Below, one piece after another: positions 1 to 64,000 of a DNA stretch of 64,000 bases; position 1 is the stretch's first letter, and each line of letters starts with the position of its first letter. The stretch covers positions 1 through 64,000 of the forward strand of contig JAPLCP010000182.1 in the NCBI GenBank assembly GCA_026392155.1, given 5' to 3'. The DNA is from Armatimonadota bacterium (GTDB lineage: Bacteria; Armatimonadota; Armatimonadia; Armatimonadales; Armatimonadaceae). The notes under the pieces were generated by a model, which searched no databases, was not told where the DNA came from, and worked only from the letters and a program-made list of their open reading frames with translations. The position numbers were made by a program, and so were the translations under genes.

Positions 1-989
1 CCCCCTCCCGTTATCGGGAGGGGGGCAGGGGGGGCCATGCCGAGCTGAGTGGCGGCTCCGTACTGCATCGTGCTACTGCCCCCGCCTCCTCCGAAATCGG
101 CGGCGGAGATGGGAGCGGGGAAAGCTCCCCCATGAATGGGGGCGGGGGGAGCTTGCGTGCGGTTGGCGGCGGCGAAGACACCGGTGCGGCTCTGGGCGAC
201 GGCTTCGAGTGCCTCGCGTAGCTCGTGGGCGCTGTAGAAGCGCCCGTTGGCGTCTTTTTGCGTGGCCCGCTGGATCACAGCTTCCAGAGCGGGTGTTGCG
301 CCGGGCACGGGGGGCGTCGGGTCGTTGCAGATGTGGTAGGTAATGGTGACGACCGAGTCGCCGGTGAAGGGCTTGCGGCCTGCGGTCATCTCCCAGAGAA
401 GAATTCCCAGCGAGAAAATATCGGAGCGGGCATCTATCGGAAGGCCCTTGATCTGCTCGGGCGACATGTAGCTGGGCGTCCCAAAGATCTGCCCGGCGAC
501 GGTGAGGGCGGACTCTGAGAGAATGCGGGCGATCCCAAAGTCGGTGAGCTTGACCTGGCCGCCGGGGAGAATATGCACATTGTCGGGCTTGAGATCACGG
601 TGGACGATCCCGGCTCTATGGGCGAAGTCTAAGGCATCGGCGAGCGCGATCCCGATGCGCACGACTTCGGTGAGGGGGAGGGGGCCGTTTGCCAGGAGCT
701 GCTGGCGGAGAGTCTGGCCCTCTAAGTACTCCATCGCAATAAAATAGCGCCCGGTGTCCTCCCCGACTTCGTGGATCGTGACGATATTGGGGTGAGAGAG
801 CTGCCCTGCGGCGCGTGCCTCGCGGTAAAAACGCTCGATCCGATCTACCCGTGCGGCTCCGGCGGCATCGGGGGCAAGTGCCAGCTCTTTGACCGCTACC
901 CGTCGCCCGACCTGCGGGTCTTGCGCTTCGTAGACAATGTCGTTGGAGCGCGCGATCTCCCGAACGATTTTGTAGCGTCCGAGCTGCAT
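1..989 (-). CDS. Serine/threonine protein kinase (C-terminus runs off window)
   Basis: Reverse-strand reading from ATG at 989: MQLGRYKIVREIARSNDIVYEAQD...VAVKEL...HRDLKPDNVHILPGGQVKLTDFGIARI...GTPSYMSPEQIKG; SD-like GGAGGG upstream. Missing from the ORF track because it is open at the edge. Confidence 0.93.
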   Translation of the reverse strand, partial: MQLGRYKIVREIARSNDIVYEAQDPQVGRRVAVKELALAPDAAGAARVDRIERFYREARAAGQLSHPNIVTIHEVGEDTGRYFIAMEYLEGQTLRQQLLANGPLPLTEVVRIGIALADALDFAHRAGIVHRDLKPDNVHILPGGQVKLTDFGIARILSESALTVAGQIFGTPSYMSPEQIKGLPIDARSDIFSLGILLWEMTAGRKPFTGDSVVTITYHICNDPTPPVPGATPALEAVIQRATQKDANGRFYSAHELREALEAVAQSRTGVFAAANRTQAPPAPIHGGAFPAPISAADFGGGGGSSTMQYGAATQLGMAPPAPLPITGG

Positions 990-993
990 CTGT

Positions 994-1854
994 TTAGCCC
1001 TCCGGCTCCAAGGCAGTGACGGCTTGGACACGGAGCAAGAGAACGGTGCTATTGTCCTTACCACCCGCGTCGTTGGCCGCATCCACGATGTCGAGTGCCG
1101 CCTTCGAGAGGCTTTTCGTGCCGACAAGGGCCGCAAGTGCGTCCTCGCCCAGGTAGCCTGTCACACCATCGGTGGCAAGTAAGATCGTGTCGCCGGGAAA
1201 GAGCTTCTCGGTCAGAATATCGGCGACCATTCCGGTGCCCATCCCAACCGAGCGTGTGATCACGTTACGGTACGGCGACTGCTCGGCCTCGACTCGGGTG
1301 AGAGCACCCCGACGGACTTGCTCCTCGACCCAGGAGTGGTCTGTGGTGAGCTGGCGAATCCGCTCGCCCTCACGGAGCAAGAACGCGCGTGAGTCCCCGA
1401 CATGAGCGATGGTGAGTATGTCCTCTAAGACGATGGCAACCACCATGGTCGTTCCCATGCCGTTCTTGGCGTTCATGCTGATAGCCGCCTGCGTGATGAG
1501 CGTGTTCGCATCCGCAAATGCTTGCTGGAGCGCTTCGCCAACCTCCCCGACGACAGGCTCGGCGAAGTAGGAGCGGATCACGGTCTTAAGGCCCGCCTCG
1601 GAGGCCACTTGGCCGGCACTGTGCCCGCCCATGCCATCCGCAATCGCCCAGAGCCTACCCCGTACCGCAAGGGTGGGGGCATCGTCGGGCGTGAAGAAAT
1701 CGAACTTGTCTTCGTTGTTCTCTCGGACACGGCCAATATCGGTGCGAGCGGCAAACGTAAGCTCAGTATGGTGGGTGGGCCGACAGTCTGCAAGCGCCGC
1801 CCAGCCTCGGGCAAGCTCCTCGGTGTCGAACTCAGCGGTTGTCTCGTCGGCCAT
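994..1854 (-). CDS. PP2C-family serine/threonine phosphatase (Stp1-like)
   Basis: Motifs RTDIGRVRENNEDKF, AIADGMGGHSAGQVAS, HVGDSRAFLLREG, DGVTGYL, DNSTVLLL; start MADETT chosen because of upstream AGGAGAGAAA SD. Confidence 0.93.
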   Translation of the reverse strand: MADETTAEFDTEELARGWAALADCRPTHHTELTFAARTDIGRVRENNEDKFDFFTPDDAPTLAVRGRLWAIADGMGGHSAGQVASEAGLKTVIRSYFAEPVVGEVGEALQQAFADANTLITQAAISMNAKNGMGTTMVVAIVLEDILTIAHVGDSRAFLLREGERIRQLTTDHSWVEEQVRRGALTRVEAEQSPYRNVITRSVGMGTGMVADILTEKLFPGDTILLATDGVTGYLGEDALAALVGTKSLSKAALDIVDAANDAGGKDNSTVLLLRVQAVTALEPEG

Positions 1855-1878
1855 TTTCTCTCCTGCCACCCCGGTGGT

Positions 1879-2622
1879 CTAGGTCGTGTCTTGGTAGCGG
1901 AAGGCTACTGTCTGAGCTAGTTTATCGTGCCACGTCTCATGATTCCCGTCCCAGAGTGCCCAGAGAAATCCCAGACCGACGGGAAGGAGGGAAAGAAGCT
2001 GCCCCAGAGCCCGCTTGAGCGCTTGTTTCGTCTCCAAAATCGTCCCGTCGGAGTCTAAAACAATCACGCCCGCGAGCTGCTTACCAACCGTCTGACCGCT
2101 CATGGCAACCATGAGAGTGTGATAGGCCAGAAAGCCAATCGGGAGCACCAGCCAGTAGATCCAGAACTGAGGCCGCATGGCATTGGTGAGATAGCGGTAG
2201 CTTTCTGGACGCAGGGTGCCGCCCGTAAACATCGCCAGAATCACTGCAAGCACTCCCGCGAGAGCCAGAAACAGAGCAATATCCACCAGCATTGCTCCGA
2301 AGCGGGTGCCTAGTGACGCGTGTTCAATGGCCTGCTGCTCGACATGGAGGACGGGAATGACCTCGTAGTCTTGGTCGTGCTCGGGAGAGATTGCCCCTTC
2401 CGGAGCACAGCCCTCGCAGAAGATCTGCTCCCCGAGTGCGTGGGCGCAGCGCTCACACAGCAGGGAGGCGCACTGGCCACAGGTTGCCGTGGCCTCTTTG
2501 TTGGCATGGTTGACACAGGCGATCTTCCCCGCCATTGCGGGATCAATTAACTCTCGTTTACACTTAACACAGACCACTTTTTCCGTTTGATTTGCAGTAC
2601 CACAGTGTCGGCAGGCTACCAT
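1879..2622 (-). CDS. RDD-family membrane protein with N-terminal zinc ribbon and B-box-like Cys/His region
   Basis: CRHCGTANQTEKVVCVKCKRE plus CGQCASLLCERCAHALGEQIFCEGC, then an RDD-like TM region (LGTRFGAMLVDIALFL...GQTVGKQLAGVIVLD). Confidence 0.8.
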   Translation of the reverse strand: MVACRHCGTANQTEKVVCVKCKRELIDPAMAGKIACVNHANKEATATCGQCASLLCERCAHALGEQIFCEGCAPEGAISPEHDQDYEVIPVLHVEQQAIEHASLGTRFGAMLVDIALFLALAGVLAVILAMFTGGTLRPESYRYLTNAMRPQFWIYWLVLPIGFLAYHTLMVAMSGQTVGKQLAGVIVLDSDGTILETKQALKRALGQLLSLLPVGLGFLWALWDGNHETWHDKLAQTVAFRYQDTT

Positions 2623-2635
2623 TTTTTCCGCCCTC

Positions 2636-3073
2636 CTAGGGTTTTCCTATTTTGCCTGAGACTCTCTGGTGGCGCAAGTAGGCATTACGTTCTGCGTTGC
2701 CCGATGCTCTGTCTGCCCAGGTTTCTAGGGGACTGGCATCGTGGCCGTTTTGGGGGAAGATCAGATAGCCCCAGGCATAGCCTAGCAGAGTGAGTGGGAG
2801 ATACAGCGGCCCCAGAATCCGGCCCTGCATTGCATGTACTAGCTCATGGCGGTAGATAGTATCGGAGAGCTTCTGCGAACAGATCACCACATCGCCGATA
2901 CACATGCCGGAAAAATAGCGCCGCCCAAATGTCTCCGCAATCCAGCCGCCGCTTACGACAAAGACTCGATTTTCTCTATCCCAGGTGACGCTCCCACCTA
3001 GGCCAAAAAACAGCCCGATCAGGGTGTTAGGCAGCGACCACAGCGGAGCAAGAAAGAGCAAGACAGAGTGCAT
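2636..3073 (-). CDS. Hypothetical protein with HExxH motif (RHELVHAMQ)
   Basis: 145 aa ORF; HELVH motif; collinear with neighbours. Confidence 0.6.
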   Translation of the reverse strand: MHSVLLFLAPLWSLPNTLIGLFFGLGGSVTWDRENRVFVVSGGWIAETFGRRYFSGMCIGDVVICSQKLSDTIYRHELVHAMQGRILGPLYLPLTLLGYAWGYLIFPQNGHDASPLETWADRASGNAERNAYLRHQRVSGKIGKP

Positions 3074-3085
3074 GGCAGAGAAGTC

Positions 3086-4297
3086 CTAGCTTAGATCGCA
3101 GCTTGCACCGGGCTCTTGTGGGACTTTATAGACCCCATTTTCCACTTGTGCAGGGTGGACAAAGTGGGGCTTCAGGTGCGGAATATGCTCCAGAAAGACC
3201 GGCTCTTGGCCCAGCATAATCGCGTTGAAGAGCACCAAGTGCTGGTGGAGCTGGCCCATATCCCCGACATGGGGGACGATGGGCTTGCCGAATTTCTTGG
3301 CGAGCAGGCTCACCGCCAGAAACTCACTCACCCCAGCGAGGCGTACGGCATCGGCCTGGACATAGGCAAGCGCGTCAGCTTGGAGGTAGTTCTTAAAGAC
3401 AATCCGATTGGGGAAGTGCTCTCCGGAGGCGATGCGACCAGGCACAACCTCGATATTGAGCCTCTGGTGCGCCAGAAGATCATCGGGATGGGTAGGCTCC
3501 TCGATCCAGAGTGGCTTGAGTGGAGCCAGCGCTCGGCACGCGACCTCGGCTTCGAGCAGGCTCCATTTTTGGTTGGCATCGCACATCAGGCTCGCCGCGT
3601 CCCCGATGGCGTTGCGCACCAGTGTGGCGCGGCGCAGGTCACGGGCAAAATCGTCGGAGCCGACTTTCAGCTTGAGCGCCGTGAAGCCCGCCCCCAGGCT
3701 CTTTTTGATGTTCTCGCTGAGCCTTGCATCGTCGTAGCCCAGCCAGCCCGCCGAGGTATCGTAGCCTGGGTAGCCCTCGGTGAGGAGGTGCGTTTGTGTA
3801 CGCGACTGGCGCAGTAGCTCCAGAGCTTGCTCTTTTGTGAGGGCATCATCGAGGTAGCTGAGGTCAAGCGTCGCCAAGAGTTCCTCGGGTGCAAGCTCCA
3901 GAAGTAGCTTCCAGAGTGGGACGCCGCGTGACTTGGCCCAGAGATCCCAGCAGGCATTGTTGATGGCGGCCAGCGCGAGCTGCACCACGCCCTTGTGCGG
4001 CCCGAGCCAGCGCAGCTGCGGGTGATCCGCGAGGTGGCGCTGGAGCGCACCGAGCTGCGCCATCAGCTCCTCAACCTCTCGCCCTAACAGCGGCTCCGCA
4101 AGCAGCTGAATCGCCTGGCAGACCAGCTCGTTGCCACCGCCCAAGGTGAACGCCAGCCCTGTGCCTGTGGTTTGAGAATCCGTATGGAGTAGCGCGGTGG
4201 CGTAGCTATAGACGGGGTTGGTGTGGAGCGAGTCCGTACCCGCACCATCTGAGAGTGGGAAGCGGGCATCACGAACCACGACCTGGGTGATCGTCAC
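3086..4297 (-). CDS. Enolase-superfamily dehydratase (mandelate racemase/L-fuconate dehydratase-like)
   Basis: ALKLKVGSDDFARDLRRATLVRNAIGDAASLMCDANQKW, WIEEPTHPDD, ASGEHFPNRIVFKNYLQADALAYVQADAVRLAGV; GTG start at 4297 overlaps the upstream TGA (GTGA). Confidence 0.88.
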   Translation of the reverse strand: MTITQVVVRDARFPLSDGAGTDSLHTNPVYSYATALLHTDSQTTGTGLAFTLGGGNELVCQAIQLLAEPLLGREVEELMAQLGALQRHLADHPQLRWLGPHKGVVQLALAAINNACWDLWAKSRGVPLWKLLLELAPEELLATLDLSYLDDALTKEQALELLRQSRTQTHLLTEGYPGYDTSAGWLGYDDARLSENIKKSLGAGFTALKLKVGSDDFARDLRRATLVRNAIGDAASLMCDANQKWSLLEAEVACRALAPLKPLWIEEPTHPDDLLAHQRLNIEVVPGRIASGEHFPNRIVFKNYLQADALAYVQADAVRLAGVSEFLAVSLLAKKFGKPIVPHVGDMGQLHQHLVLFNAIMLGQEPVFLEHIPHLKPHFVHPAQVENGVYKVPQEPGASCDLS

Positions 4298-5073
4298 GTG
4301 CGCAGTGCCTCCAGAAACTCCCGGTTGCGCCGAGCACTTGCAGTTGTCTCCTCCCAAGTTCCCGTGCGGCAACACTCCACCATCACGGGGCCGGTGAAGT
4401 CCTCAGCGGCCAGTACCTCAAAGACACCGACAAAGTCCACGACACCCTCACCAAACTCCAGCATCACCTCGCCGCGTTGCGTCGCGCAGTCCTTGGCGCA
4501 GAACCCGCTGGTGCGTGCTGCCACCCGCCGCGCCTCGGCGATAGGGTCTTTTTCTGTGTAGTGGATGATATTGCCTGCATCGTACCAAAGCCTCACATTG
4601 GGATGCGCGATCTCATCAAAGCAGCGCTCGATCTCGTTTGCTGCTGCTGTGCACCCGCCATGAGGTTTGAAGACCACCTGAATCCCGTGCGGCTCGGCGC
4701 AAGCTGCTGCAAAGCGCGTGGCGGCGTACCAGCGAGCGAACTGCGGCTCGTGGTCGGCTCCAAAGGTCATTAAATACCGCACGCCCAGCGCCTTCGCGCG
4801 CTCTACCTGCCGCGCAAGACTCGCAAAGGCATCGCCCTCGCTGCCGCTGTGGTCCACGTGTAGGCACGCTAGATTTGCCATCAGCCCGTGCGCCGCCAGT
4901 CGCGAACCAACTGCCGCCGTGTCCATGCCATCGAGTGCCAGCGAGAGATCCGCCACCCCGCCCAAGAGCCCGACAACCGAGTAACCCGCTGCGGCGACTC
5001 CCGCCAGCGCCTCGTCAAAAGAAAACTTACCCCAAGGGCGCACAAACGCCCCGATCTGCCACGTTGCTTCCAT
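4294..5073 (-). CDS. Sugar phosphate isomerase/epimerase (xylose isomerase-like TIM barrel)
   Basis: VVFKPHGGCTAAANEIERCFDEIAHPNVRLWYDAGNIIHY; MVECCRTGTWEETTASARRNREFL. Confidence 0.85.
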   Translation of the reverse strand: MEATWQIGAFVRPWGKFSFDEALAGVAAAGYSVVGLLGGVADLSLALDGMDTAAVGSRLAAHGLMANLACLHVDHSGSEGDAFASLARQVERAKALGVRYLMTFGADHEPQFARWYAATRFAAACAEPHGIQVVFKPHGGCTAAANEIERCFDEIAHPNVRLWYDAGNIIHYTEKDPIAEARRVAARTSGFCAKDCATQRGEVMLEFGEGVVDFVGVFEVLAAEDFTGPVMVECCRTGTWEETTASARRNREFLEALRT

Positions 5074-5083
5074 GCCGCAACGT

Positions 5084-6967
5084 TCACCGAGCCGGTAGAG
5101 AGTTCCTGCTCACAAAGTAGAGGGTATGGTTTCTCTCAGGGTTATCGGCGTTGATGGTACTCTCGTGGGGAAACTGAGCGAGCCAGGGTTCATTGAGCGG
5201 GCTCTGGTGGTAGCGCAGGTTCTCCCGCTCCATCGGCCCTACCACGATGGCATCAATCCTATGCCGCTTTAGCAGAGCCTCTGCGGCAGTGCCACCGGCG
5301 TAGATCGTCCGAAGCTCTTTCTCGCGCTCCCCGTACTCCAAGCCGTGCGTCCAGAGGAAGCCCGTGTAGCCCAGAAACGTCCGACGTCCGGCGAGCTGGT
5401 GAGGGGGATTGTGGACAGGGGCCGAGAGGATCACCGCCGTGGGCTTGGTGGTCTCGGAAATCAAGGTAGCAAAGGCGAGCTGGTCAGGGTCGTAGATGCG
5501 AGACTGGACTTGGCGGCTACCCACCCGGACGATATCCAGAGCCCCCGAGCTGCATAGGAGCAAGCTCATGCCAACGGCGATAAGCCGCCCAAGCATCCCA
5601 CTGCTCGCCAGACGCGCGACAACGAGGGCGACAATCGGACAGGAGGCGATGTACCAGACCGCCAGGACCTTTATACTATCCCATTCCCATGGGGCGAGCT
5701 TGATCACATTGGGAACCAGGAAGCACAGCGCAAAGGGAGCCCAGAAGCGCTTCAGGCGAGGGGGAACCAGCCCAGGAAGGGGCGCGATCAGCCCAATGGC
5801 GAGCAGGGGCAAGAAGGCCCCCGTGTTCCAGAGCCAGTACTCCACCACCCCAAACTCCCCCTTCATCCAGCCGAGGCTCCAGCCAAAGAAGTGTGTGGGA
5901 TGGACTTGGCTGCCTGCTGTGGCATAGGCAAGCTGAGGGAGGGCCAGAGCAAGTGCTGGGACAAAGAAGCGCCAGGTATGCACCCGGATCTTGGGCTGCC
6001 AGAGAAGCAAGAGGGGAGCAAGCGCCAGCATCGTCATAAATGTATGGGCATGGGCGAGCGGGAGGAGCCCACAGACCACTCCGGCTAGTGTGAGGCGTCT
6101 GGGGGCATGGCTCGGAGCCCCATGGAGGGCTTCCCAGCAGAGAATCCAGACGAGTACCAGCAAGGGAGCCCCTAGGAGCATTCCCCGCATCGAGCTAAAC
6201 CAGTAGACCAGGGGGTTGCCCCAGTGCAGCAAGGTGGTGTGCTCGGTGAAGTCATCGGTGAGCCTGGTGAGGGAGCCGTGGTCGTGCAGGAAGAGCGCAA
6301 AGCCAAGACCGCCGCCGCAGAACAGAAAGAGCGGCGCAAGGCAGGCAGTGAGCCGCGAGCGGGTCGCCTTTTGAGTAAAGCGGTGTAAGAGAGCGATGAG
6401 CGAGAGCGCTAAGGAGACATTTTGCACCAAGAGGGCCATGGTGAGTGAGAACCCTGAGCGGACACCGAGCGCCGCGATAAAGTCCACTAAGTAGGGGTAG
6501 GCAAGCCTGGCATCGTAGAGGAGAGGATCGCTTGGAGGGAAGTTCTCGCCGTAGGCAAAGCCCTGCAAGATGGCCAAGTGGTAGGGAAGGTCTGCCCAGG
6601 CATCCTTCGCCCCAATGTAGTAGCCGTCGGCCTGCTCATGAAAGAGTGCCTGGAAGTACCAGGTCAAGAGCAGGGCAACGATCAGTAGCAGCACGCTCTC
6701 AACAGTTAGCGGGAGGCGATGCGGGCGTCGTTGAGGAGCCGGGCGACGCCGGTAGAGCACGAGAGGGAGCACCAAAAAGAGCAGGCTGGCCGTTGCGATG
6801 ACTCCCACCCTCAATCCCAGAAAGTTCGCCAAGGCGAGGCATACAAGTCCCAGAGCTGCCGAACCTGCTACGTTCCCCGCAGCCAGGCAGACCAGCCATG
6901 GCCAGCGGGGAGCAAGCAGGCGAAAGGTCAGTGTGCCACCTAGTAAGGCAGCCAGGTACGGGAGCAT
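5084..6967 (-). CDS. Polytopic membrane protein (glycosyltransferase/DUF2298-like, uncertain)
   Basis: Many TM segments; start MLPYLAALLGG at 6967 preferred over the longer ORF because it clears the divergent MFS promoter. Confidence 0.7.
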   Translation of the reverse strand: MLPYLAALLGGTLTFRLLAPRWPWLVCLAAGNVAGSAALGLVCLALANFLGLRVGVIATASLLFLVLPLVLYRRRPAPQRRPHRLPLTVESVLLLIVALLLTWYFQALFHEQADGYYIGAKDAWADLPYHLAILQGFAYGENFPPSDPLLYDARLAYPYLVDFIAALGVRSGFSLTMALLVQNVSLALSLIALLHRFTQKATRSRLTACLAPLFLFCGGGLGFALFLHDHGSLTRLTDDFTEHTTLLHWGNPLVYWFSSMRGMLLGAPLLVLVWILCWEALHGAPSHAPRRLTLAGVVCGLLPLAHAHTFMTMLALAPLLLLWQPKIRVHTWRFFVPALALALPQLAYATAGSQVHPTHFFGWSLGWMKGEFGVVEYWLWNTGAFLPLLAIGLIAPLPGLVPPRLKRFWAPFALCFLVPNVIKLAPWEWDSIKVLAVWYIASCPIVALVVARLASSGMLGRLIAVGMSLLLCSSGALDIVRVGSRQVQSRIYDPDQLAFATLISETTKPTAVILSAPVHNPPHQLAGRRTFLGYTGFLWTHGLEYGEREKELRTIYAGGTAAEALLKRHRIDAIVVGPMERENLRYHQSPLNEPWLAQFPHESTINADNPERNHTLYFVSRNSLPAR

Positions 6968-7029
6968 ACTCCCATTGTTGGCAGATATCCCAGCAAAGCA
7001 TAGCCAAACTGGCTGGGTACAATCCCACC

Positions 7030-8232
7030 ATGCGAGGTTTCTTTTACGGCTGGATTGTCTTGTGGGTGGCGGCTTTGGCGATGGTGGGAACCTTACCTGG
7101 GCGCACACAAGGCCTTGGGCTGATCACGGAGCCGCTGCTCAAGGACTTTGGCTTGGAGCGCGTGGCCTATGCGGATCTCAATCTCTGGGCAACGCTGATC
7201 GGCTCGCTGTTTTGTATCGGAATTGGCTCACTCTTAGACAAGCTCGGGAGCCGGGTGGTATTGACAGCGATTGCGCTGCTCTTAGGCGCGACCGTGATTG
7301 CGATGGGAAAGTCTACCCAGGCCACGCTACTCTTTGTTTTTCTGGTTCTGATCCGTGGACTGGGCCAGAGTGCGCTCTCCGTGGTAAGCCTGGCGATGGT
7401 GGGGCAGTGGTTCAAGACCGGCTTAGCGAAGGCGATGGCGATCTATACCGTCGTGATGACCATCGGGTTTATGGCGGCGTTTCCGGGAGTTGGGGCGGTG
7501 ATCGAGAAAAGCGGCTGGCGCGTCGCCTGGTCAGGGATCGGGTGGGCATTGGTGCTCATCCTCGCGCCGCTTGCTTTAGCTCTGGTCAAAAATCCCCCCT
7601 CCTCTCGGGGTCGGGAGGAGGGGCTGGGGGAGGGGCCGGGGGAGGGGGGTGGCGGGGTGACTCTCACCGAGGCGCTACGCACCCCTGCGTTCTGGGTGAT
7701 GGGGCTCTCCAGCGCGCTCTACGGGCTGATCGCCTCGGGCATCGGTTTGTTTAACGAGTCCGTCTTAAAAGAGCTAGGCTTTGCCGTGAGTGTCTACCAC
7801 ACGACACTCGCGATCACGGCGCTGACCGGGCTGATCGGCAACTTCCTTGGTGGGTTTCTCGCCACAAAAATGCCGCTCAATCGCCTGATGGCAATCGCGA
7901 TGCTGCTGCTCATGCTGGGGTTGGGGCTGCTCCCACTGGCCCGCTCACTCGGCCTCGTCATGGGAATCTCCGTACTGCTTGGCGTGGCGGGGGGCTTTGT
8001 GATGGTGCTCTTTTTCTCGTTCTGGGCGTACGCTTTTGGTCGCGCGCACCTCGGGAAGATCCAGGGTGCCGCGCAGCTCCTCACGGTTCTAGCGTCTGCG
8101 CTTGGCCCCGTGCTTCTTGCCCAAGTCTACCAGCGCACCGGCTCGTACGGGAGCATTTTCTACTTGCTCGCGGGCATTGTGGGCGTGCTTGGGGCGCTCT
8201 GTTGGGTGACTAAGACAGCCCCCAGAGAGTAG
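7030..8232 (+). CDS. MFS transporter (OFA-like)
   Basis: MRGFFYGWIVLWVAALAMVGTLPGRTQGLGLITEPLLKDFGL...; TACAAT 6 nt upstream of ATG. Confidence 0.88.
   Translation: MRGFFYGWIVLWVAALAMVGTLPGRTQGLGLITEPLLKDFGLERVAYADLNLWATLIGSLFCIGIGSLLDKLGSRVVLTAIALLLGATVIAMGKSTQATLLFVFLVLIRGLGQSALSVVSLAMVGQWFKTGLAKAMAIYTVVMTIGFMAAFPGVGAVIEKSGWRVAWSGIGWALVLILAPLALALVKNPPSSRGREEGLGEGPGEGGGGVTLTEALRTPAFWVMGLSSALYGLIASGIGLFNESVLKELGFAVSVYHTTLAITALTGLIGNFLGGFLATKMPLNRLMAIAMLLLMLGLGLLPLARSLGLVMGISVLLGVAGGFVMVLFFSFWAYAFGRAHLGKIQGAAQLLTVLASALGPVLLAQVYQRTGSYGSIFYLLAGIVGVLGALCWVTKTAPRE
7594..7655. repeat. G/C-rich palindromic element inside the MFS reading frame
   Basis: CCCCTCCTC-10nt-GAGGAGGGG (7596-7623) followed by ctgggggaggggccgggggagggggg; encodes NPPSSRGREEGLGEGPGEGGGG. 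Confidence 0.75.
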
Positions 8233-8279
8233 ACTTATGGAATGACCACCGTTTTTGGTTCCCATGCTATAATCCCCTC

Positions 8280-11200
8280 ATGACTCGTCAATCCCGTTTT
8301 GCCGTCACTGCACTGGTGGCTGCCTCTGTCTCAATAACTGCGCCTGCTCATGCCGCGCTCACCGTGAGTCGCTTGCGGTGTGAGTACAAGACCAACCCGC
8401 TGGCCATAGATCTCGCCAAGCCGCGCCTCTCGTGGATCGTCGAGAGCAAGGAAAAAGGCCAGAAGCAGACCGCCTACCAGATCATGGTGGGCACCGCACC
8501 GGGCAAAGCAGATCTCTGGGATACGGGGAAAGTGCTCTCCGATGAGACCATTCAGATCCCCTACGATGGCCAAGCGCTGGACAGTGGCCAGCAGGCGTTC
8601 TGGCAGGTAAAGGTGTGGGATGCGAGGGGCAAGAGCAGTGTCAGTAGCCTGGCGCACTGGACCAAGGGCCTTGGCGCGAATGACTGGAAGGCGCAGTGGA
8701 TTCAGGCCGCGCTGCCCAAAGTTGCCAGTGCACTGCCGCCCATCACGCTAGAGGGGGCGAGCTGGATCTGGCTGGCGAGCGACCCGGAGAACCCGCCCGT
8801 GGGCAAGCGCAGCTTCCGTGTCCAGTTCGATGCCCCCACTGGAGCGAGCGCCCGGATCGCGCTGACGGCGGACAATAGCTATGCGGTGGCGGTGAACGGA
8901 AAGAACCTCGCCACCGCCAAGGGGAGCGACTGGAAGGTCTATAACACCTACGATCTTAAAGATTTGCTGGTGGCGGGCGCGAACACAGTGGTGGTGACGG
9001 TTACCAATGAGGGGGATGCGCCCAACCCCGCGGGGCTGATCGCCAAGCTTGTGGTCAATGGGAAAGAGTATCCAACCGGCAAGAGCTGGGAAGGCAGTGT
9101 CGCACGGCGTGCCTGGGAGCCCGTGAAGATTCTAGGGGCCGCGGGGATGGCACCCTGGGGTAAGGCGGAGCCCGGTGGCAGTGGCAATAACGCCATGACC
9201 CCACCGCCCCACTTCCGCAACACGTTTCGCGTCGAGAAGCCGGTCAAGAGAGCACTGCTCTACGCGACGGCGCTCGGGGTCTATGAGCTGGGGCTCAATG
9301 GCAAGCCTGTCAGCGACGATGTGTTTTCGCCGGGCTGGACGGAGTACAAGAAGCGCGTTCACTACCTGACCTACGACGTCACCAAGCAGCTCACCGTAGG
9401 AGCGAATGAGCTTCAGGCACAGCTCGGCGATGGCTGGTACGCGAGCTACTTGGCCTTCACCGGACGGCGGCGCTACTATGAGGGCGATCCGCGCCTCAAG
9501 CTCCAGCTCAATATCGAGTACACCGATGGCACCACGGCGACGGTGGGAACGGGGCAGGACTGGCAGTGGGCCTACGGGCAGATTCTGACTTCAGACATGC
9601 TGATGGGCGAGGAGGTGGACACGCGCAAGACGGCGACGGACTGGAAGCCGGTGCAGACGCTGACCAATCTCCCGATTGCCGTCGAGGCACACCCCGGTGA
9701 GCCGATTCGACCCGCCGCACGGATTGCCGCGATCGTGCGCACCGAGCCTAAGAAGGGGACTTTTGTCTACAATCTTGGGCAGAACCTCACCGGCTGGGCC
9801 AAGCTCACGGTCACGGGCAAGCCAGGGCAGATGGTCACGGTGCGTCACGCAGAGCGCCTGAACCCCGATGGGACGGCATATTTTACAAACCTGCGGGCGG
9901 CAAAGGCCACGGACACGTATATCTTAAAAGGCGGCACCCAGGTCCTAGAGCCCAAGTTCACGTTCCATGGCTTTCAGTATGTCGAGATCACGGGCCTCGA
10001 CACCGCGCCTGCACCAAAAGATGTGGTGGGAGTTGCCGTACACTCCACGATGGCCGACACACTGACATTTGACTCGGACAACAAGCTGCTCAACAAGCTC
10101 ACGGATAATATTGACTGGGGCTTCCGGGGCAACGCTCTGGATGTGCCCACCGACTGCCCCCAGCGCGATGAGCGGGCGGGCTGGACGGGCGATGCCCAAG
10201 TCTTCGCCAAGACCGCGATGCTCAACCGCGACACGGCGTCGTTTTTCACCAAGTGGCTGGTGGATCTGATTGAGGATGGCCAGGGGGCGGACGGAGCCCT
10301 CCCCGATGTCGCGCCCTACCTCTCGATGGTGGGCCGAGGCAACGCGGCGTGGGAAGATGCGGGTGTGGTTGTCACCTACCGCATGTACGAGATGTACCGG
10401 GATACACAGGCCATTCAAAAACACTGGGCTGGGCTGACCCGCTTCATGGAGCACCTGAACAAAGTCGCCCCCGACGGCATCCGTCAGGTAGGCTCCTACG
10501 GCGACTGGCTGCTTCTTGATGCGCCGCAGCAGTCCGCGGTGCATGGCACGGCGTATTATTTCTACTGCGCCAAGCTCATGGCCATTATGGCTGAGGCTAT
10601 CGGCAAGCCCGAAGAAGCCAAAGCCTACCGGGTGCTGACCGAGAAAGTCAAAGCCGCCTTTAACGAGAAGTTTGTCGGGGAAGATGGCAGCGTCACCGAT
10701 AAGGGCAAGGCATCGCAGACCTTCTACGCGCTGGCACTGGGCTGGGAGCTGCTCCCCAAAGAGAAACGTGCCGGAGCGCAGAAGCAGCTCGAAGGGCTAC
10801 TCGCTGCCAAGAAGAACCACCTGGCGACAGGCTTTATCGGAACGCCAGTTCTGCTCTTTGCCCTCGATGGCGTGGGGCGTACCGATCTTGCCAACCAGCT
10901 TGTCCTCAACGATGACTATCCGTCGTGGCTCTACCAAGTCAAGCTTGGCTCGACCACGATGTGGGAGCGCTGGGACGGCTGGACACCGGAGAAAGGCTTC
11001 CAGAACGCCGGGATGAACAGCTTCAACCACTACTGGCTCGGCTGCGTCAGCGAGTGGCTTACGACGGGCTTGGTGGGAATTGACACCGACGGCCCCGGCT
11101 GGAAGAAGCTCACCATCAAGCCGCGCTTCAACACCGTGCTCAACCACGCCAGCGCCAGCTATGACTCGATCCGTGGCAAAGTCTCGGCAAGCTGGAAGAA

Positions 11201-11324
11201 AAGCGGCGGCAGCGCCACGGTCAATGTCACGATTCCTGCCAATACCACCGCCCGGCTAGAGCTCCCCGGCAAGACCGAAAATCTTAGCTCCGGAACCTAC
11301 ACCTTCACGGTGAAGCTGCCCTAA
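8280..11324 (+). CDS. Alpha-L-rhamnosidase (GH78), secreted
   Basis: Signal peptide; DVPTDCPQRDERAGWTGDAQVF, GYGDWL-like (GSYGDWLLLD), TTMWERWDGWTPEKGFQNAGMNSFNHYWLGCVSEWL. Confidence 0.95.
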   Translation: MTRQSRFAVTALVAASVSITAPAHAALTVSRLRCEYKTNPLAIDLAKPRLSWIVESKEKGQKQTAYQIMVGTAPGKADLWDTGKVLSDETIQIPYDGQALDSGQQAFWQVKVWDARGKSSVSSLAHWTKGLGANDWKAQWIQAALPKVASALPPITLEGASWIWLASDPENPPVGKRSFRVQFDAPTGASARIALTADNSYAVAVNGKNLATAKGSDWKVYNTYDLKDLLVAGANTVVVTVTNEGDAPNPAGLIAKLVVNGKEYPTGKSWEGSVARRAWEPVKILGAAGMAPWGKAEPGGSGNNAMTPPPHFRNTFRVEKPVKRALLYATALGVYELGLNGKPVSDDVFSPGWTEYKKRVHYLTYDVTKQLTVGANELQAQLGDGWYASYLAFTGRRRYYEGDPRLKLQLNIEYTDGTTATVGTGQDWQWAYGQILTSDMLMGEEVDTRKTATDWKPVQTLTNLPIAVEAHPGEPIRPAARIAAIVRTEPKKGTFVYNLGQNLTGWAKLTVTGKPGQMVTVRHAERLNPDGTAYFTNLRAAKATDTYILKGGTQVLEPKFTFHGFQYVEITGLDTAPAPKDVVGVAVHSTMADTLTFDSDNKLLNKLTDNIDWGFRGNALDVPTDCPQRDERAGWTGDAQVFAKTAMLNRDTASFFTKWLVDLIEDGQGADGALPDVAPYLSMVGRGNAAWEDAGVVVTYRMYEMYRDTQAIQKHWAGLTRFMEHLNKVAPDGIRQVGSYGDWLLLDAPQQSAVHGTAYYFYCAKLMAIMAEAIGKPEEAKAYRVLTEKVKAAFNEKFVGEDGSVTDKGKASQTFYALALGWELLPKEKRAGAQKQLEGLLAAKKNHLATGFIGTPVLLFALDGVGRTDLANQLVLNDDYPSWLYQVKLGSTTMWERWDGWTPEKGFQNAGMNSFNHYWLGCVSEWLTTGLVGIDTDGPGWKKLTIKPRFNTVLNHASASYDSIRGKVSASWKKSGGSATVNVTIPANTTARLELPGKTENLSSGTYTFTVKLP

Positions 11325-11329
11325 AGTGC

Positions 11330-12700
11330 TCAGGCGGCTTTTTTGTGGTTCTCGGAAGAGGTAATGAGACTGCGGCAGACGCGGTTGCGGGTCTTTTTGG
11401 CCTGATAGAGTGCCACATCGGCGGCATCGAGAAGCTCTGTGGTCTTGGTCATGTCACGGGTGCGCTCGGCGACACCAATGCTGATGGTGACACCACGGTG
11501 CTTCCACGGAGCCGCCTGAACCGCCGCACGGATACGCTCTGCTAGGCGTGCGGCCTCTTCTTCGCCGGTGTGGGGTAGGAGCACCAGAAACTCCTCACCA
11601 CCGTAGCGTGAGGCAAAGTCGGAGATACGGATGCTGTGCTGGAGAAGTGCCCCAATCGTCTGGAGCACGGCATTGCCTGCCTGAGATCCAAAGCTATCGT
11701 TGTAAGCCTTGAAGTAGTCTAAGTCCATTAAAAGTATAGCAAAGGGCTCGTTGTAGCGTAGCGCACGGCTCCACTCGATATTAAATCGCTCCTCTAGGGC
11801 ACGGCGATTACTCAGCCCTGTCAGCGTGTCATGCGTGGCGGTTTGCTCTAGTTGCAAGTTGGCACTCTCCAGCCGCCGATTCGCCTCCTCAAGCTGAACA
11901 CTAACGGCTTCGAGCTGCTTGCTGGTAACCGTGTGCTGCTTATGGGTAGCCTGAAGCTGCTGCTCAAGCTGACGGAGCTGGCTAAAGAACTGAAGGATTA
12001 GTCCCAGGGAGATCAGGGTTCCCAGGACTGCCATCAAGAGAACATCCGCGGTTCCACTGCCACTGGCACGAGCATCTTCTTCCAGGGTGTGGGTGAGCTT
12101 CTCTGCCGCCTCGCGCATCCGTAGCGCGGTGGACAGGCTTAGCTTGCCCGGCTTAACCGTCTCCTGGTAGAACGCTTGCCAAGCAGGCTCCATGGTCTGG
12201 ACAGCAAGCGGAGCGCTTTGCTTGATCTCGTTACGAATCTGGCTCATTCGTGCAAGGTCTTTTCGGAGGTCGCTTCCCGGTTTCTGGCTGAGCTGGAGAT
12301 AGGAGCGCAGTGCCATTGTCTGAAGTGTGCCCGCTAGTCGTGTGGCACGGAGTGCCCGGACACTGCCTCGTGCCTCTTGCCAGGCAAAGAGCATCATCCC
12401 CGAGGGGAAAAGACAGATCAGCACCAGCACTGTCAGCAGGAGAGCCCCGTAGCGATTGGTGACGGTTGAGGGAGTGGCAAGAAAGCGGCCCAGAAGCCCC
12501 ATCAGTAGCGGAAGGACATCCACCATCCAGAGCCAGGGAGTGCTTCTCTGCGCTATCCAGAGTCCCGTTGGCAGAGGGGTTCCCGACTGAAGCGCCACAA
12601 AAATCGTGGCGAGTATTGGAAAAAGTAAGCCAATGGGAAGTAGGAGGCTCGCCAAAAAGGGGCGTCCTTGAAACTTTTGTTTGGGCGAAGCATTCCTCAT
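11330..12700 (-). CDS. Diguanylate cyclase (GGDEF), membrane-anchored with coiled coil
   Basis: THDTLTGLSNRRALEERF, ILLMDLDYFKAYND, ASRYGGEEFLVLLPHT. Confidence 0.93.
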   Translation of the reverse strand: MRNASPKQKFQGRPFLASLLLPIGLLFPILATIFVALQSGTPLPTGLWIAQRSTPWLWMVDVLPLLMGLLGRFLATPSTVTNRYGALLLTVLVLICLFPSGMMLFAWQEARGSVRALRATRLAGTLQTMALRSYLQLSQKPGSDLRKDLARMSQIRNEIKQSAPLAVQTMEPAWQAFYQETVKPGKLSLSTALRMREAAEKLTHTLEEDARASGSGTADVLLMAVLGTLISLGLILQFFSQLRQLEQQLQATHKQHTVTSKQLEAVSVQLEEANRRLESANLQLEQTATHDTLTGLSNRRALEERFNIEWSRALRYNEPFAILLMDLDYFKAYNDSFGSQAGNAVLQTIGALLQHSIRISDFASRYGGEEFLVLLPHTGEEEAARLAERIRAAVQAAPWKHRGVTISIGVAERTRDMTKTTELLDAADVALYQAKKTRNRVCRSLITSSENHKKAA

Positions 12701-12771
12701 CAGACCTTTATTATGGGTTGTTATGGGGGTGTTATAGAGGGCATTTTGTATCAAAAAGAGAATCTGGGACC

Positions 12772-13625
12772 ATGGAAACGATCACACTGCGCCGACTCTT
12801 GCCCTCAGAGTGGGCCGCCGAGGCGCAGCTTATTGCACTGTCTACCAATGCTTGGTACCAAACCAGCGGCAAGTCCGCGATCTTCACCGGCGATCCCCAA
12901 GACTGTGACGTGTTCTGCCAGGTCTACGAAGCGCTCGACCCAGGCTGCTGCATTGTGATGGAGGAGACCCAGACAGGGAAGCTGATAGGTTCGTGTTTCT
13001 ATCATCCGGTCGTGGCATCGCTCGCCAGATGCTCGATGAGGTCATCGGGATTGCGGAGAGCGAGAAGAAGCCCCTGCGCTTGGTCTCCTCTGCGATGAAC
13101 CTAGACTCCTACTCACTCTACACCCGCGCAGGCTTTGTTCCCCGGATGCTCTTTCAAGACATGTTGCTCGCCGATACCTCGCGCTTGCCTGCCCCCGATC
13201 CTCGCGTCCGTCCCGTCACTGCTGCCGATATTGCCGCTCTTGTGACGCTCGAAAAAACGCAGACGGGGCTAGATCGGGAGCGTGACTACACCTACTTTCT
13301 CGAGAATGCCTTGGGAATCTGGAGCGGCTCGGTCTGGGAAGAGAACGGTGTGATCGGTGGCTTTCTCTTTGCCGTGGCGCACCCTGCCAGCAACTTGCTC
13401 GGCCCCGGCTTTGCCCAAACCGAGGAAATCGCCGCCGCACTCATCGCTACGGAGCGCCGCAAGCACCCTGGCAACCCCGTGTTTCTCGTCCCGGCCCACT
13501 GCAAAAAACTCGTCCAGACAGTCTACGGCTGGGGAGCCCGCAACTGTGAGCTGCACGTCTTGCAGGTGCGTGGCGATTGGCAAGAGCCCGAGGGAGTTGT
13601 CTTCCCGACGTTTCTGCCAGAATAG
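12772..13625 (+). pseudogene. GNAT-family N-acetyltransferase, interrupted
   Basis: Frame 1 METITLRRLLPSEWAAEAQLI...EETQTGKLIGSCFYHP switches to another frame at SGRGIARQMLDEVIGIAESEKKPLRLVSSAMNLDSYSLYTRAGF. Confidence 0.8.
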
Positions 13626-13626
13626 C

Positions 13627-14331
13627 CTAGAGGAGCTTGGCAAGAGCGGCGAGGGCGGCGGTCTCGGTGCGCAGGGTGCGAGGCCCGAGGCTGGCCGCTG
13701 TCGCGCCTGCACCGAGAATTGCCTTCTTTTCCTGCGCCGTAAAGCCGCTTTCGGAGCCGACAAAGATGCCAAGCTCTTGCCCCCCAGCTCCCGATAACGA
13801 GGGATTGGAAGTGCCTTCGTCGAGGAGCACGAGGGGGCCTTTGGCTAAAGCGAGGGCATCTTCGAGGCTGCGGACGTAGGTGATGCTCGGCAATATACCG
13901 CGCCCGGACTGCTCGGCAGCGTTGCGGATCAGCTCTTCCCAGCGCTCCACTTTCCGGGCGATCCGCTCACGGTCTTCCATGCGAGCTTGTGCCCGCTCGC
14001 TAGGAAAGAGCACAAAACCTGCCGCGCCCAGCTCCGTGCCGTGCTGCAAGACCTGCTCGACTTTATCACCCGTTTTCGGGAACGCCTGAAAGACCCTCAC
14101 GCGCAGCTCGGGCTCGGTGTTCACGGGCTCCCAGGCGCTCGTGAGCCGCGCGGAGACACGCTTCTTACCCAGGAGCTCCAGAGTGGCTAGGGCACGACGG
14201 TTCTGTCCATCGTGGAGAAGCACCGTTTCGCCGGGCTTCATGCGCAGAACATTGACAATGTGGTGGGTCTTGTCTTCGGGGAGCAACTGAAGATCGCTGT
14301 CAGAGGCATCAATAAAAAAACACTGGGGCAT
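13627..14331 (-). CDS. rsmE: 16S rRNA (uracil(1498)-N(3))-methyltransferase RsmE
   Basis: HHIVNVLRMKPGETV, KTGDKVEQVLQHGTELGAAGFVLFPSERA, FVGSESGFTAQE, LGPRTLRTETAALAAL. Confidence 0.95.
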   Translation of the reverse strand: MPQCFFIDASDSDLQLLPEDKTHHIVNVLRMKPGETVLLHDGQNRRALATLELLGKKRVSARLTSAWEPVNTEPELRVRVFQAFPKTGDKVEQVLQHGTELGAAGFVLFPSERAQARMEDRERIARKVERWEELIRNAAEQSGRGILPSITYVRSLEDALALAKGPLVLLDEGTSNPSLSGAGGQELGIFVGSESGFTAQEKKAILGAGATAASLGPRTLRTETAALAALAKLL

Positions 14332-14340
14332 AAAATCCTA

Positions 14341-15363
14341 TTATCTTGGAGCGAGCTTCATGAGAAGCGCTTCGGTGGCGAGCTGGGCATTGGCATTTCG
14401 GGCTAGGTGGCGGCGGAAGGCAAACAGTGTCTCCAGGCACTGGGCGAGCTGCTCGGGGCGGTACTTGGACGCAGCTTCGCGGGCTTGGGTGCGGCGGTCG
14501 GTGTGGAGAAGAGGCGCATCCGGGCCACGTAGCGAGAGCTGCAAGAGATCACCGTACCAGGCGGCCAGCACATCCAGCGCCCGGCCCATGTCCCCACGCG
14601 ACGATTTCTCCTCCGCGTCCTCTTCGCCTTTCTTGGCTTTTGGCGGGGCGGCGAGCTTTCGCAAGTCCTCCGCAAGCCGAAACGCGGCAATGGGCGGGGA
14701 GAGGGCGACTCGGTGCGCTAAGTCTAAAAGCTGGCCGCGCTGGTCTTGAAGCTCTCCCGTCTCGGCGAGGCGAAAGGCCCTGCCCGGTGCGCCTTCGGCA
14801 TAGGCCGCGAGTGTGGCCGCATCGGGGATATCTCTCGCCGTGAGGGCTTTTTGAATCGTCTCGCGTGGCACGGCGGAGAAGCGCACCACCTGGCATCGCG
14901 AGAGAACCGTGGGCAGGACGCTGGTCACGCTGGGGGCGCAGAGAATAAACTGGACATAGCGCGGGGGCTCTTCTAGGGCTTTGAGGAGCGAGTTGGCGGA
15001 CTCTTCGTTAAACGTCTCTGCCCGCTCAAAGAGATAGACCCGGCGCGGGGCATTGATCGGTGCAAAGCTCAGGTTCTCCAGAGCGCCGGTCGGGTGGCCG
15101 GGGCGGTTCCAGAGCTGCCAGATACGCGTCAGCTCGCCGTCGGGGGCGATGCGCGTCAGGTCGGGGTGCTGGTTCTCCGCGATGCGCTTGTTGTGCACCG
15201 GCGTGTTGCCAAAGAGTGCCCGCACAAACGCCAGCGCCGTCGTGGTCTTGCCCACACTCTCCGGCCCCACAAACAGATATGCCTGCGGCACGGCATCACG
15301 CTCCAGTGCGGCTTTGAGTGTGGCAATCGCGGGTTCCTGGCCCAGAATCTCAGAAAAAGGCAT
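14341..15363 (-). CDS. holB: DNA polymerase III subunit delta'
   Basis: MPFSEILGQEPAIATLKAALERDAVPQAYLFVGPESVGKTTTALAF; SANSLLKALEEPPRYVQFILC; TVLSRCQVVRF. Confidence 0.93.
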   Translation of the reverse strand: MPFSEILGQEPAIATLKAALERDAVPQAYLFVGPESVGKTTTALAFVRALFGNTPVHNKRIAENQHPDLTRIAPDGELTRIWQLWNRPGHPTGALENLSFAPINAPRRVYLFERAETFNEESANSLLKALEEPPRYVQFILCAPSVTSVLPTVLSRCQVVRFSAVPRETIQKALTARDIPDAATLAAYAEGAPGRAFRLAETGELQDQRGQLLDLAHRVALSPPIAAFRLAEDLRKLAAPPKAKKGEEDAEEKSSRGDMGRALDVLAAWYGDLLQLSLRGPDAPLLHTDRRTQAREAASKYRPEQLAQCLETLFAFRRHLARNANAQLATEALLMKLAPR

Positions 15364-15434
15364 GTCTAAGAGTTTACCCTACCAGCCCGTCTTACCTTCC
15401 AGAGTCACATCAGGCTGATTCTTGAGAGCTGATC

Positions 15435-15916
15435 ATGGCGAAAAAACACGGGCTTGATCCCAATATCGCCTGGGCCAGCTTTGGGGCAGCGACAGCGGGA
15501 TTCTCTGCGATGGGCTGGGGGAGGCGATAGAGAAGCTGCCCCGTGTGCGTCTTGAGCCCTTTGACACCGCTGCGCTTCGCTTGGAGGCGGCTCAGCTCCA
15601 GCAGCAGGCGCTCATTGAGCCGGATCGCGTGACGGCGGACTCCATCTCTCGCCGTGCCGATGCTCTGGAGCGGCGTGCAGAGGCCCACGAGCACTCGGCG
15701 CTACTCGCCAAGCGTGCCGCCGCGCTCCGTGCCGAGATTCTGGCGCAGATCGAGACGCTTCGGGAGGGGCTTGCTGGACACCAGCTCGAAGACGGTGTCG
15801 GGCCGACGGTTGCCTTTGCGGAGCTTTCTGACACGGCCCGCCGGGTGGCCCAAGAAGCCTCCGCCGCCGCCGAGGCCCGCCAGGAGCTAGCGCAGGTGCA
15901 GCGACTCGGCGGATAA
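15435..15916 (+). pseudogene. Hypothetical alpha-helical protein, apparently frameshifted (intact 3' part 15545-15916)
   Basis: MAKKHGLDPNIAWASFGAATAGFSAMGWGRR* followed in another frame by ...EAIEKLPRVRLEPFDTAALRLEAAQLQQQ...; one extra G in the G5 run 15517-15521 fuses them. Confidence 0.5.
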
Positions 15917-16168
15917 ATGCAGCAAGTAGCCCGTGTGCCGTGCCAGCTCAAAGGCAAACACGAGGCACCAGAAAACCGTCACCCAAGGCGGCTTGGCCCA
16001 GCAGCGCCACTCTTTCACGCCCTTTGCGGCGGCAACAATATAGCAAATCGCCGAGAGCCCCGAGAGCGCGAGCAGGGCGTACTTGCCCGTAAAGATCAGC
16101 ACCAGAAAGGCGGCCTTGCAGAACGTAAACGCCCAACCCTCCCAGGCCTTTCCCGTCGGGTCTTTCAT
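15887..16168 (-). CDS. Small hypothetical membrane protein
   Basis: 93 aa with about three TM segments. Confidence 0.6.
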   Translation of the reverse strand: MKDPTGKAWEGWAFTFCKAAFLVLIFTGKYALLALSGLSAICYIVAAAKGVKEWRCWAKPPWVTVFWCLVFAFELARHTGYLLHLSAESLHLR

Positions 16169-17985
16169 GGTTTAACCGTAAAGCGAACGCGTGAGGGGAA
16201 CTGCTTGGAGTGAAAGACGGTCTGTGTCGCTTTCACAAAGTCGCTGTCGTCGGCTTTTCCGATACTCATGAACTTCTGCGGGTTGCGGTCCACTAAAGGA
16301 AACCAGCTGCTCTGAATCTGCACTTGCAGGCGGTGGCCCTTCTTAAACGTGTGACAAATATCCCCAAGCGCAAAAGTCAGCGGTGTGGGCTTGCCGGGCA
16401 CAAAGGGCTCGGGCTTGCGGAAACTCTTGCGGAACTTGCCCCGAAACACATCGCCGCGCACCAGCTGCTCTGCTCCCGTCTCGGGCGAGACATCAATGAC
16501 CTTTACGACCCAGTCCGCGTCCGTACCCGTCGTCGCTACGGTGAGGTCTACATCAATCGCGCCCACGGTGGTCATGTCCGCCGTGAGCGGGGCAGTGGTG
16601 TAGGTGAGCACATCGGGGCGCTTGCTCGCGAAGCGCTGGTCCTCGGCCATGTAGCGCGAGTCCCGGCGAATCCCGGGGAAATTAGTATAGGGGACAGGGC
16701 TTGCCGGATCAGAGACGTAGCGATCTGCCGGGGCTTTCTCGTTGCTCACGGGAGCTGTTGCGAGGCCTTTTCCGGGCTGGAGATAGAAGCTGCGCGTCGG
16801 CAATCCTTTCGGGGGCCAGGCCGAGAAGGCGAGCCACTGGTTCGAGCCCGTCGCAAAGACCCGCGCCTTGACTTTGGGATCGGGCGGCACTCCCTTGCCC
16901 TTGAGGTAGTGGTTGAAAAACGGCAGCTCCATCTCGTTGCGAAACTTGGCCGCCGTGTCCTGCCCAAACCTCAGGTCATGGAAACGGCTCCCATCGCCGC
17001 CCCAGCCCCCGTGCGACCACGGGCCAATCACCACGGACGCTGGGGTCTTGGGGCTCTGGGCTTGCAAGGCGCGGATCATGTGCTGCGGCCCCCAGAGATC
17101 CTCAGCATCGAAGAACCCTCCGACCACTAAGAACGCGGGCGTCAGGTTCTTAAAGTGCGGCAGAGGCGTGCGGGCTTGCCAGAAGGCATCGTAGGTATCG
17201 TGCTCGATTAAGTCGTTCCAGAAGCGAATCTTGCCCTGGAAGAAGCGCTCGTTGGCGTGTTTCAAGGCCCCGAGCTTCAGATAAAAATCGTAGGCGTTGT
17301 TGGAGCCGTAGGAGAGCTTGGGGTTGAACTCCTCCTTACTGGGGCCGTCGCGCGGCCAGTCGAAGCCGCCAAAGCACCAGGCAAAGTTATCGAGGAGCAT
17401 AAACGCCCCATTGTGGTGGTCGTCATCGCCGAGGAACCAGTCGGTGACGGGGGCTTGTGGCGAGACCGCCTTGAGCGCAGGATGCGCCCGTACCGCCCCA
17501 ACTGCGGCGTAGAAGCCCGGATACGAAACCCCGACCATCCCGACTTTCCCGTTGTTGCCCGCGACATTCTTCACCAGCCACTCAATCGTGTCGTAGGTAT
17601 CGGAGCTCTCGTCAATTCCTTTGCCGTCTGGGCTCAGCGGGCGGACGTTCTCGTACTCGCCCTCAGACATGTACTTCCCGCGCACATCCTGAAAGACGAG
17701 AATGTAGTTTTCCTTTGCATAGCTCCCCTCAACCGGCCCAAAGTCATCGTCGCCGTAGGGCACCGAGTAGGGGGTGCGCTCCATCAGGATCGGGTGCTTC
17801 TCGCTCGTGTCTTTGGGGGCGTAGATCACGGTGTAGAGCTTGGTGCCATCCCGCATGGGAATCTGCACATCGCGCTTGGTGTAGCGCTCTGAGGTCTTAA
17901 ATCTCGCTGGTGGCCGCGTCAGAGCAGGGCGCGGGGAGACAAATACCAGTGGCAAGAGCGCGAGGCAGGCAAGTCGGGACATCAT
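16165..17985 (-). CDS. CocE/NonD-family hydrolase (X-Pro dipeptidyl-peptidase S15-like), secreted
   Basis: PMRDGTKLYTVIYAPK, GKVGMVGVSYPGFYAAVGAV, GPWSHGGWGG; start MMSRLACLALLPL with TATCAT 6 nt upstream. Confidence 0.93.
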   Translation of the reverse strand: MMSRLACLALLPLVFVSPRPALTRPPARFKTSERYTKRDVQIPMRDGTKLYTVIYAPKDTSEKHPILMERTPYSVPYGDDDFGPVEGSYAKENYILVFQDVRGKYMSEGEYENVRPLSPDGKGIDESSDTYDTIEWLVKNVAGNNGKVGMVGVSYPGFYAAVGAVRAHPALKAVSPQAPVTDWFLGDDDHHNGAFMLLDNFAWCFGGFDWPRDGPSKEEFNPKLSYGSNNAYDFYLKLGALKHANERFFQGKIRFWNDLIEHDTYDAFWQARTPLPHFKNLTPAFLVVGGFFDAEDLWGPQHMIRALQAQSPKTPASVVIGPWSHGGWGGDGSRFHDLRFGQDTAAKFRNEMELPFFNHYLKGKGVPPDPKVKARVFATGSNQWLAFSAWPPKGLPTRSFYLQPGKGLATAPVSNEKAPADRYVSDPASPVPYTNFPGIRRDSRYMAEDQRFASKRPDVLTYTTAPLTADMTTVGAIDVDLTVATTGTDADWVVKVIDVSPETGAEQLVRGDVFRGKFRKSFRKPEPFVPGKPTPLTFALGDICHTFKKGHRLQVQIQSSWFPLVDRNPQKFMSIGKADDSDFVKATQTVFHSKQFPSRVRFTVKP

Positions 17986-18005
17986 ACCACTATGATACCC
18001 GCCCG

Positions 18006-18035
18006 ATTGTCCGCCGTTTTCAACCGGCGGACAAT
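18006..18035. repeat. Perfect 11-bp hairpin in intergenic gap
   Basis: ATTGTCCGCCG-ttttcaac-CGGCGGACAAT. Confidence 0.8.
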
Positions 18036-18044
18036 TGGCGGATC

Positions 18045-19430
18045 TCACTTCAGAACCGCCAGCTGTAGACCACTTGGGGCAGCGGGCTTGCGGCCTCGGT
18101 GGAAGACATTGTACTCGCAGAAGCTGACGGCCTCGCCGTTTTCGTTGAGGAGCTTGGTGCAGCACTGATCCACGCGCTTCTGGTCCCAGGTGTGGGCGTC
18201 CATGAAGGGCTTGACAACGATCCGAAACGTCCGGCGGCCCACGGCCTGGGGATCGTTGCGGAGGGGCAATAAATCCTTCACGCCGCTGTGGGCGTAGAGC
18301 GTCATTAAATCCCGAAGCGTGCGGCCTGCGCGCAGGTTCACCGTGTCGCTCCAGACGCGTTTGAGGGCACCCTCGATCAAGCCCGAGAAGCTGATCTTGT
18401 CGGAGAAGAGATCGAGATAGCGCGCCACGTCCAAGTGGCGTGGGAGGGGCGTTAAAGTGCTCCGTTTTTCGTCGAGAATCCCGTAGGTCAGGACGCAGCA
18501 GTCGGGGTGGGAGCAGGGGAGCCCCACAAAGTCCGAGAGTGACAGCGCACCGTCGGTCTGGGCCACGAGGCGCTCTAGAACCCCGGTCAGCGTGAGCCGC
18601 GAGCCGGGATCGTAGCCGTGCTCGTAGCGCCCGTTGTTCATCACGGGCTGGTAGGTAATCCCACAGATCGTCTCATGAGCCAGCGCAAACCGATAGAGCT
18701 CCCCAATCTCATCGTCGTTGACCCCCGCCTCGACCGTCGGCACGAGGTTGATAAAAAGCCCCGCATCCGTGGCGATCCGTAGCGCCTCCTGCTTGCGCGC
18801 CACCAGGTCTTTGCCGTAGAGCCGCTCATGCACCTCGGGGCGGAAGCTGCCATAGGAAAAGTACAGCTCGATCCGCTCTTTGCGGGTTTTGAGCGCCTCG
18901 ACAAGCTCCTTGCTTTGGGTAAGCCGCAGGCCATTGGTATTGATCACGACGCGGTCAATGGGATACTCCAGCGCCATGTCCAGCAGCTCGATAAAGCGCG
19001 GGTGAATCGTCGGCTCCCCGCCGGAGAGCATCAGCACGTCTAAGCGGCTCTGCGTGCGAAAGAAGCTATCGAGCCGTCGCCGCGCCTCGGTGTCGTCCAT
19101 CATCTCATGGCCACGGGCGTCGGCGTAGCAAGTGGGGCAGCGCAGGTTGCAGGCTTGCGTGATCTCTAGGAGCAGCACGCAGGTCGGCGGGCCATCCGCA
19201 CACTCCGTCCCCGGCCCACAGCACCCACCTCCCGCGCTCCTGTCCACCGCGTAGGTGCGAAACCTAAGATACTCCGCCGCATTGCTCGCCAGCAGCGCCG
19301 TGCTCTCCCCGTGGCGTGCGCAATTCTGCCGCATCCAGATACGCCCACCGTCTTCGTAGATCGTCGCGGATACCGAGCGCAAGCAAGTCGGGCAAAGGCC
19401 GGTTGTTTCTTCCGTGAAGGGGGATGTCAT
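18045..19430 (-). CDS. Radical SAM protein of tetraether lipid synthase (Tes/MJ0619)-like type
   Basis: CNLRCPTCYA (CX3CX2C), N-terminal LCPTCLRSVSATIYEDGGRIWMRQNCARHGE, CSHPDCC, C-terminal FRIVVKPFMDAHTWDQKRVDQCCTKLLNENGEAVSFCEYN. Confidence 0.82.
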   Translation of the reverse strand: MTSPFTEETTGLCPTCLRSVSATIYEDGGRIWMRQNCARHGESTALLASNAAEYLRFRTYAVDRSAGGGCCGPGTECADGPPTCVLLLEITQACNLRCPTCYADARGHEMMDDTEARRRLDSFFRTQSRLDVLMLSGGEPTIHPRFIELLDMALEYPIDRVVINTNGLRLTQSKELVEALKTRKERIELYFSYGSFRPEVHERLYGKDLVARKQEALRIATDAGLFINLVPTVEAGVNDDEIGELYRFALAHETICGITYQPVMNNGRYEHGYDPGSRLTLTGVLERLVAQTDGALSLSDFVGLPCSHPDCCVLTYGILDEKRSTLTPLPRHLDVARYLDLFSDKISFSGLIEGALKRVWSDTVNLRAGRTLRDLMTLYAHSGVKDLLPLRNDPQAVGRRTFRIVVKPFMDAHTWDQKRVDQCCTKLLNENGEAVSFCEYNVFHRGRKPAAPSGLQLAVLK

Positions 19431-19714
19431 CGTCCAATTGACCCAAAGCATACTAGGAGAATTCCGAGGATGACGAGCACGAGGAGGGCACCGCTGATGA
19501 GCAGGCCCATGCAGAAGTAGGGGTATTGTTGGCGGTAGCGGAAGTAGACGATAATGCTTCCGATCATACCGATCCCTGTGGCGATGGCAACGAGGCCAAC
19601 CAGCACTCCGATAATGGCATCAAGCGCCGGGATCTTGGTAAACGCCTGCGACGGCAGGTCGCGTTGCAGCGCCATCCCGCACTGAGGGCAGCGGTAGTTT
19701 TGATACTGTTGCAA
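19427..19714 (-). CDS. Small zinc-ribbon plus two-TM membrane protein
   Basis: LQQYQNYRCPQCGMALQRD then hydrophobic IIGVLVGLVAIATGIGMIGSIIVYF and CMGLLISGALLVLVILGILLVCF; stop overlaps ATG of the radical SAM gene (ATGA). Start codon (TTG 19714) uncertain. Confidence 0.6.
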   Translation of the reverse strand: MQQYQNYRCPQCGMALQRDLPSQAFTKIPALDAIIGVLVGLVAIATGIGMIGSIIVYFRYRQQYPYFCMGLLISGALLVLVILGILLVCFGSIGR

Positions 19715-19858
19715 AGGGTTTCTCCGACACCGCGGATTGAAATCCCGGCTAGCGAAGTCAAGTCCGCCTCCGCGGACTGTAGATTCGGGAGTCCCCGACG
19801 GGGGACTTTTCTTCTGGAGCCGCGAATTTATTCGACGGCTTTGGCAAAGGGTTTCTCC
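19711..19858. repeat. Hairpin-rich intergenic element flanked by 15-bp direct repeats
   Basis: gcaaagggtttctcc at 19711-19725 and 19844-19858; interior hairpins AGTCCGC-ctcc-GCGGACT, GTCCCC-gacg-GGGGAC, CGAAT-tt-ATTCG. Confidence 0.75.
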
Positions 19859-20505
19859 TTGGCGAGCTTGTAGATAAAGAAGGCAAGGCCGACCAGACAG
19901 ACCCACTGGGCCGTGGAAAGGCCCGCATGACGATCTGCCCCCGAGCGGAAGAACTCGACGGTGAAGCGGGCGGGGCAGTAGAGCACGCCTTGGAGATACC
20001 AGAGGCCGTTCTCGGCGGGCCTACGCCACTTTTCGACGAGCAGCAAGACGACAAAGATCACCGCGCAGGCGGCGGAGAGATAGAGCTGGGTGGGATGGTG
20101 CCCGGCGATGGCCCACGGGAGCGTGCACTCTCGTCCGCCACAGCATCCGCCCAGAAAGCAACCCCAGCGCCCGACGGCCTCCCCAGCCATGAGCGCGACG
20201 GCAAAGAGATCCCCCGTGGGTCGGATCAGGCCAAGGCGTTTTTTGGCGAGTATCACGGCCAAGTAGCCGCCCACAATCCCACCTAAGACGCTCTTGCCGG
20301 GGCCGCCACTGGTGGCGAGAAACTGCCCAAGGTTGGCACCAACCAGCCCCCCAACCAGCCCTGTCATGGCAATAAAGCCCATCCCCTCAGTGAGCAAGCG
20401 GCGCTTCTTGGCAAAGAGGCAGAAGGTCAGAACGCCGATAAGATAGGCAAGGCCGAAGGTCCACGAAGCCGACGTCAGGGGCGGCAGTGCAGTCAGCGGC
20501 TTCAT
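19828..20505 (-). CDS. Prolipoprotein diacylglyceryl transferase (Lgt)-like protein
   Basis: VGANLGQFLATSGGPGKSVLGGIVGGYLAVILAKK...GEAVGRWGCFLGGCCGGRECTLPWAIAGHHPTQLYLS; multi-TM. Confidence 0.82.
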   Translation of the reverse strand: MKPLTALPPLTSASWTFGLAYLIGVLTFCLFAKKRRLLTEGMGFIAMTGLVGGLVGANLGQFLATSGGPGKSVLGGIVGGYLAVILAKKRLGLIRPTGDLFAVALMAGEAVGRWGCFLGGCCGGRECTLPWAIAGHHPTQLYLSAACAVIFVVLLLVEKWRRPAENGLWYLQGVLYCPARFTVEFFRSGADRHAGLSTAQWVCLVGLAFFIYKLAKEKPFAKAVE

Positions 20506-20545
20506 AGCCTATTGTAGCGTATCTTGGGGCAGGTATAATGCGCCT

Positions 20546-21595
20546 ATGAGTATTGTATTCGTAGGAACCTACACCAATGGCAACAAGAGCGATGGGGTCT
20601 ATGCCTTTCGCATGGACGACGTGACGGGGGCATGGACGCGCATCCCGCAGAACATTCCCAAGATCAACAATCCCTCGTATCTGGCGGCGGATCGCAAGAA
20701 CCACCGGCTCTTTGCCACGGCGGAGACCAGCGAGGGCCAGATCGCAGCGTTTCGCTATGATGCGGAGAGCGGTGCCCTGACTTTCGTGAACCAGCAGCCA
20801 TCGCAAGGAGCCGACCCTTGCCATGTCTCGGTGCTCAAGTCGGGGAGCCATATCCTCGTGGCCAACTACTCCAGCGGTACGTTTGCCATGCTGCCCATCA
20901 ACTCTGATGGCTCACTCCGACCCGCGACCGACACGGTTCAGGACAGTGGCAGTGGCCCTAATAAAGGCCGTCAGGAAGCGCCACACGCCCACTCGATTAA
21001 CTTAGACGCGAGCAATAAACTCGCCTATGGTTGCGATCTGGGCACGGATAAGATTCAGATCTTTCGGCCCAACGCGAAAACGGGAAAGCTTGTCGCCAAT
21101 GAGCCCTCGTTTGCCCCGGTGCACCCCGGCGGCGGCCCACGCCACTTTGCGTTTCATCCCAGGAAGCCTACTGTCTACTCGATCAACGAGCTCGACTGCA
21201 CGGTCACGGTGTTTGCATGGGACAAAGCCTCGGGTGCACTGCGCGAGCTCCAGACCATCACCACCCTGCCCCGCCCTTTCCAAAATGGGGACTCGTGCGC
21301 GGACATTCACGTGAGCGCCGATGGGAAGTTCCTCTACGGCTCCAACCGGGGTCACGATAGCATCGCGATTTTCTCCATTGGGGCCGATGGCAAGCTGACA
21401 ACCGTCGGCAATGAGTCCACGCAGGGCAAGACCCCGCGAAACTTTGCGATCGACCCGACAGGCAATTTTCTCTTTGCCGCAAACCAGAACAGCGACACCA
21501 TTGTCGCCTACAAGATCGACAAAAAGACCGGCAAGCTGACTGCAACGGGCGCGAAGATCGAAGTCCCCGCACCCGTCTGCATTATCTTTGGTTAG
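20546..21595 (+). CDS. Lactonase-family beta-propeller (6-phosphogluconolactonase-like)
   Basis: MSIVFVGTYTNGNKSDGVYAFRMD, NPSYLAADRKNHRLFATAE, GGGPRHFAFHPRKPTVYSINELDCTVTVF. Confidence 0.92.
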   Translation: MSIVFVGTYTNGNKSDGVYAFRMDDVTGAWTRIPQNIPKINNPSYLAADRKNHRLFATAETSEGQIAAFRYDAESGALTFVNQQPSQGADPCHVSVLKSGSHILVANYSSGTFAMLPINSDGSLRPATDTVQDSGSGPNKGRQEAPHAHSINLDASNKLAYGCDLGTDKIQIFRPNAKTGKLVANEPSFAPVHPGGGPRHFAFHPRKPTVYSINELDCTVTVFAWDKASGALRELQTITTLPRPFQNGDSCADIHVSADGKFLYGSNRGHDSIAIFSIGADGKLTTVGNESTQGKTPRNFAIDPTGNFLFAANQNSDTIVAYKIDKKTGKLTATGAKIEVPAPVCIIFG

Positions 21596-22590
21596 CCGCC
21601 CGAATAAAGAGCCAGGCACGCGGCGAAGTTGGCGCGTGCATCGGCGGCGGACCAGGGAATGTCCGTGTTGTTGGTGAGCGCGTCGGCGAGGGCTTCGAGG
21701 TGGAAGAAGGGAGAGGCATCTGGCGTGTGGCGGGTCTCTTCTCCGTTTGCCGTGACAACCCAGTCGTTGCCTTCGGGGCGAATCTGGCCGTGGGTGCCGA
21801 TGAAGAGCACACGGTGCGCCCCGCCGCCGGGAGCGGCGGCCCAGGTGTCTTCCAGCATCAGCGAGACTGGAGAGCCGCCTGAATCGGGCTGGAGCTTGAG
21901 GAGCGCGATTCCGTAGTCCTCTAAAGCAAGCTCGGTGTGGACGCGGTTCTCGATCAGGCCCGCACTCCAGACGACCTCGCCGCCAAAGACAAAGCGTGCC
22001 AGGTCAATGGCATAGATCGCATGATCCGTCCAAGCGCCCGTCGGGGCTTTACTGGCATCAATCCACCAGCTTGGTGCACCGCTGGGCTGGCCAGGCCAGG
22101 GCGAAGGCAGGCCGCCGTGGCCGATCTGATGGTAGGAAAGCGGCGTGCCAATCGCGCCCGACTGGATCAGCTCACGAAGCTTTAAAACGCGCGGGGTCAG
22201 GCGCTGCATTCCTTCAAACGAGCCAAAGAACTTTCCCGCCGATTTGGCAGCAGCGATGACGTCGTCTAGCGCTGCGAGAGTGGTCGCGGAGGGCTTGACT
22301 GCAACGACATGCTTTCCCGCAGCAAGGGCTTGCTTGGCAAGGGCGGGGGCATCTGCGGTGGGAGCGCAGATCGCGATGAGGTGAACGTCATCGCGAGAGA
22401 GAAGTACTGTGGGATCATCGGTGACCGTGATCATGGGGTACTTCTCACTCGCCCATGTCCGATGAAGCTCGTGCGGCGATTGAACTCCTATCAGCGCCAC
22501 GCTCTCCGAATTAGTGTCAATATCACAGACGCCGTGGGCGGTGTACCAGTGGTCTAGCCCCAGTAGGGCAACTCCAAAACGCATCTCCAA
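21592..22590 (-). CDS. Gfo/Idh/MocA-family oxidoreductase
   Basis: Rossmann-like N-terminus, AALAAGKHVVAVKPSATT-type motif (LAKQALAAGKHVVAVKPSATTLAALD), SFEGMQRLTPRVLKLRELIQSGAIG. Confidence 0.87.
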   Translation of the reverse strand: MEMRFGVALLGLDHWYTAHGVCDIDTNSESVALIGVQSPHELHRTWASEKYPMITVTDDPTVLLSRDDVHLIAICAPTADAPALAKQALAAGKHVVAVKPSATTLAALDDVIAAAKSAGKFFGSFEGMQRLTPRVLKLRELIQSGAIGTPLSYHQIGHGGLPSPWPGQPSGAPSWWIDASKAPTGAWTDHAIYAIDLARFVFGGEVVWSAGLIENRVHTELALEDYGIALLKLQPDSGGSPVSLMLEDTWAAAPGGGAHRVLFIGTHGQIRPEGNDWVVTANGEETRHTPDASPFFHLEALADALTNNTDIPWSAADARANFAACLALYSGG

Positions 22591-22598
22591 AAACCTTT

Positions 22599-22916
22599 CT
22601 ATTCTAGCTCGGATGCCGCCTCGATCATCTCCTCGACATCATCGGTGCTCATGTCATCACCCATGCCACCGGCCACTTCCTTCATGAGTCCACGAACGGA
22701 CTTTAGGCTCTTATCATCCACCCGGTCTGCCATGTCCGCGAGGTTCTCCAGCGACTCATCTAAAGAGCGAATGCGGGCGAAGCGGGAGACAAGCTTACGG
22801 ACATTTTGACTGCCGCACTTAGGGCACTGAATAGGGGAGGGCTGGGCAAGAACCCCAACAAGCTCGGAGAAACGCTTGGTGCTGCACTCGTTGCAGGCGA
22901 ACTCATAGATAGGCAT
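22599..22916 (-). CDS. FmdB-family zinc ribbon protein
   Basis: MPIYEFACNECSTKRFSELVG...IQCPKCGSQNVRKLVSRF. Confidence 0.93.
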   Translation of the reverse strand: MPIYEFACNECSTKRFSELVGVLAQPSPIQCPKCGSQNVRKLVSRFARIRSLDESLENLADMADRVDDKSLKSVRGLMKEVAGGMGDDMSTDDVEEMIEAASELE

Positions 22917-22920
22917 AGGG

Positions 22921-23499
22921 CTAACGGGTGGTAAAACTGGCCTGGAAGAAAAATCCGCGTCGCACGGGGGCAGGTGTCGGTGCGACATAGAGTGTTCCAC
23001 AGTAGATCACAGGCTGCATGACACTATTGCTATTGGGCACTGCGACACAAGTCTCGGCAGGCTCGGTATTGTTGGATGCAATAGGAAACATCGAGAAGGT
23101 CGCACTGCCTGAGAGCGAATGAGCCGGCATGAGAAGATAGGCGCCCTCTGGAATGGGGGTTCCGTGACGGCTCTCACGGGTGGCAACGCGTGCGGTGGCC
23201 ACACAGAGCGCGATCACGGAGAAAATGGCAGCAGTGACCGTGCGCGGGCTGACGGGCATGCTGGCGTAGTGCCGAACTGCCTCACCAACATCGGTTTGTA
23301 GCAGGCGCTCGATCTCCTCACGGGAGACACGTGCCCCCAAAGAGGCAAGAGCTTGCTTGGTCTCACGGAGCGCACGGTACTCGACCTGGCAGGCGGTGCA
23401 ATGCTCCAGGTGGCTCTGCACATCCCCTTTTTCTTGGTCGCAGAGCTCAGAGTCTAAGTAGGCCGAGAGCCGTTCCCGGCAGAAGCGACACGACACCAT
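22921..23499 (-). CDS. Anti-sigma factor with zf-HC2 domain and one TM
   Basis: CRERLSAYLDSELCDQEKGDVQSHLEHCTACQVEYRAL; adjacent to ECF sigma factor. Confidence 0.9.
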   Translation of the reverse strand: MVSCRFCRERLSAYLDSELCDQEKGDVQSHLEHCTACQVEYRALRETKQALASLGARVSREEIERLLQTDVGEAVRHYASMPVSPRTVTAAIFSVIALCVATARVATRESRHGTPIPEGAYLLMPAHSLSGSATFSMFPIASNNTEPAETCVAVPNSNSVMQPVIYCGTLYVAPTPAPVRRGFFFQASFTTR

Positions 23500-23500
23500 G

Positions 23501-24067
23501 CTACCTCAGCGTGAACCCTTCGAGCCGCGCACGGAGCAGCTTTCGGCCACGGTGCAGGCGGGAGCGGACAGTGCCAATCGTGCAGCCGGTGAGCTTGCTA
23601 ATCTCCTCGTAGGAGAGCTGCTCAATATCGGCTAGAATCACGGTTCGGCGGAAGTCTACAGGGAGAGCGGCGAGGGCGTTCTGAATCTGCTCATCGAGCT
23701 CTTCATGAAGCGTGACACGCTCAGGCTCGGTGCGGGCATCGGGAATATCGAGGTAGAGGTTGCTCTCAGAGCCGTTGGTGAGGGGGGCATCGAGGCTGGT
23801 GACCCGCATCTTGTTTTTCTTACGGACACCATCCACAAAAAGATTGGTCATGATCCGAAAGAGCCACTTCTCGAAAGGCAGGTCGCGGCGGTAGTTCTCA
23901 AAGAAACGGAAGGCACGCACGAAGGCTTCTTGCAAAAGATCCTCCGCATCGGCATGGTTGCCCGTCATCCGGTAGGCGACATGGTAGGCCTGCTTCCGGT
24001 GGCGCTGCATCAGGCGCTCAAAGACGCCCCCGCCTGCCTCGACATTTAGTACTTCGCTCTCGCCCAT
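23501..24067 (-). CDS. ECF RNA polymerase sigma factor (RpoE-like)
   Basis: YRMTGNHADAEDLLQEAFVRAFRFFENYRRDLPFEKWLFRIMTNLFVD; LADIEQLSYEEISKLTGCTIGTVRSRLHRGRKLLR. Confidence 0.95.
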   Translation of the reverse strand: MGESEVLNVEAGGGVFERLMQRHRKQAYHVAYRMTGNHADAEDLLQEAFVRAFRFFENYRRDLPFEKWLFRIMTNLFVDGVRKKNKMRVTSLDAPLTNGSESNLYLDIPDARTEPERVTLHEELDEQIQNALAALPVDFRRTVILADIEQLSYEEISKLTGCTIGTVRSRLHRGRKLLRARLEGFTLR

Positions 24068-24183
24068 TTCATCTTACTCTACGCTGCAATGCCCATGCCG
24101 CGTTCCCGATTTTCACAAATTTTAAAAAAATTATCTGATCTGGTGAGTTAGACAGGGCAGCACAGGAAAAAGTTCGCTTGTGA

Positions 24184-24819
24184 CTACGATGCCTTGCCGT
24201 TGTCGACGACATGCATGTTGGCGATCTCGATCTCCCCAACCTCTAAGCCTGCCTTGATACAGAAGTTAGCATGGGTATCGGTGTGATCTTTGGTGGTGCG
24301 GAACGGAAACTGGTACTGTCGCCACTCCGGGGTCAGGCGGACGTTTTTTTGAAGCTCTGCGGTATGAGGCGAGAGCCCCTCCTCGAAGACAACATAGACA
24401 GCCGTCTTCTTCACCGAGCGTCCCCAGAACTGAACCGTAAGATTGTGGTTGCCCTCCACGGCCTGCGGGACTTTCTTCAGAAGCTGAGCGCACCAGTATT
24501 TATTGGGGTCCACGGTGGTGACCTCAAGGTGGAGCGAGTGCTGCGAGCCTGCGGGGAGCTCAGGGCTGACCTGGAGCTTCATGGTCGCCGCTGCAGGTTT
24601 CTGGGTGGCAAGGCTCCACCCTTGCCGAGTGGGGTCAATCAGAGAGGCACCTGTCAGAGGCTTTTGGCCTGAAACGCTTACCGGAGGCTTAGCCTGTGGA
24701 CTCTCGGAAGGTCCAGAGGGTTCAGGGCGGGGCGAGAGAACTTTGACGGCACCAAAAATGCCAAGGACGACCAGGGTGCCGACCACCACAAAACCACCCG
24801 GTTTTAAGATGACTTTCAT
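24184..24819 (-). CDS. Hypothetical membrane-anchored protein with CBM-like beta domain
   Basis: N-terminal TM, beta-rich C-terminus, GATAAT 6 nt upstream of ATG. Confidence 0.6.
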   Translation of the reverse strand: MKVILKPGGFVVVGTLVVLGIFGAVKVLSPRPEPSGPSESPQAKPPVSVSGQKPLTGASLIDPTRQGWSLATQKPAAATMKLQVSPELPAGSQHSLHLEVTTVDPNKYWCAQLLKKVPQAVEGNHNLTVQFWGRSVKKTAVYVVFEEGLSPHTAELQKNVRLTPEWRQYQFPFRTTKDHTDTHANFCIKAGLEVGEIEIANMHVVDNGKAS

Positions 24820-24860
24820 GCTCTTATTATCGGTGCAATCTTAGCCGAACATAAGGGAGT

Positions 24861-26399
24861 ATGTCACGATTTGTTTCTCTTGCAGCACTTGGTATGTTAG
24901 GCTTGGGCTGTCAGCGCCGCCCTCGCTCTCCCAAGCTGCCAAGTGTCCCCGATAAAGTCGTGGAGGAGGGAGTGCCGCTGAGCCAAGTGCCCTTCCCAAA
25001 ACCGGTGTCCGTACAACCGCAAGCGCCTGTGCTAATCCCACGGCCCAAGGAGGTACGCTTCGAGTCGCTTGCCGGATTTACACTCACCCCCGAGACCCTC
25101 ATCGTCCTTCCATCGGGCTTGAAACCCGAAGAGCAGCGTGCTGTTCGTGCACTTCAAGAAGGTCTTGCAAGGCGCTTGGGCAAGCCCCTCCGCCTCGCCA
25201 GCGCACCGGGGCCAAGCCAGGCGATTTGTCTTGAGCGGGCCGACTCGCAGACACCCGAGAAGCCAGAAGGGTACACGCTTACCATTCAGCCCGAGAGCAT
25301 ACGCGTGACCGGACGAGATGCGCGTGGGCTCTTTTGGGGCGTTCAGACACTCCTTCAGCTCCTTGGCAAGAACACGAAAAGCACGACACTGCCGCGAGTC
25401 GCCATCCGCGACTGGCCGACGCTCTCGCTTCGTGCGGTACATCTCTTTCATGGCAACCGTGCTCTCCCGTTTCACCAGAAGCTCATCCAGCGCATCTTGA
25501 CACCGCTCAAGCTGAACGCCCTCTTTTTAGAAGTTGAGCAGGTGCGCTGGGACGCCGACCCGAGTGTTGCGCCCCCGTGGGCAGGCACCAGGGCTCAACT
25601 AAAAGAAGAGCTTGCCTTTGCCCGTGAGCGAAGTATCACGGTCTACCCACTGCTCCAGAGCTTGGGGCACATGGGCTGGCTCCTCGGCAAGGGCAACAAC
25701 GCTCGGTTTGCTGAAGACCCCGCCACGCCCTACGCGCTCTGTCTCAATGACCCTGCGGCGGTGAAGTATCTGGAGCGCTTTGTCGCCGAGGCCGATGCGC
25801 TCTTTCAAGCTCCCGCCTTTCATGTCGGCCTGGATGAAGTGGCGATGCGGGGACGCTTTCCCTACCGCTCTCGTCCTACCGCGGCACCTGAGCTGTTCTT
25901 AAAAGGCGTACGGCACTGGCACGACTTCTTTGCTGCCCGTGGCAAGCCGATCTCGGTCTGGGCAGATATGGCGCTCCACGCTCCGGAAGTCAATCCTGCC
26001 TTTGGCACCGCCCCACGCGCCACCGATGCCGCCCAGATACGCGCTGGCATCCCGAAAGACGTGATCCTTGCGGACTGGCAGTACGGTACCCACGATGAGT
26101 TTCCGTCACTGCGACAGCTAAAAAACGCGGGATTTCAGAAGCTGATAGCCGCAAGCTGGTACCGGCCTAAGAACATCCAGACCCTCAGCCGTGCGGCAGT
26201 CCAAGTGGGAGCACAGGGGCTGATCCAGACTACCTGGTGTGGCTATGAGTCCCATGAGGATGTCTTGAAAACCCAAGAAAAGCGCCAGTTCACCGCCATG
26301 GTACTGGCCGCTGAGTACTTCTGGAATGGTGGTGGCCCCGCCCCCGAAGAGCTTCCTTTCTCCCCGGAGGCGGTCTTTGACCAGTACTGGAGTGCCTAG
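24861..26399 (+). CDS. Beta-N-acetylhexosaminidase (GH20), lipoprotein
   Basis: Lipobox LGLGC; TLIVLPSG..., GRDARGLFWGVQTLLQLL, VAIRDWPTLSLRAVHLF, FHVGLDEV. Confidence 0.9.
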   Translation: MSRFVSLAALGMLGLGCQRRPRSPKLPSVPDKVVEEGVPLSQVPFPKPVSVQPQAPVLIPRPKEVRFESLAGFTLTPETLIVLPSGLKPEEQRAVRALQEGLARRLGKPLRLASAPGPSQAICLERADSQTPEKPEGYTLTIQPESIRVTGRDARGLFWGVQTLLQLLGKNTKSTTLPRVAIRDWPTLSLRAVHLFHGNRALPFHQKLIQRILTPLKLNALFLEVEQVRWDADPSVAPPWAGTRAQLKEELAFARERSITVYPLLQSLGHMGWLLGKGNNARFAEDPATPYALCLNDPAAVKYLERFVAEADALFQAPAFHVGLDEVAMRGRFPYRSRPTAAPELFLKGVRHWHDFFAARGKPISVWADMALHAPEVNPAFGTAPRATDAAQIRAGIPKDVILADWQYGTHDEFPSLRQLKNAGFQKLIAASWYRPKNIQTLSRAAVQVGAQGLIQTTWCGYESHEDVLKTQEKRQFTAMVLAAEYFWNGGGPAPEELPFSPEAVFDQYWSA

Positions 26400-28309
26400 C
26401 GCCGATTGTCTTCGGGCTTGGCGTGGCCGACTTTCGGGCGACGGCCTCGGAGCTTGGTACTGCTGAGCGCCTCGATCACCTGGTCGGCATGAGCGGCGGG
26501 CACCTCGAAGAACGAGACACGGTCTAGGACATCAATAGTGCCGACCGACTTGGGCGGCAGGCCGGTCTCGTTAAGAATCGCCCCGACCAAGTCGGAGGGG
26601 CGTAGCTTGTCAGCGCGGCCCATGCTCACAAAGAGGCGCACCATCCCGACTTCAGGCTGCTCGCGCTGTGCGGCCCGCTCCTCGTTCATCTCTTCTTCAC
26701 GGGAGTTGCCTGCGGAGGTGGCTTCCCACAGAAGCTGGAGCGCGGCGGCGGCGATATCGGCGATATCGTGGCGCTCGGTGAGCTCACTGACCACGGGGAA
26801 CTGCCCCTCGAAGTTACCCGACTCTAGGCGCTCGGCGAGCTTGCTGGCGAAAACCTCACGCCGACGGGTGGCGATATCGGCGTTACTGGGAACCCGAAGC
26901 GGGGAGATCTTGGCCCCGATCTGGTGCTCAAAGCGCATCAAGTTCCGGCGGTCACGGGGCTCGATTAAGCTAAGAGCATCCCCCTCACGACCCGCACGCC
27001 CGGTCCGCCCGATGCGGTGGATGTACTGCTCGACATCCCAGGGAAGATCGAAGTTAATGACATGGGTGACCGAGTCAATGTCCAGCCCGCGCGCTGCCAC
27101 ATCGGTGGCGACGAGAATATCGGCATGACCTTCCTTGAACTTCTTCATCACCCGGTCACGCTCGGACTGCGCCATGTCTCCGTGGATCGGCTCCGCGGCG
27201 TAGCCCCGGACACTCAGCCCCTCGGCGAGCTCCTGGGTCTCTAGGCGCGTGCGGCAGAAGACAATCGTGGGGCCAGGGGTTTCCATGTCTAAGATACGGG
27301 CCAGCGCCTCGCGCTTCTTGCCGGGTGCGACTTCGTAGTAGACCTGTCGGACGGTGTCCACGGTGCGCTGCTTGGAGGCGATCTCCACTTTCTGGGCACC
27401 GGGCAGGAACTTCTTCACCAGCGCCGAGATCGCCGGAGGCATGGTCGCCGAGAAGAGCGCGGTCTGGCGGGTCGTGGGAAGCGCGGCAAGAATCGTCTCG
27501 ATGTCCTCCACAAAACCAAAGGCCAGCATCTCATCGGCCTCATCAATGGCGCAGAACGAGACTTTCTCCAGGTTCACCGATCCACGCCGCATGTGGTCCA
27601 TGAGACGCCCTGGGGTTCCCACGACAACGGCAGGGGGCTTCATCAGGGCGCGGAACTGTCGGTCAATCGGCTGGCCACCGTAGACCGGCACCACGCGCAG
27701 ACCGGTTTTTCCCGCCAGCTTGTGGATCTGCTCCGCCGCCTGGATCGCCAGCTCACGGGTAGGAACGAGCACAAGGGCCTGCGTCCCCGGCGCATCCACA
27801 TCAATTCGGGCAAGAAGTGGCAAGGCAAAGGCGGCTGTCTTGCCCGTGCCGGTCTGTGCCTGACCGATCAGATCCTTGCCTTCGAGGAGAACCGGAATGG
27901 CCCGTGCTTGAATGGGCGTCGGAGACTCAAAGCCCGCCACCGTAATGGCCGCTAGTAGCGCTTCCGGCAGGCCCAGCTCCGCAAAGCCCGGCAGGGGGAT
28001 CTCCACAATCGGCTCAGCAGACGGCTTTGGGGCATTTGGGGCAGCAGGGGCAGAGGCTGGCTTGACGGCTCGTGGCTTGGTCACACGCGGCGCTTCGGAC
28101 TCGCTGGATGCAGCAAACTCCGGCTTTGGTGCAAACTCTGGCTTTGGTTTTGCGGCAGGTTTTGGCGCAAAAGACGGCCTATCCGCGTAGGGAGGTTTGG
28201 CACCCGTGGGCTTCTTCGCCGCAGGGCGAGGAGCGGATTTCGGGGTAGTCGGCTTCGCGCCGAAGGGCAGGGATTTCTTCCCTGGCTTAGGATTGTCGTT
28301 TTTCTTCAC
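26396..28309 (-). CDS. DEAD-box RNA helicase (DeaD/CsdA-like) with DbpA-type RNA-binding domain and Pro/Lys/Ala-rich N-tail
   Basis: IGQAQTGTGKTAAFALPLL, IDEADEML, FSATMPPAI, HRIGRTGRAGREGDALSLI; C-terminal MVRLFVSMGRADKLRPSDLVGAILNETGL. Confidence 0.95.
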   Translation of the reverse strand: MKKNDNPKPGKKSLPFGAKPTTPKSAPRPAAKKPTGAKPPYADRPSFAPKPAAKPKPEFAPKPEFAASSESEAPRVTKPRAVKPASAPAAPNAPKPSAEPIVEIPLPGFAELGLPEALLAAITVAGFESPTPIQARAIPVLLEGKDLIGQAQTGTGKTAAFALPLLARIDVDAPGTQALVLVPTRELAIQAAEQIHKLAGKTGLRVVPVYGGQPIDRQFRALMKPPAVVVGTPGRLMDHMRRGSVNLEKVSFCAIDEADEMLAFGFVEDIETILAALPTTRQTALFSATMPPAISALVKKFLPGAQKVEIASKQRTVDTVRQVYYEVAPGKKREALARILDMETPGPTIVFCRTRLETQELAEGLSVRGYAAEPIHGDMAQSERDRVMKKFKEGHADILVATDVAARGLDIDSVTHVINFDLPWDVEQYIHRIGRTGRAGREGDALSLIEPRDRRNLMRFEHQIGAKISPLRVPSNADIATRRREVFASKLAERLESGNFEGQFPVVSELTERHDIADIAAAALQLLWEATSAGNSREEEMNEERAAQREQPEVGMVRLFVSMGRADKLRPSDLVGAILNETGLPPKSVGTIDVLDRVSFFEVPAAHADQVIEALSSTKLRGRRPKVGHAKPEDNRR

Positions 28310-28426
28310 GGAATGGTATATCTCTAATCAGAGGGAATCGCCACAAATGCCCGGCCTTGCCTCTACATCCTGCGAATCGCGGGTTGCACTTTCGCTCACG
28401 AAATACTTGGTGGCGTATAATGCTCT

Positions 28427-29779
28427 ATGGCGACTTTCAGAGCAGAACGCGACACGGGCTATCGGGGAATCTGGTACATGAACCAGCCTGTCAAAAGCCC
28501 TCTACGCTACAAGTACAGTGGAGGCTTTGCGACCTATCCTCAGCAGCATGTCCCGATCGCGATCTATGCACCAAAAGCCCAGAAGACGTTTTTTGTGTAC
28601 GGAGCGACGCCGCCGGGGAAGAATACGCTCTGGCATGCGGTGAGCTACTTCGACCATAAGACGGGCACTGTCCCGCGCCCGGCGCTCCTTCTCGACAAGA
28701 AAACCGACGATGCCCACGACAACCCGACTCTGGCTATAGATGGCGATGGCTACCTCTGGGTGTTCTCGAACTCCCATGGAACGGGGAGGCCGTCGTTTAT
28801 TCATCGGAGCGTAAAGCCTTATGAGATAGATGCTTGGGAACGCATCCTTGAGACGAATTTTTCCTATGGCCAGCCCTGGTGGCTTGAGAAACACGGCTTT
28901 GTTTTTCTGCACACCCGCTACAGCAAGGGGCGGGGTTTGTTCTGCCAGACCAGCCGCGACGGGCGCACGTGGGACGAGCCACAGCCCACGGCTTTTATCG
29001 CGCAGGGGCACTATCAGATTAGCTGGCCCGACACCAAGCGCGGCGTGCTGACTACGGTCTTTGACTACCACCCCAGCCCAGGCGGCCTCAACGCCCGCAC
29101 GAACCTCTATCTGATGCAGAGCCGCGACGGCGGAAAGAGCTGGGCGAGTATCTCCGGCGAGAAACTGACCCTGCCGCTCACCCAGACTCCCAACCCCGCG
29201 CTGGTCTTTGACTACCAGAAGGAGGGCAAGCTGGTCTACCTCAAGGATGTTGGCTACGATGCGGCAGGGAGAGTCATCGTGCTCTACCTAACCAGCAAGG
29301 GCTTTGAGCTGGGGCCACAGAGTGGCCCGTACCAGTGGTGGACAGCACGCTGGACCGGGACAGGCTGGGAGCGAAATGCCGTCACGGAGTCGGATCATAA
29401 CTACGATCATGGCTCATTCTATATCGAAGGCGAGGGGCAGTGGCGGATGATGGCGCCCACTGGCCCCGGCCCCCAGCCGGGGACAACAGGCGGTGAGGTC
29501 TTTGTTTGGACGACGCAAAACTTTGGGCAGAGCTGGCGCAAGGAGGCATCTCTTACGCCTAGCGCCACTCGAAACCATACCTATGTGCGCCGTCCGCTCG
29601 ATGCCCATCCGGGCTTCTATGCCCTCTGGGCCGATGGCGACCCACTCGACGATCTGAAAGCACCCCACTTCTCGCAGCTCTACTTTGCGACAAAGACAGG
29701 AGCTGTCTTTACTCTCCCGGAGGCAATGCCGACGGAGACGGCTTCCCCCACACCCTACAACTATGCAAAAACTTCCTGA
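28427..29779 (+). CDS. BNR-repeat-containing protein
   Basis: DTGYRGIWYMNQPVKSPLRYKYSGGFATYPQQHVPIAIYAP, AHDNPTLAIDGDGYLWVFSNSHG; TATAAT 5 nt upstream of ATG. Confidence 0.85.
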   Translation: MATFRAERDTGYRGIWYMNQPVKSPLRYKYSGGFATYPQQHVPIAIYAPKAQKTFFVYGATPPGKNTLWHAVSYFDHKTGTVPRPALLLDKKTDDAHDNPTLAIDGDGYLWVFSNSHGTGRPSFIHRSVKPYEIDAWERILETNFSYGQPWWLEKHGFVFLHTRYSKGRGLFCQTSRDGRTWDEPQPTAFIAQGHYQISWPDTKRGVLTTVFDYHPSPGGLNARTNLYLMQSRDGGKSWASISGEKLTLPLTQTPNPALVFDYQKEGKLVYLKDVGYDAAGRVIVLYLTSKGFELGPQSGPYQWWTARWTGTGWERNAVTESDHNYDHGSFYIEGEGQWRMMAPTGPGPQPGTTGGEVFVWTTQNFGQSWRKEASLTPSATRNHTYVRRPLDAHPGFYALWADGDPLDDLKAPHFSQLYFATKTGAVFTLPEAMPTETASPTPYNYAKTS

Positions 29780-30680
29780 AGGCAAGGGGCTGGCCGCACA
29801 GTTCCCCGGCGATAAAGGGATCGCCCGACATGCAGCGGTGATCTTGACAGAGGACTTTGAATCGGGTGATATTGCCTCACTGAAGATGAAGTGGTCGGAT
29901 ATCTCCAATAAAGCAGGCAAGCCGCTGGCACTAGAGAGTAAAGAGGGGCGACGGGCGCTCAAGATCACGGCGACTCTGGGGGAGAACAATGGAGGGCACC
30001 TCTTCACACTTCTGCCTCGCGCCACCGAGACACTCTTTGCCCAGTTTTATGTGCGCTTCGAGCCCGATGCCGACTACATCCACCATTTTGTCTGGATGGG
30101 AGGGCACAATCCCCCCGTGCGCTGGCCCAACCCACAGGCAGGAAATAAACCCAATGGCGACGATAGGCTCTCTGTGGGTATCGAGCCCTTCGGTTTCAAT
30201 GGGCGCTACTCGGCCCCGGGCGCGTGGAACTTTTATACCTACTGGCACGAGATGAAAAAGAGCGCCGACAGACGCTACTGGGGCGCGGGAATCGGGCCGG
30301 ACAAGCCGCTGCTGGTTCCGAAAGACCGCTGGCAGTGTGTCGAGTTCATGACCAAGCTCAACTCCACCCCCGAAAAATCCGATGGCGAGCTGGCGCTTTG
30401 GCTCGATGGCAAGCTCGTCCTGCATGTCGCACCGGGCGTGCGCCGTGGTCCATGGACGGGGCAGGGCTTCACGCTTCCTGAGTCTGGCGGCGAGCCTTTC
30501 GAGGGGTTTCGCTGGCGCACATCGGATAAGCTCAAGCTCAATAACTTCTGGCTAGAGCACTATGTTACTGAGGAAGCACTGCGGCGAAATCGTAGCCGCC
30601 TCAAGCCGACGAACTCGGTCTGGTTCGGTGATATTGTTCTGGCCACGGCGTACATCGGGCCACGCACGGGCACCCCATAA
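29763..30680 (+). CDS. Polysaccharide-lyase/concanavalin-fold-like protein (hypothetical)
   Basis: DFESGDIASLKMKWSDISNK...ETLFAQFYVRFEPDADYIHHFVWMGG...WQCVEFMTKLNSTPEKSDGELALWLDGKLV; start overlaps upstream CDS. Confidence 0.7.
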   Translation: MQKLPEGKGLAAQFPGDKGIARHAAVILTEDFESGDIASLKMKWSDISNKAGKPLALESKEGRRALKITATLGENNGGHLFTLLPRATETLFAQFYVRFEPDADYIHHFVWMGGHNPPVRWPNPQAGNKPNGDDRLSVGIEPFGFNGRYSAPGAWNFYTYWHEMKKSADRRYWGAGIGPDKPLLVPKDRWQCVEFMTKLNSTPEKSDGELALWLDGKLVLHVAPGVRRGPWTGQGFTLPESGGEPFEGFRWRTSDKLKLNNFWLEHYVTEEALRRNRSRLKPTNSVWFGDIVLATAYIGPRTGTP

Positions 30681-30758
30681 ACAGAAATAAACTTTAGTGC
30701 AACTTTCTGGACTGAGGACTGTCTCAGGAAGGCAAGATGGAGTTTAGAGAAAGAAAAG

Positions 30759-30832
30759 TGGCCTCGAAGGGACTCGAACCCCTGACACTCGGTTCCGAAG
30801 ACCGATGCTCTAATCCGCTGAGCTACGAAGCC
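30759..30832 (-). tRNA. tRNA-Arg (anticodon TCG)
   Basis: Reverse strand GGCTTCGTAGCTCAGCGGATTAGAGCATCGGTCTTCGGAACCGAGTGTCAGGGGTTCGAGTCCCTTCGAGGCCA; 7-bp acceptor stem, loop CTTCGGA, GGTTCGAGTCC T-arm. Confidence 0.95.
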
Positions 30833-30999
30833 AAACACTCCAGACCAAGCGCTGGTAAGCCAATTATATCACGACCCCGAAAAAAAATCTGGGCCTGGTA
30901 CTAATTCGGGGAACTTTCTTTCTCTTACTTCGTACTACTTAGGAAATTGAGCGGGAGTAGCCGCCGATGATCGGACGAGAGTCCGGGGAGGCACATCGT

Positions 31000-31491
31000 A
31001 TGCTGGTGATGGAAACACAAGAAGAAGTAATTGTCCTGACAAGTCAAGGACATCAACGAATCGAAGAAGAGCTGAATCGTCTGGTGACGGTGGACCGTCA
31101 CGAGGTAGCGGCTCGAATCCGGGATGCAAAGGACTACGGCGAGCTCACCGAGAACGCTGAGTATGAAGCGGCCAAGAATGCTCAAGCCTTTGTTGAGGGG
31201 CGCATCATGGATCTCAAGAGCATTGTGGGACGTGCTCGGATTCTCCGTGACTCCGATATCCCGACGGATCATGTCGGGCTGGGAAGCATTGTGACAATCC
31301 AGGATAAGAACTTTGGCGACGACTGGACGGTTACTTTAGTCTCGTCCTACGAAGCGGATCCGGATCGGGATCTTCTCTCCGATGAGTCGCCGATTGGCAA
31401 AGCACTTCTGCGCAAGCATGTTGGAGAGAGCGTCGAAGTGAAGACCCCTGATGGTCTTATTGCCTACGAAGTGACATCTATTACAAAGTAG
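31000..31491 (+). CDS. greA: Transcription elongation factor GreA
   Basis: VLTSQGHQRIEEELNRLVTVDRHEVAARIRDAKDYGELTENAEYEAAKNAQAFVEGRI; start may be 31009. Confidence 0.95.
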   Translation: MLVMETQEEVIVLTSQGHQRIEEELNRLVTVDRHEVAARIRDAKDYGELTENAEYEAAKNAQAFVEGRIMDLKSIVGRARILRDSDIPTDHVGLGSIVTIQDKNFGDDWTVTLVSSYEADPDRDLLSDESPIGKALLRKHVGESVEVKTPDGLIAYEVTSITK

Positions 31492-33214
31492 GCTTGCCGC
31501 TGAGGCCAGCTAGTATCCCCGCCTGCGATGTGGTTGGGCGGGGAGCAGGGCGCAGTCGAAACGAGGTCGCCTCTTCTGTACCCAGAGTCAGTGTTGCTTG
31601 CTGAGTCACTCCACTGCGCTGGTAGGTCAGCCGCAGAGTATCTCCAGGTTTCTGCGTGGTAAACGCCCCCCCGAGCAGCGCTTCTAGCGGCTGACCATCC
31701 ACACTCAGAATCACATCGCCTGGCAGTAAACCCGCCTTGGCGGCAGGTCCTTGTGGCGTGACGATCCCGATTTTGGCTTGGCCCACTTGGGAAAGATCCC
31801 AGCCAATCCCTAAAGTCGCCGACTTGCTCACCGCCGCTTCCGCCAGAATCCCGCCGGCTGCAAGCTGCTCTATGATTTGTAGCTCGTCGGTGGAGCGAAG
31901 TGCCCGCTCAAAAAAAGACGAGAGATCGCTCTTGGCAAGCCGGGAGGCCGTTCGCTCAATCTCACCTTCGGCGTAGCCCCGACCACTCTTCTGACACTGC
32001 GCAAGGAGGTCTTTGAGGACATCTATCAGCCCGATCGTATTGGCCGTGCGCTTACGCAGCTCAATGTCTAGGAGCAGGCCTACCACCAACCCCTTATTGT
32101 AGTAAGAAAGCCCTCCGTAGCCCTCTGACTCTTCTTGGCTCTCCCAGACTTTAGAGGATGTCTCTTCCAAGGTGACCCGGTGACGTGAGGGATTACTCTG
32201 AAGCTGGGTAAGCTGCTCGGCCTGATAGCCGAGCCAGAACCGCTGTGTTCCCAGTCCCGCCATCACGGTTAATAGAGGTGCGAAGTAGTCCGTCACGCCC
32301 TCGGCAAACCAGAGATCTCTTACCCGAACCGGGCGCATGTAGTCAAATGGCCCCAGAGCCGCAGGACGGATGCGCTTAATGTTCCAGGCATGGATAAACT
32401 CATGCGCCACAATGGTGAGATTCTCCGCATCAGGCTGCCGCAAGTTCGACGGGTCTAGCCGCAGTACCGTGCTATTGAGGTGCTCTAGTCCTCCAAAAAA
32501 GCTACCCTCGCGCGAAAAGTGAAAGAAGAAGACATAGCGCTCAAACGGAGCCCCACCAAAGACCTGGATGCCCGCTTGGGCGATCTTAAAAACGCTCTCG
32601 GCCCAGCGTGCATAGCGCGTCGGATCGCCGCCGGTAAACACCACGGAGAACGGAGTACTCTGGATCGTGCGGTCTATGCGTGTGAACGTCCCCAGCTCCG
32701 CAGGCTGATCCGCGAGCGTGTCGTAGTTTGGGGCAGAGAAAGTGTGCGGCTTGCCAGCGACCGGAGTGTTCCCACTGGCCACCTGCCAGCCCTTGGGGAG
32801 CTGATAGTCAATGGTGCAAGGGGCCTCTTTGCCGTCAACAACATAAGTTAAGGCCGCCGGGCCAGGGACAAAGCCGTGCTGACGATCCAGATAGGGCTCG
32901 AAGAAGCCAAAGCCCGTATCTGAGGCTTTTAGATCGTAGGAGAACGTGACACTTGCGGCTCCCTCCGTACTCACGCGCCAGGTGTGCGCATCGCTCTGCT
33001 TTAGGGGGAGAGGCTTTTGCGTGGGGCCTGTGGCGGAGAAACCACTTAGGTTGCGCTCGTTGCCACGTAGGACATACCAGCCAGGTGTCCAGGCAGGGAG
33101 CTGAAAGGCCACTTCGGGATCGCGGAGCCCCTCGGCTTTAACGGACACTCGGTAGCGCGTTGTCGCCAGATCGGCTACTTGCACAGTGTAGGTGACATGA
33201 GCCGGGGGAGTCAT
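31481..33214 (-). CDS. M61-family metallopeptidase with PDZ domain
   Basis: VAHEFIHAWNIKRIRPAALGPFDY, LWFAEGVTDYFAPLL, C-terminal PDZ GPAAKAGLLPGDVILSVDGQ. Confidence 0.93.
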   Translation of the reverse strand: MTPPAHVTYTVQVADLATTRYRVSVKAEGLRDPEVAFQLPAWTPGWYVLRGNERNLSGFSATGPTQKPLPLKQSDAHTWRVSTEGAASVTFSYDLKASDTGFGFFEPYLDRQHGFVPGPAALTYVVDGKEAPCTIDYQLPKGWQVASGNTPVAGKPHTFSAPNYDTLADQPAELGTFTRIDRTIQSTPFSVVFTGGDPTRYARWAESVFKIAQAGIQVFGGAPFERYVFFFHFSREGSFFGGLEHLNSTVLRLDPSNLRQPDAENLTIVAHEFIHAWNIKRIRPAALGPFDYMRPVRVRDLWFAEGVTDYFAPLLTVMAGLGTQRFWLGYQAEQLTQLQSNPSRHRVTLEETSSKVWESQEESEGYGGLSYYNKGLVVGLLLDIELRKRTANTIGLIDVLKDLLAQCQKSGRGYAEGEIERTASRLAKSDLSSFFERALRSTDELQIIEQLAAGGILAEAAVSKSATLGIGWDLSQVGQAKIGIVTPQGPAAKAGLLPGDVILSVDGQPLEALLGGAFTTQKPGDTLRLTYQRSGVTQQATLTLGTEEATSFRLRPAPRPTTSQAGILAGLSGKPTL

Positions 33215-34071
33215 GGCTTGCGGCGAGTGCGACGCGGCGTTGTGGGGGGCTCGTCGGCGAGAAAGTCACGTAGCTGACTCAGGGCACGTTTCTGGAGGCG
33301 TGAGACATGCATCTGGGAGATATCGAGCCTCTCCGCGATCTTGGCCTGGCTCAGCTCGTCGTAGAAGCGCAGGGCAATCACCTCACGCTCACGGGCTTCT
33401 AAAGTCGCGAGGGCAGTGTGCAAATCAGCAAAGCTCTCAAACTCGAACAGGAGCCGATCTATTTTCCCGACAATATCCATCAGGGTGGTGCTGTCTAGAG
33501 TCGAGCGATTATCCAGGTGACTGTCGAGGGAGATCAGGCTACTGACCTCCTGCGACTCCATTGCCAGCAGTATATGCTCCTCGCTTACACCTAAGCGTCG
33601 TGCAATCTCTTGCGGGGTTGGCGAATGACTTTGTGCCAAAGCGAGCTCCGTGCTAACTCGGCGAACCGCTTGTTGGAGCTCTTGCAGCCAGCGAGGGATC
33701 TTAATGCCGATCGCCTTATCGCGGAAGTGGCGGCGAATCTCTCCTAAGATCGTGGGGGTGGCATAGGTGGAGAAGCGTGTGCCTTGGCGCGGGTCGTAGC
33801 GATCCAGAGCATTGATCAGGCCAATATTGCCCACTTGGATCAAGTCCTCCAGGGGCTCATCTCCCCCGACGAAACGTAGGGCAATAGAGCGTACAAGTCG
33901 CTGGTGATGGAGAATTAGGGTATCCCGAAGTTGAGGGTTACGCGAGGCTACATACTCGCACAGGAGACGCTCCAGCTCGGTCATGGAACTACCCTCTCTG
34001 AACGGAAATAATTTCTGCTCAGTCTGGATCCCGAGATTTGTTGGATTTTCCAGCAGAGTGCCTGTCGTCAT
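33211..34071 (-). CDS. Sigma-70-family factor of SigB/SigF type
   Basis: RFVGGDEPLEDLIQVGNIGLINALDRYDPRQGTRFSTYATPTILGEIRRHFRDK...ALRFYDELSQAKIAERLDISQMHVSRLQKRALSQLR. Confidence 0.93.
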   Translation of the reverse strand: MTTGTLLENPTNLGIQTEQKLFPFREGSSMTELERLLCEYVASRNPQLRDTLILHHQRLVRSIALRFVGGDEPLEDLIQVGNIGLINALDRYDPRQGTRFSTYATPTILGEIRRHFRDKAIGIKIPRWLQELQQAVRRVSTELALAQSHSPTPQEIARRLGVSEEHILLAMESQEVSSLISLDSHLDNRSTLDSTTLMDIVGKIDRLLFEFESFADLHTALATLEAREREVIALRFYDELSQAKIAERLDISQMHVSRLQKRALSQLRDFLADEPPTTPRRTRRKP

Positions 34072-34179
34072 CTTTCGTGCCTCTATCCTACAACATAAAT
34101 TGCCCTGGTAGTTTAATTTTCTATGATAAGTATTGCATACCTGCTGTGCTTACTAGGAAAGCGGCGGATGACGAAGGCC

Positions 34180-35178
34180 CTAATGTAGCTCCGATGAGTG
34201 TCCAGGGAAGGCTTTTGAGCCTGGATCAAGGTAGGTCTTGGCGAAGTTTGCTGCGGTCCCTGCCTCGCCCACGCCGGTCGCAATTAGCTTGAGCTTACCA
34301 ACGTAGCTGCAAATATCCCCAGCAGAGTAGACTCCCAGGATATTGGTGCGCATGGTGCTGTCTACTTTAATAGTGTTCTTCTCGATCTCGAGCCCCCACT
34401 GTTTGATAGGACCAAGATTGGTTAAGAATCCCAGGTTGAGCAGGAGCGCATCACACTCCACACGCTCTTCTTCTCCCGTGCGGTTGTCAAAGATCGTGAC
34501 TGCCTCAACTTTGTCCTCGCCATGAATGGCCTTCAGCTCAAAAAACGTACGAAGATCCACACTCTCTAGCTCTTGAACTTTCTGGATGGTGTCTTCGTGG
34601 GCCTTGAAGCGGTCTGAGCGGTGGATCTGAAGGCAAGAGGCTCCCTTGGGACCAAGTGCCATCGCCCAGTCGAACGCGGAGTCGCCGCCGCCGACAATCA
34701 CAAGTCGCTTGTTTTCAAGAGCGGTGGGATCGGTGACAAAGTAGTGAACTCCCATGCCCTCTAGCCGATCCAGATCGGGAATGTCCATCTTACGTGGCAT
34801 GAAGGCCCCGACTCCGGCGGCAATCAGAACTGTCTTACTATAGTGAACCGCGCCTTTTTCCGTCGTAAGGACGAGATGACCATCATCAGCCCTCTCTCCA
34901 CCGACACGCTCCAGAGTCACGACTTTTTCATTCACACTGATTGTCGGGTTGTACTGAAGCGCCTGTTCGGCAAACTGGGCAACGAGGTCCTTGGCCAGAA
35001 CACGGGGGAAGCCCCCTACATCGTAGATGTACTTTTCCGGGTAGAGAGCAGAGAGCTGACCCCCAAGCTGAGGCATGGAGTCAATAACCTTGGTGCGCAT
35101 CTGGCGCAGGCCCGCATAGAAGGCACCAAAGAGACCCGTGGGGCCACCACCGATAATCGTAAAGTCGTAGAGATCCAT
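34180..35178 (-). CDS. FAD/NAD(P)-dependent oxidoreductase (thioredoxin reductase-like ferredoxin-NADP reductase)
   Basis: TIIGGGPTGLFGAFYAGLRQMRTKVIDSMPQLGGQLSALYPEKYIYDVGGFP; VIVGGGDSAFDWAMAL; GVYSAGDICSYVGKLKLIATGVGEAGTAAN. Confidence 0.93.
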   Translation of the reverse strand: MDLYDFTIIGGGPTGLFGAFYAGLRQMRTKVIDSMPQLGGQLSALYPEKYIYDVGGFPRVLAKDLVAQFAEQALQYNPTISVNEKVVTLERVGGERADDGHLVLTTEKGAVHYSKTVLIAAGVGAFMPRKMDIPDLDRLEGMGVHYFVTDPTALENKRLVIVGGGDSAFDWAMALGPKGASCLQIHRSDRFKAHEDTIQKVQELESVDLRTFFELKAIHGEDKVEAVTIFDNRTGEEERVECDALLLNLGFLTNLGPIKQWGLEIEKNTIKVDSTMRTNILGVYSAGDICSYVGKLKLIATGVGEAGTAANFAKTYLDPGSKAFPGHSSELH

Positions 35179-35265
35179 AGCTGTCCTAATAAGAAAAACC
35201 GCGCACCCTGAGGGGATGCGCGGCTTCGCAGGACTATTCTACCACGGCTATCTTCTGTCTAGCGG

Positions 35266-35703
35266 CTACTTCACGCGTCTCTGGCGACGGCTAAGAGCAA
35301 GTCCGCCCAGCGCCAGCAAGGCAAGTGTCGTCGGCTCGGGCACGGAGGAACCTGTCGAACGAGAGCGATGGGGTGCCGCAACATCATTGCTATCTTGCCC
35401 CTCCAAATCATTGCTATCTTGCCCCTCCGGTAAGCCTGGATCAGGAGTAGGAACAGGGGTTGGTGTAAAGGCAATCGGATCGGGTGTTGGCTGAGCCGGA
35501 CCTTCTCCCCACTGCACACGATCTGTACTATCGTCACTCGAGGTCGCTCTCGAGGTGCTAGGGGGGAAGCTTTTGAGTGCTGTCTTGGCTTTCTTACTTG
35601 CGGTTTTTACGCTCGTTGCCAGTGTTTGGGCAGATGAAGAGGAGGCCAAGGTGAGAGCCGATAGGGCGAAACTTAGGGTAATCAGAGTCAAGATGCGCTT
35701 CAT
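35266..35703 (-). CDS. PEP-CTERM sorting-domain protein
   Basis: Signal peptide; C-terminal SSVPEPTTLALLALGGLALSRRQRRVK. Confidence 0.88.
   Translation of the reverse strand: MKRILTLITLSFALSALTLASSSSAQTLATSVKTASKKAKTALKSFPPSTSRATSSDDSTDRVQWGEGPAQPTPDPIAFTPTPVPTPDPGLPEGQDSNDLEGQDSNDVAAPHRSRSTGSSVPEPTTLALLALGGLALSRRQRRVK
35383..35428. repeat. In-frame 24-nt-period tandem duplication in the PEP-CTERM gene
   Basis: atcattgctatcttgcccctcc at 35383-35404 and 35407-35428; encodes EGQDSNDLEGQDSNDV. Confidence 0.9.
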
Positions 35704-35786
35704 TCGTGTTGAGGTTCCTTGAGATCAATATAGGAAACGCTCCTATTTACCTTTATGGAGAGCATGAATAAACTCGTAGTTTTACT

Positions 35787-36866
35787 TTAAAATCCGCCGC
35801 CAATTGGATTTATGGGCGTGCCGTTTCGGCGCACTTCAAAGTGTAAGTGTGGGCCTGTGGCAAGACCCGTTGCGCCGACCCGGGCGATCACTTTCCCTTG
35901 CTCGATGCTCTCTCCCTCATGGGCTAGAAGCACCGAGCAGTGGGCATAGAGTGTGGAGATGCCCCCGCCATGATCCAGCACCACCACATTGCCGTAGCCG
36001 CGCATGACTCCCGAGAAGGCCACGACTCCCGAGGCCGCAGCGACTATCGGGGTGCCTGTGCCTGCACCAAAGTCTACCCCGGCATGGAGGCGTTGGATCT
36101 TGAGAATGGGATGAAAGCGTGGACCGAAGCTTGAGACAACGCGACCCACCACGGGCTGGATCAGCTTACCCGCAAATGCCCCCGGCAGAGGCATGCCCTC
36201 TAGCGCCTGGAGTCGCTTGGCAATCTCCTGCGAGTCGGCAGCAAGCTGGGCATACTCCGCTTCAATCTCGGTGCGAGCGGCCTGCGCCTCGGCCAGCACC
36301 CCCCGGCGCTTTTGTACCAGCTGCGCCTCGGTCTCTTGTTGGCTCGCTAGCCCAAGCTCTTGCTGGCGAATCTGCTGTGCTTTCGTATCGAGAAGAACCT
36401 TCCACTTGACAACTTGCTCGCGGCCTGCCTTGATCTTAGCGATGAGCGTGGACTCGTACTTGACAATGGAGCGGACAAGCTGGGCGCGGCTGACGAGCTC
36501 ACCCATGGTGTGCGCTCCTAGCAGCACGGAGGCATAGCGCACCGGGCCTTGACGGTAGTTGGAGGCCATGCGCTGCGCGAGGCTATGTTGCGTGTCTGTG
36601 AGCTGCTTCTGGGATTTTGTGAGTAGCCCCGCCACTTTTTGCTGCTCACCACGCGTCCGGCTGAGCCGTGCTTTTGTTTGTGCAAGCTTCTGGCGTGTGC
36701 TCAAGAGCTGCGCCTCGATCTGGGAAAGCTCTAGCACGATGGCATCTTCCGAGCGTTTCGCAGCAACGAGCTGTCCTTGGACTGCACTGAGCTGCTGCTG
36801 GGTGGCGGAGAGCTTGCTCTTGAGAGTTGTTTTCCGTAATTTTTTACTTTGGGGCGGCTTGCGCAT
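35787..36866 (-). CDS. Murein hydrolase activator EnvC-like, M23 peptidase domain
   Basis: Coiled coil then VSSFGPRFHPILKIQRLHAGVDFGAGTGTPIVAAASGVVAFSGVMRGYGNVVVLDHGGGISTLYAHC; TACAAT 6 nt upstream of ATG. Confidence 0.92.
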   Translation of the reverse strand: MRKPPQSKKLRKTTLKSKLSATQQQLSAVQGQLVAAKRSEDAIVLELSQIEAQLLSTRQKLAQTKARLSRTRGEQQKVAGLLTKSQKQLTDTQHSLAQRMASNYRQGPVRYASVLLGAHTMGELVSRAQLVRSIVKYESTLIAKIKAGREQVVKWKVLLDTKAQQIRQQELGLASQQETEAQLVQKRRGVLAEAQAARTEIEAEYAQLAADSQEIAKRLQALEGMPLPGAFAGKLIQPVVGRVVSSFGPRFHPILKIQRLHAGVDFGAGTGTPIVAAASGVVAFSGVMRGYGNVVVLDHGGGISTLYAHCSVLLAHEGESIEQGKVIARVGATGLATGPHLHFEVRRNGTPINPIGGGF

Positions 36867-36897
36867 CGAAGAATTGTACCGCGCGATACAATAGGGC

Positions 36898-37386
36898 GTG
36901 ACTCGTCTTGCTTTTCTTCTCGTTGTTGCGCTGCTTCTGGCAGGCTGCCCTCGTCCTACTCCCAAAGGCACGGAGCGTCTCTCCAGCCCCGCGGCGGGCT
37001 CTGTGCGCGTGCTGGCGGTAAAAGTCAAAGAGACCCCGGAGACGCTTCACTACCAGTGGAGCCTGCTAGGGGAGCGCAACTGGACGGTTCCCAGCATCTC
37101 CGAGGGCAAGGCAAGCTTAAGTGACGTCTACAAGCTCAACGATCCCACGAAAATCGGGGGCTGCCACACCTGGCTCTGTGATGTGATCTTCACCAAAGGC
37201 TCTGGTGACGACTGGCAGTGGGAGCTGCGCCTGCGTGGCTCCAACGGTAAGACAGCTACCGAAACGGGCACGGGCTCGGGAACCCCTGAGATCCTTGTCA
37301 AAGACGACCAAGACACCAAGCTCGCTGCCGACATTTCTCTGGCAAAGCTTGGCGAGAAAACCCTGACTCTAGCCATTCCCAAGTAG
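36898..37386 (+). CDS. Hypothetical lipoprotein
   Basis: GTG start, MTRLAFLLVVALLLAGCPRP lipobox; TACAAT 5 nt upstream. Confidence 0.75.
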   Translation: MTRLAFLLVVALLLAGCPRPTPKGTERLSSPAAGSVRVLAVKVKETPETLHYQWSLLGERNWTVPSISEGKASLSDVYKLNDPTKIGGCHTWLCDVIFTKGSGDDWQWELRLRGSNGKTATETGTGSGTPEILVKDDQDTKLAADISLAKLGEKTLTLAIPK

Positions 37387-38154
37387 CTTCGGGAAAGCGC
37401 GGCGGGCATTGGCAGTGGTCTGGGTGTCTATCGCATCGGCTGTGGTACAGCGAATCACGGCGAGGGTGTCTCGAACATGTGTGAGGCGTGCGGGCTCGTT
37501 GGGGAACTTGCCACGAAACGGCTCTGGCGAGAGATAGGGCGCATCGGTTTCAAGCAGCAAGAGCTCCGCTGGGGTTGCCTTTACGATCTCACGAAGCGCG
37601 TCGTTTTTCTTGTAGGTCACCGGGCCATCTACTCCCATAAACCAGCCGTGTTTCCAGCAAATCTCGGCGTGGCGCAGCTCTCCGGCGAAGCAGTGGATGA
37701 TCAGGGGAATATCCGCCGCCTCAGCTTCTAAGAGCGCCAGACACTCGTCGTAGGCATCGCGGCAGTGGATGACCACGGGCAGCGCCACTTCTCGGGCAAG
37801 CTCTAGCTGGGCATGGAAGGCGGCGTATTGCAAGTCTCGTGGCGATAAATCCCGGTAGAAGTCCAGCCCGATCTCCCCAATGGCCAGCACGCGTGGATTG
37901 CCAGCCCAGCCATGCAGGCGCTCGGCGATCTTGCTATTCCAGTGCTTGGCATCATGCGGGTGCACCCCGACCACCGCCCAGATCCTAGCGTCTTCTTCGG
38001 CCAGCGCTACAGCCTTCTCCGACGAGGCTTCGTCAAAGCCGACCACCACAAAATCCGTGACGCCTGCCTCGGTGGCGCGTGCTAAAACACCGGGCAGGTC
38101 GCGCTCTAAAGTGTCGTTGTTAAAGTGTACGTGTGTCTCGATCATCTTGGGCAT
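37369..38154 (-). CDS. TatD-family DNase
   Basis: MIETHVHFNND, VVGVHPHDAKHW, AIGEIGLDFYRDLSPRDLQYAAFHAQLELAREVALPVVIHCRDA, LLLETDAPYLSPEPFRGKFPNEP. Confidence 0.95.
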   Translation of the reverse strand: MPKMIETHVHFNNDTLERDLPGVLARATEAGVTDFVVVGFDEASSEKAVALAEEDARIWAVVGVHPHDAKHWNSKIAERLHGWAGNPRVLAIGEIGLDFYRDLSPRDLQYAAFHAQLELAREVALPVVIHCRDAYDECLALLEAEAADIPLIIHCFAGELRHAEICWKHGWFMGVDGPVTYKKNDALREIVKATPAELLLLETDAPYLSPEPFRGKFPNEPARLTHVRDTLAVIRCTTADAIDTQTTANARRAFPKLLGNG

Positions 38155-38155
38155 C

Positions 38156-38305
38156 TTACCGTAGGGCCGTGAGAAGCGCCTGCATGGCCTTGGTCTCCGG
38201 CACAGGGACGACACTCTCGATCGTTTCTGGGACTCCCTCGACACCGTAGGCTTTCGGGTCGTTGGTTGCGCCCGTCGCCTTCGGCCATGCAAGAGCACGA
38301 CGTAT
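38156..38305 (-). pseudogene. C-terminal gene remnant upstream of tatD
   Basis: Reverse-strand open frame without start codon: IRRALAWPKATGATNDPKAYGVEGVPETIESVVPVPETKAMQALLTALR*, stop 1 nt from the tatD ATG. Confidence 0.4.
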
Positions 38306-38321
38306 TCAGGTAAAGTAGACC

Positions 38322-39662
38322 ATGTCGCCGACGTTTAATATTGGAATTGAGGAAGAGTACCAGACTATAGATCCGAAGACGCGGGATCTGCGCTCGCATA
38401 TCGGAACGGAACTGCTCCCTGAGGGCAAGCGCCTTCTTCAAGAGTCCGTTAAAGCCGAGATGCACCAGAGTGTGGTCGAGGTGGGGACGGGGGTCTGTAA
38501 CACGGTACAAGAAGCGCGGGAGCAGCTCTTTGAGCTCCGGCAGACGATTATCCGCCTGGCGGGCAACCAGGGCCTTAAAGTCGCTGCCGCAGGCACCCAT
38601 CCTTTTGCCAACTGGCGTGACCAAGAGATCTACCCAGATGTGCGCTACGACACGATTGTGGATGACTTGCAACAAGTGGCCCGTGAGAACTTAATCTTTG
38701 GGCTGCATGTCCATGTCGGCATTCCGGACAAAGAGACCCGCATTCGGATTCTCAACTCCGTGCGCTATTTTTTGCCGCATATTCTGGCGCTCTCGACCAA
38801 CTCGCCGTTCTGGCTGGGCTACGACACGGGCTTTAAGAGCTACCGCTGCAAGGTCTTTGATAAGTTCCCGCGCACCAATATCCCCGATGCGTTTTCGTCG
38901 TGGTCCGAGTTTGAGGGCTACGTGGACTTGCTGATCAAGACGGGTTGTATTGATAACGCCAAGAAGATCTGGTGGGATATTCGTCCGCACCCGTTCTTTC
39001 CCACGATTGAGTTCCGGATCTGCGATGTGCCGCTGCGCCTCGACGAGACCATTGCCCTGGCGGCGCTGATGCAGGCCACGGTGGCGAAGCTCCATAAGCT
39101 CCACACGCGTAATCAAGACTACCGCCAGTACAGCCGAGCACTGCTCATGGAGAACAAGTGGCGGGCACTGCGCTATGGCATTGACGGCAAGCTGATTGAC
39201 TTTGGCAAGCAGGCGGAGGTACCCTTCCGCGAGCTGATGCAGGAGTATCTAGATTTTGTGGACGATGTGGTAGACGAGGTGGGATGTCGCCGTGAGCTGG
39301 ACTATGTCCAGAAAATGCTAGAGCGCGGTACGGGCGCAGATCGTCAGCTTCGGGTCTTCAAAGAGAGCGGCGGGGATCTAAAAGCCGTCGTGGACTACAT
39401 GGTCGCCGAGACCCTGCTCCCCTCCGAACTTGCTCCCCTCCGAACTCTGATTGCCCTCCTAACCCCCGCCCGGCGGGGGGAAAATAAGGAAAGAAAAGTT
39501 CCTCTTGTCCCCCCCGCTGGGCGGGGGATGGGGGGGAAGAATCATGCACAATGCACTTTTATTAGATACGAAGTTTTCCCCGGAGCTAACGCCGGGCGCG
39601 GTCAATGCCGTCACGACTTGCCTGCGCATCCAGCCGGGCGAGAAAGTGACGCTGATCTGTGA
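38322..39662 (+). CDS. Carboxylate-amine ligase (YbdK/GCS2 family) with aberrant C-terminal extension
   Basis: NIGIEEEYQTIDPKTRDLRSHIG, HQSVVEVGTGVCNTVQEARE, GTHPFANWRDQEI, WWDIRPHPFFPTIEFRICDVPLRLDETIALAAL. Confidence 0.92.
   Translation: MSPTFNIGIEEEYQTIDPKTRDLRSHIGTELLPEGKRLLQESVKAEMHQSVVEVGTGVCNTVQEAREQLFELRQTIIRLAGNQGLKVAAAGTHPFANWRDQEIYPDVRYDTIVDDLQQVARENLIFGLHVHVGIPDKETRIRILNSVRYFLPHILALSTNSPFWLGYDTGFKSYRCKVFDKFPRTNIPDAFSSWSEFEGYVDLLIKTGCIDNAKKIWWDIRPHPFFPTIEFRICDVPLRLDETIALAALMQATVAKLHKLHTRNQDYRQYSRALLMENKWRALRYGIDGKLIDFGKQAEVPFRELMQEYLDFVDDVVDEVGCRRELDYVQKMLERGTGADRQLRVFKESGGDLKAVVDYMVAETLLPSELAPLRTLIALLTPARRGENKERKVPLVPPAGRGMGGKNHAQCTFIRYEVFPGANAGRGQCRHDLPAHPAGRESDADL
39415..39446. 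repeat. 16-nt perfect tandem duplication
   Basis: TGCTCCCCTCCGAACT x2; removing one copy gives ETLLPSEL-TGA. Confidence 0.93.
39464..39541. repeat. G/C-rich double-hairpin element
   Basis: cccccgcccggcggggg ... cccccgctgggcgggggatggggggg. Confidence 0.75.
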
Positions 39663-40546
39663 CATGGCCTGCCTGACCATTGGGGCGAGCCTGGCGCGAG
39701 AGCTAGAGGTGCGGGGACTGGGAGAAGCTCTGCCCACGCCCTCTGACCGACATGCCCGCCGAGGTAATCTTGGGCATGGAGAGCAGCGCCGTCTCGATCT
39801 TTGCCGTTCAAGTGCAGACCGGCGAGCTCATGAGCCGTCGGCAGATGACCGATGTGGTCAATCGGCGCGGGATGCGTCACGCTCACATGGTCAATATCAC
39901 CGAGGAGATCATGTGCGAGGGGATGCGTGCTGATTTTGGCGCGGTAGACACGCTCAGCCAGCGCGTCATCGAGATCGTCCGGGCGGCAAAGACCATCCGC
40001 GGCACGACCCCCACAGGCACCGATATCACCGTCCAGCTCAGCCCGGAGTACCACTGGCTCAAGACCAGCGGCATTATCTCGCCCAAGAAGTGGGGCAATC
40101 TCCCCGGTGGCGAGATCTTTACGTCGCCCTGGGAGCTCAACGGGACGTTTGTGGTGGATGGCGTGGTGGGAGACTATCTCTGCGCCAAGTACGGGCTCCT
40201 GGGCGAGAACCCTCTGATGCTCACCATTGAGAAAAACCGTCTGACAAGTGCGCAGTGTGCTAACAAGGCGCTAGAGACCGAGTTCTGGGAGTACTGCCAC
40301 ACCGACGAAAACTCTGACCGGGTGGGCGAGTTTGCCATTGGTACCAATATCGGCTTAACGCGGGTGATTGGCAATATCTTGCAAGACGAAAAATTCCCCG
40401 GGATCCATATCGCTTTTGGCGATCCCTACGGCTTCCACACCGGAGCCAACTGGCAGTCTTGCACGCACATTGATGTGGTCGGGCTGCACTTTGATATCTG
40501 GGCCGATGAGCGCCCTATCATGCAAAACGGCACTTTCTTAGTGTGA
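39544..40546 (+). pseudogene. M29-type aminopeptidase, single-base frameshift
   Basis: MHNALLLDTKFSPELTPGAVNAVTTCLRIQPGEKVTLICDMACLTIGASLARELEVR + (other frame) DWEKLCPRPLTDMPAEVILGMESS...NLPGGEIFTSPWELNGTFVVDG...GEFAIGTNIGLTRVIGNILQDEKFPGIHIAFGDPYGFHTGANW; deleting one G at 39713-39716 restores the frame. Confidence 0.85.
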
Positions 40547-40563
40547 AAAAACTCGCAACGATT

Positions 40564-40599
40564 GTGATCTAGATCACGATAAAAAGTGATCTGAATCAC
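40564..40599. promoter_or_regulatory. Two CRP/FNR-type dyads GTGAT-N4-ATCAC
   Basis: GTGATCTAGATCAC 40564-40577 and GTGATCTGAATCAC 40586-40599, centres 22 bp apart. Confidence 0.65.
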
Positions 40600-40760
40600 A
40601 GCTCTTTCTGTTTTTTCGTTGTCTAACAGGGTCAAGCATAAAAACAGGCGCATCTACCCTACAAAGAAAGGCCCGATGCGCCGGATAATCGAAGCAAGTT
40701 GTTTTGTCAGGGATAACGGTATAATCCGACAAAACCCGGTAATTTAGCGAGGAGCTTTTT

Positions 40761-43268
40761 ATGAGTCGTTTGGTAATGGCGGGAGTGGTGAGTTCACTGG
40801 TGCTTGTGTTAGGATCAGGGAGCAACGCCTGGGCACAAGAGGATATCTCCACAGCCCGAGACTTGATCAGCAAGGGCAAGTACGCTGAAGCAGTCAAGAT
40901 CTTGGATAAGCTCATCAAAGAGCGTCCTGAGGTATCATCGCTTTACTTCGATCTCGGTCGTGCACACTTTGGGGCAAAAAACCTACCCCTCGCCGAGGCT
41001 GCGTTCTCCAAAGTGATTATGGCAAAGCCACAGGCCGCAGACTCGTACTACAACCGAGGCATTGTGCGCTCGCAGCTCAACAACTACACCGGAGCCATCG
41101 CCGACTTTACCGAACTGATCAAGCTGGCTCCCAAGCCCAAGCCCAACGCACCCGATCTCGTTGTGGAGTCCTACGATAGTCGTGTGGTGGCGTATTTGCA
41201 GACCAATAAGTTCCCTGAAGCAATTGCGGATGCGACCAAAGTTTTAGAGCTAGACCCCAAGCGTGGGCTGACTCTCCTCAACCGTGGCTATGCGTATGAA
41301 AAACTGAGTCAGTTTGATAAGGCCGTCGCCGACTACAATGCGGCTGTCTTGTTGCTGACAAGCGATGCGGATAAGGCCGCAACTTATTTTTCCAAAGCCG
41401 ATCTGGAGTTCCTCAAGCTCAACCAGCTTCAGCCTGCCATTGACGACTACACCAAAGGACTCGCGCTAGACAAGAGTAACACGGGCGCACTTCTCAACCG
41501 CGCTGCCTGTAACTTCCAGCTCAAGAACTTTTCCGCCGCGCTTTCCGATTACAATGCGGCGCTGGCACTCAAGCCTGGCGATGCGGAGATTACCAAGAAC
41601 CGGGCTGCGGTACAGCTCCAGCTCAAGGACTACAAGTCTGCGATTGTGGACTACTCGGCGTACTTGCAGAAAGTGGGCGCATCGGCAGATTTTAATGTCT
41701 ACCGACTGCGTGCTGCCAGCTACCTCAATATCGAGCCCAAGAACTACGCGGCGGCCTCGACCGATCTGAAGGCCTATCTTGCCAAGAAGGCCGATGATGC
41801 CGTGGCATGGAAAGACCTCGCTCTAGCGCAGTACAACACCATCGTCCCTCAGGGAAGCTCGATCACGAAAGCACAGGCCGCTGGGCTCAGCGATGCGATT
41901 GCCTCCGCGAGCAAGGCCACCCAGCTAGACCCCAAGCAGGCCGATGCCTTTATCATCATGGCGGACTCCTACAGCTTCCAGGAAAAGTACAAAGAGGCGG
42001 TCCCGCCCTACACCAGCTATATCGCCCTTCAGCCCGATAAACCCTTCGGTTACGAGGGGCTGGGCCGCGTCCAGTACAACCTCCAGGACTACAAAGGCGC
42101 TGCCGCCAACTTCGAGAAGTACCTTAAGTTCAAGCCCACTGACATGGAGATCAAGAAGCTCCTCGCGCTTGCCAAGGCCAGTGGCGGCGGTGCATCATCG
42201 GCAGAGAAGATCGCCGCCCTGACCGATGCGATCAATGCTGACCCAAAAGACCCCGTCGCCTACACCAACCGTGGCGTCGCCTACTTCGAAGCGCAAGACT
42301 TTGACAAGGCCATCGCGGACTTCAAAAAGGCCCTAGAGCTTAGCCCCAATCAGATGCAGTATCTCAATAACCTGGCCAGCGCTGCTGGGAAGAAGGCGGA
42401 CAAGACCCAGGCGGATGTGGACTACCGCGTGGCAGTGGATGCCTACGGTCAGCTTCTGGCCAAGAGCCCCAGTAACGCCGAAGCGCTGGGGGCACAGGCG
42501 TTTCTCTACCTGAAGCTCAAGCAGTGGGACAGTGCCATGGCGAGCTACGCTAAGTACCTCGCGACCAACCCCACGGATCAGAAAGAGCTGCTCGCCGCAC
42601 TGACCAATCGTGCCTACTGTGCCCTCCAGAAGCCCACCCCGGACTTTGCCTCCGCGATTGCGGACTACACCAAGATCATCGCGCTTGCCCCGACTGATCC
42701 CAAGGCCTACGAGCTGCGGGGACGAACCTACCTAGACATGAAGAACCTGGCGGCGGCGGCGGCGGACTTTGATAAGGTGCTTCAGTTATCGGGGAGCAAA
42801 GACCTGGAGATAGTCAAAAATCAGGCGGTGATCTACTTCAACCTAGGGGAGAATAAGCGCAAGGCCAATGATGCCAGCAAGGGACTCCCTGAGTTTGAGA
42901 AGGCGATCACCAACTACACCACCTATCTGACGGCCAAGCCGACGGATGCCATCGCGCTCTACGGGCGTGGTCTGGCGATCTACCGCAAGGCAAAGGCATC
43001 TACAGATGTCAAGGTCAAGCTGGCGGAGCTGAAGAAGGCAAGTGCGGACTTCGAGGCAGCCACCAAGGCCGATCCCAAGTACGCCGATGCCTGGTACTAC
43101 CTGGGTCTCTCCTACGACGATTATGGTGTCGCCGATGAGCTCTCCCAGGAGGTCATGTTCCCCAAGGCGATTGCTGCCTACGAGAAGTATGTCACGCTAC
43201 CCGGTGTGCCTGCGGCAGACGTGGACGCGATCAAGAAGCGCATCACACAGCTCAAAGACGCTCTGTAG
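40761..43268 (+). CDS. Exported TPR-repeat protein (835 aa)
   Basis: Signal peptide; many TPR units such as YYNRGIVRSQLNNYTGAIADFTELIKLAP and AYTNRGVAYFEAQDFDKAIADFKKALELSP. Confidence 0.93.
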   Translation: MSRLVMAGVVSSLVLVLGSGSNAWAQEDISTARDLISKGKYAEAVKILDKLIKERPEVSSLYFDLGRAHFGAKNLPLAEAAFSKVIMAKPQAADSYYNRGIVRSQLNNYTGAIADFTELIKLAPKPKPNAPDLVVESYDSRVVAYLQTNKFPEAIADATKVLELDPKRGLTLLNRGYAYEKLSQFDKAVADYNAAVLLLTSDADKAATYFSKADLEFLKLNQLQPAIDDYTKGLALDKSNTGALLNRAACNFQLKNFSAALSDYNAALALKPGDAEITKNRAAVQLQLKDYKSAIVDYSAYLQKVGASADFNVYRLRAASYLNIEPKNYAAASTDLKAYLAKKADDAVAWKDLALAQYNTIVPQGSSITKAQAAGLSDAIASASKATQLDPKQADAFIIMADSYSFQEKYKEAVPPYTSYIALQPDKPFGYEGLGRVQYNLQDYKGAAANFEKYLKFKPTDMEIKKLLALAKASGGGASSAEKIAALTDAINADPKDPVAYTNRGVAYFEAQDFDKAIADFKKALELSPNQMQYLNNLASAAGKKADKTQADVDYRVAVDAYGQLLAKSPSNAEALGAQAFLYLKLKQWDSAMASYAKYLATNPTDQKELLAALTNRAYCALQKPTPDFASAIADYTKIIALAPTDPKAYELRGRTYLDMKNLAAAAADFDKVLQLSGSKDLEIVKNQAVIYFNLGENKRKANDASKGLPEFEKAITNYTTYLTAKPTDAIALYGRGLAIYRKAKASTDVKVKLAELKKASADFEAATKADPKYADAWYYLGLSYDDYGVADELSQEVMFPKAIAAYEKYVTLPGVPAADVDAIKKRITQLKDAL

Positions 43269-43285
43269 GCTGTGGGTCTGTCATA

Positions 43286-43321
43286 AAAATGCCCAGCACG
43301 AGAACTCGTGCTGGGCATTTT
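43286..43321. terminator. Bidirectional intrinsic terminator
   Basis: AAAATGCCCAGCACGAG-aa-CTCGTGCTGGGCATTTT, 17-bp perfect stem between convergent genes. Confidence 0.93.
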
Positions 43322-43341
43322 CTGTCATTGTGGGTACTCTT

Positions 43342-45156
43342 CTACTGGATTCCCGCCGCTTTTAGTGCCTCTTCCAGCCGGTGATCGCCCTCACCCGTAT
43401 TGCCCACGAGGGTTGCGACGACTTTGCCATCTTTCCCAATAACAATCGTCACCGGGATCATGGTGACACCAAACTTATTGCGAGCCACACTCTTGAACAT
43501 ATCGCGGCCCGCAGGGTCTAGGACAAGGGGGAAGGTAAACTGGGTTGTCTTGCGCCAATCGTTGTATTTCTCCGTTTCGTCAAAGACATTGGCAGCCAAT
43601 ATTGTCACATCCTCACGGCCCTTAAGTCCCTGCCATACTTTCTCTAGGTGGGGAAACGATGCGATACACGGGCCACACCATGTTGCCCAGAAGTCCAGAA
43701 CAACCACTTTCTTTCCCTTGAAGTCTGCCAAGCGAATGCTGGAGCCGTCGGGAGCTTGGAACGTGGCATCAGGGGCATCGTCCCCGGCTTTGGGCAGACG
43801 TGGCGCAGGCGGGGGCTTGGGAGCCGGAACTTCGTTCGTAGGAATGATGGTCAGATTCGTACCATCGGGCGAGATGCGGGCACGGTAGATCTTATCGTCA
43901 ATCTCCATCGGCTTGGCAAGATCAAACGAGCGGCTGCTAAAGTCAATCGCGCCTGTGCCTTTAAGGTCGAGAACCAGATAGACCGGAGCCGTGGGAGTAG
44001 AGATAAACACACCGTCGCTATCCGTGTCCCCGACAAGTGCCTTGATAGCCTTGCCATTGAACGTGATCTCTCCTACCATCCCTCCGTTACGCTGGGTAAA
44101 GACCCGATCTGCGCTCCCGTAGAAGTTGAGGGAGTAGGGACGGCTCGATACCTCGCCTGCCGCTGGGCCATAGGAGGCGCGTACCGAGCGCTGGACAGTC
44201 TTACCATCCCAGGTCGCCGGGGCATCGTCGGTGAGATCGCCGTTGTTGTTGTCATCCACAAAGAGCTGGCTTCCGGCGAGAACCACGTTGACCACGGAGC
44301 GGGGGCCATCACCCACCGTGATCGTTCCGTAGCGAGGAGTGGCGCTGTAGCTTGGCTCTTTGGTGATGCTCGCGGGCTTTGTCTCACTCAGAGCCATGGG
44401 TACTGGAATAGACTTCAGGCCCAGCTTTCCTTTGTAGGTCTCGGAGAAGGCCACGGGATCGAAGCTGAGCTGGGAGCGCATCGTGCCTGGAACCGTGAGA
44501 GCTGCTGCAGGAATGAACTTGGGAGCATTGGGATCACGTGGAGCGGGGGGAGGTGCATCCCCGCCCACGGTGCCAATATCCACACCTGCCTGCTTCAGGG
44601 CAGCTTCGAGTCTATGGTCGCCGGGGCTATAGCCCACGATTGCATCTACCACTTTTCCATCTTTCCCTATCACAAACGTGGTGGGGATTCCGGTGACACC
44701 AAAGACATTGCGTGAGAGCTTAGTTGCGTTATCGCGGCCCGCGGGGTCGTAGCCGTAGGGGAAGCTGTACTTGTCTTTGTTCTCCACCACCCACTTCTCG
44801 AACTTCTCACGCTCGTCCGAGGTGCAGAGCGCCAGCACCGTGGCATCCTTGCGTGTCTTGAGCTTCTTCCAGACTTCTTCTAAGTGTGGCATGGCTGCTT
44901 TACACGGGCCGCACCACGTGGCCCAGAAGTCTAAAACGACCACTTTTCCACGCATTGAGGCAAAAGTGACTTTCTTTTTCCCGCCGGGGGCATCTACCGA
45001 AAAGTTGGGGATAGAGTCTCCTGCCTTGAGCAAGGCAGGAGCGGGAGGGAGATTGGCCGAGGCAGCCGCCGCAGGCGCAGGCTGGATTTTGAGAGGCAGC
45101 GCAGGGCGCGTCTCTTGCATGAGCGCTAGGAGCGCCAGAGGGATCAGGGTTATCAT
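43342..45156 (-). CDS. TlpA-family protein with two thioredoxin-like domains
   Basis: VVLDFWATWCGPCKAAMPHLEEVWKKL and VVLDFWATWCGPCIASFPHLEKVWQGL, each with ...GVTxIPxTxVIGKDGKVV. Confidence 0.95.
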   Translation of the reverse strand: MITLIPLALLALMQETRPALPLKIQPAPAAAASANLPPAPALLKAGDSIPNFSVDAPGGKKKVTFASMRGKVVVLDFWATWCGPCKAAMPHLEEVWKKLKTRKDATVLALCTSDEREKFEKWVVENKDKYSFPYGYDPAGRDNATKLSRNVFGVTGIPTTFVIGKDGKVVDAIVGYSPGDHRLEAALKQAGVDIGTVGGDAPPPAPRDPNAPKFIPAAALTVPGTMRSQLSFDPVAFSETYKGKLGLKSIPVPMALSETKPASITKEPSYSATPRYGTITVGDGPRSVVNVVLAGSQLFVDDNNNGDLTDDAPATWDGKTVQRSVRASYGPAAGEVSSRPYSLNFYGSADRVFTQRNGGMVGEITFNGKAIKALVGDTDSDGVFISTPTAPVYLVLDLKGTGAIDFSSRSFDLAKPMEIDDKIYRARISPDGTNLTIIPTNEVPAPKPPPAPRLPKAGDDAPDATFQAPDGSSIRLADFKGKKVVVLDFWATWCGPCIASFPHLEKVWQGLKGREDVTILAANVFDETEKYNDWRKTTQFTFPLVLDPAGRDMFKSVARNKFGVTMIPVTIVIGKDGKVVATLVGNTGEGDHRLEEALKAAGIQ

Positions 45157-45185
45157 AGACTTAGAGTACCTTGTTTTCTAGCAGA

Positions 45186-45881
45186 CTACAGCGCAACATC
45201 GCTACAGTTTGTGGGAAGTGCGGTGAAGGGCCGATTGGTTCTGGACCACATGGAATTAGGAATGATCGTATTGCGGATCTTCATCCACTTGGAGTGACCA
45301 TCCGCAAAGGCGTAGTTCGCCCCATCGCTATGCCGGAAAAAATGGCGGCGTGAGGCGAGCTGGGCCGTGTTGGTCTCCAGAGCGCGGGTAGCACTACAGG
45401 CTTGAAAACCATTGACATTGGCAGAGAAGTTCGACGTCCATGCCTGAGGAACAGCATCTCCCATCACAATGAGGTTGGCGGGGAAATCCAGAGCGGCGAG
45501 GGCAAGGGGAGAGTTGTTGGGGGCAAACCACAGCGGTATAGCGACGTTGTCGCTCATGGCCACGCTGCGAATCTGGTTCGCGTTGGTCTTGATGGCATCG
45601 GGACAGGCCCAGACACCTTGGTTTTTGACGTAGGGATCGAGAAGCTGGTTAAAGACCGCCAACCCCGATCCGGTAGTCCCGATGGTCAAGGGAACCAGCG
45701 TCTCGTCGTAGTCTTGAGAGTACATCATGACAGCAAGGCCGATTTGCTTGGTATTGGACAGACAAGCCGTCTGGCGTGCTTTGGCACGGGCTTGGGCAAA
45801 AACAGGAAAGAGAATGGCGGCAAGAATCGCAATGATCGCGATCACGACAAGAAGCTCGATGAGGGTGAAGAAACGACGCAT
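45186..45881 (-). CDS. Type II secretion/prepilin-like protein with DUF1559-type C-terminus
   Basis: [72 protein letters not shown]. Confidence 0.93.
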
Positions 45882-46000
45882 GAGAACGTCTCCTTAAGAA
45901 GGGAAGTGCCCCAGGAGTTTGGGACTGTGGGCAGGATAACACAACCTTAAAAAACACGCAAGGTGACGTGTTGGTTTTTTCGTTTTGGTATAGTGTCCCT

Positions 46001-46894
46001 ATGAAACGTGTGATTTCCCTGTCACTGGGCTCGTCTAAGCGCGATAAGACGGTCACGGCGGAGTTCTTCGGCGAGACCTTTGAGATTAGTCGTCAAGGAG
46101 TAGATGGCGACGAGAAGAAGTTTGTCGAGCGCCTCGCCGAGCTAGATGGTACGGTGGACGCGATTGGCTTTGGTGGGATGGATCGCTATCTCTGGAGCGA
46201 GGGAAAGCGCTATGAGTTCGCCGTCTCGCGAAAGCTCTTGGCAGGCGCAAAGAAGACTCCGGTTCTGGATGGCTCAGGTCTGAAGAACACGCTGGAGCGT
46301 GCCGCCGTGCAGTGGCTCCAAGCCAATAACATCGTGGACTTTGCGCACAAGAAAACGCTGATCGTCTCTGCCGTGGATCGCTTCGGCATGAGTGAGGCGC
46401 TGATCGCCTGTGGCGGTGAGATTTGCTTCGGTGATCTGATGTTTGGGCTGGATCTGCCCATTGGCATCACGAATCCCAAGGCATTTAAGCTCGTCGCACG
46501 GACGCTGCTGCCGATTGTGGTGCACCTGCCGCTCTCGATTCTCTATCCGACGGGGGAGAAGCAGAACCATATCGTCCCCAAGTGGGGCAAGTGGTACGCC
46601 TGGGCTGATGTGCTCGCGGGGGACTTTCTCTATATCCGTCGCCACATGCCAGAAGATTTAAAAGGCAAGACGGTGCTCACCAACACCACCACGGAGGAGA
46701 ACCAGAGAGAGCTCAAAGAGCGCGGTGTGGCGCAGCTGATCACCACCACGCCGATTTTTGAGGGGCGCTCGTTTGGTACCAATGTGATGGAGGCGATGCT
46801 GGTTGCGATCAACGGGGGCAAAGAGATGCAGCCCGAGGAGTATCTTGCGATGCTAAAGAAACTCGACTGGAAACCCAATGTTATCACGCTTTAG
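46001..46894 (+). CDS. Quinate 5-dehydrogenase-like/hypothetical protein
   Basis: MKRVISLSLGSSKRDKTVTAEFFGETFEISRQGVDGDEKKFVERLAEL...; TATAGT 6 nt upstream. Confidence 0.65.
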   Translation: MKRVISLSLGSSKRDKTVTAEFFGETFEISRQGVDGDEKKFVERLAELDGTVDAIGFGGMDRYLWSEGKRYEFAVSRKLLAGAKKTPVLDGSGLKNTLERAAVQWLQANNIVDFAHKKTLIVSAVDRFGMSEALIACGGEICFGDLMFGLDLPIGITNPKAFKLVARTLLPIVVHLPLSILYPTGEKQNHIVPKWGKWYAWADVLAGDFLYIRRHMPEDLKGKTVLTNTTTEENQRELKERGVAQLITTTPIFEGRSFGTNVMEAMLVAINGGKEMQPEEYLAMLKKLDWKPNVITL

Positions 46895-46956
46895 GCGTTT
46901 CCTTCGCTTGCTGAGGGAAAAGAGCCGGGGGGATGGGTTCGGGATACAATACCAGT

Positions 46957-49257
46957 GTGAACCCCGATGCGTTTCTGGATCGCCTCCGCCAGCACCCCGA
47001 CTACAAAAAACAGATCGTCCATATCGAGCATATCCCAGCGCGGCCCGCGGTCTACGGTGAGCTAGACGCGCCGCTCCCGGAGCGGCTGAGCAAGGCACTC
47101 AAGCAAAATCTCGGGGTGGAGAAGCTCTTTCGCCATCAGGCTGAGGCCATTGATCTGGTGCGCCTGGGCTTTCAGGTGATTGTCACGACGCCCACAGCGT
47201 CGGGGAAGTCGCTGTGCTACAACGCACCGGTCTTGGAGACGCTGCTGCTGGAGCCTAAGGCGCGAGCGCTGTATTTATTTCCTACGAAGGCGCTTGCCCA
47301 AGACCAGCAGAGCAAGCTCAAGAGTTTGGATCTGTGGCCGGATATCATCTCGGCCACCTACGACGGTGACACGCCCAAGGACGAGCGCCTGCCGATCCGG
47401 CGCACGGCGCGGCTCTTGGTCACCAACCCGGACATGCTCCACATGGGAATCCTGCCGCAGCACAATGGCTGGGCGACGTTCTTTCGCAACCTGCGCTACG
47501 TCGTGATTGATGAGGCCCATGTCTACCGGGGCGTTTTTGGAGCACACGTCGGAAATATCCTGCGGCGCTTGCTCCGCGTAGCGGAGCTCTACGGCGCGCG
47601 GCCTCAGATTATCGCCTGCTCCGCGACCATCGCCAACCCGGAGGAGCTCTTTACCAAGCTGACGGGCCTGCAAGCCGAAGTCGTCTCGGCGGAGAGCGGG
47701 GGAGCGCCGACGGGCAAGCGGCGCTTTGTCTTCTGGAACCCGCCGGTGATGGACGCCGCCACGGGCTCGCGGCGCTCGACCAACGCGGAGGTGACCCATG
47801 TCTTTACCGAGCTGCTCGAAGACGATGTGCGGACACTGGCCTTCACGCGCTCCCGCAAGACCGCCGAGCTGCTGCTGACCTACGCCCGCCGCGCCCTGGA
47901 GGGAAAGCCCCAGCAAGATAAAGTCATGAGCTACCGCGCGGGCTACACCCCCGAGCAGCGGCGGGAGATCGAGCGCAAGCTCTTTACGGGTGAGCTGACC
48001 GGCGTGACCGCGACCAACGCGCTGGAGCTGGGGGTGGATATCGGCGGAATGGACGCCGTGGTGATGACGGGCTACCCTGGCACGGTAGCGAGCACCTGGC
48101 AGCAAGCCGGTCGTGCCGGTCGCCGTCAAGGGGAGTCTCTCGCTGTGCTGGTTGCCGCCGACAACCCGCTGGATCAGTTTCTGATGCGCCAGCCCGACTA
48201 CTTCTTCGAGCGCCCCGCCGAGCACGCCGCGCTTGATCCGACCAATAAGCACATCCTCGGGGGGCACCTGCTCTGTGCCGCCTACGAAGCGCCGCTCACC
48301 GATGAAGACGCGGACTTGTTTGGCGGGGAGCGTGCCCGCTGGGTGGCGCATCGCTTGGTGGAAGAGGGGGCTCTGGCGGCCCGTGGCGAGCGCCTGCACT
48401 ACGCCGGTTCGGAGTACCCCGCAACCCTCATCAATATCCGCTCCGCGTCGGCGAACCAGTATATTATTGAGGAGAACGGCAAGACCCTGGGGACCGTCGA
48501 GGAGGCGAAAGCCTACGAGACCATCCACCCCGGCGCGATCTACCTGCACATGGGTGAGAGCTACGTGGTCGAGGAGCTGGACACGATCAGCCGCCGCGCC
48601 ACGGTGCGCCGCGCCGCCGCCAGCTACTTCACCGAGCCCAAGACCGACTCGCACATCGAGATTATCGCCACGGGCGGCAGTAAAGAGTTTGGCGATACCG
48701 TCGCCTACTTCGGCGAGGTGCGCGTCACGAGCTGGGTGACCGGCTTTCGGCAGAAGCAGCTCTTCTCCGATGAAGTGCTCGGCCTCTACGACCTTGATCT
48801 CCCTGAACAAACTTTCGAGACGGAGGCGGTCTGGTACCCGCTGCCGCAGTACCTAGTCGAAGAGCTGGCTACTGCGGGCTTGGACCTCGCGGGCGGTGTT
48901 CATGCGGTCGAGCACGCCAGCATCGGCCTGCTCCCGCTCTTTGCCCTCTGTGATCGCAACGACATCGGCGGCGTCTCCACTGCGCACCATCCCCAGGTCG
49001 GCGCCCCGACGATCTTTGTCCACGACGCCCACCCCGGCGGGGTCGGGATCGCCGAGACAGGCTTTCGCATTATCGAGCAGTGGCTCACCGCGACCCTCAC
49101 CCTGATCGAAGAGTGCCCCTGCGACGATGGTTGCCCGAGCTGCATCCAGAGCCCCAAGTGCGGCAACAACAACGAGCCCCTCGACAAAAAAGCCGCCGCG
49201 CTGATTCTAAGGCGCTTGCTGCACGGTGAAAACCCGCCGATTGAAAGCGGCGTGTAG
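46957..49257 (+). CDS. DEAD/DEAH-box helicase with C-terminal zinc-binding DUF1998 region (MrfA/YprA-like)
   Basis: LFRHQAEAIDLVRLGFQVIVTTPTASGKSLCYNAP, VIDEAHVYRGVFGAHVGNILRRL, CPCDDGCPSCIQSPKCGNNNEPLDKKAA; GTG start with TACAAT 6 nt upstream. Confidence 0.93.
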   Translation: MNPDAFLDRLRQHPDYKKQIVHIEHIPARPAVYGELDAPLPERLSKALKQNLGVEKLFRHQAEAIDLVRLGFQVIVTTPTASGKSLCYNAPVLETLLLEPKARALYLFPTKALAQDQQSKLKSLDLWPDIISATYDGDTPKDERLPIRRTARLLVTNPDMLHMGILPQHNGWATFFRNLRYVVIDEAHVYRGVFGAHVGNILRRLLRVAELYGARPQIIACSATIANPEELFTKLTGLQAEVVSAESGGAPTGKRRFVFWNPPVMDAATGSRRSTNAEVTHVFTELLEDDVRTLAFTRSRKTAELLLTYARRALEGKPQQDKVMSYRAGYTPEQRREIERKLFTGELTGVTATNALELGVDIGGMDAVVMTGYPGTVASTWQQAGRAGRRQGESLAVLVAADNPLDQFLMRQPDYFFERPAEHAALDPTNKHILGGHLLCAAYEAPLTDEDADLFGGERARWVAHRLVEEGALAARGERLHYAGSEYPATLINIRSASANQYIIEENGKTLGTVEEAKAYETIHPGAIYLHMGESYVVEELDTISRRATVRRAAASYFTEPKTDSHIEIIATGGSKEFGDTVAYFGEVRVTSWVTGFRQKQLFSDEVLGLYDLDLPEQTFETEAVWYPLPQYLVEELATAGLDLAGGVHAVEHASIGLLPLFALCDRNDIGGVSTAHHPQVGAPTIFVHDAHPGGVGIAETGFRIIEQWLTATLTLIEECPCDDGCPSCIQSPKCGNNNEPLDKKAAALILRRLLHGENPPIESGV

Positions 49258-49273
49258 AGGTGCAAGCGCCAAA

Positions 49274-49345
49274 AAGTCGCTCCGCGACTGCCGGTTCCCC
49301 TTCGCTTGCCGAGGGGGTTAGGGGGTGTTAGTCGCGGAGCGACTT
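49274..49345. repeat. Composite inverted-repeat element downstream of helicase
   Basis: AAGTCGCTCCGCGACT (49274-49289) and AGTCGCGGAGCGACTT (49330-49345) perfect 16-bp arms; inner ccccttcgcttgccgagggg hairpin. Confidence 0.88.
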
Positions 49346-49346
49346 C

Positions 49347-50690
49347 TCAGCCGAGGGACGAGGCTTTTAGACGCAGGCGGTCGGTTAGGATGAGGATGCG
49401 GCCCCCTTTGACCGCTTCGAAGTAGCAGCTGTATTTCTCCGACTCGCCGCGAAAGCGATTTGTGAGAGTTATGGTCCAGGTATTGGTGGTGTACTTGCCT
49501 TGGTAGACCTGGCGGGAGAATTTCTGGCTTCCCACCACGCCCGACGCACCCGAGTGGTCGCTCTGGTAGGTGCTTCCGGGTTTAAACGTAAAGAGGTCAG
49601 CAGTCGAGGTTGCGGTGGCGCCGGCATAGCCGCCCCCATTGACATAGTAATAGCTCAGGGAGGCGTAGTCGCGGGTGGCCCATTTCCCCACCAGATCGCT
49701 CGCACCCACGGCGAAGCGGTTCTTTCCCTGCATGCTGACAAGCTTGTCCCAGCCGAACTCATCGTTGTGGTAGGCCCCGAACGCTTTCTCAAACTCGGCC
49801 TTGCTACTGGTGACAAACTCGATGTAGCGGCCGTTGCCCTTGGAGAAATGCTTCTTAAAGAGTACTACGTGCACGGTTTTTCCCGTGGCTTTCTCTTGAG
49901 CGTCCGCCTCGGCGAAGGCAATGGACTCGAAGCTCTGGATGGGCTTGAGCTCAAAATTGCGGATATTGCTGTACCGGGGCGCCACCAGGAGGTTCCAGGC
50001 GTTCTGCAGCCCGGCGCGTAGCACGGAGTTGTAGGCATCCGCTTTGGGGTTGGGGTAGTGGACCAGAGCGCTAAGATTCCCTTTTTTCACCATGACCCCG
50101 TCTGGCTGCTCCGTCGCGGTCCAGCCATCATCGAAGTTCGTGGTCATAAACTGAAACTTTCCCGACGGCGCGGGCACTGCGGGCTGCGCTACTTTATCGT
50201 CTGCCGCTACCTTCGCTAGGTGAAAGGCTTTTATAAACGCGGAGATCTCGGGCTCGTACGCATCGGTATCGGTGAGGATAAGAAGTCTGACGAGCTTGTC
50301 GTTGCTTGTGCCCGTGAGCAACAGTGCCACGCCTTTTTTACTTTTTGCATCGTAAGACGCGATGCCCGTTTCGAGAGTCCAGCCATTTTCCTTAGCGGTC
50401 GGCTGCATCTCCAGTTTGCCGGCTGAGGGAACGGTCGCTTTCACCATCGTGTCCCAAGACGACGTAAAGTTCGCTCTGGAGTCCGCTCCTGCTGGCACCG
50501 CCTTGAATACCACGATCGCGCAGGTACCCTTCGGGCCGCTCACGCTCAGCTGAATGGCGGATCCGACAGGCTTGCTCTGCCAGCCTTTCGGAATCGTGTA
50601 GGTTGCGACATCGAGAGTCTCTGTTTTCTGAGCATAGGCACTCGAATACAGAAAAGAAACGCAGCAAAGCCCCAGAAAGAGTTGTTTCAT
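49347..50690 (-). CDS. Secreted hypothetical protein
   Basis: Signal peptide MKQLFLGLCCVSFLYSSAYAQ; 447 aa. Confidence 0.75.
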   Translation of the reverse strand: MKQLFLGLCCVSFLYSSAYAQKTETLDVATYTIPKGWQSKPVGSAIQLSVSGPKGTCAIVVFKAVPAGADSRANFTSSWDTMVKATVPSAGKLEMQPTAKENGWTLETGIASYDAKSKKGVALLLTGTSNDKLVRLLILTDTDAYEPEISAFIKAFHLAKVAADDKVAQPAVPAPSGKFQFMTTNFDDGWTATEQPDGVMVKKGNLSALVHYPNPKADAYNSVLRAGLQNAWNLLVAPRYSNIRNFELKPIQSFESIAFAEADAQEKATGKTVHVVLFKKHFSKGNGRYIEFVTSSKAEFEKAFGAYHNDEFGWDKLVSMQGKNRFAVGASDLVGKWATRDYASLSYYYVNGGGYAGATATSTADLFTFKPGSTYQSDHSGASGVVGSQKFSRQVYQGKYTTNTWTITLTNRFRGESEKYSCYFEAVKGGRILILTDRLRLKASSLG

Positions 50691-50852
50691 CGGTTTTTCC
50701 TAATGCAACGAATCGCACCCTATGCCTCGCGACGAGGTGATATATTCGTTCTGTGTCCAACGTGAGTATACCCTGAAGTTTGTCTACCGCATCTGGATTG
50801 AGAATCGGATTGGGCATCAGCTCTCTGAGACAAATAAGCCGTTGACTCGAAG

Positions 50853-50954
50853 GTGAAAATCAATCATCGGACTAAGAAAATCCGTCATCGGAGAGAAAAA
50901 ATCAGTCGTTGGGAACTAAAAATCAGTCATCGGTGGTATAAAAACAGAGGTTGA
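50853..50954 (+). repeat. 21-nt-period repeat array, also a GTG-started ORF with heptapeptide repeats
   Basis: AAAATC(A/C)(A/G)TC(A/G)T(C/T)GG at 50856, 50877, 50898, 50919, with weak in-phase copies at 50940 and 50961; translates as (V)KINHRTKKIRHRREKISRWELKISHRWYKNRG*. Confidence 0.75.
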
Positions 50955-50967
50955 GGAGATCAAATCA

Positions 50968-51595
50968 ATGGATGAAACAAGAAAAACAAGCCGCGAACCG
51001 GGCGCGCTGAACTATACACAGGTCGGCCCGAGGAATCACCGACGAGACCCTCGATGCGCTGGATCTTGCCGTGAGCGAAGGCAAAAAAGAGCAGGCGATT
51101 GCGGTGGAGAACGATACCGGCCAGCGGGTCTCGACTCAAGAGGAGAAGCTTGCCCGAAAAGAGCTGCTCACAGCACTGCGCGAGGTGCAGACCGCCGCGC
51201 GGCAGAAGTGGACACGTAGCCAGCCTGCGGCGCTCAAGGACTACTACATCGGGGAGAACCTTCCCAACATGAGCCGTGCGACGCTGGTGCAGGTGACCGA
51301 GGGGATTCTCTTGCGCCTCTCGACACAGACCCTGCCGGGAATCACGCCAGAGACCGTTGCGGCGCTGGCGGCCAAGCGCGATGCCTATGTCGAGGCCAAC
51401 AAGAACCAGCTTGGGTTTATCGCTGGAGCGAAAGCGCGCCGTGCCGCTGCTTTAGAGCACCTCAAGACTGCCACAGACTTGCGGATCGAGGTTCAGTTCG
51501 CCGCCGATGCCACCTACCCCTTCGACAACCCCCGGAGTGCTGCCGCCCGCACCGAGTTCGCCCTCCCCGAAGATCGCCGCTTCGTCACGCGATAG
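50968..51595 (+). pseudogene. Hypothetical protein, frameshifted near its 5' end
   Basis: MDETRKTSREPGALNYTQ then in another frame SARGITDETLDALDLAVSEGKKEQAIAVENDTGQRVSTQEEKLARKELLTALREVQ...; deleting one G at 51021-51022 restores the frame. Confidence 0.55.
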
Positions 51596-51598
51596 GCC

Positions 51599-53026
51599 CT
51601 ACGTCCCACAAAACGTCTTATAGCCACACGCGCTGGCCGGAGCAGGCTCATGGTACTTCGACGGGGCAGAATCGTATGCGTAGGGCTGAGCCAAGACTTC
51701 CTGCAGAGCATTCAGCGGCGCGAGATCATTGTCGCTTTCTGCGGCGGCAAGCGCTTCCTCGACCAGATGGTTTCTCGGAATCACAGCGGGGTTGACCGAG
51801 CGCATGAGAGCGAGGGACTCAGACTCCGAGAGAGCATCGCGTGTGCAGCGCTCTTTCCAGCGGGCGTGCCAGGCAGCAAACTCTGCGTCTTTGCCTTCGG
51901 GATCATTTAGCGTGCGGAAAGTATTGGTGTAGTCCGCCTCGGTCTGCTGCATCCAGGTGAGCAGGGCTTCGATTCGCTCGGAGTCGCCCTCTTCTGCGCT
52001 CTGGAGCCCGAGCTTCTGGCGCATCATCCTCAGCCAGGCAGCCTCGTAGAGCTCCGGGAAGGTATTCAGCGCCGCGACCGCCACTGCGACGGCAGCTTCT
52101 TCGTTATCACTTAGTAGCGGCAGGAGCGACTCGGCAAAGCGCGTGAGGTTCCAGTGGGCCATCGCGGGCTGGTTGCCAAAGGCGTAGCGCCCCTCCGTAT
52201 CAATGGAGCTAAAGACCGTGCCAGGATGATACGTGTCCAGAAAGGCGCAGGGGCCGTAGTCAATCGTCTCCCCCGAGAGCGCCATATTGTCGGTGTTCAT
52301 GACGCCATGGATGAACCCTACTCGCTGCCAGTCCACGATAAGCTGTGCCTGTCGAGCGATCACGGCACGGAGAAACGCAGCGTATTTTTCGTCAATGTCT
52401 ACTAGCTCCGGGTAGTGCCGCGCGATCGTATAGTCGGCGAGCAGGCGCAGGTTTTCGTCGTCGCGGCGGGCGGCAGCGTACTGGAATGTCCCGACACGGA
52501 GGTGGCTGGCGGCGACGCGAGTGAGAACCGCGCCAGGACGGAGGGTTTCCCGAAAGACCTGCTCGCCCGTTGTGACCACCGCAAGGCTGCGGGTCGTGGG
52601 GATGCCCAGCGCCTGCATCGCCTCACTAATCACATACTCGCGGAGCATTGGCCCCAGCACGGCGAGGCCATCGCCGCGCCGGGAGTAGGGGGTGCGCCCC
52701 GAGCCCTTCAGCTGAATGTCGAAGCGTGTACCATCGGGCGTGACGTGCTCACCCAGCAAGATCGCCCGCCCATCGCCGAGGATGTTGAAACCACCGAACT
52801 GATGCCCCGCGTAGGCTTGCGCAATCGGCTCCGCGCCCTCAGGAATCGCCTGCCCTGCAAAGAGCGCGGCTAAGTCGCCATCAAAGTCTAGCCCGAGCGC
52901 CTCAGCGAGCTGCTGGTTGAAGAGCACAAGCCGAGGAGCGCGGGCGGCTTCCGGTAAGGCTTTTGAAAAGAAAGCCTCAGGGAGGCGGGCGTAGGTGTTG
53001 TCAAACTGCCAAGAGCGGGAGGTCAT
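51599..53026 (-). CDS. selO: SelO/YdiU-family protein adenylyltransferase
   Basis: AYAGHQFGGFNILGDGRAILLGEH, DIQLKGSGRTPYSRRGDGLAVLGPMLREYVISEAMQALGIPTTRSLAVV, GFIHGVMNTDNMALSGETIDYGPCAFLD. Confidence 0.96.
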   Translation of the reverse strand: MTSRSWQFDNTYARLPEAFFSKALPEAARAPRLVLFNQQLAEALGLDFDGDLAALFAGQAIPEGAEPIAQAYAGHQFGGFNILGDGRAILLGEHVTPDGTRFDIQLKGSGRTPYSRRGDGLAVLGPMLREYVISEAMQALGIPTTRSLAVVTTGEQVFRETLRPGAVLTRVAASHLRVGTFQYAAARRDDENLRLLADYTIARHYPELVDIDEKYAAFLRAVIARQAQLIVDWQRVGFIHGVMNTDNMALSGETIDYGPCAFLDTYHPGTVFSSIDTEGRYAFGNQPAMAHWNLTRFAESLLPLLSDNEEAAVAVAVAALNTFPELYEAAWLRMMRQKLGLQSAEEGDSERIEALLTWMQQTEADYTNTFRTLNDPEGKDAEFAAWHARWKERCTRDALSESESLALMRSVNPAVIPRNHLVEEALAAAESDNDLAPLNALQEVLAQPYAYDSAPSKYHEPAPASACGYKTFCGT

Positions 53027-54285
53027 GCCTCCGAGTGTACCCGCTTCTGGGCATAGACACGCTCCGCCGGAACGGTCACCCGCTCGCGCTCAGGGAAGCG
53101 CAGGGCTGCGAGAAAGCCTCCGAAGACGCAGCCGCCGTCGAGGTTGACCGTGTTATTGACAAACACTATCTCATCTTGCGGCGTGTGGCCGTAGCAGATC
53201 AGTGGCCCATCGTCTCCATTCTCGCGCTCGGCAGCCCAGTCGTGGCGGATCGGCATGCCATCGGGCGCAAAGCCACGGACATCGCCAAAGCGGGTGAAGC
53301 GCGTGATAAAGTCCGAGCTTTGCCCGAGCATGTCGTCGCGAATCCCGGCGTGGGCCACCGCCAGCTTGCCGTCGGCGAGCACCAAGTGCACGGGCTGCGG
53401 CGCAAGATAGGCAAGAACATCAAGGGTCAGGCGCTCGCGCTCTTTCTCAGGCATTCCCAGAAGCTGCTCCTCAGTGAGATCTAGGCCATGGGTGCGCTGG
53501 ACTTTCCCACCTTGGAGCATCCGAAAGAGCTTGTCGTCGTGGTTGCCCGGCACGAACAAGGCTTTATCGCGTGCCACCAAGTCGCAGACAAAACGCAAGA
53601 CGCCGGGAGAGTCCGGGCCACGGTCGGCCAGATCGCCCACGAAGACGGGGACGCGGCCCTCGGGGTGCGTGCTCTCGGTGCGGTCGTAGCCCAGCTTTTC
53701 CAGAAGCGTTTTTAGCTCGCCCAGGCAGCCGTGCACATCCCCGATCACATCGAACGCGGGAGCGGTGAGGGCACCGGGCGTGGTCTGAACCGTGGCCGTG
53801 TCCATCTGCTCTGGTGTCAGAAGGTGAACGCCACTGAGACGCGTGTCTTTGGGAAGCTCGCGAAGCGCCTGCTCCAGCGCCGCACGGTGGCGCGTGACGA
53901 CGCGTTCACCGACACTGCGCTCGGTGCGCTGGGCATCGCGGCGAATGGCTTCATCGAGCGGGACATCGAAGGCAACGATCTGCAAGGGGACGCGAGCGGT
54001 GTGGGCAAGCTCGATCAACCGATCCCGAGCGCCCGGCTTGAGCGCCGTCGAATCCGCCACGGTCAGCCGCCGGTTCTTCAGACGTAGCGCGATCCACTGG
54101 TGAAAGAGCGCAAATGCATCCTCATTGGCACTCTGCGACGCGGCATCATCCACCACCATCTCGCGGCACTGGTCGCTGGAGACAATCTGCGAGGCGAGAA
54201 AGTGCTTTTTTGCCCAGGTGGACTTGCCGGAGCCCGATGCGCCAACCAGAACAATCAAACAGACAGGGGGAAAGCTCAAAATCAT
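53023..54285 (-). CDS. Pnkp-like polynucleotide kinase plus metallophosphatase, no ligase domain
   Basis: P-loop VLVGASGSGKSTWAKKHF; DVIGDVHGCLGELKTLLEKLGY, FVGDLADRGPDS, FVPGNHDDKL, ICYGHTP; ATGA overlap with selO. Confidence 0.88.
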   Translation of the reverse strand: MILSFPPVCLIVLVGASGSGKSTWAKKHFLASQIVSSDQCREMVVDDAASQSANEDAFALFHQWIALRLKNRRLTVADSTALKPGARDRLIELAHTARVPLQIVAFDVPLDEAIRRDAQRTERSVGERVVTRHRAALEQALRELPKDTRLSGVHLLTPEQMDTATVQTTPGALTAPAFDVIGDVHGCLGELKTLLEKLGYDRTESTHPEGRVPVFVGDLADRGPDSPGVLRFVCDLVARDKALFVPGNHDDKLFRMLQGGKVQRTHGLDLTEEQLLGMPEKERERLTLDVLAYLAPQPVHLVLADGKLAVAHAGIRDDMLGQSSDFITRFTRFGDVRGFAPDGMPIRHDWAAERENGDDGPLICYGHTPQDEIVFVNNTVNLDGGCVFGGFLAALRFPERERVTVPAERVYAQKRVHSEA

Positions 54286-54333
54286 CGTGTAGATTGTATC
54301 GTTTGAGCGGAGCGTGGTGGTAAAATCCCGCCC

Positions 54334-54370
54334 GTTGGAGTCCCGCCCGTTGTAGGGGCGGGACTCCAAC
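54334..54370. repeat. Perfect 15-bp hairpin
   Basis: GTTGGAGTCCCGCCC-gttgtag-GGGCGGGACTCCAAC. Confidence 0.85.
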
Positions 54371-54378
54371 GTCGGGAC

Positions 54379-55062
54379 TCACACCCACTCAATTGTGGCG
54401 TCGGGGAGGGTATGACTTAGCTCATCGCAGATATCTTGTTGCTTGACATCCGGGCGCATGCGGAGTGTCACTTGTAATACCCGCTGCCCATCGGGCATGT
54501 CCTCGGTCTCGAAGGCGGCGATGGTGGCTCCTGCCTCCGTGATCGCGGTGAGAGCGGTGGCGACCGCACCTTTATGGCGGGTGATCGTGATGGCAAGGGT
54601 GAGCTGGTTCTCGTGCTTGTGGATCAGGTTCTCCGACCAGCGCCCTACGGTGAGGGTGAAAAGGACGAGTAGGGTCGCAAAGGCCGCCGAGGCTGCGTAG
54701 AGCCCGCCCGCGCCGCAGGAAATTCCAATCGCCGCCACAATCCAGATGGAGGCGGCTGTCGTGAGGCCACGCACCGAGAGTCCGCGCCGCAAGATCACAC
54801 CGGCTCCGAGAAAACCAATGCCCGTCACCACTTGCGCGGCAATTCGCCCCGGATCGCCCGTTGCAAAGTGAATCCGGGTCAGCAAGCACGCGCCAAGACA
54901 GACCAGCACATGGGTGCGCAGCCCCGCCGAGTGGTTTGTCGCCTCACGCTGTGCCCCCACAAAGCCCCCCAGAAGTGAGGCCAGAACCAGATAGCCCGCC
55001 TCCGTATAGAACGCCATTGTAGACGGCTGCTGCAAAAAATCCCACAGAGGACGCAGAGTCAT
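54379..55062 (-). CDS. MgtC/SapB-family membrane protein
   Basis: LASLLGGFVGAQREATNHSAGLRTHVLVCLGACLLT, VVTGIGFLGAGVILRRGLSVRGLTTAASIW; TATAAT 6 nt upstream of ATG. Confidence 0.93.
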   Translation of the reverse strand: MTLRPLWDFLQQPSTMAFYTEAGYLVLASLLGGFVGAQREATNHSAGLRTHVLVCLGACLLTRIHFATGDPGRIAAQVVTGIGFLGAGVILRRGLSVRGLTTAASIWIVAAIGISCGAGGLYAASAAFATLLVLFTLTVGRWSENLIHKHENQLTLAITITRHKGAVATALTAITEAGATIAAFETEDMPDGQRVLQVTLRMRPDVKQQDICDELSHTLPDATIEWV

Positions 55063-55204
55063 GCGGGGATTATACCGTCTGTCACAGATTCCCCAAAAGA
55101 GCCTGACACGCGGCGCACTCTACTACCTGGAGCTCAACACGGAGAGCGACCGCTGGCGCACCATCTTCCGTGTGATGCAGCGAGTCGCAAGCTATACTGG
55201 AGCC

Positions 55205-57199
55205 ATGCTTGCGCTGGCGAAACTTTACACGACCATTGCCTATTTCTATCCCGGTGCGACGGAGCGCTGGCGGGAGGCGACTGAGAAGCTCCTCCCCGGA
55301 TTGCTCACACAGCCCACGCCCGAGAGGCTAGGCGAGTGGCTGGCGGCCCTAGGGGACTCGGAGAGCCGAGTGCTGGTGGAGGAGAGCCGCCGGGCGGAGA
55401 TCGTGCCTGGCTACAGTGGCACCACCCGTGAAGGCTTGCCGCTGCTGACCCTCCCCGATGCAGCGTTCTTGCGAGAGCCGCAGGGGGAGCAGCTACTGGC
55501 AGGATTTCTGAGCGATGCCTCGCGTGCTCGTGGAGCAATTCTGGATCTCACGGCGACTCAAGCTGCGGGGCGTGTTGCCACGGAGCGCTTTGCCACTCTG
55601 ACGGAGGCAATTGCGGAGCCTGCGCTCTGGCAGCGGGCGCACTATGGGAAAGTCCCGGAAGCGGAGAGCGCGACAGGCGGATTTCGCACGGGCTGGCTAG
55701 AGCGCGATGCCCAGCTCAGTCTCCGGCGCTGGCCACCCACCGCGTTTCTGGTCACACGTCACACATCGCTTCCTCCGTTTGCCCTGGCATTGGTTCAGCT
55801 TGGACGCGGCGCTGTCTTTTTTGTGGGGGAAGGAGAGCTACCTGAAATTCCGCTAACCGTGACATGGGCTCTCGATGCCAAAAGCTCTGTTCGTGTGCGC
55901 ACGGGCCTGACGGCACAGCCGATCCCTGGCCGCTACTCAGACACGGTCGCGGCTCTGAGTGCAGCGCGGGAGTGGGGGCAAAAGCCTGCCGCACAGGCCC
56001 TGCGTGCGCCTGAGCTAGCCTCCTATAAACTTCCTCCCCCGCCACAAACACGGCTCCACGCGGCGCTTCGGCTCTGGGGGACTCTCTGGCTTCTCCACCC
56101 CGAGCGTGAGAAGCTTCGCCCGGAGCTGGAGCGCGCCCTACCAGGATTTCTTGGCGAAGTGCGTGCTGCCACAACCGCTCTGGCGTTTCATAAAGCGGTG
56201 CGCAAGCTCCTACGACGAACGGGCGATGGTCACGCTGTCACGTTAACTCCCTTAGATGGCTTGCTCTTTGGAAGTGCTGCCGCTGCGGTGCGGCTCCAGA
56301 TGGTTGAAGGGAAATCCACTATTGTCGCGCTCCGTCACCCAGCGGCAGAGGCGGGGGGAGCGAGAGTGGGGGACGTGATCGCGGCAGTGGATGGTGCACG
56401 GATTGCAGCGCGTCGGGCACAGCTTGATCCCTTTCTGGCGGCAGGAACCCCGCAGGCGCGGGAGAACTACCTGAGCAACCGGCTGCTGGCGGGTGACGAA
56501 GGCAGTATCGCGCGCTTGCGTCTGGAAGGGGGCAAGACCGCCGCCGTTCCCCGCCTGCAAACCGCAAGCAAAGAGCGGGGGGGCGATCCGGTTCGGCTGC
56601 TCGCCGGTGGCGCGGTCTACGCCGATCTCGACCGGCTGATCGTCGCAGATATCGAGCCACTCTTTGCACGCTTTGGTAATGCTCCCACGCTCATCTTCGA
56701 CCTACGTGGCTACGTCGACGATGGCGTGGCGTGGGAGCTGGCTCCGCATCTGGCACGAGTGGATCGAGCCGTCGCGGTGAAGTTTATTCGGCCCGTGGCG
56801 CTACCGCCCGAGGGGGATGCGCTTTTGGGAAGGGGGCTGGAAGAGGTTTTCTATCAGCATCTTCCGACGCGGGGGCGACGTACGCCCTATACAGGAAAGC
56901 TTATCGTGCTGGTGGACGAGCGCACGCAGAGCCAGTCGGAGCACACGGCGCTGTTTCTGATTGCCTGTGGGGCGCTTCTTATTGGCTCTCCCACGGCAGG
57001 AGCTGTCGGCGATGTTACCAACCTGATCCTCTCCGATGGTATCGTCGTGCGTTTCTCCGGGCAGGACGTGCGCTTTCCTGAGGGGCGGAAAGTGGCAGGA
57101 GTGGGAATCATGCCCCAAAAGCTCGTGCGGCCCACCCGGAGAGGTCTCCAGGCAGGCCGCGACGAAGTGCTAGAAGCTGCGCTAAAGGCTACTCTTTAA
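55205..57199 (+). CDS. S41-family peptidase (C-terminal processing protease-like)
   Basis: LAKLYTTIAYFYPGA; PDZ-like AGGARVGDVIAAVDG; LIVLVDERTQSQSEHTALFLIACGALLIGSPTAGAVGDVTNLILSDG. Start 55205 preferred over track start 55061 because TATACT lies 6 nt upstream. Confidence 0.85.
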   Translation: MLALAKLYTTIAYFYPGATERWREATEKLLPGLLTQPTPERLGEWLAALGDSESRVLVEESRRAEIVPGYSGTTREGLPLLTLPDAAFLREPQGEQLLAGFLSDASRARGAILDLTATQAAGRVATERFATLTEAIAEPALWQRAHYGKVPEAESATGGFRTGWLERDAQLSLRRWPPTAFLVTRHTSLPPFALALVQLGRGAVFFVGEGELPEIPLTVTWALDAKSSVRVRTGLTAQPIPGRYSDTVAALSAAREWGQKPAAQALRAPELASYKLPPPPQTRLHAALRLWGTLWLLHPEREKLRPELERALPGFLGEVRAATTALAFHKAVRKLLRRTGDGHAVTLTPLDGLLFGSAAAAVRLQMVEGKSTIVALRHPAAEAGGARVGDVIAAVDGARIAARRAQLDPFLAAGTPQARENYLSNRLLAGDEGSIARLRLEGGKTAAVPRLQTASKERGGDPVRLLAGGAVYADLDRLIVADIEPLFARFGNAPTLIFDLRGYVDDGVAWELAPHLARVDRAVAVKFIRPVALPPEGDALLGRGLEEVFYQHLPTRGRRTPYTGKLIVLVDERTQSQSEHTALFLIACGALLIGSPTAGAVGDVTNLILSDGIVVRFSGQDVRFPEGRKVAGVGIMPQKLVRPTRRGLQAGRDEVLEAALKATL

Positions 57200-57557
57200 C
57201 ACGTGTCATGGGCTGACCTTGTCCAATGGTGAGGGTCTCTCCCTCCAGCTTAAAGGTCTCCGAGGCTTTTCGCTTATCGGCGGGGATCATGGTTAAGATC
57301 GCGGGAGGATTTCCCGTGGTCAGGTTGGTGCTGAGCTTATCGCCCTCCACTGCCCAGGTACCACTCAGGGTAACCTGGCCAACAACGGGTGCCGTTGCGG
57401 AGACCGTCATCTGGCCACCATCCTTGAACTCAAAGGTGGCTGGGATATTGTTGTAGTTCCCCGACCACTTGCCCACAGGCGTGGGTTTCTTACAGCCCAC
57501 CGTGAGAATAAGGGCAGGTACGACAAGCATCGCTACTAAGTAGTTTCCGAGTTTCAT
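57189..57557 (-). CDS. Small lipoprotein
   Basis: MKLGNYLVAMLVVPALILTVGCKKP lipobox; AGGAGAG SD. Confidence 0.75.
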   Translation of the reverse strand: MKLGNYLVAMLVVPALILTVGCKKPTPVGKWSGNYNNIPATFEFKDGGQMTVSATAPVVGQVTLSGTWAVEGDKLSTNLTTGNPPAILTMIPADKRKASETFKLEGETLTIGQGQPMTRVKE

Positions 57558-57568
57558 AGACTTCTCTC

Positions 57569-58162
57569 CTAGCCGCCTGTGGCGACTTTGACAAGGGTAG
57601 GACGGAGCACTTTATTGCCTAGCATGTAGCCACGCTGTAGCTCCTCAACAATCGTGTTTTCGGGCTGGTCACTCTCTTCAGTGCTGAGAATTGCATCGTG
57701 TAAGTTTGGGTCGAAGGGAGTGCCGGGGCCGCCTGAGATCACCTGAACGCCCTCGCTTACCATTGCCTCACCAAACTGTTTGTAGACGGCATTGACTCCC
57801 ATCACGAGTTTTTCGTAGTCCTTGGTCTGCGAGGCGGCGATTAGGGCGCGCTCAAAGTTATCTAGGATGGGCAGAAGCTTGGTAATGGTCTCTTCGATCA
57901 GGTAGGCTTTAAGCCCCTCACGTTCTTCTTCCGTGCGGCGCTTCAGGTTTTGGAAATCGGCACGGGCACGCAAAAAATCGGTGCGGGCAGCTTCCAACTC
58001 ACCTGTCAGGCTCTCCACCTGAGCTTGCAGAGTGGGAACATCTTGGGTCATCGTTGCCGTGGCGCTGTCGGCATCAAACTCTTCCCCGGAGGTCGGGGTG
58101 GCGCTATCATCTGTCATGGCGTCTCCGTCAGAATTTTTGCCTCGTTTAAAACGGGAAAACAC
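57569..58162 (-). CDS. grpE: Nucleotide exchange factor GrpE
   Basis: RARADFQNLKRRTEEEREGLKAYLIEETITKLLPILDNFERAL...GTPFDPNLHDAILSTEESDQPENTIVEELQRGYMLGNKVLRPTLVKVA. Confidence 0.96.
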   Translation of the reverse strand: MFSRFKRGKNSDGDAMTDDSATPTSGEEFDADSATATMTQDVPTLQAQVESLTGELEAARTDFLRARADFQNLKRRTEEEREGLKAYLIEETITKLLPILDNFERALIAASQTKDYEKLVMGVNAVYKQFGEAMVSEGVQVISGGPGTPFDPNLHDAILSTEESDQPENTIVEELQRGYMLGNKVLRPTLVKVATGG

Positions 58163-58172
58163 AGTCCCTAGT

Positions 58173-58394
58173 TTACCGTATTTTTTTCGCGTTTTTTTGC
58201 CTCAGCAGATAGAGCAGAAACGAGCCCAGCCCCGCGAACTTATAGCCGGGGTCCATGTAGTGCTCAATCACCAAAAGTGCCGCCAGCCGCACCGATGGAA
58301 ACTCCACCAGGATGCCGGTTACCGCCGCGCATCCCGCCAGTAAAAACAGTCCGGCCTTGAGATACATCAACCGAGGATCTTTTAAATCGCCCAT
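58173..58394 (-). CDS. Small membrane protein
   Basis: MGDLKDPRLMYLKAGLFLLAGCAAVTGILVE...; three hydrophobic stretches. Confidence 0.55.
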   Translation of the reverse strand: MGDLKDPRLMYLKAGLFLLAGCAAVTGILVEFPSVRLAALLVIEHYMDPGYKFAGLGSFLLYLLRQKNAKKIR

Positions 58395-58527
58395 ACACAA
58401 GAGACGTGGCAAAGTGCTTTTTCGGTGCGGTGAGTGCCCCTATAATCCCTATCACGAGATTTGTGACCGAGGGTAATTTTTTCTTCATGATTGTAGGGCA
58501 AACTAGAGAGCAGAGAGGTTTGGAACC

Positions 58528-59112
58528 ATGAAACGACAGTTTTTAGCAGTAACGGCACTGGCGCTCTGCGGCGCGGTGGCCTTTGCTCAAGGTGGCTTTG
58601 GCGGTCGCGGTGGCGGCGAGCGACGTGACGGTGGTTTTGGTGGCGGACGTGGCGGTGGGATGATGCGCATGAACCCACTGATGAAGGCGCTCGACAAAGA
58701 TGGCAATGGCGAGCTCTCGGCAGCGGAGATTGCGGGTGCGGCGGCGGCTCTCAAGTCGCTTGATAAGAATAAAGATGGCAAGCTGACCGAGGACGAGCTC
58801 CGCCCCCCGATGCCTCCAGGTGGCTTTGGCGGCCCTGGTGGTGAGCGTGGTGAGCGCGGTGAGCGCGGTGAGCACGGTGGGCCCGGCGGAATGATGGGTG
58901 GGCCACCCGATCCCTCGCAGATGGTGAGCATGCTCATGGCCAACGATAAGAACAAAGATGGCAAGCTCAGTAAAGACGAGCTTCCCGAGCGAATGCAGGG
59001 GATCATGGCCCGCGCCGATACCAATAAGGACGGCAAGCTGACCCGCGACGAGCTGACGAAGTTCGCCTCCAGTATGGGGGGGCCTGGCGGTCCTGGTGGC
59101 CCTCCTCGCTAA
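58528..59112 (+). CDS. Exported Gly-rich EF-hand protein
   Basis: Signal peptide; DKDGNGELSAAEI, DKNKDGKLTEDEL, DKNKDGKLSKDEL, DTNKDGKLTRDEL. Confidence 0.92.
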   Translation: MKRQFLAVTALALCGAVAFAQGGFGGRGGGERRDGGFGGGRGGGMMRMNPLMKALDKDGNGELSAAEIAGAAAALKSLDKNKDGKLTEDELRPPMPPGGFGGPGGERGERGERGEHGGPGGMMGGPPDPSQMVSMLMANDKNKDGKLSKDELPERMQGIMARADTNKDGKLTRDELTKFASSMGGPGGPGGPPR

Positions 59113-59959
59113 GCTAAAGCGGGCCAGCGCTCGTTCCTGGACGTTTCACTACGAACAGATCCTGGGAACGTCGCTGGCCCTCCGTTTCCGCGCCTCGTCG
59201 CAGGCCGTGGCAAGGCAGGCGGAGCACGTGGCATTGGCAGAGATTCAGCGCCTGGCGAAGATCTTTAGCAGCTACGATCCTGCGAGCGAGCTGCGGCGCT
59301 GGCAGGGAACCACCCTGCTCTCGTCCGAGCTTGCCGAGCTCTTGCTCGACAGTGAACGCTGGGTGGAGACAACCCGTGGGGCGTTCCATCCGGGCGTGAC
59401 AGCAGGGCGAGAGCCGCTCTGGCGACAGGAAACAGAGCGCATGTTTACCCGCCTGAATCAGGCTGTGCCCTTGACACTCAATGCCATTGCCAAAGGCGAG
59501 ATCGTCGATCGGGTCTGCGACGTGGTGCTGGCCTCCTCGGAGAGTCTCTTTGAGGTAATTGTCAATATCGGCGGGGATCTCTGTGTGCGTGGCGAGAGGC
59601 CCGTGGAAGCCACGGTCTCGGGTGAGGTGGAAAATAGCCCGCCACTTGCGCGGGTATGGCTGTGCAATCAGGCGCTGGCGACCAGCGGAAGCGCACGGCG
59701 TGGCCTGCACCTACACGATCCGCGCACCGGGCAGCCGGTGACCCATATCGCGAGTGCCTCCGTGCTTGCGCCCCGTGCTCGCGTGGCCGATGTGCTGGCG
59801 ACGGCGTTTTGTGTGCTCACCATAGAGGAGAGCCTTGCTCTCGCGGAGAACGAAGAGGGCGTTGCGTGTCTGCTGGTAACGGCAGAGGGAGAGATCGTAC
59901 GCAGCCCCCGCTGGGCAGATTGGGAGAAAAAGAATGCAAAAGAAACCATGGGACAGTAG
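59096..59959 (+). CDS. FAD:protein FMN transferase (ApbE family)
   Basis: FSSYDPASELRRWQG, NAIAKGEIVDRVCD, VNIGGDLCVRGERP, LATSGSARRGLHLHDPRTGQPVTHIASASVLAPRARVADVLATAF. Confidence 0.92.
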   Translation: MALLAKLKRASARSWTFHYEQILGTSLALRFRASSQAVARQAEHVALAEIQRLAKIFSSYDPASELRRWQGTTLLSSELAELLLDSERWVETTRGAFHPGVTAGREPLWRQETERMFTRLNQAVPLTLNAIAKGEIVDRVCDVVLASSESLFEVIVNIGGDLCVRGERPVEATVSGEVENSPPLARVWLCNQALATSGSARRGLHLHDPRTGQPVTHIASASVLAPRARVADVLATAFCVLTIEESLALAENEEGVACLLVTAEGEIVRSPRWADWEKKNAKETMGQ

Positions 59960-60422
59960 CCTGGAGCTACTGATTAACTTCGAGATCAATAACCCCGGCC
60001 AAGGGGGCTATCGTCGTCCGTATGTGGCGGTCTGGATTGAGGATAAAGAAGGTAGCCCAGTGCGCACGCTGGAGCTCTGGTTCCAGCAGGGAGGGCGCGG
60101 GATGCGCTGGCTCCGTGACCTGCGTGCCTGGGTGCGTGGCGAGAGCCTGCGCAAGCTGGTGGACGGCGGCGATCTGGCGGCGACCTCATCGAGTCCCACC
60201 CGCCAGCCGGGCAAGTACAGTGTGGCCTGGGACGGCAAAGACGATAAGAAAAAGCCCGTGGCTCAGGGCGAGTACTTTATCTGCGTGGAGGCCGCTCGTG
60301 AGCATGGTACCTACCAGCTCATTCGAAAGAGCTTCCCCCTTGCCAATAAGCCGTTAAAGGCCGACTTAGGCGGCAATATCGAGATGAAGAGCGCGGATAT
60401 TGAGCTCCGAAAAAAGAGATAA
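59934..60422 (+). CDS. DUF2271-type protein
   Basis: YRRPYVAVWIEDKEGSPVRTLELWFQQGGRGMRWLRDLRAW...GKYSVAWDGKDDKKKPVAQGEYFICVEAAREHG. Confidence 0.88.
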   Translation: MQKKPWDSSLELLINFEINNPGQGGYRRPYVAVWIEDKEGSPVRTLELWFQQGGRGMRWLRDLRAWVRGESLRKLVDGGDLAATSSSPTRQPGKYSVAWDGKDDKKKPVAQGEYFICVEAAREHGTYQLIRKSFPLANKPLKADLGGNIEMKSADIELRKKR

Positions 60423-61014
60423 AGCGCCTCGCCCGCTCAGGCTCCGTATCCACTCCGGGATGCGCTGGCTCCATACCTATCTCTCGCTCCTGAGCTTGCT
60501 CATGGTGCTATTTTTCAGCATCACGGGCCTGACGCTGAACCATGCGGACTGGATCGTAGGGAGCCTGCGCCAGAGCGAGAAAACGGGCCAAATCCCACCG
60601 GAGTGGTTGAGTAGCGGGGAGCCCAAAAAGCTGGAGATTGTCGAGAAGCTCCGGAGCGAGTTTGGCGTGCGCGGAGCCGTCGAGGAGTTCCGGATCGACG
60701 ACCGGGAGTGCACGGTCGCTTTCAAAGGCCCTGGCTACTCCGCCGATGCGTTTATCACGCGCACGACGGGGGCTTTGCAGCTCACCGTGGCGGAGGAGGG
60801 CTCTCTGGCTGCGCTCAACGACCTTCACAAGGGCCGTCACACCAACAAAAGCTGGTCGTGGGTGATTGACATCTCCGCGATTGTCCTCACGCTCATCTCC
60901 CTGACGGGGCTAGGGCTCCTGTTTTACCTCAAGCGCATCCGCACGGCAGGGCTGCTGGTTGTGGCAGGGGGGGCCATCCTCCTCTTCCTCTTTGCCCGTC
61001 TGACTCTGGGCTAA
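60400..61014 (+). CDS. PepSY-associated TM helix protein
   Basis: RWLHTYLSLLSLLMVLFFSITGLTLNHADW ... DLHKGRHTNKSWSWVIDISAIVLTLISLTGLGLLFYLKR; TTG start inferred. Confidence 0.9.
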   Translation: MSSEKRDKAPRPLRLRIHSGMRWLHTYLSLLSLLMVLFFSITGLTLNHADWIVGSLRQSEKTGQIPPEWLSSGEPKKLEIVEKLRSEFGVRGAVEEFRIDDRECTVAFKGPGYSADAFITRTTGALQLTVAEEGSLAALNDLHKGRHTNKSWSWVIDISAIVLTLISLTGLGLLFYLKRIRTAGLLVVAGGAILLFLFARLTLG

Positions 61015-61088
61015 GTTTCTCTCGAACCCACCCGCCTTCGCTCGTCCCTCGCTTCGGCACCCTCCCTCAGGGCAGGGAGGGGAAATCT

Positions 61089-61116
61089 CCCCTCCTCCCA
61101 GGGTTGGGAGGAGGGG
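61089..61116. repeat. G/C-rich palindromic element, intergenic copy
   Basis: CCCCTCCTCCC-agggtt-GGGAGGAGGGG followed by ccgggggagg. Confidence 0.88.
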
Positions 61117-61145
61117 CCGGGGGAGGAGGGATTAAGGGAGGAGGG

Positions 61146-62108
61146 CTACCGGATCACTTTGCCTTTGACATCGAGAAACCACGAGGCACACAGGTCGTTG
61201 CCGAAGGTCTTCCAGTCATCGAGCATCCAGACGACTTTCTTGTCGCGCGTGACTTCAACGATCTGGGGGTTCTCGGGGCCGGAGTGGGTGTTGCCAAACG
61301 CGACATTGCCGTTGGGGAGCACCTGAACCGTGGTGACCCAGCAGAGGTGGATCGGGCGGCCATCGGGGCGCTTGAGCTCGTCGCGCTCGATGCTCCAGAC
61401 CACCTTGCCCTCTTTGGTGACCTCAAAGACGCGGTTGTTGTTGCCGCCGCCGATCATGGTGTTGCCATTCTTGAGGCGTAGTGCATTGAAAACGGAGACC
61501 CCATGGCCGTCATGGCCACCGGTGGCAGGCTGATTGTTGAGATCAATCTTGTACTCCCAGACAATCTTGCCTGTGCCATCGTACTCACGGACAACTCCCA
61601 TGCCTTCGTGAGCCACGAGGTAGTTCCCATTATCCAGCTTGCGGACGCGGCGGGTGTCTCGGTGTGAGTCGGGCGCTTCTACCGTGAGAGGCACTTCCTT
61701 GACGATCTTGCCGTCTTTATCCACCTCGATAATGCGCTTATTGCCCGTCTCCGCGATCATGGTCAGGCCATCTTTGAGGCGCTGGTAGCCGTGGATCTCG
61801 ATGCGGCCCGTGTACGGAGCCACCGGCTTGCTCTCCCACTTCCAGACGACTTGCTTGTCCTTGGTCATCTCCACAATCGTGGCGGGGCCGGTGTGGAGCA
61901 AGAAATTACCATTGGGAAGCACCGAGAGATCGTGCGAGTTGAAGCGGCACTCCACCTCCCACTCCACCTCGCCCTTCTCGTTGAGAACAACCACACGGCC
62001 CTTGTCTTGGGCGATGAGCTTGTGGGTGACAGGCTTCTGGGCGAAGGCAGGCGCTACAGTCGCGGCAAACAGTGCCGCTAAAAGATACCGACGGGTGATA
62101 TTTTCCAT
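61146..62108 (-). CDS. PQQ-like beta-propeller, exported
   Basis: Signal peptide; repeated WEVECRFNSHDLSVLPNGNFLL, VRKLDNGNYLVAHEGMGVVREYDGTGKIVWEY, NGNTMIGGGNNNRVFEVTKEGKVVWSI. Confidence 0.85.
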   Translation of the reverse strand: MENITRRYLLAALFAATVAPAFAQKPVTHKLIAQDKGRVVVLNEKGEVEWEVECRFNSHDLSVLPNGNFLLHTGPATIVEMTKDKQVVWKWESKPVAPYTGRIEIHGYQRLKDGLTMIAETGNKRIIEVDKDGKIVKEVPLTVEAPDSHRDTRRVRKLDNGNYLVAHEGMGVVREYDGTGKIVWEYKIDLNNQPATGGHDGHGVSVFNALRLKNGNTMIGGGNNNRVFEVTKEGKVVWSIERDELKRPDGRPIHLCWVTTVQVLPNGNVAFGNTHSGPENPQIVEVTRDKKVVWMLDDWKTFGNDLCASWFLDVKGKVIR

Positions 62109-62143
62109 GCCTAGTAGTTCACCACGCCAGCGCAGAATCCTTC

Positions 62144-63406
62144 TTAGCCGCGGCTCAGCGTGATGACGCGATCGCCAATCTGAATCACCACATGCCCACT
62201 CTGGATCTGGTACGAGCCGAGCAAGTAGAGGCCGTTGTCCTCACAGAAGGCGATCTTACCGTTGCTAGCTGCCCAGAGACCACTGGTGCGCTCGACAGTA
62301 TCGCCTGAGTCGAGCGAGACGCCTTGGCCAATCGCGATGGTACGCGACCAGCGGCTCTCCAGGAACTTCCCGTCGCCGCTGAGCTGGTAGGTGGTGCTGC
62401 TATCGGTGACACTTGAGGCTTGCTGCCGTCCTACGGCATCGCGCGCATCGCGGGACTTGGTGGCCGTTGTTCCCTTCCAGCTTCCCAGGAGACGACTATC
62501 CCGCTCCGGAGCGCTGGCACTCACCGCCGCGAGAGCACTTTGGAGCGCCGCCTCTCGTGGGGCGATCTTGGCCTTGAGGCCCAGCGCGAGCACGGCCGCA
62601 ATCTGTCCCTTGGGCTCCGAGAAGAGGCAGCGGGCATAGATGCTACTGCCACGCCCATTGTTTCCCTGAAACGTCAGGCCGTTGCTGTCTTGGCCAGTAC
62701 GCTGGAACGTAATTCCCTTGCCAAGAATCAGCCCCCCCTCGCCGCCTGCTCCATTGAGTACCAGCTCCGTAAACTGTCCCAGACGGGGATCGGTCTTGCT
62801 GGTGACTCCATTTGCCTCGCCTACTAAGAGAAGATAGGTCTCATCGCCATCAAGCTTGGTGGCTCCGGGAGGGAGCAGGGCCAGAACCGGCCCATACGCC
62901 TGCACCTTCCAGCCCTTGGGGAGCCCGATCTTTAGCCCCGCAGGGTGCTGGTAGGCTCCCGCCAGCGTGGGAGTCGCACGGGGTTTGGAGGTGGTGCTTG
63001 GCTTGCTCGTGGGAGGATTGGCAGGCTTGGGCTTTGTTGGCTTGGGGGCTTCTTCAGGGACGGCTCCGCCGGTGCGGCTGAGGCTCATCACTTCTTCTTC
63101 GTTGCCAAACTTCATCACAAACTCGATCCCGGCTCCCTTGCGGCGAATCTCAAACGGGAGATTGATACCTTGGTAGGTGAACTGTCCGGTGAGCTTCTTA
63201 CCATCGGGCGAGGTGGTGCCTGAGAGAGTAGCCGTTGAGGAGCCATCGTGAAAGGTTCCCGTGACCCCGCCGCTCCCGTCTTGCTTTAAGGTGACTTTGA
63301 TGTTGCCACCGTCTTGCTTGCCGGTGTAGTCGCCAGAGAAACTCTGGAGGTGCGCAGGAGCCGCAGCGATGAGTGCGGGTAATGCTAGGGGAAGAAATAA
63401 AGTCAT
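62144..63406 (-). CDS. Exported hypothetical protein
   Basis: MTLFLPLALPALIAAAPAHLQSFSGDYTGKQDGGNIKVTLKQDG... Confidence 0.75.
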   Translation of the reverse strand: MTLFLPLALPALIAAAPAHLQSFSGDYTGKQDGGNIKVTLKQDGSGGVTGTFHDGSSTATLSGTTSPDGKKLTGQFTYQGINLPFEIRRKGAGIEFVMKFGNEEEVMSLSRTGGAVPEEAPKPTKPKPANPPTSKPSTTSKPRATPTLAGAYQHPAGLKIGLPKGWKVQAYGPVLALLPPGATKLDGDETYLLLVGEANGVTSKTDPRLGQFTELVLNGAGGEGGLILGKGITFQRTGQDSNGLTFQGNNGRGSSIYARCLFSEPKGQIAAVLALGLKAKIAPREAALQSALAAVSASAPERDSRLLGSWKGTTATKSRDARDAVGRQQASSVTDSSTTYQLSGDGKFLESRWSRTIAIGQGVSLDSGDTVERTSGLWAASNGKIAFCEDNGLYLLGSYQIQSGHVVIQIGDRVITLSRG

Positions 63407-63408
63407 GA

Positions 63409-63999
63409 CTAGTATCCTTTCCAGCCTCCGCCACCGCTGCCAACCATGACGCGCACTTCGAAGGTGTGCTTCCACCAGCCGGTGCGCAGATCTTCGGCAT
63501 TGGGGCCGGGGGCGTTGGACGAGAGATAGACGGCGCTTCTGTACTCGCCCCCTGCCAGGCGCGCCGCCGAGACGACAAAGCCGATCTTGACACTGGCTCC
63601 AGGGGGCAACACTAAAGGGAGTGTGGTCGGGCGGACATTGAGCCAGGCATGCTGAGTGGCGACCATCCGAATCAGAAGGGTCGCGTCCCCCTCGTTCTTG
63701 GCTTCAATTGCCATAAGTCCACCGCCACCCTGAGGCACCAGCGGACGATCGGGCTGGCTACAGACCAGCTTGGCGATTCCTTTGGTGGGGGCGGGAGTGT
63801 TCTGCTCGGTGAGCGCGGGGACGATGGTCTTGGGCAAGTCCCCAAAGAGCGGCGGAGGGAGCCCTGGCTGTCCTGGTGCCTGCGAGGCAATCGTGGCGAC
63901 GGCGGTTGCGTTTTGGCGCGGCAAGGGGGCCGTTGCTAGCCTCTCCAGGCCAGAGAGAACTTCTCGCAGGCCGGAGATTGTCTCACAGCGCAGGGTGAT
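63409..63999 (-). CDS. Hypothetical protein, N-terminus off window
   Basis: Frame of track ORF 63409-63924 stays open to the window edge: ITLRCETISGLREVLSGLERLATAPLPRQNATAV... Confidence 0.75.
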   Translation of the reverse strand: MTLRCETISGLREVLSGLERLATAPLPRQNATAVATIASQAPGQPGLPPPLFGDLPKTIVPALTEQNTPAPTKGIAKLVCSQPDRPLVPQGGGGLMAIEAKNEGDATLLIRMVATQHAWLNVRPTTLPLVLPPGASVKIGFVVSAARLAGGEYRSAVYLSSNAPGPNAEDLRTGWWKHTFEVRVMVGSGGGGWKGY

Positions 64000-64000
64000 C

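Follow-up and report, generated by a model that had tools for sequence, protein, structure and literature searches.

A radical SAM gene of the Tes superfamily that travels with an Lgt-like gene, and often with a small late-Cys membrane protein, in bacteria

The stretch of DNA analysed here (the window) comprises 64,000 nucleotides from an Armatimonadota genome that is 96.6% complete, and carries one example of a small set of genes that recurs in many phyla of bacteria. The set consists of a gene for a Tes-like radical SAM (rSAM) protein, a gene for an Lgt-like integral membrane protein and, in many cases, a gene for a small membrane protein with a cysteine close to its C-terminus. The likely role of this cassette is to make an unusual membrane lipid, or to attach one. 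In the reading that we prefer, to which we give a probability of about one in three, it would be a dedicated lipid-modification and lipidation cassette, in which the rSAM protein alters a lipid, the Lgt-like protein uses it and the small protein accepts it. The parts belong to known superfamilies, while their combination appears to be new. Bacterial Tes homologues have been described by the hundred, as hits with no tested function, and offered as makers of brGDGTs (PMC8941075, PMC11868695). Subscription papers aside, we found no literature that links a Tes-like rSAM protein to an Lgt paralogue or to a small cysteine protein.

Gene order in the window and its recurrence

The genes of the window that are considered here all lie on the minus strand:

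19828-20505, minus strand: Lgt-like integral membrane protein of 225 aa, first gene of the cassette (PF01790, 92 bits)
19427-19714, minus strand: small membrane protein of 95 aa with one CPxC knuckle and hydrophobic helices, the last helix ending ..LGILLVCFGSIGR
18045-19430, minus strand: Tes-like (class D) radical SAM protein of 461 aa (PF04055 and the HMPTM zinc-ribbon PF23545)
16165-~17985, minus strand: S15/CocE-type alpha/beta hydrolase (PF02129 and PF08530), between the rSAM gene and the 93-aa gene
15887-16168, minus strand: membrane protein of 93 aa with a ..GWAFTFCKAAFLVL.. motif (GWAFTFCK), its start overlapping the hydrolase stop (ATGA)

Transcription would run from the Lgt-like gene through the 95-aa gene to the rSAM gene, the last two sharing an ATGA (19427-19430); the co-direction of these three genes, their coordinates and the overlap are as an earlier note on this DNA had given them. 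The 95-aa gene begins with a TTG codon 113 bases past the end of the Lgt-like gene, with GGAG upstream, and its TGA stop overlaps the ATG of the rSAM gene. The same note had called its product a zinc-ribbon membrane protein. The membrane part of this description holds, but the zinc ribbon amounts to half of one, with a single CPxC knuckle and no Pfam zinc-ribbon match over the cut-off; a copy from the same genus has two knuckles. The operon probably continues to the hydrolase and the 93-aa protein. In further families of the same order, and outside the phylum as well, homologues of the GWAFTFCK gene lie directly behind the rSAM gene; the 93-aa gene is therefore a probable member of the operon, with the hydrolase as a probable local insertion. 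In neighbourhood maps the hydrolase, which is also present in the same genus, falls outside the wider cassette. The 93-aa protein had no match in Pfam or NCBIfam, and resembles the front of DUF4395 (PF14340).

The interval between the Lgt-like and small-protein genes contains a 15-bp direct repeat, GGAGAAACCCTTTGC, at 19711-19725 and 19844-19858 (minus strand). The repeat flanks a stretch of ~118 bp with GC-rich inverted repeats (AGTCCGCGGAGGCGGACTT at 19760-19778). This has the look of a small insertion element, and the flank duplicated with it would provide the ribosome site and TTG start of the 95-aa gene. The core pattern of this element had three matches in the genome, compared to two for a control pattern.

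Conservation of the operon in relatives, on which the earlier note had made its proposal depend, was found well beyond the phylum. The rSAM gene was present in 24 of 101 genomes of the phylum, and 21 of these 24 also had the Lgt-like paralogue, mostly on the same contig and beside the rSAM gene (Fisher 8e-19), whereas none of the other Lgt hits in the 101 genomes was assigned to this paralogue. A scan of the genome collection yielded 80 loci from Bacteroidota, Planctomycetota, Bacillota, Actinomycetota, Pseudomonadota, Chloroflexota, Acidobacteriota, Armatimonadota and archaea, with the Lgt-like/rSAM cassette itself in at least eight bacterial phyla. At 58 of the 80 loci the Lgt-like gene lies beside or very near the rSAM gene, always co-directional and in many cases overlapping by a few bases. 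Since these 80 loci are the best tblastn matches, we turned in addition to 198 evenly sampled Bacteroidota genomes, in which the Lgt-like gene occurred in 17 of 18 rSAM-positive genomes and in 1 of 180 rSAM-negative ones (Fisher 2e-22). Furthermore, the distances between rSAM proteins correlate with those between the Lgt-like proteins (Mantel r 0.83, 0/999 permutations). On a Mycobacterium branderi plasmid, the existing annotation lists in the same order a “prolipoprotein diacylglyceryl transferase family protein”, two hypotheticals and a “radical SAM protein”.

It could be argued that the two genes are chance neighbours, or that the Lgt-like gene is a mere duplicate lgt. The gene order does vary (Lgt-rSAM at 44 of the 58 loci, reversed at 14), and the Lgt-clade loci without an Lgt-like neighbour, most of which lie at a contig edge, include a few from Planctomycetota that do not. 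This explanation is refuted by the co-occurrence and adjacency across phyla, and we consider it very improbable. In Flavobacterium davisii (loci L140/L196), the Lgt-like gene beside the rSAM gene is split in two frames, which may represent a pseudogene or a sequencing error.

The radical SAM protein

The earlier note had placed the rSAM protein in the MJ0619/tetraether lipid synthase (Tes) family. This assignment stands at the level of the superfamily, by sequence and by predicted fold, but not as membership of Tes itself. A sequence search matched Tes MJ0619 (7TOL) at 1e-46, and the AlphaFold2 model (pLDDT 85.6) had 7TOL as its best match in the PDB over the full length (TM 0.77/0.72, E=2e-32), the next fold reaching a TM of only 0.39. 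The overall fold of the model is that of Tes, and its domains follow in the same order: rubredoxin-like domain, radical SAM core, C-terminal cluster domain. However, the protein scored 184 bits against the Tes model of NCBIfam (NF045702), for which the curated cut-off is 450 bits and three control genomes pass (M. jannaschii, S. acidocaldarius and M. acetivorans are among the five listed). In a tree of 107 sequences, made by a quick method with SH-aLRT support only, the archaeal Tes clade (96) stood apart both from the group of TrsS-type proteins and from a clade of Lgt-linked proteins (97). The window protein falls inside the Lgt-linked clade and outside that of archaeal Tes, from which it also differs in being genetically tied to an Lgt-like gene.

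At the level of residues, the rubredoxin-type ligands C13/C16/C37/H40 and the RS cluster C94/C98/C101 are kept, the latter being the CX3CX2C core that had been pointed out before. The C-terminal cysteines are C306/C311/C423/C424/C438, of which C311, C423 and C438 align with the conserved C338, C455 and C470 of Tes and are also kept in the order to which the window belongs; by their conservation, the three Tes residues are putative ligands of the C-terminal cluster. Of the N-cluster ligands C73/C77/C80/H83 of Tes, only C77 aligns in the window protein, where the nearby extra cysteines C70, C71 and C84 may replace the others. Met439 and Tyr459, which are invariant in 1000 archaeal homologues (PMC9433317), correspond to Lys407 and Leu427. 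Thus, most N-cluster ligands as well as Met439 and Tyr459 have been replaced, which again speaks against Tes membership. In about half of the Lgt-linked rSAM proteins, including those of Bacteroidota, Bacillota and their tree neighbours, the three C-terminal cysteines are gone, and one Tes mechanism shared by the whole family is therefore unlikely. C84, C306 and C424, by comparison, are invariant in 86 of 86 members of the clade.

These features bear on a reading in which the rSAM protein is a synthase of membrane-spanning lipids that couples two acyl-chain ends, as in Tes and Mss, with the Lgt-like protein as a lipid-handling partner. The full-length Tes fold and the three retained cysteines of the window protein are consistent with it. 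The Tes variants M439A and Y459F/L are active (PMC9433317), so that the changes at Met439 and Tyr459 do not exclude coupling, and Armatimonadota have been put forward as potential producers of related lipids and as a phylum with Mss hits (PMC11868695). Mss, which we compared by description only, is likewise a radical SAM enzyme joining acyl-chain ends, and Mss models are reported to superpose on Tes (PMC13274423). The loss of the cysteines in half of the clade argues against such a mechanism as a general one, and the Lgt partner would be left unexplained. A search of the 96.6% complete genome for a PlsA/Ger-type ester reductase (DUF2229, PF09989), the partner of Mss, gave no match, although the T. 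maritima control was positive; the specific link to GDGT-type lipids that had been drawn earlier is accordingly not supported. Many of the carriers are mesophilic bacteria. To our knowledge, no spanning lipids of such kind are known in many of these mesophiles. We therefore regard spanning-lipid synthesis as unlikely for the cassette at large, while coupling to a membrane-spanning lipid is possible in the window’s own subgroup, which keeps the C-terminal cysteines.

The best-scoring NCBIfam model was in fact that of the (seleno)protein TrsS (NF045646), at 227 bits. C84 and C306, which are absent from archaeal Tes, and C424, absent from most of them, are shared by the window protein with TrsS. 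This raises the alternative that the rSAM protein functionalises a membrane lipid, or a molecule resembling a quinone, by different radical chemistry such as the insertion of sulfur or a methylation, in which case the TrsS-type enzymes would be its closest relatives in function. In its favour, the Tes reaction passes through a lipid-sulfur intermediate (PMC9433317), and DUF4395 and PEMT/ICMT genes occur in subgroups B and C of the cassette. On the other side, the score lies below the TrsS cut-off of 490 bits, and the TrsS-type loci, which form a separate branch, carry a DVU_1556/ArsM-like methyltransferase where the window protein is paired with Lgt. On balance this alternative seems doubtful to us. 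Membership of TrsS proper was rejected on the score and on the lack of a TrsM-type methyltransferase among the neighbours, and a role in defence was rejected as well, PADLOC having given only weak matches to viperin models that cover the shared radical SAM core.

The Lgt-like protein and the small late-Cys protein

The only significant PDB match to the AlphaFold2 model of the Lgt-like protein (pLDDT 94) was E. coli Lgt (5AZB, TM 0.71/0.58). In spite of this shared fold, its scores fall far short of the curated equivalog cut-offs (34 bits where TIGR00544 requires 119), and in a tree of 58 Lgt-like and 11 canonical rows, the operon-type proteins of all phyla grouped in a single clade (SH-aLRT 99), separate from canonical Lgt. 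A genome search for a second, canonical lgt found it on contig C144 at 11118-11837 (222 bits). With this housekeeping Lgt elsewhere in the genome, the operon copy is a separate paralogue.

In E. coli Lgt, phosphatidylglycerol is held by Arg143 and Arg239 (PMC4728403), within a network that also includes Tyr235, Glu243 and Arg246 (PMC4728403, PMC8689077). Equivalents of the two arginines are found in 58 of 58 Lgt-like proteins (R113 and R180 in the window), and those of the other three residues are mostly kept, as in canonical Lgt. By contrast, His103 of the HGG motif, which is essential for cysteine lipidation by the E. coli enzyme (PMC4728403), has no equivalent in any of the 58, most of which have Leu, Val, Ile or Met at this position (Leu74 in the window). 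The residue is present in five of seven canonical Lgts of the phylum, but the housekeeping Lgt of the window genome itself has Phe there, in GGMTSFGG instead of the SFHGG motif; His103 is thus not universal in canonical Lgt. Its loss from the Lgt-like proteins is consequently suggestive rather than decisive, and as a mark of the paralogue on its own it is weakened. The GCF..GCC pattern in place of GRxGNFIN, previously singled out as special, turned out to be ordinary. GRIGC[LF]..GCCYG also occurs in the housekeeping Lgt and the canonical Lgts of the phylum, and we rejected it as an active-site change.

The third part of the cassette is a small protein encoded right after the rSAM gene, often with an ATGA overlap, or between the Lgt-like and rSAM genes. 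It has two or three predicted helices. A loop rich in K/R leads into the last of them, which closes with a cysteine that is usually 4-12 residues away from the C-terminus (for example ..LIGLGICGTLMS and ..LLNAACFGLVLVSF); homologues of the 95-aa protein from the same genus and the same order have this late Cys as well. When called by a hydropathy rule, with other long ORFs of the same loci as controls, a late-Cys membrane protein was found right after the rSAM gene in 29 of 57 cassettes compared to 2 of 171 control ORFs (p=1e-18). With the whole cassette taken into account, 50 of 74 had such a protein; some of the 74 had none by this rule. More K/R residues precede than follow the last helix in 55 of 58 proteins, which by the positive-inside rule places the Cys on the predicted outside. 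Several loci carry tandem copies. For the late-Cys proteins that were tried, Pfam and NCBIfam gave nothing but zinc-ribbon matches and hits at the level of chance, and it is from position and pattern only that we infer common descent across phyla. A C-terminal ..FH is common to the small cysteine proteins of Bacteroidota and one Pseudomonadota MAG (loci L104, L115, L117, L126, L130, L133, L138, L144 and L192), hinting at a conserved tail motif.

The small protein might instead be the substrate of the rSAM protein in a RiPP-like maturation, receiving a cross-link or thioether at the late Cys, with a lipid anchor added by the Lgt-like protein. Such maturation would fit the strict neighbourhood, the tandem copies, the near-fixed position of the Cys and the short tail, as well as the additional cysteines C84, C306 and C424 conserved in the rSAM clade. 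It would fit poorly with the topology, in which the late Cys is predicted outside and the rSAM protein is cytosolic. No leader-like region or peptide-recognition domain was seen, and the closest solved structure is that of a lipid enzyme. We consider this explanation distinctly unlikely.

Proposed mechanism and related cassettes

In subgroups B and C, DUF4395 (PF14340) genes join the cassette, and several loci have genes for PEMT/ICMT-type methyltransferases (DUF4395/PEMT/ICMT loci L073, L077, L080, L083 and L208). Together, the lipid-tail fold of the rSAM protein, a partner with a phosphatidylglycerol site, the PEMT-type methyltransferases and the lipobox-like late Cys lead to the reading that we prefer, in which a lipid tail would be changed, the product used by the Lgt-like protein and the small protein would be the acceptor. 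The suggestion of the earlier note that the pathway may act on a lipidated substrate comes close to this reading. In the first step, the soluble Tes-like rSAM protein would act on a phospholipid, most likely phosphatidylglycerol, taking a hydrogen from the end of an acyl chain and modifying or coupling this chain; Tes crystals have been found to bind bacterial phosphatidic acid (PMC9433317). The Lgt-like protein would then bind the modified lipid at the outer face through its retained two-arginine site and move the diacylglyceryl part. The acceptor would be the late Cys of the small membrane protein at the predicted outer face, resembling a lipobox placed at the C-terminus. The data show that the genes are linked, which folds their products have, which residues are kept or lost and that the late Cys recurs; the substrates, the product and the order of the steps are our inference.

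The linkage of the genes, the distance correlation, the Tes fold, the retained Arg pair, the late Cys and the PEMT/ICMT genes count in favour of this tentative mechanism. Counting against it are the absence of a His at the His103 position, the cassettes in which the hydropathy rule finds no late-Cys protein, and the location of the rSAM and Lgt active sites on opposite faces of the membrane, by which a flip step would be needed. In its boldest form, the Tes-like rSAM protein would prepare a special lipid that the Lgt paralogue attaches to a C-terminal Cys, amounting to a second, C-terminal type of bacterial protein lipidation; this is conceivable, if unlikely.

Should the preferred model be right, the lipid, the type of lipoprotein or both would be new. 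Many Tes-like proteins sit in the Lgt-linked clade, in the company of an Lgt paralogue and a membrane protein with a cysteine tail. This calls for caution, in metagenomes and in palaeoclimate work, before every bacterial Tes match is taken for a gene of membrane-spanning lipids. The named partner genes make the true function testable in culturable bacteria.

Two further observations concern the TrsS-like relatives. Another genome of the same phylum (G038, L072:2941-4440) encodes a TrsS-like rSAM protein with an in-frame TGA (..APC-U-PADGG..), a candidate selenoprotein, and no Lgt-like gene was found there. There is also a sister cassette, in which a Tes/TrsS-like rSAM gene is accompanied by a DVU_1556/ArsM-like or other methyltransferase gene. 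It was seen at loci L090, L094, L096, L105, L106, L110, L113, L124, L163, L188 and L190, and its hosts include Chloroflexota, Bacillota, Nitrososphaerota, a Thorarchaeote, a Mycolicibacterium plasmid and a haloarchaeal plasmid.
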